A DNA stretch of 21,716 nucleotides from positions 1 through 21,716 of the IMG/VR virus record IMGVR_UViG_3300031857_001597. One strand, 5' to 3'. Positions 1 through 21,716 of this stretch are shown piece after piece (the stretch's first letter is position 1; every line of letters starts with the position of its first letter). A program made the translations under genes and the position numbers. The notes beneath the pieces are model-generated. The model searched no databases. It was given only the letters and a program-made list of their open reading frames with translations, and had not been told where the DNA came from. This stretch comes from a virus.

Positions 1-353
1 GCGTAACCGGCGTCTTCCGTGTAGAAGTTACGCAGGGACGACAGGGCTTGCACTTCAACGATGTCCTCGATGAGGCGGCTATACTCGTAGTGCTGGTCGA
101 TGGTCACAACCACTTCGCTCTCGGTGCCAGCAATCAGGGTGACCTGAGTGGAGGAAGCCTTAACCGAAGCGTTGCCACGCACAGGGGCGGGGATGTGAAC
201 GCTGTCACCTTTCTTACCCTTGAAGCTCATGCGCTTCATCAGGTTAGCGGCAACTAAGTTTTTCTTGTAAGTTGCAACAATCTCATCACTCCAAATTTCT
301 GGAATGAACGTTGCTGCGGTGGTCGTTGTAACGTTGTTAGTACCTAAAGGCAT
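1..353 (-). CDS. Major capsid protein, N-terminal part (partial)
   Basis: The gene starts at 353 and runs off the left edge of the window; 117 codons are present. The start has a strong Shine-Dalgarno (AGGAG, 8 bases upstream). The translation opens MPLGTNNVTTTT and continues with FIPEIWSDEIVATYKKNLVA and KGDSVHIPAP. This is the usual N-terminus of HK97-fold major capsid proteins of podoviruses, which form the icosahedral shell. It is the last gene seen in the leftward head operon, directly behind the scaffold gene, which is the normal order for scaffold and coat. Expression is probably boosted by the sigma70 promoter at 1743-1771. The family call rests on motif and context; the C-terminal half cannot be seen. 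Confidence 0.88.
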   Translation of the reverse strand, partial: MPLGTNNVTTTTAATFIPEIWSDEIVATYKKNLVAANLMKRMSFKGKKGDSVHIPAPVRGNASVKASSTQVTLIAGTESEVVVTIDQHYEYSRLIEDIVEVQALSSLRNFYTEDAGY

Positions 354-382
354 TTTGAAATCTCCTAAAAAATTGTGTCAAA

Positions 383-1159
383 TTACCGGACACGCCCTTC
401 AGCATATGCAGCCCTAATTTCAGGCTCCAAGGCTTCGTAACGAGCCGGGTCTGTCATGCGTAGCCGAATAAGGTCAGCACGACGATAAATCTTCCTTTGA
501 GCCTCGCCGGTTCCCCCAACATCCACACTGGCAGCTTTCAAGTTTTGCTTGAGAACTTCTTGACCATCTGTTTTGGTCTGTTGTGTTTTTGTCGAACGAA
601 TCTGCTTAAACGTCGAAATAAGCTCATCAGCAGCATCGTAGTCAAATTGAGCATCAGCCATAGCAAACATATTCAAACGAATAGGGCTGCCCTTAACCCA
701 CTCAATAAACTCACCATCACCAACAACTTGAGTGAAGTCAGGATGCTTCTGAGCAAGTTTTGCTTGCGTCTGCATCCGCTTAAACTCTGTAGCAGCTTGC
801 TTAGCTGCTAAGACATCAGGATGGCTCTCCACTGCCTTCTGAACCGCCTTTCGCGGGTCTTCAAAGAAGTCAATTTCGCTTTCTTCCACAGCAGGCTTTT
901 GTTCAGCTTTAACGGAGAGTTGCTGTTTAAGAAAATCATCTGCGAGTTTGCGTAAGTCGCCCACTTCTTGGGCTTGCCTACCAATTAGCTTTTCAGCCTC
1001 TTGGTGCATGTGTACAATCTCTTCCACCGACTTTCCCCGATATTTGTCGGGAATCTTTGGAGCCTGCGTTTCTGCTGCGGCTTGTGTTTGCTGTTGTTCT
1101 ACAGCTTCAATCTCGCTAGTGTTTCCTTGAGACAGTTCCTCGTTATCAACTAATGCCAT
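383..1159 (-). CDS. Scaffolding protein (capsid assembly)
   Basis: This is a 258-aa, charged, Gln/Ala/Glu-rich, mostly helical protein. Residues 36-70 hold the IPDKYRGKSVEE and MHQEAEKLIGRQAQEVG segment that is characteristic of podovirus scaffolds, which guide procapsid assembly and are then lost. A basic C-terminal region (QRKIYRRADLIRLR) may bind the coat protein; that is inference. An in-frame ATG lies 8 codons upstream at 1183. I prefer 1159 because GGAG and AAAGGG precede it and the upstream codons look like leader. It lies just before the capsid gene and behind the zinc-ribbon gene in the same operon. Confidence 0.85.
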   Translation of the reverse strand: MALVDNEELSQGNTSEIEAVEQQQTQAAAETQAPKIPDKYRGKSVEEIVHMHQEAEKLIGRQAQEVGDLRKLADDFLKQQLSVKAEQKPAVEESEIDFFEDPRKAVQKAVESHPDVLAAKQAATEFKRMQTQAKLAQKHPDFTQVVGDGEFIEWVKGSPIRLNMFAMADAQFDYDAADELISTFKQIRSTKTQQTKTDGQEVLKQNLKAASVDVGGTGEAQRKIYRRADLIRLRMTDPARYEALEPEIRAAYAEGRVR

Positions 1160-1232
1160 GCTAACCCTTTCTCCTGCCAGCAATATCTGGTTCTAGGAAA
1201 TTTTAAAATACCCTTACGGGCGGTAAAGAAAG

Positions 1233-1475
1233 TTATTCGCCGTTGTTGGCGGCTTTCTTCTTTTCTTGGGCCAATTTCTCAGCCCTAACTCGCTCCCACC
1301 TATCGTAGGCCCCTGGGAAGTCTCCGGAAATACCTTCCAGGTGCACACGCGGAGTGGAAACAATTCTCTTTGACTCCTTCCCACAGGCACTACAAGGTGC
1401 TTCCCTGAGGGAGTCGTCAATATATTGTTCTGTCAAATGCCCATCTGGGCAGAGGAATTCAAATATCCGTCGCAT
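1233..1475 (-). CDS. FmdB-like zinc-ribbon protein
   Basis: This 80-aa protein begins MRRIFEFLCPDGH and has two cysteine sites, Cys at 9 and a CSACGK pair near residue 30. The spacing fits a small zinc ribbon of the FmdB putative regulatory family, which is common in phage head operons. The rest is charged and ends in a Lys/Glu-rich helix. The start at 1475 has AGGAA 8 bases upstream and overlaps the end of the preceding gene by 17 bases, which suggests translational coupling. Longer in-frame starts (1490, 1541) lie inside that gene and have no better ribosome site. Function is unknown; head-gene regulation or a structural zinc role is only inferred. Confidence 0.68.
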   Translation of the reverse strand: MRRIFEFLCPDGHLTEQYIDDSLREAPCSACGKESKRIVSTPRVHLEGISGDFPGAYDRWERVRAEKLAQEKKKAANNGE

Positions 1476-1701
1476 CTTGAATTTCCTCATAGGCTTTCTC
1501 ACAAGCCTGTTTACGGGATAGGACAAGATCAAGAACGTCAAGCTGACCCTTACGAAAAAACAAACTTTGCTCGTCTACGACAGTTGAAAGTTCGTTGATG
1601 CTCGTCCTAAACTTTTGAAGATCTTCCATCAAATCGGCCCATCCCTGGGTTGCCATCATGGAAAACTGACCTTCGTAATACTTCTGAATCTCTCTATCCA
1701 T
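1459..1701 (-). CDS. Conserved hypothetical protein of the head operon
   Basis: This is an 80-aa acidic, helical protein (MDREIQKYYEGQFSMMATQG, then WADLMEDLQKF). Its central part is amphipathic and could form a coiled coil. I recognise the type as a small conserved podovirus gene between portal and scaffold, but I know no function. It is the first gene downstream of the sigma70-type promoter at 1743-1771, with AAAGGAC upstream of the ATG. Its 3' end overlaps the zinc-ribbon gene by 17 bases. Confidence 0.7.
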   Translation of the reverse strand: MDREIQKYYEGQFSMMATQGWADLMEDLQKFRTSINELSTVVDEQSLFFRKGQLDVLDLVLSRKQACEKAYEEIQDATDI

Positions 1702-1742
1702 AGTTCTTTGTCCTTTCAGGAGAACTTTACTAAATTGTCGCT

Positions 1743-1771
1743 ATTGTAACACATTGGCGACTTTTTGTCAA
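1743..1771 (-). promoter_or_regulatory. Sigma70-type promoter for scaffold/capsid genes
   Basis: Read on the minus strand, this is TTGACA (1771-1766), a spacer of exactly 17 bases, then TACAAT (1748-1743), with TGT just before the -10 (an extended -10). Transcription would start near 1736, about 35 bases before the ATG at 1701. It sits in the only noncoding gap between portal and scaffold. It would give the zinc-ribbon, scaffold and capsid genes extra mRNA beyond read-through from the terminase promoter. Confidence 0.82.
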
Positions 1772-1780
1772 GTGTTTTTA

Positions 1781-3769
1781 TTAGTTTTTTAGCTGTTTTG
1801 TAGCCATTTGTGCTAATGCAATGCGTTCGTTGCTCTTAATATCTTGCTCTTTGAGCATTAAATCGGCAATTTTGGCCCTGCGTTCGAAGTCTTTGGCCTC
1901 CTGATCCTCATCCAAGTTGGTGGACAAGGCGGAAATGAGCTTAGCCTGGGCTTCTTGAGGCATGATTTGAGCCTCTGTGAGGGCTTTTTGAGCCTCTGCG
2001 CTCTGTTTCTCTGCCTTGCTCTGCAAATCAGCCACCTGAGCCTGAATGAGGGCCATTTTGGCCTGTTGTTCCATTTGCTGGCTTTGCTGAGCCTCAGGCG
2101 AGGGCTGCGACATTTGCTCCAGGGCCGTGATGAGGTCGCCACGGTTGGTGAGGCTGGAGTTTTGCAGGATGCCTTTGAGGATGAGAGGCAGCACAGGGGT
2201 GTTCGGGCCAAGGGTTTGGAGCAAACCAATAAGCTGCTGCTGCTCAAACTCACGGGCCAAGATGCCCAAGGTGGCCGTGGGAACAAACTTCATGTCCACA
2301 GACGGGTAACGCTCAGGATCAAACTGCATATAACGGAATGCAGATTTTTCAATGAACGGCATCAGGAAGTCTTCTTGGAAGTTTGTAAGCGTCCGTTTGT
2401 ACTTCTTGATGATACCGGCCATAGCCATAGACATACCGCCTGCGCTGGCGTCACGGGGGATGCTGGTGGGCATACCTGCGCTGTCCACCGTCCCTGTTGC
2501 CTGCAGCAGCATCCGCTCAAAGTTTTGGGCAGAGGCGGCAACATCCCCATTGGTTTGACCAAAATGGAAGGGGTAGATGATTTCTGAAGGGGCTCCGTTG
2601 GTGAGAACAGCCTTACCCGGTTTCACCTCAAACTTAGCACCACGCGGCAGGCGGGTGGCATCCATAGCAATCATGGGCGCTGTGGTGAGGGCCAGGGAGT
2701 CCATGTGAGCCCGTAGTTGGCCGTCAATGGCCTTTTGCATGTTGTAGGCCTTTTCCACCGTACCACGGCCCCAGAAGCGACCAGGGATGGTGTCATCCTG
2801 ATAGGCCACAATGGGGCGGTCTTTCATCATGTACGGGTTTTCTTCAGCTTTGAGAAGCTGGCCGTCATTGGCGATGACAACAATGGCTTCCACCATGTTG
2901 CTATATTCTTCTGCCAAGCTGGAATCAGGGAACAAATCGACAGTATCACCTTCCCCCTCGTTAATGGCATCTAAATATTCTTTGGGAATCAAACCATAAT
3001 AGACAATGAGCTTAACCTTGTCCTGCTGGTAATAGACATCCTCTTGCACCGGCTCTAACATGGAATCTTCGCCAGAAAGCTGCAAGTCCACTTTCTTGTA
3101 AATGCCCTTTTCCATGCCTTCCACAACTTTGTGGACAGACACAAACTTCTCAATGGCTACTCCCATAGCATCTTCAATGCTGTCGGCATTGGGGTCAATG
3201 AGGAAGTTCTTGGGGTTGATGGGCTTTAAACGAACCCGTGTACGAGGCACTTCCTCGACACCAATGGCAGCAGCACCTACGACACCCGGCAGGGGCTGCG
3301 TTGCAGGCCTATATTCCACCGTCTCATCCACCACAATTTCACCAATGCCTGTCCCATATATCTCGGCTAGGAGTTCAATTTGGTCGATGGATTTCTTAAT
3401 TTTGTCCAGCTTAAAATCTTCCATAAGCTGTCGTTTTAGCACTTCAACGTCCATCGGATTACCGTCTACATCACGGAGGTCATCCTGAATGTCAAAAAAC
3501 TCACCCTGGCCGAAGATGGCTTCCATGATTTCTGCATGGCGGGTTTCCACAGCCTGCTGCGTAGCAGGGCTAATGATGCGGCTACGCTCGCTCTCGCGGG
3601 TACGGTCTTCAATGGCCCACAAGCCACGGAAGATGCGCTCATATTCCTCCCAAAGGGGCAGGAAGTTTACATCCCGATGGTCACGCCACGGGTCAAGCTT
3701 CGAAGTGATCCACGCTACAAGCTCAGTTTCTTCCTGAGATTGCATTTCAAAGGTAGGGTTTTTATCCAT
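1781..3769 (-). CDS. Portal protein (head-tail connector)
   Basis: This 662-aa protein forms the ring at the capsid vertex through which DNA is packaged and ejected. The length and layout fit podovirus portals of the P22/T7-connector type. There is a conserved N-terminal block (WEEYERIFRGLW, ERSRIISPATQQAVETRHAE), a central mixed region (NPYMMKDRPIVAYQDDTIPG, FWGRGTVEKAYNMQKAIDGQ), and a C-terminal Gln/Ala/Glu-rich coiled-coil stretch from about residue 525 to the end, as expected for a crown or barrel helix. Its ATG comes one base after the stop of the DUF6496-like gene, and its own ribosome site is weak, so coupling is likely. It sits between terminase and scaffold as in most tailed phages. 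Confidence 0.9.
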   Translation of the reverse strand: MDKNPTFEMQSQEETELVAWITSKLDPWRDHRDVNFLPLWEEYERIFRGLWAIEDRTRESERSRIISPATQQAVETRHAEIMEAIFGQGEFFDIQDDLRDVDGNPMDVEVLKRQLMEDFKLDKIKKSIDQIELLAEIYGTGIGEIVVDETVEYRPATQPLPGVVGAAAIGVEEVPRTRVRLKPINPKNFLIDPNADSIEDAMGVAIEKFVSVHKVVEGMEKGIYKKVDLQLSGEDSMLEPVQEDVYYQQDKVKLIVYYGLIPKEYLDAINEGEGDTVDLFPDSSLAEEYSNMVEAIVVIANDGQLLKAEENPYMMKDRPIVAYQDDTIPGRFWGRGTVEKAYNMQKAIDGQLRAHMDSLALTTAPMIAMDATRLPRGAKFEVKPGKAVLTNGAPSEIIYPFHFGQTNGDVAASAQNFERMLLQATGTVDSAGMPTSIPRDASAGGMSMAMAGIIKKYKRTLTNFQEDFLMPFIEKSAFRYMQFDPERYPSVDMKFVPTATLGILAREFEQQQLIGLLQTLGPNTPVLPLILKGILQNSSLTNRGDLITALEQMSQPSPEAQQSQQMEQQAKMALIQAQVADLQSKAEKQSAEAQKALTEAQIMPQEAQAKLISALSTNLDEDQEAKDFERRAKIADLMLKEQDIKSNERIALAQMATKQLKN

Positions 3770-3770
3770 G

Positions 3771-3941
3771 TTATTTAGCTTTCTTCATGGGTTTCTTAGT
3801 TTTGTCCGCTTCAGACAAAGCAATGGCAATGGCTTGTTTTTTATTCTTGACGACAGGGCCACCTTTGCCGCTATGAAGGGTGCCTTTTTTGTATTCTGTC
3901 ATCACCTTACTAATCTTTTTCTCAGCTTTAGTTTTCTTCAT
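3771..3941 (-). CDS. Small basic DUF6496-like protein
   Basis: This is a 56-aa, very Lys-rich protein. Its centre reads SGKGGPVVKNKKQAIAIAL, which matches my memory of the DUF6496 family found in phages and bacteria. The stop is one base from the portal ATG, and the start has GGTGA close upstream. The reading frame is fully open and tightly packed between neighbours. Function is unknown; nucleic-acid binding is possible given its charge, but nothing proves it. Confidence 0.7.
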   Translation of the reverse strand: MKKTKAEKKISKVMTEYKKGTLHSGKGGPVVKNKKQAIAIALSEADKTKKPMKKAK

Positions 3942-3944
3942 AGG

Positions 3945-4202
3945 TCACCATTTTATTTTATTGCTCCAATATGCCGCAGACATTTTCCCTTTGGCAATGT
4001 TTTCAGCGTGTCTTGCTTTAAAAGCCTCGTTACGCTTAGACCCGTCAGGAGAGCCTTGAACCCCTTGTTGCCCAAAGCGAATGGTCTTCACCTTATCGCC
4101 TTCTTTGGCAACCACCACATGACTCTTGGTGGGATGGTCAGGGGTACGTTTAGGCTTGTTGTAGCCAGACACCCCTACCTTCTTCAGGCGGCTGTCAGCC
4201 AC
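3945..4202 (-). CDS. Conserved small basic protein (GTG start)
   Basis: This is an 85-aa basic protein starting with GTG (ADSRLKKVGVSGYNKPKRTP) and ending NIAKGKMSAAYWSNKIKW. The C-terminal RHAENIAKGKMSAAYW block is one I recognise as conserved in marine and freshwater podoviruses next to the portal gene, without a known function. The GTG is preceded by AAGG at a good distance, and it overlaps the end of the Cys-rich gene by 8 bases. An ATG farther upstream (4256) would extend the protein inside that gene and is less likely. Confidence 0.65.
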   Translation of the reverse strand: MADSRLKKVGVSGYNKPKRTPDHPTKSHVVVAKEGDKVKTIRFGQQGVQGSPDGSKRNEAFKARHAENIAKGKMSAAYWSNKIKW

Positions 4203-4347
4203 GTTTGTTGGCCTTATTCGTAGCGGCACGGCTGCCACGCTTGGGCATGGGAGCACGGCTTTCCTTACCCATACACATACCGGCTTTCTTGCACTTGGCA
4301 GGAGAGGGGCAACCAGCGCAGGGTTTGAATTCTTTCATGTTAGGCAT
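4195..4347 (-). CDS. Small Cys-rich basic protein
   Basis: This 50-aa protein has four cysteines in the first half (CAGCPSPAKC, then C24) followed by a Lys/Arg-rich tail (PMPKRGSRAATNKANKRG). The pattern suggests a small zinc-binding or nucleic-acid-binding fold, which is inference. AAAGGA precedes the ATG. It overlaps both neighbours by 8 bases: the 52-aa gene upstream and the GTG-start gene downstream. No function is known to me. Confidence 0.6.
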   Translation of the reverse strand: MPNMKEFKPCAGCPSPAKCKKAGMCMGKESRAPMPKRGSRAATNKANKRG

Positions 4348-4498
4348 ATTTCTTTCCTTTCTTTGCTGTTTTAGCAGCATCTTTGAAGTCTTTGTTAGAA
4401 GGAGCACCTTTGGTGTTGGGCTTACGCATCTTTTCACCACTACCGGCTGCTATGCGTTTACGCTTTGCGTTAATGTTTGCGTACAAGCCTTGTTTCAT
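4340..4498 (-). CDS. Small conserved basic protein (MKQGLYANI type)
   Basis: This is a 52-aa, Lys-rich protein opening MKQGLYANINAKRKRIAAGS, with GEKMRKPNTKGAPSNKDF next and a lysine-rich end. I recognise this opening from small genes that commonly follow the large terminase in phages, annotated only as hypothetical. It lies 15 bases after the terminase stop and overlaps the Cys-rich gene by 8 bases. A role in packaging or the virion is inferred from position only. Confidence 0.7.
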   Translation of the reverse strand: MKQGLYANINAKRKRIAAGSGEKMRKPNTKGAPSNKDFKDAAKTAKKGKKYA

Positions 4499-4513
4499 AT
4501 TAGTACCACTCTT

Positions 4514-5776
4514 TTATATACCTGCTACTATATCCATAGGTGCGTATTCATCATCGTCATAGTCTTGCTGGTAGTTTGTCACCGCAAGCTGGTCGATGTA
4601 CGACAAAGCATCCACTAAGTCATCATGCACTCCGGTGGAAGGAAACAACAGCAACTGGTCTTTAAACTCAGCCCAATCTTCCTGCTCGTTAAACGTAATG
4701 CGCCCATGTTCCATACGCCCCTGGAGGCTCCAGACCACCCTGTCGGCTTTCTTCTTGTTGCCGTGGGTGAGGTCTTGGATGTGGGAATAAATGTTGTTCT
4801 TTCTCATCAAATCGTTGAGGTAGGGCAAGACAGCATTCTTCAGGGCTCCGCGCTCAATTCCCACAGCAATGGGCTGATAGTCACGGATGGTTTTGAGAAT
4901 GTTTACAGCAGTTTCTCGAATGTCCCAGCGCCCATGCTCAATTTTCTTGACAAACCAATCACCGTTGTCATCAAGCTTGACAATGGCAATGGCGCTCTCA
5001 TCGAGCTTCTTCTTGTGGGCTGAGGCGTTCTTCGCCACCTCTTCAAAGCCTGCAAGGTCAATGGCTACGACATACTGCCCATATTGAGGTTCTTTGCCTT
5101 CCTTCCACCAATGTTCTTTAAAGACATCAGAGCCTGCTGTGTCGAAGGAGGCCATGAATTCTGATTTGAAAGCGAAAGTGCTTAAAGTTTTTTTAGCGGC
5201 TTCGATTTCTTTAGGATCAATTGTAGGGTTATCAAAAGTGGTAAGGTGCCAGCTTTTCCAATCAGGGTCTTCTTCGTCTTTACCCTGCATGAACAAATCA
5301 TAAAACCAGTTGCGACCAGCAGGGGAACTAATGAAAATAGCGCTACCTTTTAAGTCGGACAGAGCGGGGCGAATAACTTTAGACCAGATTTGCTCATCTT
5401 TAATGAACGCTGCTTCATCGATAACCACAAAGTGCAGTTTCATACCTCGCAGCGTGTCTGGGTTCTCTGCTGACCGTAAATGAATTTTCACCCCGTTAAT
5501 CAGGGTGATGTCCATCTGGTTAACGTGGGCAGACTTAATCACCTCTCGGCCTTGTTCTAACAAAGCTTCCCAGGCAATTTGACGGGTCTGTCCTTGGGTG
5601 GGGCCGACATACAAAACAGCCGATCCTGCGGGAGCTTGTAAGCCTTCGGCAATGATCTTTTTAATGGCAAAATTGGACTTACCACAGCGACGACCTGCAA
5701 CAATCACCTTGAATCGTGCCGGGTCAGACCAAGCATCAATTTGCCAAGGCAACAGTTTCCAGTTTAAATTAGCCAT
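4514..5776 (-). CDS. terL: Terminase large subunit
   Basis: This is the 420-aa packaging motor. The N-terminal ATPase has Walker A GRRCGKS (28-34), a second block VGPTQGQTRQ (57-66) and Walker B HFVVIDEAAF (115-124, with D120-E121). A coupling motif ISSPAG follows. The C-terminal RNase H-like nuclease has D240 (VVAIDLAG), E308 (GIERG) and HDDLVDAL (384-391), the expected acidic residues. The protein cuts concatemeric DNA and pumps it into the prohead through the portal. The start overlaps the HNH gene by 8 bases. Length is slightly short but typical for this branch. Confidence 0.95.
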   Translation of the reverse strand: MANLNWKLLPWQIDAWSDPARFKVIVAGRRCGKSNFAIKKIIAEGLQAPAGSAVLYVGPTQGQTRQIAWEALLEQGREVIKSAHVNQMDITLINGVKIHLRSAENPDTLRGMKLHFVVIDEAAFIKDEQIWSKVIRPALSDLKGSAIFISSPAGRNWFYDLFMQGKDEEDPDWKSWHLTTFDNPTIDPKEIEAAKKTLSTFAFKSEFMASFDTAGSDVFKEHWWKEGKEPQYGQYVVAIDLAGFEEVAKNASAHKKKLDESAIAIVKLDDNGDWFVKKIEHGRWDIRETAVNILKTIRDYQPIAVGIERGALKNAVLPYLNDLMRKNNIYSHIQDLTHGNKKKADRVVWSLQGRMEHGRITFNEQEDWAEFKDQLLLFPSTGVHDDLVDALSYIDQLAVTNYQQDYDDDEYAPMDIVAGI

Positions 5777-6263
5777 AGAATCGATTGTTCTTTCTCATGT
5801 TTTCAACCGCAGGAACCACACGCAGATTCCACGGTACATGCAACCCACTAACTGTTTCGCCTTGTAAAGGAACAATGTGGTCAACATGCCATTGTTGATC
5901 GGATTCTCGGTTACGCATAGCAGCCAACTGATAAATACAGCGGATATATTCTTTATCCTCTTTTAATAGCCATTTTGGCTTTCGCTGCATTTTAGCTGTG
6001 TGCCGTAACGCGGTATTGGCGTTTACTTTTCCCTTGTTATTTTTTTGCCACTTAGAGGCTATCTCCCGAAGCTTAGCGCGATTGGCTTGGGCATACTCAG
6101 CCATGTACGCTTTCCTTTCAGGATTATTATTCTTTTCTTTTTCACAAGCAGTGCAGAATCCGTTAGATGAACGGCGATTAGCCACATGACCAACTTTACA
6201 AGGCTTACCTGTAAAGTAGTAGACATCCTTATTGGCTAAAGCTGCTTTGCGTGATTTCTGCAT
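5769..6263 (-). CDS. HNH endonuclease
   Basis: This 164-aa protein has an N-terminal zinc-binding section (C22, H26, C37, C40) of the GKPCKVGH type and a C-terminal HNH core. In the core HVDHIVPLQG (126-135) supplies the His/Asp pair, LHVPWNLRVV (141-150) the central Asn, and ENMRKNN the last position. The middle is Lys/Arg-rich and likely contacts DNA. It overlaps terL by 8 bases and the zincin gene by 35 bases. HNH proteins beside terminase genes can assist packaging cleavage (HK97 gp74 is the known case). The zinc module also fits free-standing homing nucleases, so both roles remain open. Confidence 0.85.
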   Translation of the reverse strand: MQKSRKAALANKDVYYFTGKPCKVGHVANRRSSNGFCTACEKEKNNNPERKAYMAEYAQANRAKLREIASKWQKNNKGKVNANTALRHTAKMQRKPKWLLKEDKEYIRCIYQLAAMRNRESDQQWHVDHIVPLQGETVSGLHVPWNLRVVPAVENMRKNNRFYG

Positions 6264-6645
6264 TACTTTCTTTATGTTCCGTTGGTATGCTCTGGGAATA
6301 TGCCTTAAATAGTTCCGTCGCTATCTTTTGGATGCCGTAGGCTTGCGCCTCTGTCCCAGGTTTGTCTTCCCCTATCCACTCACAATGGAACTGCCATACA
6401 TGAACAGCTTCATGCACCAACAGCCCCAATATTTCCTCAGCCCTTAAAACCAGCCCTTCCTTGAGCAAGACCAAACAATAGCCCTCTTCACGAAAGACAT
6501 GGGTTTGTGCCAAAGCCCCATCATCACAAAACTCCACCTGAGGCAGCCTGAGCTTCTTTAACAGGCTTTTAAGCTCCTTTTCGGAGGTGACCAAGGCATA
6601 CCTATAGGCACACTCCATTAACGAGCTAGAAAGCCATCTAGACAT
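6229..6645 (-). CDS. HExxH zincin-like metalloprotease
   Basis: This 138-aa protein has a clear HExxH site (HEAVH, 78-82) within ILGLLVHEAVHVWQFHCEWI. A downstream Glu comes in GTEAQAYGIQ (E99), the arrangement of gluzincin-type metallopeptidases with a helix-borne third ligand. The rest of the protein is compact with no signal peptide. The ATG overlaps the small-terminase stop by 8 bases (ATGTCTAG), and the 3' end overlaps the HNH gene. A protease between terS and terL might act in head maturation or on a host protein. Nothing in the sequence decides the substrate. Confidence 0.75.
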   Translation of the reverse strand: MSRWLSSSLMECAYRYALVTSEKELKSLLKKLRLPQVEFCDDGALAQTHVFREEGYCLVLLKEGLVLRAEEILGLLVHEAVHVWQFHCEWIGEDKPGTEAQAYGIQKIATELFKAYSQSIPTEHKESNAEITQSSFSQ

Positions 6646-7012
6646 CTATGACATCCTTTTCCCCAGAGGAAACATTGACGTCTGTCAGACCACTGATGTT
6701 AACCACCACCTGAGGGGGCTTCTCTCCAGCTTTCACATCAAAAGCACTCAAGGGTAGGATGCGCTCTGCACAAAACTTCAAGGCAGCAAACTGATCTTTG
6801 TCCTCATCGTTCATGGCCTTGCGGATGAGGGTTTCAATGATCTTTTCACCCGTTGTCCCTAACAACCTAGCTCTAAACTCCTGAAGCCTTGCAGCCTCTC
6901 CAGGGGGACGACCAACAACACCCCTGCCTCCCTTCCTCTTGGAAGCTATGACATCCTTACGGGGTCTGCCTTTCTTAGCTACAGAAGGCTGAACATCTAC
7001 GTTGGTTTCCAT
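6638..7012 (-). CDS. Putative terminase small subunit
   Basis: This is a 124-aa protein. A disordered basic N-terminus carries GRPRK (15-19) and GRPPG (34-38), which resemble AT hooks. A helical core follows (GEKIIETLIRKAMN, FAALKFCAERILPLSAF), then an acidic C-terminus. Small terminases of podoviruses recognise the packaging site on DNA. The call rests on position (first gene of the packaging operon, upstream of terL), size and the helical core, since small terminases vary widely. AAAGG lies 10-14 bases before the ATG. The promoter at 7239-7267 is about 220 bases upstream, leaving a long structured leader. Confidence 0.6.
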   Translation of the reverse strand: METNVDVQPSVAKKGRPRKDVIASKRKGGRGVVGRPPGEAARLQEFRARLLGTTGEKIIETLIRKAMNDEDKDQFAALKFCAERILPLSAFDVKAGEKPPQVVVNISGLTDVNVSSGEKDVIDV

Positions 7013-7036
7013 TTAGACATACCTTTAGCCAGAACG

Positions 7037-7052
7037 TAGAAGATGTCTTCTA
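7037..7052. promoter_or_regulatory. Near-perfect palindrome in the terS leader
   Basis: TAGAAGATGTCTTCTA has 7-base arms around a 2-base centre. It lies 25 bases from the terS start and downstream of the leftward promoter. It could be a DNA operator or an mRNA hairpin just upstream of the ribosome site. The sequence does not distinguish these. Confidence 0.5.
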
Positions 7053-7094
7053 AGTTCCTATTACGTTGCACAGGATCTATGTAAAGTATATAAA

Positions 7095-7210
7095 CATGTA
7101 AGGAGCTTTTCCTTATAAGTTCGGCTACGCCTGAACACTTTCCATAGACCCTGAAGGAGAAACTCCCCTTTTAGTTCCGTCTACGCCCCTACATAGACAC
7201 TTTACATGAG
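7095..7210 (-). repeat. Two imperfect tandem copies of a hairpin module in the leader
   Basis: Copy one (about 7095-7146) and copy two (about 7149-7210) share, in plus-strand order, AAGGAG, a short pyrimidine arm that pairs with it, AGTTC, a CGnCTACGCC core and CACTTTnCAT. In the leftward mRNA each copy can fold a hairpin around GGAG/CTCC-type arms (7100-7104 with 7110-7114; 7156-7159 with 7163-7166). Both lie between the promoter and terS, so they would be in the 5' leader. Confidence 0.6.
7119..7136. repeat. Hairpin with repeated TCGGCTACGCCTG core
   Basis: GTTCGGCTACGCCTGAAC folds as GTTC/GAAC plus GGC/GCC with a TAC loop and one bulged T. The 13-base core TCGGCTACGCCTG (7121-7133) recurs exactly at 7344-7356, and in degenerate form (TCCGTCTACGCCCC) at 7176-7189. 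The 7344 copy lies outside the leader, upstream of the promoter, so the motif is not only a leader element. Confidence 0.55.
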
Positions 7211-7238
7211 TCCTGGTTTGTATCTAACAAACAAGATG

Positions 7239-7267
7239 ATTATAGCATATTTCTTTCCTAAAGTCAA
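7239..7267 (-). promoter_or_regulatory. Strong sigma70 promoter for the packaging/head operon
   Basis: On the minus strand this reads TTGACT (7267-7262), a spacer of exactly 17 bases, then TATAAT (7244-7239), with TGC immediately before the -10 (extended -10). The predicted start is near 7232, followed by a leader of about 220 bases before terS. This is the best promoter in the window. It implies that host RNA polymerase transcribes the left arm. Confidence 0.88.
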
Positions 7268-7311
7268 GAACTTTTTAGCTTTTTTACAAAATATTTTATA
7301 AGCCATTGTTG

Positions 7312-7376
7312 CGTAAAAGAGACATTACAGGAGTCGTTGAAGCTCGGCTACGCCTGCGCGTCTTCCTCCTTTTACG
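7312..7376. repeat. Inverted repeat flanking the second TCGGCTACGCC copy
   Basis: CGTAAAAG (7312-7319) is matched by CTTTTACG (7369-7376), and an inner GAAG/CTTC pair brackets the repeated core at 7344-7356. It is followed by a T-rich pyrimidine tract to about 7407. It may act as a DNA structure or a weak rightward terminator. The stem is long-range and its stability is uncertain. Confidence 0.4.
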
Positions 7377-7423
7377 TTTTCCTTTCTTTTTTGTCTTTTC
7401 TTTTTAGAAACAACAGCTTAGAT

Positions 7424-7450
7424 TGTCGTTTTTAGCTACATTTAACGACA
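7424..7450. repeat. Inverted repeat TGTCGTT...AACGACA
   Basis: Perfect 7-base arms (7424-7430 and 7444-7450) are separated by 13 bases, so the centres of the arms are about two helical turns apart. The geometry suits a dimeric DNA-binding protein. It lies in AT-rich DNA between the promoter and the GC-rich repeats. Confidence 0.4.
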
Positions 7451-7710
7451 TTTAGGGGGTCTTTTGAGATTTTCTTTTTTGTGTACTTAGGAGGCTCCCG
7501 CCAAAGTAATCCTTTACAGCCACCCCCTCCCCCGGGTCTAAATAGGAATCATTAGCATTTGCATTACTAGTCACAGCAAAGCAGCCAGCGAAGTAAGCAC
7601 TTACTAACATACCAGGCCTCCCACGATTCACAAAAGTTATCACCATCATTCAGGAAAGAAATTACTTTAGGTCTAAAGGATATCGTGAGAGGGTCGGGGA
7701 AGGTGCCTTT

Positions 7711-7759
7711 AAAGCTACCTAGGAAGCCCTGCAAAGCTACCGGGGAAGCCCTACAAAGC
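7711..7759. repeat. Tandem 22-base direct repeat
   Basis: Two adjoining 22-base units (7711-7732 and 7733-7754) both follow the pattern AAAGCTACC-nn-GGAAGCCCT-n-C and differ at three positions. A third partial unit (AAAGC) begins at 7755. The array is noncoding, so it is a true DNA repeat and not a protein repeat. Confidence 0.7.
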
Positions 7760-7779
7760 ATCCTATTAACACCCTCAAA

Positions 7780-7856
7780 CCCATAGAGCTAGCCTATAAA
7801 GCACCCCATAGAAATAACCTATTAGGTTAGCTAAGCCCATAAATTTAGCCTATATC
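7780..7856. repeat. Three iteron-like 21-base repeats
   Basis: Copies start at 7780, 7805 and 7836 with consensus CCCATARANNTARCCTATW. Fourteen positions are invariant. Copies one and two contain ATAG-N7-CTAT dyads, and the second also overlaps the perfect palindrome AACCTATTAGGTT (7816-7828). Spacing of 25 and 31 bases with fixed orientation resembles replication iterons or an operator array. Confidence 0.6.
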
Positions 7857-8094
7857 GATTTAAAGGGGCCTCAGGCTCTTAAAAGGGGCTCAAGCCATAG
7901 GAGGGTTAGAGGGTCAACAAAAGGCCCGTAAAAACGATTCTGGAGGTTTTGAATACTTTAGTGTTGGTTATAAGCTTATTTCAAAAGATTATAAGGTGTC
8001 AGGGTTTGTGCTAGTGACCTTCCCTGGTAGAGGGGTAGAATTTTCTACATGGATGGACGGGGTGTCTGTCCTACAGCCCTTAAAGGAAACAACC

Positions 8095-8430
8095 ATGCAA
8101 ACCCTGGAAAAACGTATCGCAATGGAAAAGAAAATGGTGCGTCACCTCATCCGCACTGCCAAGAAACATGGATATGCCCTGGCTCGTATATGGGACGGGG
8201 AAGAGTGGGTAAAAGTGTCCACCGAGTCGGAAGCCATGGACTTAGTGTTTAACATTGATGAGTGCTCGATATTCTTTAAGCATCCTGAAGAGGAAAAGGC
8301 CCATTGTGCCCTTATCGTCTTGGGTAATGATGGCTGGGACTCAATTGCAGATAATTCTATGGGCGGTAAATGGGATGCAGTTATGGAAGAGTGCATGGAA
8401 TATTCCGACAAGCTTTGTGAACAAGCTTGA
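8095..8430 (+). CDS. Conserved hypothetical early protein
   Basis: This 111-aa acidic protein opens MQTLEKRIAMEKKMVRHL. Its C-terminal half (CALIVLGNDGWDSIADNS) resembles small proteins of unknown function shared by phages and proteobacterial prophages. I chose 8095 because AAAGGA lies 7 bases upstream, the same ribosome site type as the next genes. The longer frame from 7996 would add 33 codons without a site. It is the first gene of the rightward arm. Confidence 0.7.
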   Translation: MQTLEKRIAMEKKMVRHLIRTAKKHGYALARIWDGEEWVKVSTESEAMDLVFNIDECSIFFKHPEEEKAHCALIVLGNDGWDSIADNSMGGKWDAVMEECMEYSDKLCEQA

Positions 8431-8442
8431 CAGTCTCCCATG

Positions 8443-8469
8443 AAAGCCCTTCTACCATGAGGGGCTTTT
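8443..8469 (+). terminator. Possible weak intrinsic terminator
   Basis: AAAGCCCTT pairs with AGGGGCTTT (one G-U) around an 8-base loop, followed by TTTTG only. It lies 13 bases after a stop codon. The short U-run suggests partial termination or attenuation at most. A second small stem (AGGGA/TCCCT, 8472-8485) follows. Confidence 0.4.
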
Positions 8470-8503
8470 GTAGGGAATTGTCCCTGATCTAGAGGAAACC
8501 ATC

Positions 8504-8719
8504 ATGCGTTATTGCTCCATCGTTGACATTCACAATATCCCTCATGATATTCGTAAGCACCTGCAGGCTGGTCAATGGGTCTACGCGGGTGACAGAAAAG
8601 CTAAGGGTGTGTGGTGCGGCGAAAAGAAAAACGGAATTCAAGTGGTGTGCTGGTATCAGGACGGTCAGAGGTTCCAAGAGCGGAAAAACACCCTCATGGC
8701 CTATGCCAAATCTAAATAA
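8504..8719 (+). CDS. Hypothetical protein
   Basis: This is a 71-aa protein starting MRYCSIVDIHNIPHDIRKHL and ending in a basic tail. It has a Trp/Gly-rich middle (GQWVYAG, GVWCGEKKNG, VVCWYQDG) that suggests a small beta-rich fold. AGAGGAAA precedes the ATG at good spacing. I do not recognise a family. It belongs to the run of small early genes. Confidence 0.65.
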   Translation: MRYCSIVDIHNIPHDIRKHLQAGQWVYAGDRKAKGVWCGEKKNGIQVVCWYQDGQRFQERKNTLMAYAKSK

Positions 8720-8730
8720 GGGTTTGTCCT

Positions 8731-8835
8731 ATGTCGTCTTTAAAACAAAAAGCCCTACATTTTCTAGGCTCCTGCGCTGTCGCCGCTGTGCTCACTGTGC
8801 TTGCCCTGGCCTATTTCGACATTCTTGTCCCCTAA
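8731..8835 (+). CDS. Small membrane protein
   Basis: This is a 34-aa protein with one strong transmembrane segment (about residues 11-30, FLGSCAVAAVLTVLALAYF) behind a basic N-terminus (MSSLKQKALH), so the N-terminus probably stays in the cytoplasm. AAGGG lies 8 bases upstream, and the stop is 10 bases before the next start, inside that gene's ribosome site region. It is too short to match by family. The tight fit between neighbours supports it. Confidence 0.55.
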   Translation: MSSLKQKALHFLGSCAVAAVLTVLALAYFDILVP

Positions 8836-8845
8836 AGGAAACCCC

Positions 8846-9532
8846 ATGAAAACCATCCCGATCATCCCCATGAGCAAAGCTCTGGCCGCTAGTGTCTGCG
8901 GAAGCATGACCCAGACAAGCAAAATGCCATGTAAATCGTCTAGCTTGCCTACAGAGGCTTGCATCACCGGGTTCCGCATGGCAAAGCTTAAAGGGTCTAT
9001 TTGCGCCACCTGCTACGCTGACAAGGGATTTTACAAGATGTACGAGCGAACAATTAAGCCTTCGCAGTTTGCTAGGCTTGACGCGGTGCTTGAAGCTATG
9101 CAAGACCCTGCAAAGGCTCAATTGTGGGTATCTGCAATGGTGGCTCACATTGGCTCAGATGCATATTTTCGTCATCATGATAGTGGTGATCTTCAAGGGC
9201 TAAACCATCTAGAGCTTATTGTGTCGCTTTGCAGAGCTACACCGGACACCCGCCATTGGCTCCCTACACGGGAGTACGGCATTGTAAAGGCCTTCATTGC
9301 CAAGCATGGAAAGCTTCCCTCAAACCTCACTGTCAGGCTTTCGGCCATGTACCCTGATGAGCCCGTGAAAATCCCTGCAAGCTTACAAGGGGTTGAAGGT
9401 GTTACCGCTAGTAACGTCCACAGCAAAGCAAAGCCCATAGGCGAAGCTTGCAAAGCCCCTTCGCAGGGTGGATCATGTGGCTCATGCCGCGCATGTTGGT
9501 CTGATGTTGTTGTTTCTTATGCCATGCACTAA
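8846..9532 (+). CDS. Cys-rich protein, gene product 88-like family
   Basis: This 228-aa protein has cysteines in two clusters: C29, C39 and SICATCYA (C53, C56) near the N-terminus, and C202, C211, C214, C217 (GGSCGSCRACW) near the C-terminus. A conserved FRHHDSGDLQGLNHLEL block (108-124) is followed by HWLPTRE. This layout matches my memory of phage 'gene product 88' proteins, which lack a proven activity. The clustered cysteines suggest an iron-sulfur cluster or zinc. The start at 8846 has AAAGGA 7 bases upstream. Confidence 0.65.
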   Translation: MKTIPIIPMSKALAASVCGSMTQTSKMPCKSSSLPTEACITGFRMAKLKGSICATCYADKGFYKMYERTIKPSQFARLDAVLEAMQDPAKAQLWVSAMVAHIGSDAYFRHHDSGDLQGLNHLELIVSLCRATPDTRHWLPTREYGIVKAFIAKHGKLPSNLTVRLSAMYPDEPVKIPASLQGVEGVTASNVHSKAKPIGEACKAPSQGGSCGSCRACWSDVVVSYAMH

Positions 9533-9544
9533 AGGAGTATTTTC

Positions 9545-9784
9545 ATGGAAACCCGAAGCTTAAACACAATTGCCCGTGAGATTAAAAGAGAATGGACTAA
9601 GCCCTATTTCGGGGCAGTGCCCTATCTTGATGCTATGTTGTCTTTAAATGGAGTGAACGATCAATATGGGTTCGACAGTGGAAAATCCATTGTTTTGTAT
9701 TTTCTTGCCAATGCTGGTTCATGGCGTGGAGATAAAGCAAAACAAATTAAGAACGAATTAAAACTGATGGCTGGTATTAAATAA
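9545..9784 (+). CDS. Conserved hypothetical phage protein
   Basis: This is a 79-aa soluble protein. The block KPYFGAVPYLDAMLSL, followed by FDSGKSIVLYFLANAGSWRG, is one I recognise as widely conserved in phages of Proteobacteria but without a known role. A strong AAAGGAG precedes the ATG. It lies between the Cys-rich gene and the SH3-like gene. Confidence 0.75.
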   Translation: METRSLNTIAREIKREWTKPYFGAVPYLDAMLSLNGVNDQYGFDSGKSIVLYFLANAGSWRGDKAKQIKNELKLMAGIK

Positions 9785-9794
9785 GGGGAACCAA

Positions 9795-10040
9795 ATGAAT
9801 TTGTCCGACATTGTTGCATCTTCTAAGGGCCGTTTTGTGTCTGTGCGTTTTGTCAAGAAAGACGGCACCATTCGAACAATGGTTTGTCGTCTAGGTGTCA
9901 CCAAGCATTTAAAAGGCGGTAAAACCACCCTCGACCCGTCTAAATATCTCATTGTATTTGACGTTATCAAAGGGGAATACCGGGCGATCAACAAGGACAC
10001 AATTTTGTCTGTCACTTTTGGAGGGCTTTCCTATGTCTGA
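9795..10040 (+). CDS. SH3-like beta-barrel small protein
   Basis: This is an 81-aa protein. The pattern RFVSVRFVKKDGTIRTMVCR, LGVTKH, then YLIVFDVIKGEYRAINKDTI matches small phage proteins described as having an SH3 beta-barrel fold. Such proteins often bind nucleic acids or other proteins; the role here is unknown. GGGG lies upstream of the start. The 3' end overlaps the next gene by 8 bases. Confidence 0.7.
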   Translation: MNLSDIVASSKGRFVSVRFVKKDGTIRTMVCRLGVTKHLKGGKTTLDPSKYLIVFDVIKGEYRAINKDTILSVTFGGLSYV

Positions 10041-10203
10041 TTTTCCTACAACTCGCCGCTATCCCCGTTCTCTGGCCGAAGCTTACCCGCGTGACCATGC
10101 CAACCCCATAGAAGGGTTCAGGGTGTACAATGCTGGGTCTGCCCTTGCCGCTTTCCTGGCCGTGCTTGTCATCATTGCATCTGTCTGGAGTGTCATCAAA
10201 TGA
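10033..10203 (+). CDS. Small single-pass membrane protein
   Basis: This 56-aa protein has a charged, Arg/Pro-containing N-terminal half (MSDFPTTRRYPRSLAEAYPR) and one C-terminal transmembrane helix (about 34-55, SALAAFLAVLVIIASVWSVI). It is likely tail-anchored with the N-terminus in the cytoplasm. GGAGG lies 8 bases upstream. It overlaps the preceding gene by 8 bases and the following by 4 (ATGA). No family is recognised. Confidence 0.65.
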   Translation: MSDFPTTRRYPRSLAEAYPRDHANPIEGFRVYNAGSALAAFLAVLVIIASVWSVIK

Positions 10204-10412
10204 AAAGTTTTTCCCTGTCTTTTGAGAATGTCCCATTTGAAATATTGTATGAGCTTGAAGAAGGAGAACCCGCCACCTTCGATCACCCTGGGAGCCCGCC
10301 TCAGGCCTGGGTCAGTGTCATCTGCATTAAGGGTAGTGAAGTGAATTTGATAGATGTTTTGTCCCCTGACGTCATAGAATCCATTGAAGAAGAACTAGCA
10401 AAGGAGCTTTAA
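10200..10412 (+). CDS. Conserved hypothetical acidic protein
   Basis: This is a 70-aa strongly acidic protein (ELEEGEPATFDHPGSPPQAW, then SVICIKGSEVNLIDVLSPDV). The EGEPATFDHPGSP block recurs in many phage hypotheticals. It starts in an ATGA overlap with the upstream membrane-protein gene, so translation is probably coupled. Function is unknown. Confidence 0.7.
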   Translation: MKSFSLSFENVPFEILYELEEGEPATFDHPGSPPQAWVSVICIKGSEVNLIDVLSPDVIESIEEELAKEL

Positions 10413-10414
10413 TT

Positions 10415-10693
10415 ATGCAGCCTAAAAAACACGCAGCCATCATCAAAGCCTGGGCCGATGGTGCCACCATTGAACGTTATTCAATTGAACAGAAAACATG
10501 GGTGGATGAGCCCTGGCCTATGTTCATGGATGACTTGCAATATAGAATAAAGGAAGAAAATGTCATCAGACGACAAATTTACATGGACACTCTGGGTAAT
10601 GTTATCTGTGTTCCTTGTGTCAATCCCCACAATTGTAATATTGAATTTGTATTTAGCTCATCCGGTTTGCTTGAAGGGGTAAAGCGCATATGA
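10415..10693 (+). CDS. Conserved hypothetical protein
   Basis: This is a 92-aa protein. Its first half (IIKAWADGATIERY, KTWVDEPWP, LQYRIKEE) matches a common phage domain of unknown function built around the IKAWADG and YRI blocks. The second half has three cysteines. AAGGAG precedes the start. It ends in an overlap with the next start (ATATGA). Confidence 0.7.
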   Translation: MQPKKHAAIIKAWADGATIERYSIEQKTWVDEPWPMFMDDLQYRIKEENVIRRQIYMDTLGNVICVPCVNPHNCNIEFVFSSSGLLEGVKRI

Positions 10694-10833
10694 GTGGCCC
10701 CTTAATTGCCATTACAGGGTTCATTTATGCCTATGTGGCCTTTGAGCAAGGCTTTAAAGGCAATATGGGCATGGCCTTAGCCTATGCTGGGTATGCCTTT
10801 GCCAACATAGGCTTGTGGAAGCTTGCCTCATGA
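10690..10833 (+). CDS. Small membrane protein (two helices)
   Basis: This is a 47-aa hydrophobic protein with two short membrane segments, about residues 4-18 (PLIAITGFIYAYVAF) and 25-44 (NMGMALAYAGYAFANIGLWK), joined by EQGFKG. Similar small proteins with a GMALAYAGYAF motif occur in other phages. It overlaps both neighbours by 4 bases, a sign of coupled translation. Role unknown. Confidence 0.65.
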   Translation: MSGPLIAITGFIYAYVAFEQGFKGNMGMALAYAGYAFANIGLWKLAS

Positions 10834-10937
10834 GGGCCTTCTTCCGTGTTTTGCTCATGTGGTTGCTTCCCTATGGCTCAGAAAGCCCCAGGAAGGCCCC
10901 TAGAAGGCCTCTGGAGGCCTCCAAAGACCAAGCCTAG
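10830..10937 (+). CDS. Very small basic protein (doubtful)
   Basis: This is a 35-aa frame beginning in an ATGA overlap, with a short hydrophobic start (MRAFFRVLLMWLLPYG) and an Arg/Pro/Lys-rich end. The second half of the DNA is a run of AGGCC-rich repeats, so the amino-acid sequence may be a by-product. GGAAG lies upstream. It may be a coupled microprotein or just spacer. Confidence 0.35.
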   Translation: MRAFFRVLLMWLLPYGSESPRKAPRRPLEASKDQA

Positions 10938-10950
10938 GGGGGTGGTAGCC

Positions 10951-11148
10951 ATGAGCCGCTGCGCTTGCTGTAATGCCCTGCTTTCAGACTTCGAAGCAAC
11001 CCGCCGACATGCCATGACCAAAAGGTTTCTAGACATGTGCACAGAATGTGTAAATATTTCCTTTGAGGGAAATTTAGCGACAATAGATCGTTTAGATTTA
11101 TTGCATGAAAATAACTTATACGATACATATAAAGAAGAAGACATATAA
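10951..11148 (+). CDS. Small zinc-finger-like protein
   Basis: This is a 65-aa protein with two CxxC pairs: CACC (C4, C7) and CTEC (near residues 30-33), separated by about 22 residues (LLSDFEATRR, TKRFLDM). This is the spacing of a treble-clef or zinc-ribbon module. The rest is acidic. The ATG at 10951 follows GGTGG. The codons upstream of it belong to an unrelated, repeat-rich stretch. Function is unknown. Confidence 0.65.
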   Translation: MSRCACCNALLSDFEATRRHAMTKRFLDMCTECVNISFEGNLATIDRLDLLHENNLYDTYKEEDI

Positions 11149-11230
11149 GATAATAAACTTATGTTTAGTAACATATATGTTTCTTAAACGTTTCTTTAAT
11201 GTATCTTTAAAGAGCAAGGAGTGTGCCAAC

Positions 11231-11392
11231 ATGGAAACAAGTGAAGAACAACAAATGTATGAGGAAGCCCATGAGTATTTTCTTATATCTGAGATTGTGT
11301 CTTTAATTAATGAGCGCGGATATACCTATGTTATGTCGTATATTCATAACATATTGTCTGAGCGTTTAGACAATAAGGGGCTACTTAAATGA
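11231..11392 (+). CDS. Hypothetical small acidic protein
   Basis: This is a 53-aa helical acidic protein (METSEEQQMYEEAHEYFLIS). AAGGAG lies 9 bases before this ATG. The longer in-frame start at 11105 would read into the upstream gene and an AT-rich gap. The gap 11149-11230 is AT-rich and shows no gene and no promoter I would trust. The stop overlaps a following ATG (AATGA). No family is known. Confidence 0.6.
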   Translation: METSEEQQMYEEAHEYFLISEIVSLINERGYTYVMSYIHNILSERLDNKGLLK

Positions 11393-11451
11393 TTGTGTCT
11401 TATATTATTTTGTGTCTTTTAATTTATGGGGTGTTGCATGAAAGTGAGTGA
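11389..11451 (+). CDS. 20-aa hydrophobic microprotein or leader (doubtful)
   Basis: This frame (MIVSYIILCLLIYGVLHESE) begins in a 4-base overlap with the preceding gene and ends inside thyX. It is one short membrane-like helix. It could be a real microprotein, or simply a frame whose translation carries ribosomes to the thyX start. Its shortness leaves it weakly supported. Confidence 0.25.
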   Translation: MIVSYIILCLLIYGVLHESE

Positions 11452-12133
11452 CATTGAGGTGACATATATTGACCACATGGGGACAGACTTGTCCATTGTG
11501 AATGCTGCCAGGGTGTCGTTTGACAAAACCAGCGAGTGGGAGGTTGCTTCCTTTGAGCAAAACGATGTGCTTGATAGATACACATATCGTCTGTCTGAGC
11601 GTGATGCAAAGCTCATCCACTACCTTGCCAAGTACAAGCACACAAGCCCCTTTAACCATTGCTTTGCCACGTTCCGCGTAAAGGCCCCAATTTTTGTGGC
11701 TCGGCAGCTTGTCAAGCATAAATTTATGCCCTGGAACGAGGTGAGTAGGCGCTATGTGGACAGTGAGCCTGAGTTTTTCCTCCCTGAGGTGTGGCGTAAG
11801 AAGGCTGACAATGTGAAGCAGGGAAGCGCTGATGCGATGATAGAAGAGCCTTGGAAGGCCACGAGCTGGGCTAAAAATGTTGTCAAAAGCGCCCTCTTTG
11901 CCTACAATTCTTTGTTGTCTGAGGGTGTCTGTCCTGAGCAGGCTCGTATGGTGCTTCCTCAGAACACAATGACGGAATGGATTTGGAGCGGAACTTTAGG
12001 GGCCTGGGCTGACATGTGTCGTCTGAGGCTTGACAGTCACACGCAAAAGGAGACACAATGTGTCGCAACTAGCGTTGCTCACGAACTGCGGCGCTTGTTC
12101 CCTGTTGGTTTTAAAACTTTGATGGAGGCTTAA
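11438..12133 (+). CDS. thyX: Flavin-dependent thymidylate synthase ThyX
   Basis: This 231-aa enzyme methylates dUMP to dTMP using FAD, NADPH and methylene-tetrahydrofolate. Seen in sequence: NAARVSFDK (22-30), YKHTSPFNHC (66-75), the ThyX signature region as KHK-x7-S (93-103, LVKHKFMPWNEVSRRY) and ARMVLPQNTMTEW (169-181), which holds the substrate-binding Arg. The usual signature is RHR-x7-S, so both flanking Arg are replaced by Lys here. I prefer the ATG at 11438; an ATG at 11426 would add MGCC. It supplies thymidylate for phage DNA alongside the reductase at the right edge. Confidence 0.92.
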   Translation: MKVSDIEVTYIDHMGTDLSIVNAARVSFDKTSEWEVASFEQNDVLDRYTYRLSERDAKLIHYLAKYKHTSPFNHCFATFRVKAPIFVARQLVKHKFMPWNEVSRRYVDSEPEFFLPEVWRKKADNVKQGSADAMIEEPWKATSWAKNVVKSALFAYNSLLSEGVCPEQARMVLPQNTMTEWIWSGTLGAWADMCRLRLDSHTQKETQCVATSVAHELRRLFPVGFKTLMEA

Positions 12134-12298
12134 ATGCAATTCTCTATGCACTTGAAGGAAGAACATGAAGATGGCTCTGCCACCTTTACCGTGGACGTTG
12201 ACAAGGAAGCCATTGAGGCTTTAGTGGAAAAGGGTGTTATAACTCTCCTGAAGGAATACATAGAGCTTCAGAAGGAAACCTATGGGGACAATCTTTGA
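12134..12298 (+). CDS. Small acidic hypothetical protein
   Basis: This 54-aa acidic protein (MQFSMHLKEEHEDGSATFTV) has a helical second half. GGAGG lies 5 bases before the ATG, inside the end of thyX. It overlaps the next small gene by 17 bases. The beta-strand then helix layout is simple and I recognise no function. Confidence 0.65.
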   Translation: MQFSMHLKEEHEDGSATFTVDVDKEAIEALVEKGVITLLKEYIELQKETYGDNL

Positions 12299-12395
12299 AA
12301 TGAACACATGGCCTTTTCCGCCCTTCCCTAACCCCCTGGACAAGCCTGGGAGGATTCCTTTTAACCCGGAGAATGAAGAAGATGCCCCGTATTGA
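12282..12395 (+). CDS. Small Pro-rich hypothetical protein
   Basis: This is a 37-aa protein rich in Pro (NTWPFPPFPNPLDKPG) with an acidic end. AAGGAA lies just upstream of the ATG. It overlaps the gene before by 17 bases and the gene after by 14. It looks like a real short frame because the Pro/Trp pattern is not what random sequence gives, but support is modest. Confidence 0.45.
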   Translation: MGTIFEMNTWPFPPFPNPLDKPGRIPFNPENEEDAPY

Positions 12396-12750
12396 AGCCA
12401 CGAGCCTTTTAGAGGCGAGTAAGCAGGCGCTGTTGGCGCTGGAGAACCCCTGGGAATCCGGCCCTAACGGTGTGGCAAGCGCCATCACCGCCCTCCGCGC
12501 CGTTATTGAGCAGATGGAGAAGCAGGAGCCCTTTGGCTACTTCCGAGCCGAGCCATTCGGCTGGACTGACTGTGCAGAGACAGATGAGGGGGCGCTCGCG
12601 CTGTACACCGCCCCACCCGCAGCACAGCGCCAGCCGCTGACGGATGTGCAGATCATGGACGCTTTTTGCGCCACCCCGGGAATCTATCAATTTGTACAGG
12701 CGTTCGCTGCTGGTGCGCGGTTTGCCGAAGCCGCGCACGGCATCCGATAG
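12382..12750 (+). CDS. Conserved prophage-type hypothetical protein
   Basis: This is a 122-aa protein with an N-terminal helix (ATSLLEASKQALLALENP), then EPFGYFRAEPFGWTD, LALYTAPPAAQRQPLTDVQI and a C-terminal helical part. The 'ALYTAPPAAQRQPLT' block is familiar from proteobacterial prophages, especially of Betaproteobacteria, with no known function. Codons are markedly richer in G/C at third positions (GCG, CGC, GCC) than in the genes around it. I chose 12382 because GGAG lies 10 bases upstream; the ATG at 12373 has GGAG only one base away. Confidence 0.7.
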   Translation: MPRIEATSLLEASKQALLALENPWESGPNGVASAITALRAVIEQMEKQEPFGYFRAEPFGWTDCAETDEGALALYTAPPAAQRQPLTDVQIMDAFCATPGIYQFVQAFAAGARFAEAAHGIR

Positions 12751-12767
12751 ATCATCTAGGGGACATC

Positions 12768-12974
12768 ATGGAAAAACAAGACAAAGCCCTGCGCCTTGCA
12801 ATGTCGTTAGAAAGCTGGGCTTACGACGAAACACTCCCAGTAATAGAGGCATGGGACATTGCCTATGAACTGCGCCGCCTGCATGCGGAGAACGAGCTTC
12901 TGATGAATGCTCTCTGGAAAGCGTGTGGGGACGATGGAGAGGTGGTGAACGACATCATTGAGTCCCAACGCTAG
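12768..12974 (+). CDS. Prophage-type hypothetical protein
   Basis: This is a 68-aa helical acidic protein (LRLAMSLESWAYDETLPVIE, then AWDIAYELRRLHAENELLMN). The pattern LESW...AA-ELRRLH resembles small proteobacterial prophage proteins that often travel with the preceding family. AGGGG precedes the ATG at 12768. G/C-rich codons continue from the previous gene, supporting joint acquisition. Confidence 0.65.
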   Translation: MEKQDKALRLAMSLESWAYDETLPVIEAWDIAYELRRLHAENELLMNALWKACGDDGEVVNDIIESQR

Positions 12975-12995
12975 ACAGTCTCTCTAAGGAACAAA

Positions 12996-13037
12996 ATGGA
13001 TAAACAAGAAATCATCCGCGCAAGGGGGCAGGCATGA
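12996..13037 (+). CDS. 13-codon frame, possible gene remnant
   Basis: After AAGGAAC an ATG opens MDKQEIIRARGQA and stops, its TGA overlapping the next ATG. The first eight residues resemble the start of a common prophage protein (M-x-K/R-x-E-I-I-R type), so this may be the tail-less remnant of such a gene. It may also act as a translational leader. Its length makes the case weak. Confidence 0.25.
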   Translation: MDKQEIIRARGQA

Positions 13038-13270
13038 ATTACTTAGCCATTGGGAACAATGAGCTAGGGGGTATGTTGGGCGCGTTTATCCATTGTCCTC
13101 ACTGCAGCAGGCGTCATCGTGTCATTCAGTCAACGTCCCGCATATATAACAGCGAAACCCAGGAATGGGGGCCAGAGAAGAAGGGCCTAATGCAGTTTTA
13201 TAAATGTAAAGGCAAGAGCTACCTTTGCGGCATTGAAGGCCGCGCCATCCCACTGAAGGGAAAGAAATGA
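13034..13270 (+). CDS. Zinc-ribbon-like small protein
   Basis: This is a 78-aa basic protein. CPHC (C21, C24) follows GAFIH, and two more cysteines (C58, C65) stand in YKCKGKSYLCG, consistent with a zinc ribbon. It is rich in Arg/His/Lys (CSRRHRVIQ). It lies directly before the primase-helicase and overlaps it by 4 bases (ATGA), so a role with replication proteins is possible but not shown. AGGGGG precedes the start. Confidence 0.6.
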   Translation: MNYLAIGNNELGGMLGAFIHCPHCSRRHRVIQSTSRIYNSETQEWGPEKKGLMQFYKCKGKSYLCGIEGRAIPLKGKK

Positions 13271-14835
13271 CCTCCAAATTTCTCAAACACGTTTCCTGTG
13301 AGGAGTGTGGAAGCTCTGACGGAAACGCCCTCTACACAGACGGGCACACCCATTGCTTTGTCTGTAACACCACCCGCAATTCTGACGCAACCCCTAAAAT
13401 TAAGAAAGTGCATATGCAAGCCTCTGGCGAAATTAAGAGTATTCCCGAGCGTGGTATTTCAATGTCCTCCTGTGAGAAATATGGAGTGACGCAAAAGGAA
13501 GGCAAACATTTCTACCCCTATGCCGACAAAGAAGGGAACACCGTGGCTGCAAAGGTCAGGGATGTAGAAATAAAAGACTTTTCCGTCCAAGGCAACTGGA
13601 AAGAAGCTGTTTTGTTTGGACAGCATCTGTTTTCTACAGGTGGTAAGTATGTCACCCTGGTGGAAGGGGAGCTAGACGCCCTGGCAGCCTTTCAAATGAC
13701 AGGCTCGCAATGGCCGGTGGTGTCCATCCGCAATGGTGCTCAGAGTGCTCTGAAAGATTGTAAAGCTTCCTTTGAATGGCTGGACAGCTTCGATAACATT
13801 GTTGTTTGTTTCGACAACGATGAGCCTGGGAAGAAGGCTGCTAAGGAGGTGGCGGAACTCTTCGGTAACAAAGCCAAGGTGATGAAACACACCCGCGACT
13901 ACAAGGATGCCTGTGACTACCTTGTCTCTGGACGCGATAAGGAGTTTGTCAGCCTGTGGTGGAAGGCAGAGGAATATAGGCCTGAGGGAGTTGTCACAGT
14001 GGGGGACATCATGGATAGGCTGCTTACGCCTCCTGCCAAAGGCATTCCCTGGTGCTTTGACACCCTCACCAAGCTAACCTATGGCAGACGTCAGGGAGAG
14101 CTTTATGGGTTTGGGGCTGGTGTGGGCATTGGCAAGACTGACGTTTTCACCCAGCAAATTGCCTATGACATTGAAACCTTAAACGAAAAGGTGGGAGTCA
14201 TCTACCTAGAGCAAAACGTGGTGGAAACTGCTCAGCGGGTAGTTGGCAAGCTTGACAGAAGGCTCTACCATATTCCTGACGCTGGCTGGAGCCGTGAGGA
14301 ATATGTGTCCTCCATTGAGCGCCTGAAGCAGCGCCAGCAGCTTTACATGATGGAACACTTTGGTGCGAAAGATTGGCAGAGCGTGAAAAACATCATCAAG
14401 TATTTTGCGAAGGCCTATGATGTGAAGATGATTTACCTAGACCATTTGACAGCCTTGAGCGCTAATGAGCAGGATGAGCGAAGGGCCTTGGACGGCATCA
14501 TGGCAGACATGGCCTCTCTGGCGCAAAGCGACGGACTCATCATCCATTTTGTCTCCCACCTCACCACCCCTGAAGGAAAGGCCCACGAGGAAGGCGGCAG
14601 GGTGTTGGAAAAGCATTTCACTGGCAGTCGCGCCATAGCCCGCTGGAGCCATTACATGTTCGGATTGGAAAGAGACAAACAGCACCCTGACCCTGTCCAG
14701 CGACAGACCACCACCTTTAGGGTGTTGAAAGATCGCTTCGCAGGGAGCGCCACTGGTGAACGATTTGGCTTGCGTTACGAACGTGACACAGGGTATCTGG
14801 TAGAATGCCAGCTTTATGAGGATGAGCCGCTATGA
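13267..14835 (+). CDS. DNA primase-helicase (T7 gp4-like)
   Basis: This 522-aa bifunctional replication protein makes primers and unwinds the fork. In order: a zinc-binding domain (C11, C14, C30, C33), a Toprim primase core (VEGELDALAAF with E133/E135, and VVCFDNDEPG with D183/D185), a linker, and a RecA-like DnaB-type helicase. The helicase has Walker A GAGVGIGKT (283-291), E315 in VIYLEQNV, Walker B MIYLDHLTA (388-396) and an HFVSH motif (427-431). The C-terminus is acidic as in T7 gp4, where it binds the polymerase. It overlaps both neighbours by 4 bases. Confidence 0.92.
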   Translation: MTSKFLKHVSCEECGSSDGNALYTDGHTHCFVCNTTRNSDATPKIKKVHMQASGEIKSIPERGISMSSCEKYGVTQKEGKHFYPYADKEGNTVAAKVRDVEIKDFSVQGNWKEAVLFGQHLFSTGGKYVTLVEGELDALAAFQMTGSQWPVVSIRNGAQSALKDCKASFEWLDSFDNIVVCFDNDEPGKKAAKEVAELFGNKAKVMKHTRDYKDACDYLVSGRDKEFVSLWWKAEEYRPEGVVTVGDIMDRLLTPPAKGIPWCFDTLTKLTYGRRQGELYGFGAGVGIGKTDVFTQQIAYDIETLNEKVGVIYLEQNVVETAQRVVGKLDRRLYHIPDAGWSREEYVSSIERLKQRQQLYMMEHFGAKDWQSVKNIIKYFAKAYDVKMIYLDHLTALSANEQDERRALDGIMADMASLAQSDGLIIHFVSHLTTPEGKAHEEGGRVLEKHFTGSRAIARWSHYMFGLERDKQHPDPVQRQTTTFRVLKDRFAGSATGERFGLRYERDTGYLVECQLYEDEPL

Positions 14836-14990
14836 TGGACTTGGAAACCCTTATCAATAGACACATGAAATTGGCTGTAGAACACGAAGAACTTAAAAAG
14901 AAGTACGAAGAGCTAATTTACTCCCACGAGAATCTAAAGGAAGAATATGACTCATACCGCCTCTCCCAAAAGGATAGTGGTAGACATTGA
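14832..14990 (+). CDS. Small coiled-coil protein overlapping polymerase gene
   Basis: This is a 52-aa charged protein (MMDLETLINRHMKLAVEHEE, then LKKKYEELIYSHENLKEEYD) with a clear heptad pattern. The start forms an ATGA overlap with the helicase stop. The last 44 bases overlap the start of the polymerase gene in another frame. It probably carries ribosomes towards the polymerase start and may be a fork accessory protein; that is inference. Confidence 0.55.
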   Translation: MMDLETLINRHMKLAVEHEELKKKYEELIYSHENLKEEYDSYRLSQKDSGRH

Positions 14991-16662
14991 AACCAACCTC
15001 AAGCATGACACCATCTGGGTGGTATGCACTCAAGACATTGACACAGGCGAGAAACACACATGGAACGAGGCAAGCAACTTTCAGGACTATATAAAGGACG
15101 CTACGTCGATAATCGGCCACAACTTCATCGGATTCGACGGGCATCACTTGAGCAAATTATGGAAGACCCCGATTACTTTGAAGAGGACAATCGACACTCT
15201 TATTCTGTCTCGCCTGCTAGAGCCGAGCCGCGAGAAAGGCCACAGCTTGGAAAGCTGGGGAGAAAGCCTGGGCGACGGGAAGATTAACTACAAAGAGGCC
15301 TGGGAGGGCGCTGTAGGTCGCAAAGAAGCTTACCCAGGTGAATGCTTTGACAGCCCTGCCATTGACGTTATGGCAGCCTATTGTGCCCAGGACGTCAGTG
15401 TTACATGTAAGCTTTTCCTTCACCTCGAAAAGGAATTGAAGACAAAAGAGTTTTCTCAGGAGAGCATTGATTTAGAGCATAGAGTGGCCTTCATCATTGC
15501 TGAACAGGAACGTAATGGATTTAAACTGGATGTAGAATATGCAACCATGCTTCTTGCTGACATCAAAAGAGAAATGGACATCGTATATGAACAAATGCAG
15601 CAGCGGTGGCCTCCCTACCAAAAGGAACGAGTCTCTGAGAAAACAGGAAAGCTTCTCAAGCCAGCCCAGATTGTTTTCAACCCAGGAAGCAGAAAGCAAA
15701 TTGGAGAAAAGCTCCAAGAGCTAGGTTGGAAGCCTGCGAAGTTTACAGAGACAGGACAGCCTGTGGTGGACGAGGCAGTGCTCTCCAAGGTGGACATCCC
15801 AGAAGCTCAAACCATTGCCAAGTATTTGCTCCTGCAAAAACGTGTGGCACAAATTGAAAGCTGGTTTGAATGCCTGAAGCCTGATGGCAGGGTGCATGGC
15901 AGGGTGATTACCAATGGAGCCGTGACAGGTAGGGCAGCACATCATAGTCCTAACATGGCTCAGGTTCCTGCTGTACGTTCTGAGTATGGCCCTGAGTGTC
16001 GTAAAGTTTGGACAGTTGACGCTGGTAATGTTCTTGTTGGTGTTGATCTTTCTGGAATTGAGTTGCGCTGTTTCGCTCACTACCTGAACGATCCTGAATA
16101 CATAAATGAGGTGATTAATGGAGATGTCCATACAAAAAACCAAAAAGCATTTGGAGTTAGTACACGCGATGTTGCAAAAACAGTACTATACGCCACCTTG
16201 TACGGAGCTTCGCCACCGAAGATTGGCTCGATTATTGGTGGTTCAGCGGCGGAAGGAAAAAAAATTATTGATTCTTTTGAACGAAACGTTCCTGCCTATG
16301 CAAAACTCAAGCAAAAGGTTGCTAGGTATGCTGCGAAGGGGAGGATTCCGGGTCTTGATGGACGTCAGCTTATCATTCGTTCAGAACATTCTGCTCTCAA
16401 CACGCTTTTGCAAGCAGCCGGTGCGATCATTGCGAAACAATGGATTGTCTGCTTTACGGAAAGGCTTGAGGAAGCACAAATTCAATACAAATTAGTTGCT
16501 TGGGTACACGACGAAGTTCAAATTGAAACGAAACCAGAGTATGCTTCACAAGTTCTCGAAACTGTGGTACAATCTGCTGCTCAAGCAGGAGAAATCTTGA
16601 AGTTTCGTTGTCCTGTAGCTGCTGAGGGAAAGACGGGAGCCAACTGGTATGAAACACACTAA
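14947..16662 (+). CDS. DNA polymerase, family A (T7-like)
   Basis: This is a 571-aa replicative polymerase. The 3'-5' exonuclease has Exo I VVDIETN (D13, E15), Exo II IIGHNFIGFD (D64) and Exo III AYCAQDVSVT (D149). The polymerase has motif A VGVDLSGIELR (D367), motif B RDVAKTVLYATLYG (R407, K411, Y415) and motif C AWVHDEVQIE (H521-D522-E523). Y415 sits where T7 has Tyr526, which favours poor discrimination against dideoxy nucleotides. The protein is shorter than T7 gp5 (704 aa), so thumb inserts such as the thioredoxin-binding loop are probably missing. AAAGGA precedes the start. Codon use changes near 15.96-16.0 kb. Confidence 0.95.
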   Translation: MTHTASPKRIVVDIETNLKHDTIWVVCTQDIDTGEKHTWNEASNFQDYIKDATSIIGHNFIGFDGHHLSKLWKTPITLKRTIDTLILSRLLEPSREKGHSLESWGESLGDGKINYKEAWEGAVGRKEAYPGECFDSPAIDVMAAYCAQDVSVTCKLFLHLEKELKTKEFSQESIDLEHRVAFIIAEQERNGFKLDVEYATMLLADIKREMDIVYEQMQQRWPPYQKERVSEKTGKLLKPAQIVFNPGSRKQIGEKLQELGWKPAKFTETGQPVVDEAVLSKVDIPEAQTIAKYLLLQKRVAQIESWFECLKPDGRVHGRVITNGAVTGRAAHHSPNMAQVPAVRSEYGPECRKVWTVDAGNVLVGVDLSGIELRCFAHYLNDPEYINEVINGDVHTKNQKAFGVSTRDVAKTVLYATLYGASPPKIGSIIGGSAAEGKKIIDSFERNVPAYAKLKQKVARYAAKGRIPGLDGRQLIIRSEHSALNTLLQAAGAIIAKQWIVCFTERLEEAQIQYKLVAWVHDEVQIETKPEYASQVLETVVQSAAQAGEILKFRCPVAAEGKTGANWYETH

Positions 16663-16726
16663 GCATCCTAACGGATCAGAACTTCTAAGAAAGGCAGCAG
16701 AATATGTCGAAAGCCACAGAAAGTGA
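16649..16726 (+). CDS. Very small basic protein (doubtful)
   Basis: This 25-aa frame (MKHTKHPNGSELLRKAAEYV) starts inside the last codons of the polymerase gene, with GGGAG 9 bases upstream. It looks like a short amphipathic helix. It also overlaps the following gene. It may be a coupled microprotein, but short frames in such overlaps can occur by chance. Confidence 0.35.
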   Translation: MKHTKHPNGSELLRKAAEYVESHRK

Positions 16727-16886
16727 CAATCCCGAAATCGGAAAGATTGTCATCACAGTGAACGAAAAAGATTTCTCTATCATCTGTTCTGCTTCCCTTA
16801 CAATGGCTGAAGTATTTCAGATTATGGTGACTGCTGTGAATGACCTTGCACAGCGGGATTTTGACGACGAAGAACGTGTTCATTAA
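16704..16886 (+). CDS. Hypothetical small acidic protein
   Basis: This is a 60-aa acidic protein (MSKATESDNPEIGKIVITVN, then a helix LTMAEVFQIMVTAVNDLAQR). The strand-strand-helix order suggests a small alpha/beta fold. AAAGG lies upstream. It sits between DNA polymerase and the tRNA pair. No family is recognised. Confidence 0.6.
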   Translation: MSKATESDNPEIGKIVITVNEKDFSIICSASLTMAEVFQIMVTAVNDLAQRDFDDEERVH

Positions 16887-16896
16887 GGAGAATGGT

Positions 16897-17052
16897 ATGA
16901 CGTTTGAATTTGAAGAAAACGAGGCTATGTTCATCATGCAAGTGCTGGGTGAGCTTCCCACTAAAACGGGTGCTTATGTGGTGCTGGCAAAGATGGACGG
17001 CCAGTTTAAGGCTCAGCAGCCCCCTGCTGAAGAACCCGTAGCTGTGGCGTAA
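16897..17052 (+). CDS. Small hypothetical protein overlapping tRNA-Leu
   Basis: This is a 51-aa protein (MTFEFEENEAMFIMQVLGEL, then PTKTGAYVVLAKMDGQFK). The middle resembles small conserved phage proteins with the pattern LG-LPT-TGA. AAGGAG lies before the ATG at 16897. Its last four codons and stop (PVAVA end, 17038-17052) are also the first 15 bases of tRNA-Leu, including the whole 5' acceptor strand. The frame at 16840 is an upstream extension without a site. Confidence 0.7.
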   Translation: MTFEFEENEAMFIMQVLGELPTKTGAYVVLAKMDGQFKAQQPPAEEPVAVA

Positions 17053-17121
17053 TAGGTAGCCGCAGGAGACTTAAAATCTCCCGCCCTGGGCGTGTCGGTT
17101 CGAATCCGACCAGCTACACCA
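17038..17121 (+). tRNA. tRNA-Leu (anticodon TAA)
   Basis: The acceptor GTAGCTG (17038-17044) pairs perfectly with CAGCTAC (17111-17117), followed by A and an encoded CCA. The D arm is GCG/CGC with an 11-base loop. The anticodon stem GGAGA/TCTCC holds loop CTTAAAA with TAA at 17072-17074. A variable arm (CGCCC/GGGCG) of class II type and a T arm GTCGG-TTCGAAT-CCGAC complete it, for 84 bases. It reads UUA codons. Its first 15 bases lie within the end of the preceding coding sequence. Confidence 0.93.
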
Positions 17122-17124
17122 ATC

Positions 17125-17199
17125 GCTGCTATGGCTCAACGGTAGAGCAACCGCCTTGTAAGCGGTAGGTTGTGGGTTCGATTCCTACTAGCAGCACCA
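17125..17199 (+). tRNA. tRNA-Thr (anticodon TGT)
   Basis: The acceptor GCTGCTA/TAGCAGC is perfect, with A and an encoded CCA. The D arm is GCTC/GAGC. The anticodon arm ACCGC-CTTGTAA-GCGGT carries TGT at 17157-17159. The T arm is GTGGG-TTCGATT-CCTAC with one G-U, for 75 bases in all. It reads ACA codons. It starts 3 bases after tRNA-Leu, so the pair is probably processed from the operon transcript. Confidence 0.95.
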
Positions 17200-17221
17200 A
17201 CTTTTGATAAGGACTATCAAC

Positions 17222-17641
17222 ATGACAAATCTGATTAAACCCGTTCGCGTATCCGGTGAACTTTTCTGGTCGAAGTGGATGGGAGAATTTAATACGAAGT
17301 TTGGCGACACAAATAAGTATGAATGCACCATCGGCAACCTGTCTGAAAAGGCAAAGGAAGCTTTGGAAGGTATGGGCATTAAAGTGAAATACAAAGACAA
17401 CATGGGTAACTACATTGTTGCTAAGAGCAAATTCAAGTTTGAGCCTGTGGATGAGAAAGACAACAGCGTCGAGGTGGACGCCATTGGCAACGGCTCTAAG
17501 TGCGTGGCCCTGGTGTCGGCCTACGAACACCGCATGTCAAAGCAGCACGGGCTGGCCCCGTCTGTGAAGGCTTTGGTAGTCACTCAGCTGAAAACTTACG
17601 TTCCTGAAGACAAGGAACAAGAAGAGGACATGGCTCTGTGA
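17222..17641 (+). CDS. Single-stranded DNA-binding protein (T7 gp2.5-like)
   Basis: This is a 139-aa protein with an OB-type core (KPVRVSGELFWSKWMGEFNT, then YECTIGNL, IKVKYKDNMGNYIVAKSKFK) and an acidic tail (PEDKEQEEDMAL). Such a tail in T7 gp2.5 contacts the polymerase and helicase. It coats ssDNA at the fork and helps annealing. It is much shorter than T7 gp2.5 (232 aa), as in related small podovirus forms. AAGGA precedes the ATG at 17222. The stop overlaps the exonuclease start (GTGA). Confidence 0.8.
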   Translation: MTNLIKPVRVSGELFWSKWMGEFNTKFGDTNKYECTIGNLSEKAKEALEGMGIKVKYKDNMGNYIVAKSKFKFEPVDEKDNSVEVDAIGNGSKCVALVSAYEHRMSKQHGLAPSVKALVVTQLKTYVPEDKEQEEDMAL

Positions 17642-18333
17642 AGGAAAGGCCGTCTGTAGCCTTTGTCGATGCTGACTTCCTTGTCTACCGCATTGGCTTT
17701 AGTTGTGGTGAAACAGAAACCGCCACCATTGCCAAGAATAGACTAATGGAATATCTGTTCGACATTGTTTATAAACGGCTGAAATGCGAAGACTACGAGG
17801 CCTTCATAACAGGAAAAACCAATTTCCGTTATGGGCTGGCTAAGACGGTGCCTTACAAGGGCAACCGTAAAAACTTAGACAAGCCTAAATATTATGAAGA
17901 GCTTCGTAGCCATCTTGTAGCATTGGGGGCAAGCGTGTCAGAAAACTGTGAGGCAGACGATGAAGTGGCAACACGAGCAGCCGCCTTTGAAGGCATCATT
18001 GTTCATGTTGACAAAGACCTCGACCAACTCCCAGGCTGGCACTACAACCCGGTGCAGGACAAAGAATACTTCCTAGATGAGACAGAAAGCCTACGCAACT
18101 TCTACAGCCAGATTCTTCAAGGTGACCGTATTGACAACATCAAGGGAATCAAAGGAATTGGCCCTAAGAAGGCTGAAAAGCTCCTTAAAGGAGCCGACAC
18201 AGAAGAAGCCATGTACAAGGTGGTGTGTGAGGCATATGACAAAGCTGGGGAAACGCATGAGCATTTAGTGGAGAATGGGCAGCTTCTGTGGTTGTCTCGC
18301 TATGAGGGGCAGCTATGGCAACCCCCAAGCTAA
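17638..18333 (+). CDS. 5'-3' exonuclease (T7 gp6 / FEN-like)
   Basis: This is a 231-aa flap or 5'-3' exonuclease starting with GTG in a GTGA overlap. The catalytic acid clusters are VDADF (D11, D13), CEADDEV (E105, D107, D108), VDKDLDQL (D125, D127) and QGDRIDNI (D163, D166). The helix-hairpin-helix-like DNA grip is KGIKGIGPKKAEKLL (169-183), with VPYKGNRK (71-78) as the arch lysine/arginine region. It removes RNA primers and can degrade host DNA. No complete replacement is needed from the host because all acid clusters are intact. Confidence 0.9.
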   Translation: MKERPSVAFVDADFLVYRIGFSCGETETATIAKNRLMEYLFDIVYKRLKCEDYEAFITGKTNFRYGLAKTVPYKGNRKNLDKPKYYEELRSHLVALGASVSENCEADDEVATRAAAFEGIIVHVDKDLDQLPGWHYNPVQDKEYFLDETESLRNFYSQILQGDRIDNIKGIKGIGPKKAEKLLKGADTEEAMYKVVCEAYDKAGETHEHLVENGQLLWLSRYEGQLWQPPS

Positions 18334-18704
18334 GGCAATATAACGCAGGAGAGTGGACACCAGCAAGGTTTAAAGGGTTTGTCACATCTGCCCTGAGAAC
18401 TGCTTCTAGGCGCTGGCCTCCTAAGTTTGAAGCCCTAAAGAAAGCCCTTGTAGGAAAGAAAGTCAACAAGAAAACAAACAAACTAGCTAACCACTACAAA
18501 TGTGCCGCCTGTCGTCAGCTTTTCACAAGCACAGACATTCAGGTGGATCACATCAAGCCGGTGGTAGACCCTGAAAAAGGTTTTGTTTCTTGGGATGTTT
18601 TTGTTGACCGCCTCTTCTGTGAGGAAGATAATTACCAAGTGCTCTGCAAGCCTTGTCACGCAGAGAAGACTAAAGCAGAGAAAGCACAAAGGAAAAAGAA
18701 ATGA
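18315..18704 (+). CDS. HNH endonuclease
   Basis: This is a 129-aa basic protein. Two zinc pairs, CAAC (C63, C66) and CKPC (C111, C114), frame the HNH core with VDHIKPVVDP (D78, H79), the Asn in EEDNYQVLC (N106) and H115. Such small nucleases sit inside replication modules of many podoviruses, sometimes as mobile genes. The gene overlaps the exonuclease by 19 bases and MazG by 4, so if it was an insertion it is now well fitted into the operon. Confidence 0.88.
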   Translation: MATPKLRQYNAGEWTPARFKGFVTSALRTASRRWPPKFEALKKALVGKKVNKKTNKLANHYKCAACRQLFTSTDIQVDHIKPVVDPEKGFVSWDVFVDRLFCEEDNYQVLCKPCHAEKTKAEKAQRKKK

Positions 18705-19012
18705 ATTTGAACGACTATCAACAGCAGGCTATGGGGTTCCGACTAGCATCGGCAGACACCATGTACGCCCTGCTCAACCTGTCCGCTGAGGTGGGGGAGC
18801 TTCACAGCCTTGTCGCCAAAAGCATTCGTGATGGCATGAAGGAGCAATACTCTGAGAATGTTCAGAAAGAGCTTGGTGACATTATGTGGATGCTGGCAGC
18901 CATCGCAGCCGACTACAACATGTCCCTGGTGGACATTGCTCAGAAGAATTTGGACAAACTCACCAGCCGCAAGGCCAACGGAACCATTCAAGGAGAAGGC
19001 GATGAACGATGA
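18701..19012 (+). CDS. MazG-like nucleotide pyrophosphohydrolase
   Basis: This is a 103-aa all-helical protein with the MazG/dUTPase-type metal-binding motifs: LSAEVGELHSL (E30, E33) and KELGDIMWML (E57, D60), i.e. ExxE followed by ExxD. It probably hydrolyses non-canonical or surplus NTPs. In phages such enzymes are proposed to clean the dNTP pool or lower ppGpp, but which applies is not shown here. ATGA overlap with the HNH gene. Confidence 0.8.
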   Translation: MNLNDYQQQAMGFRLASADTMYALLNLSAEVGELHSLVAKSIRDGMKEQYSENVQKELGDIMWMLAAIAADYNMSLVDIAQKNLDKLTSRKANGTIQGEGDER

Positions 19013-19271
19013 TTTTGAAGCACAAGAAGCAACCATCACCCTGTCGTATGTGCACTCAGACGGTAACCAATATCAGTTCACCTTTGAGGAACCCCTGACA
19101 TGGCCTGAGGCTTTGGACAAAATGGTTAAATTCATCGGCGTAATATACGGCTATGACATCACTGACCAAGTGGCAATTAAAAGCAAGTCTCAACGATTCA
19201 ATGAAGATAAATGGAGCGGCTCCTTCTTTGGGAACGAATATGAAGGAACAAACCCAGGCCTGAGCGACTAA
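19002..19271 (+). CDS. Hypothetical protein
   Basis: This is an 89-aa acidic protein (MNDDFEAQEATITLSYVHSD, then YQFTFEEPLTWPEALDKMVK) with a mixed strand/helix pattern that suggests a small alpha/beta domain. It is translationally linked on both sides: it overlaps mazG by 11 bases and the metallophosphatase by 1 (TAATG). AAGGAG precedes the ATG at 19002. No known family. Confidence 0.65.
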   Translation: MNDDFEAQEATITLSYVHSDGNQYQFTFEEPLTWPEALDKMVKFIGVIYGYDITDQVAIKSKSQRFNEDKWSGSFFGNEYEGTNPGLSD

Positions 19272-20038
19272 TGCGTATCTTAGTCATTCCAGACGCACAA
19301 GTGCGTGAGGGTGTCCCTCTGGAACATCTGGAATGGGCGGGGAAGGCCATCTGTGACTATCGCCCTGATGTTGTCATTAACATCGGGGACTTTGCAGATA
19401 TGCCTTCCCTTTCCACCCACGATGTCAAGGGAAGCAAAGCCTTTGAAGGGCTGCGCTACAAGAAAGACGTAGATGTCACCAAGAAGGCTATGCAAATGCT
19501 CCTAGCTCCTTTAAGGGAACTTCAGAGCAGACAAAAGAAGAACAAAGACAAGGTGTATAAACCTCGGATGGTGTTGACGCTGGGCAACCACGAAAACCGC
19601 ATCAACAGGGCCGTGAACAACAACCCCACCTTAGAAGGACTCATTTCTGTCGATGACCTGGGTTATGCAAAAGATTGGGAAGTGCATGGGTTCCTTGAGC
19701 CAGTATTTATTGCTGGCGTGGGGTTTAACCATTACTGGCCTGTGGGCGCTATGGGTCGTCCTGCTTCTTCTGCTGCAACTATCATTGCAAAGCTTCATAT
19801 GTCGTGTGTCGCGGGTCATCAACAGGGAAAGCAAATAGCCTATGGCAAACGAGCAGACGGAAAACCCATCTGTGCCATTGTTGCAGGTAGCTTTTACCTT
19901 CACGATGAGGGGTACATGGACAGCCTCTCAAACAGCCATTGGAGGGGTTTGGTGGTCTTAAATGATGTGAAGGACGGAGGCTTTGATGAAATGCTTTTGT
20001 CCATAGACTACCTGAGGAGGAAATATGGCGAAAGCTAA
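19271..20038 (+). CDS. Metallophosphatase
   Basis: This is a 255-aa protein of the calcineurin-like phosphoesterase class. Metal motifs in order: VIPDAQ (D8, with Q10 in place of the usual His), NIGDFADMPS (G39-D40), TLGNHENR (N106, H107) and CVAGHQQGKQ (H183). The usual first-motif His is a Gln, as seen in related phage proteins. The substrate may be a nucleotide or DNA 3' phosphate. It lies between replication genes and the reductase, so nucleotide handling is a reasonable inference. Confidence 0.82.
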   Translation: MRILVIPDAQVREGVPLEHLEWAGKAICDYRPDVVINIGDFADMPSLSTHDVKGSKAFEGLRYKKDVDVTKKAMQMLLAPLRELQSRQKKNKDKVYKPRMVLTLGNHENRINRAVNNNPTLEGLISVDDLGYAKDWEVHGFLEPVFIAGVGFNHYWPVGAMGRPASSAATIIAKLHMSCVAGHQQGKQIAYGKRADGKPICAIVAGSFYLHDEGYMDSLSNSHWRGLVVLNDVKDGGFDEMLLSIDYLRRKYGES

Positions 20039-20405
20039 CATCAATTGTGGCACTTGCTTTTATGCTGTCCACCCAGCCGGTCTTCAGCCTTGTTTAACCT
20101 GTCATAATTTTGATATGTGGGTGTCTCAGGATGCCTTTGTAGAAGAGGAAATCAAGAAGGTTACGCCCAAGTATGACAACGTAAACAAGCCCAAGCATTA
20201 CATGCTCTTTGAGGAGCAAGGCATAGAGGTGAGACATGTCATTGAAAAGCTTGTGAATAAACTTGACGGAGCACCGGGAATGGTGGTTGCTGACTATGTC
20301 CAGCTTATGCAATATCTGATGCGGTTCATGGACAAGGGGGGCACAGAAGACCTTAAAAAGGCTCGGTGGTATCTGGACAAAATCATTGAACAGCAAGAGA
20401 AATGA
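20025..20405 (+). CDS. DUF3310 (SaV-like) protein with Cys-rich N-terminus
   Basis: This is a 126-aa protein. Residues 8-26 carry two pairs (C8, C11, C23, C26) suggesting a small zinc site. Residues 52-124 match the DUF3310 pattern: NKPKHYMLF, IEVRHVIEKL, LMQYLMRFMDKGGTEDLKKA, RWYLDKIIEQ. DUF3310 proteins are widespread in phages with no firm function, though nucleotide kinase-like roles have been suggested. Overlaps: 14 bases with the metallophosphatase, 4 with the next gene. Confidence 0.85.
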   Translation: MAKANINCGTCFYAVHPAGLQPCLTCHNFDMWVSQDAFVEEEIKKVTPKYDNVNKPKHYMLFEEQGIEVRHVIEKLVNKLDGAPGMVVADYVQLMQYLMRFMDKGGTEDLKKARWYLDKIIEQQEK

Positions 20406-20542
20406 ACTACTATACCCCCTACATCCCTAGCTCCTATTTCGGCATAGGGACTAGGAAACAGACAGTGGAAGATTTCTTAAAAGCTGTAGAGTTTACAAAG
20501 ATATGGCAAGCCTATGCGAAATATCACCTTTCACGAACTTAA
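20402..20542 (+). CDS. Small hypothetical protein
   Basis: This is a 46-aa basic protein (MNYYTPYIPSSYFGIGTRKQ), rich in Tyr, with a helical second half (TVEDFLKAVEFTKIWQAYAK). It starts in an ATGA overlap and its end overlaps the next gene by 29 bases. I know no family. The coupled start is the main support. Confidence 0.5.
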   Translation: MNYYTPYIPSSYFGIGTRKQTVEDFLKAVEFTKIWQAYAKYHLSRT

Positions 20543-20675
20543 AGAACTTCTCAAGGAGCTTGATGAGATTAGTCTTTTAGAGCTTCTAGAGATCAACAGT
20601 GAGATGCTTGTGGAGGCCTTCTCCGACATCATCGAAGACAAACAAGAAAAACTAACTAAGGAAATAAATGACTAA
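20514..20675 (+). CDS. Small acidic helical protein
   Basis: This is a 53-aa Leu/Glu-rich protein (MRNITFHELKELLKELDEIS, then LLELLEINSEMLVEAFSDII). The pattern is a short helical bundle like small phage proteins often found beside reductase or metabolism genes. Function unknown. It overlaps the reductase start by 8 bases. Confidence 0.6.
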   Translation: MRNITFHELKELLKELDEISLLELLEINSEMLVEAFSDIIEDKQEKLTKEIND

Positions 20676-21716
20676 CATGACGCCCTACCAAACGTACATC
20701 GCAAAAAGCCGTTACGCAAGGTTTCTGGATAAGGAAGACCGTCGAGAGCATTGGTCTGAAACTGTGGCTCGTTATTTTGATTTCATGCAAAAGCACCTGA
20801 AGGACAAGCACAACTATGATGTGCCCGCAGATCTACGTGATCGTCTGCAGACGGCTGTGACCAACTTGGAGGTGGTGCCTTCGATGCGTTCCATTATGAC
20901 CTCTGGTGAGGCTTTGGAGCGCCAGAACGTGGCAGGCTACAACTGCTCCTATCTGCCCATTGACGATGTGAAAGCCTTCGATGAGGCCATGTACATCCTA
21001 CTGTGTGGCACTGGTGTGGGCTTTAGTGTGGAGCAAAAATATGTCAATAGACTTCCTGAGATTCCAACTCAGTTGTTTGAGTCTGACACTGTGGTTATGG
21101 TGCGCGACTCCAAAGAAGGTTGGGCAAAGGCCCTGCGACAGGTTATTGCCCTCCTATACGCAGGAGAGATTCCTAAGTGGGATGTGTCGGCTGTCCGTCC
21201 TGCTGGCACACGCCTCAAGACCTTTGGGGGCCGAGCTTCTGGCCCCGAGCCCTTGGTTGAACTTTTTAAATACGTTTGTGCAAAATTCAAAGGTGCGTGT
21301 GGTCGTAAACTCACCTCGCTTGAAGCCCACGATATTCTTTGTAAGGTTGGGGAAGTTGTGGTGGTTGGTGGTGTTCGACGAAGCGCCATGATTAGCCTGT
21401 CCGACCTCACTGATGATCGCATGGCCCACGCCAAAGCAGGTAATTGGTGGGATGGTAATGGTCAACGTGCCCTGGCAAACAATAGCGCTGTTTATGATGC
21501 CCGTCCTGATGTGGGTCAATTCATGCGTGAGTGGTCTAGCATTTATGAAAGCCATTCCGGGGAGCGAGGAATTTTCAATCGCTACGCCAGTGACAAGCAG
21601 GCAGGAAAGAATGGCCGACGCAAACAAGGACAGGAGTGGGGCACGAATCCCTGTAGTGAAATCATTTTGCGTCCTTACCAATTTTGTAACCTTTCATCTG
21701 TGGTGGTGCGTCCCGA
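20668..21716 (+). CDS. Class II (B12-dependent) ribonucleoside-triphosphate reductase, partial
   Basis: The first 349 codons of a reductase that converts NTPs to dNTPs using adenosylcobalamin; the gene runs off the right edge. Seen: QNVAGYNCSYLPID (C93, the N-terminal redox Cys), LLCGTGVGFSVE, VVGGVRRSAMISLSD, IYESHSGERGIFNR and NPCSEIILRPYQFCN, where C329 is the thiyl-radical Cys, N327 and E331 its catalytic partners. This matches the monomeric Lactobacillus leichmannii-type RTPR. No separate beta subunit is needed. AAGGA lies 5 bases before the ATG at 20668. Confidence 0.92.
   Translation, partial: MTNMTPYQTYIAKSRYARFLDKEDRREHWSETVARYFDFMQKHLKDKHNYDVPADLRDRLQTAVTNLEVVPSMRSIMTSGEALERQNVAGYNCSYLPIDDVKAFDEAMYILLCGTGVGFSVEQKYVNRLPEIPTQLFESDTVVMVRDSKEGWAKALRQVIALLYAGEIPKWDVSAVRPAGTRLKTFGGRASGPEPLVELFKYVCAKFKGACGRKLTSLEAHDILCKVGEVVVVGGVRRSAMISLSDLTDDRMAHAKAGNWWDGNGQRALANNSAVYDARPDVGQFMREWSSIYESHSGERGIFNRYASDKQAGKNGRRKQGQEWGTNPCSEIILRPYQFCNLSSVVVRP

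Follow-up and report, generated by a model that had tools for sequence, protein, structure and literature searches.

A small phage gene ends inside a tRNA-Leu gene, and the same 15-nt overlap recurs among its relatives

Bacterial selB genes that end inside the gene for tRNA-Sec (selC), or run through it, are described in Mukai 2021 (PMC8124441), and in the passages of that paper used here RNase processing is proposed to leave a nonstop mRNA for selB, which is a hypothesis there too. In Dyella/Luteibacter the stop lies inside an intact tRNA on the same strand and closely related strains have the stop before the tRNA; the phage locus reported here resembles selB/selC in both respects. The selB stop is located at tRNA nucleotides 46–48 or the tRNA is wholly nested, whereas the overlap in the phage comprises 15 nt. 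Furthermore the selB protein and its tRNA work together, whereas the 51-aa phage protein has no known link to tRNA-Leu. Going by these passages, selB/selC appears to be the closest published case, and the phage overlap would work like it, but is shorter.

Other systems share single features with the locus. In animal mitochondria (Doublet 2015, as cited in PMC8124441) tRNA processing also stands against an intact message on one transcript, but genome and processing machinery are mitochondrial. Excerpts of PMC2988022 and PMC13096335 describe SegB-type phage homing endonucleases, protein genes that are likewise packed against phage tRNA genes; in contrast, the 51-aa protein has no nuclease match. 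In mycobacteriophage Fionnbharth a tRNA-Lys overlaps protein gene 37 (excerpt of PMC10865867), however on the opposite strand, so that there is no competition over one transcript. In the titles, abstract openings and passages covered by our literature search we found no paper describing phage genes that end inside same-strand tRNAs.

The locus is part of a 21,716-nt stretch of viral DNA (the window; features in Table 1). The initial annotation had claimed that the last four sense codons and the stop of a 51-aa gene are the first 15 bases of tRNA-Leu, and coordinates and sequence agree with this: the shared bases read GTA GCT GTG GCG TAA. They also contain the whole 5’ acceptor strand (GTAGCTG within 17038–17052), as had been stated, and ARAGORN and Rfam both place the 5’ end of the tRNA at 17038, inside the coding region. 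The next in-frame codon after the TAA is a TAG (17053–17055). The gene thus terminates within an intact tRNA gene of the same orientation, as in the partial type of selB-selC overlap.

Table 1. Position of the genes, tRNAs and shared elements at the locus (window coordinates).
Feature	Position	Strand	Basis
Family A DNA polymerase gene, head of the cluster	14947..16662	+	PHROG 17, Pfam DNA_pol_A
60-aa ORF directly upstream of the 51-aa gene	16704..16886	+	ORF list, sequence
51-aa gene, core motif VLGELPTKTGA; last 15 nt within tRNA-Leu	16897..17052	+	sequence, relatives, pN/pS
Predicted RNase P cleavage site, precisely at the junction of codons 47 and 48	17037..17038	+	tRNA 5’ end, RNase P specificity
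Overlap: codons 48–51 (VAVA) and stop = tRNA nucleotides 1–15	17038..17052	+	ARAGORN, sequence
TAA stop = tRNA nucleotides 13–15	17050..17052	+	sequence, comparison of tRNA types
tRNA-Leu(UAA), CCA encoded, U13/C22 type D-arm	17038..17121	+	ARAGORN; Rfam RF00005
tRNA-Thr(UGU), 3 nt 3’ of tRNA-Leu	17125..17199	+	ARAGORN; Rfam 75.0 bits
139-aa conserved gene past the tRNAs, relatives used for the tree	17222..17641	+	ORF list, relatives

The 51-aa ORF is short and matches neither Pfam nor PHROG, and might therefore be spurious, the overlap being an open frame that runs on into the tRNA. This reading is contradicted by the evidence and we consider it scarcely credible. The ATG at 16897 is preceded by a ribosome-binding-like aaggag, and an IMG/VR scan with the protein found relatives in about 175 viral stretches, of which the best 80 were kept; scans with three other family members added more. 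The ORF list also offers a longer 70-aa reading from 16840, however the relatives align from the ATG at 16897. Residues P21, T22, A26, Q36 and Q40 are invariant in 37 aligned family members, chosen from the 76 proteins left after thinning 135 distinct ones. Between the window and the related locus L002, 18.5 synonymous and 7.5 nonsynonymous differences were counted in codons 1–47 (pS 0.653, pN 0.067; pN/pS about 0.1). Judged by this substitution pattern the ORF is under purifying selection and is a real gene. Because of this selection, and because the 15-nt overlap recurs in divergent relatives, the overlap goes beyond chance, and the dual use of the shared bases pointed out in the initial annotation can be regarded as real and conserved.

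The conserved core of the protein comprises residues 1–40; past residue 40 length and sequence vary. An AlphaFold model predicts two helices (7–19 and 26–40; mean pLDDT 83) followed by a C-terminal tail of low pLDDT (64, then 54), and it is in this variable, low-confidence tail that the overlapped residues VAVA fall. A structure search with the model returned solely uncharacterised phage proteins, none of them at E ≤ 0.001. No nuclease domain was found with Pfam or PHROG, which sets the ORF apart from the homing-endonuclease class.

Integration sites of phages can carry tRNA fragments, and U13.C22 in the D-arm is a non-standard pair in the Rfam alignment. Both would fit a tRNA-Leu that is a decayed or captured remnant, e.g. 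of an integration site, with the coding use alone being of importance, yet we regard such an origin as very improbable. The cloverleaf is complete according to ARAGORN and Rfam (RF00005 match at 17038–17118, 56.6 bits, gathering score 29), unlike the tRNA fragments of attachment sites. The 5’ strand of the acceptor stem pairs with CAGCTAC, followed by A73 and an encoded CCA, and merely 4 of 84 bases differ from the tRNA of L002, every one of them in the variable arm. Moreover, tRNA-Leu genes of the U13/C22 type, which have TAA at nucleotides 13–15, are widespread among viral contigs, most of them without a long overlapping ORF. From this comparison the type was not created for the overlap. The idea that base 13 had been mutated to make a stop was rejected on the same grounds.

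With regard to transcription, the 51-aa gene sits between the family A polymerase gene and the 139-aa conserved gene, and on the + strand a consensus scan from 16573 to the tRNAs detected no sigma-70-like promoter and no terminator-like site. Gene order and scan together make it likely that the 51-aa gene and the tRNAs are transcribed jointly.

RNase P cleaves at the 5’ end of tRNAs. The earlier claim that release of the tRNA removes the end of the coding region follows from this established biochemistry, the cut falling between codons 47 and 48. Since message and tRNA share bases, one RNA copy cannot yield both an intact message and a tRNA, and a joint transcript could be either translated in full or processed to free its tRNA, but not both. 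Ribosomes would produce the complete protein up to the moment of RNase P cleavage; the cut would remove codons 48–51 together with the stop and leave a nonstop message of 47 whole codons with its end on a codon boundary. Messages without a stop are the usual substrate of trans-translation, and the 47-codon message should be a substrate of tmRNA. In addition, a ribosome terminating at tRNA nucleotides 13–15 would, given its usual footprint, occupy the larger part of the D-arm as well as the 5’ acceptor strand, which would set translation in competition with tRNA folding.

We consider it probable that the gene shed its own stop and spacer and is now terminated by the UAA in the D-arm of the tRNA. 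The overlap would then be tolerated since the protein ends in a variable tail, and no regulatory purpose is needed. The overlap could instead be a selected switch: RNase P would end the output of the small protein, giving early protein followed by tRNA at a fixed ratio and sending the last copies of the message to tmRNA tagging. The cut on an exact codon boundary, as in Mukai’s selB/selC model (excerpts of PMC8124441), and the occurrence of the identical 15-nt arrangement at two or more points of the tree described below speak for it. However, the length of 15 nt follows from the first in-frame stop of this tRNA type, and the distribution of the overlap across the gene family and the survey of other tRNAs, both given below, also point the other way, which in our judgement makes a selected switch unlikely. 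The locus provides a simple setting in which to examine if genes ending in tRNAs have their expression shaped by RNase P processing and by ribosome rescue; the same question was raised for selB/selC and left to future experiments (passages of PMC8124441).

A match to the family was present in 287 loci, or 164 distinct ones after removing repeats. The exact 15-nt overlap with tRNA-Leu was found in seven of these (L001, identical in sequence to the window, L002, L003, L092, L144, L173 and L197), a count from which prevalence is not readable because five loci with the TAA-13–15 type of tRNA (L092, L144, L170, L173, L197) had been recruited by a DNA pattern that selects this type. The idea of an overlap confined to the window can therefore be rejected. 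In nine further loci tRNA-Leu lies 6–20 nt past the gene’s own stop, and in L071 a tRNA-Arg begins directly after it. Counted from 30 nt before to 400 nt past the stop, a tRNA start is thus present in 17/164 loci (16 tRNA-Leu(UAA), 1 tRNA-Arg). The remaining 147 have no tRNA within 400 nt, which argues against a selected switch. Like the partial type of selB-selC, the overlap is common to relatives yet absent from close ones (seven overlaps and nine spacers in the 164 loci). The relatives form a series of no tRNA, tRNA behind a spacer and 15-nt overlap, which makes the origin readable.

The 15 overlapping bases are identical in L001, L002 and L003; between the window clade and L002/L003 it is the preceding codons that differ. 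TAA occupies nucleotides 13–15 in each of the seven overlapping tRNAs and is the earliest stop that the frame meets there. None of the eight tRNA-Leu genes that carry GAA or AAA at this position is overlapped: the overlap occurs in 7/8 loci with TAA and in 0/8 without (Fisher p = 0.0014, a value inflated because the loci are related and not independent). When counted by rough lineages, as assigned by us, the overlap is found in 3/4 with TAA and 0/5 without (one-sided p = 0.048). The exception is L170, a close relative with the TAA-13–15 tRNA in which the gene still ends at its own TGA, followed by a 20-nt spacer, which likewise weighs against a switch. Its spacer is flanked by GAG twice, once as the last sense codon and once as the first tRNA triplet, and we infer that a single deletion between the two would yield the ending seen in L144.

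The number of origins was assessed on a tree of the neighboring 139-aa gene with 58 rows, of which 8 have the overlap, 9 a spacer and 41 neither. Three changes are required on this tree to account for the label “overlap”, the starred branches force at least two, and a single clade of overlapping loci is rejected (p-AU = 5.2e-7); these values come from one gene, with a bootstrap that has not settled, one long branch and several loci recruited by the tRNA pattern. On this tree such overlaps arise repeatedly among the relatives, though recombination could make a single origin look like several. The direction, i.e. that the spacer was lost rather than gained, is inferred.

For a broader view we analyzed 477 distinct lead tRNAs (no other tRNA within 150 nt before) from 406 viral loci, which stem mostly from tRNA-Leu pattern searches and are hence a non-random phage sample with some questionable ORFs of high GC content. 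At 53 of the 477, an ORF of 60 or more codons reached its end no more than 30 nt inside the tRNA, in comparison to a mean of 14.5 and a maximum of 22 in 20 Markov simulations; for ORFs of at least 150 codons the numbers were 14 and 0.35. When each tRNA is represented by its longest ORF of at least 80 aa, 29/477 end 4–30 nt inside (about 5 expected from the Markov null): 11 at nucleotides 4–12, 12 at 13–21 and 6 at 22–30. The ends peak 10–0 nt before the tRNA (53/477). After subtraction of the null the density per base is 1.04 at nucleotides 4–12 and 1.09 at 13–21, and 1.11 and 1.16 in the bins 60–21 nt upstream. A strong enrichment of overlaps at tRNA starts is therefore unsupported. The density inside the tRNA is about the same as 11–60 nt upstream, so that ending within a tRNA appears tolerated rather than exceptional; this counts against a selected switch, and the description of such dual use as uncommon in the initial annotation finds no support in this sample.

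A still wider claim would be that phages turn the D-arm stops of their own tRNAs into terminators of upstream genes and so gain a one-way switch, reached repeatedly because it pays, in which the transcript serves first as message and then as source of tRNA, with the nonstop message cleared by trans-translation. We hold this to be distinctly unlikely. Under the preferred reading of a tolerated overlap, compact phage genomes can simply let a tRNA gene terminate a protein gene. For annotation this means that trimming genes back from tRNAs would delete true gene ends.

Nuclease matches were noticed in this survey. Nine of 30 ORFs (≥80 aa, ending 4–30 nt inside a tRNA) match HNH, T5orf172 (GIY-YIG-like) or Endonuclease_7 at E ≤ 0.01, in comparison to 1 of 30 control ORFs ending 0–60 nt before a tRNA (Fisher two-sided p = 0.012). 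The nine are located in L093, L094, L110, L111, L119, L125, L163, L189 and L198, some of which are mutually related. In phage tRNA arrays it may be common for the gene of a free-standing homing endonuclease to terminate within the tRNA that follows.

Several minor features were observed around the gene. At 16648–16725 a frame overlapping the end of the polymerase gene reads MKHTKHPNG-SELLRKAAEYVESHRK up to its stop and looks like the scar of an in-frame deletion in an endonuclease-like gene of 130 aa, of which L002 has the complete form (2438–2830). An 8-bp inverted repeat, TGACAATC...GATTGTCA, is located at 16725–16753 near the start of the 60-aa ORF. By eye this ORF resembles the one in L281 whose stop touches tRNA-Leu. 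In L281 (2369), L282 (2327) and L283 (1407), related genomes, a single nucleotide is shared in this way at the same place: the final G of the upstream ORF’s TAG is also the first base of tRNA-Leu(UAA). The ORFs that end there differ, with 59 aa for L281 and 74 aa for L282/L283. Downstream of the tRNAs, TTGATA-AGGAC-TATCAA at 17204–17220 forms a 6-bp inverted repeat, in which one position differs in L002. Its loop holds the ribosome-binding-like element of the gene that follows (ATG at 17222), and the repeat could be a translational operator.

Among named phages, chosen as matches around relatives of the tRNA-Leu or the tRNA pair, no annotated protein gene overlaps tRNA-Leu in Gravdalen, Roth01, phiKZ, PA5oct, GAP32 or AsFcp_2; LAh_8 is without annotation near the match. 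In Klebsiella phage Roth01 (PQ657785.1; L529, 671–879) the CDS XNO91569.1 shares 39 nt with the 5’ end of a tRNA-Arg of the same orientation, which makes Roth01 a cultured phage in which a tRNA/gene overlap could be tested.
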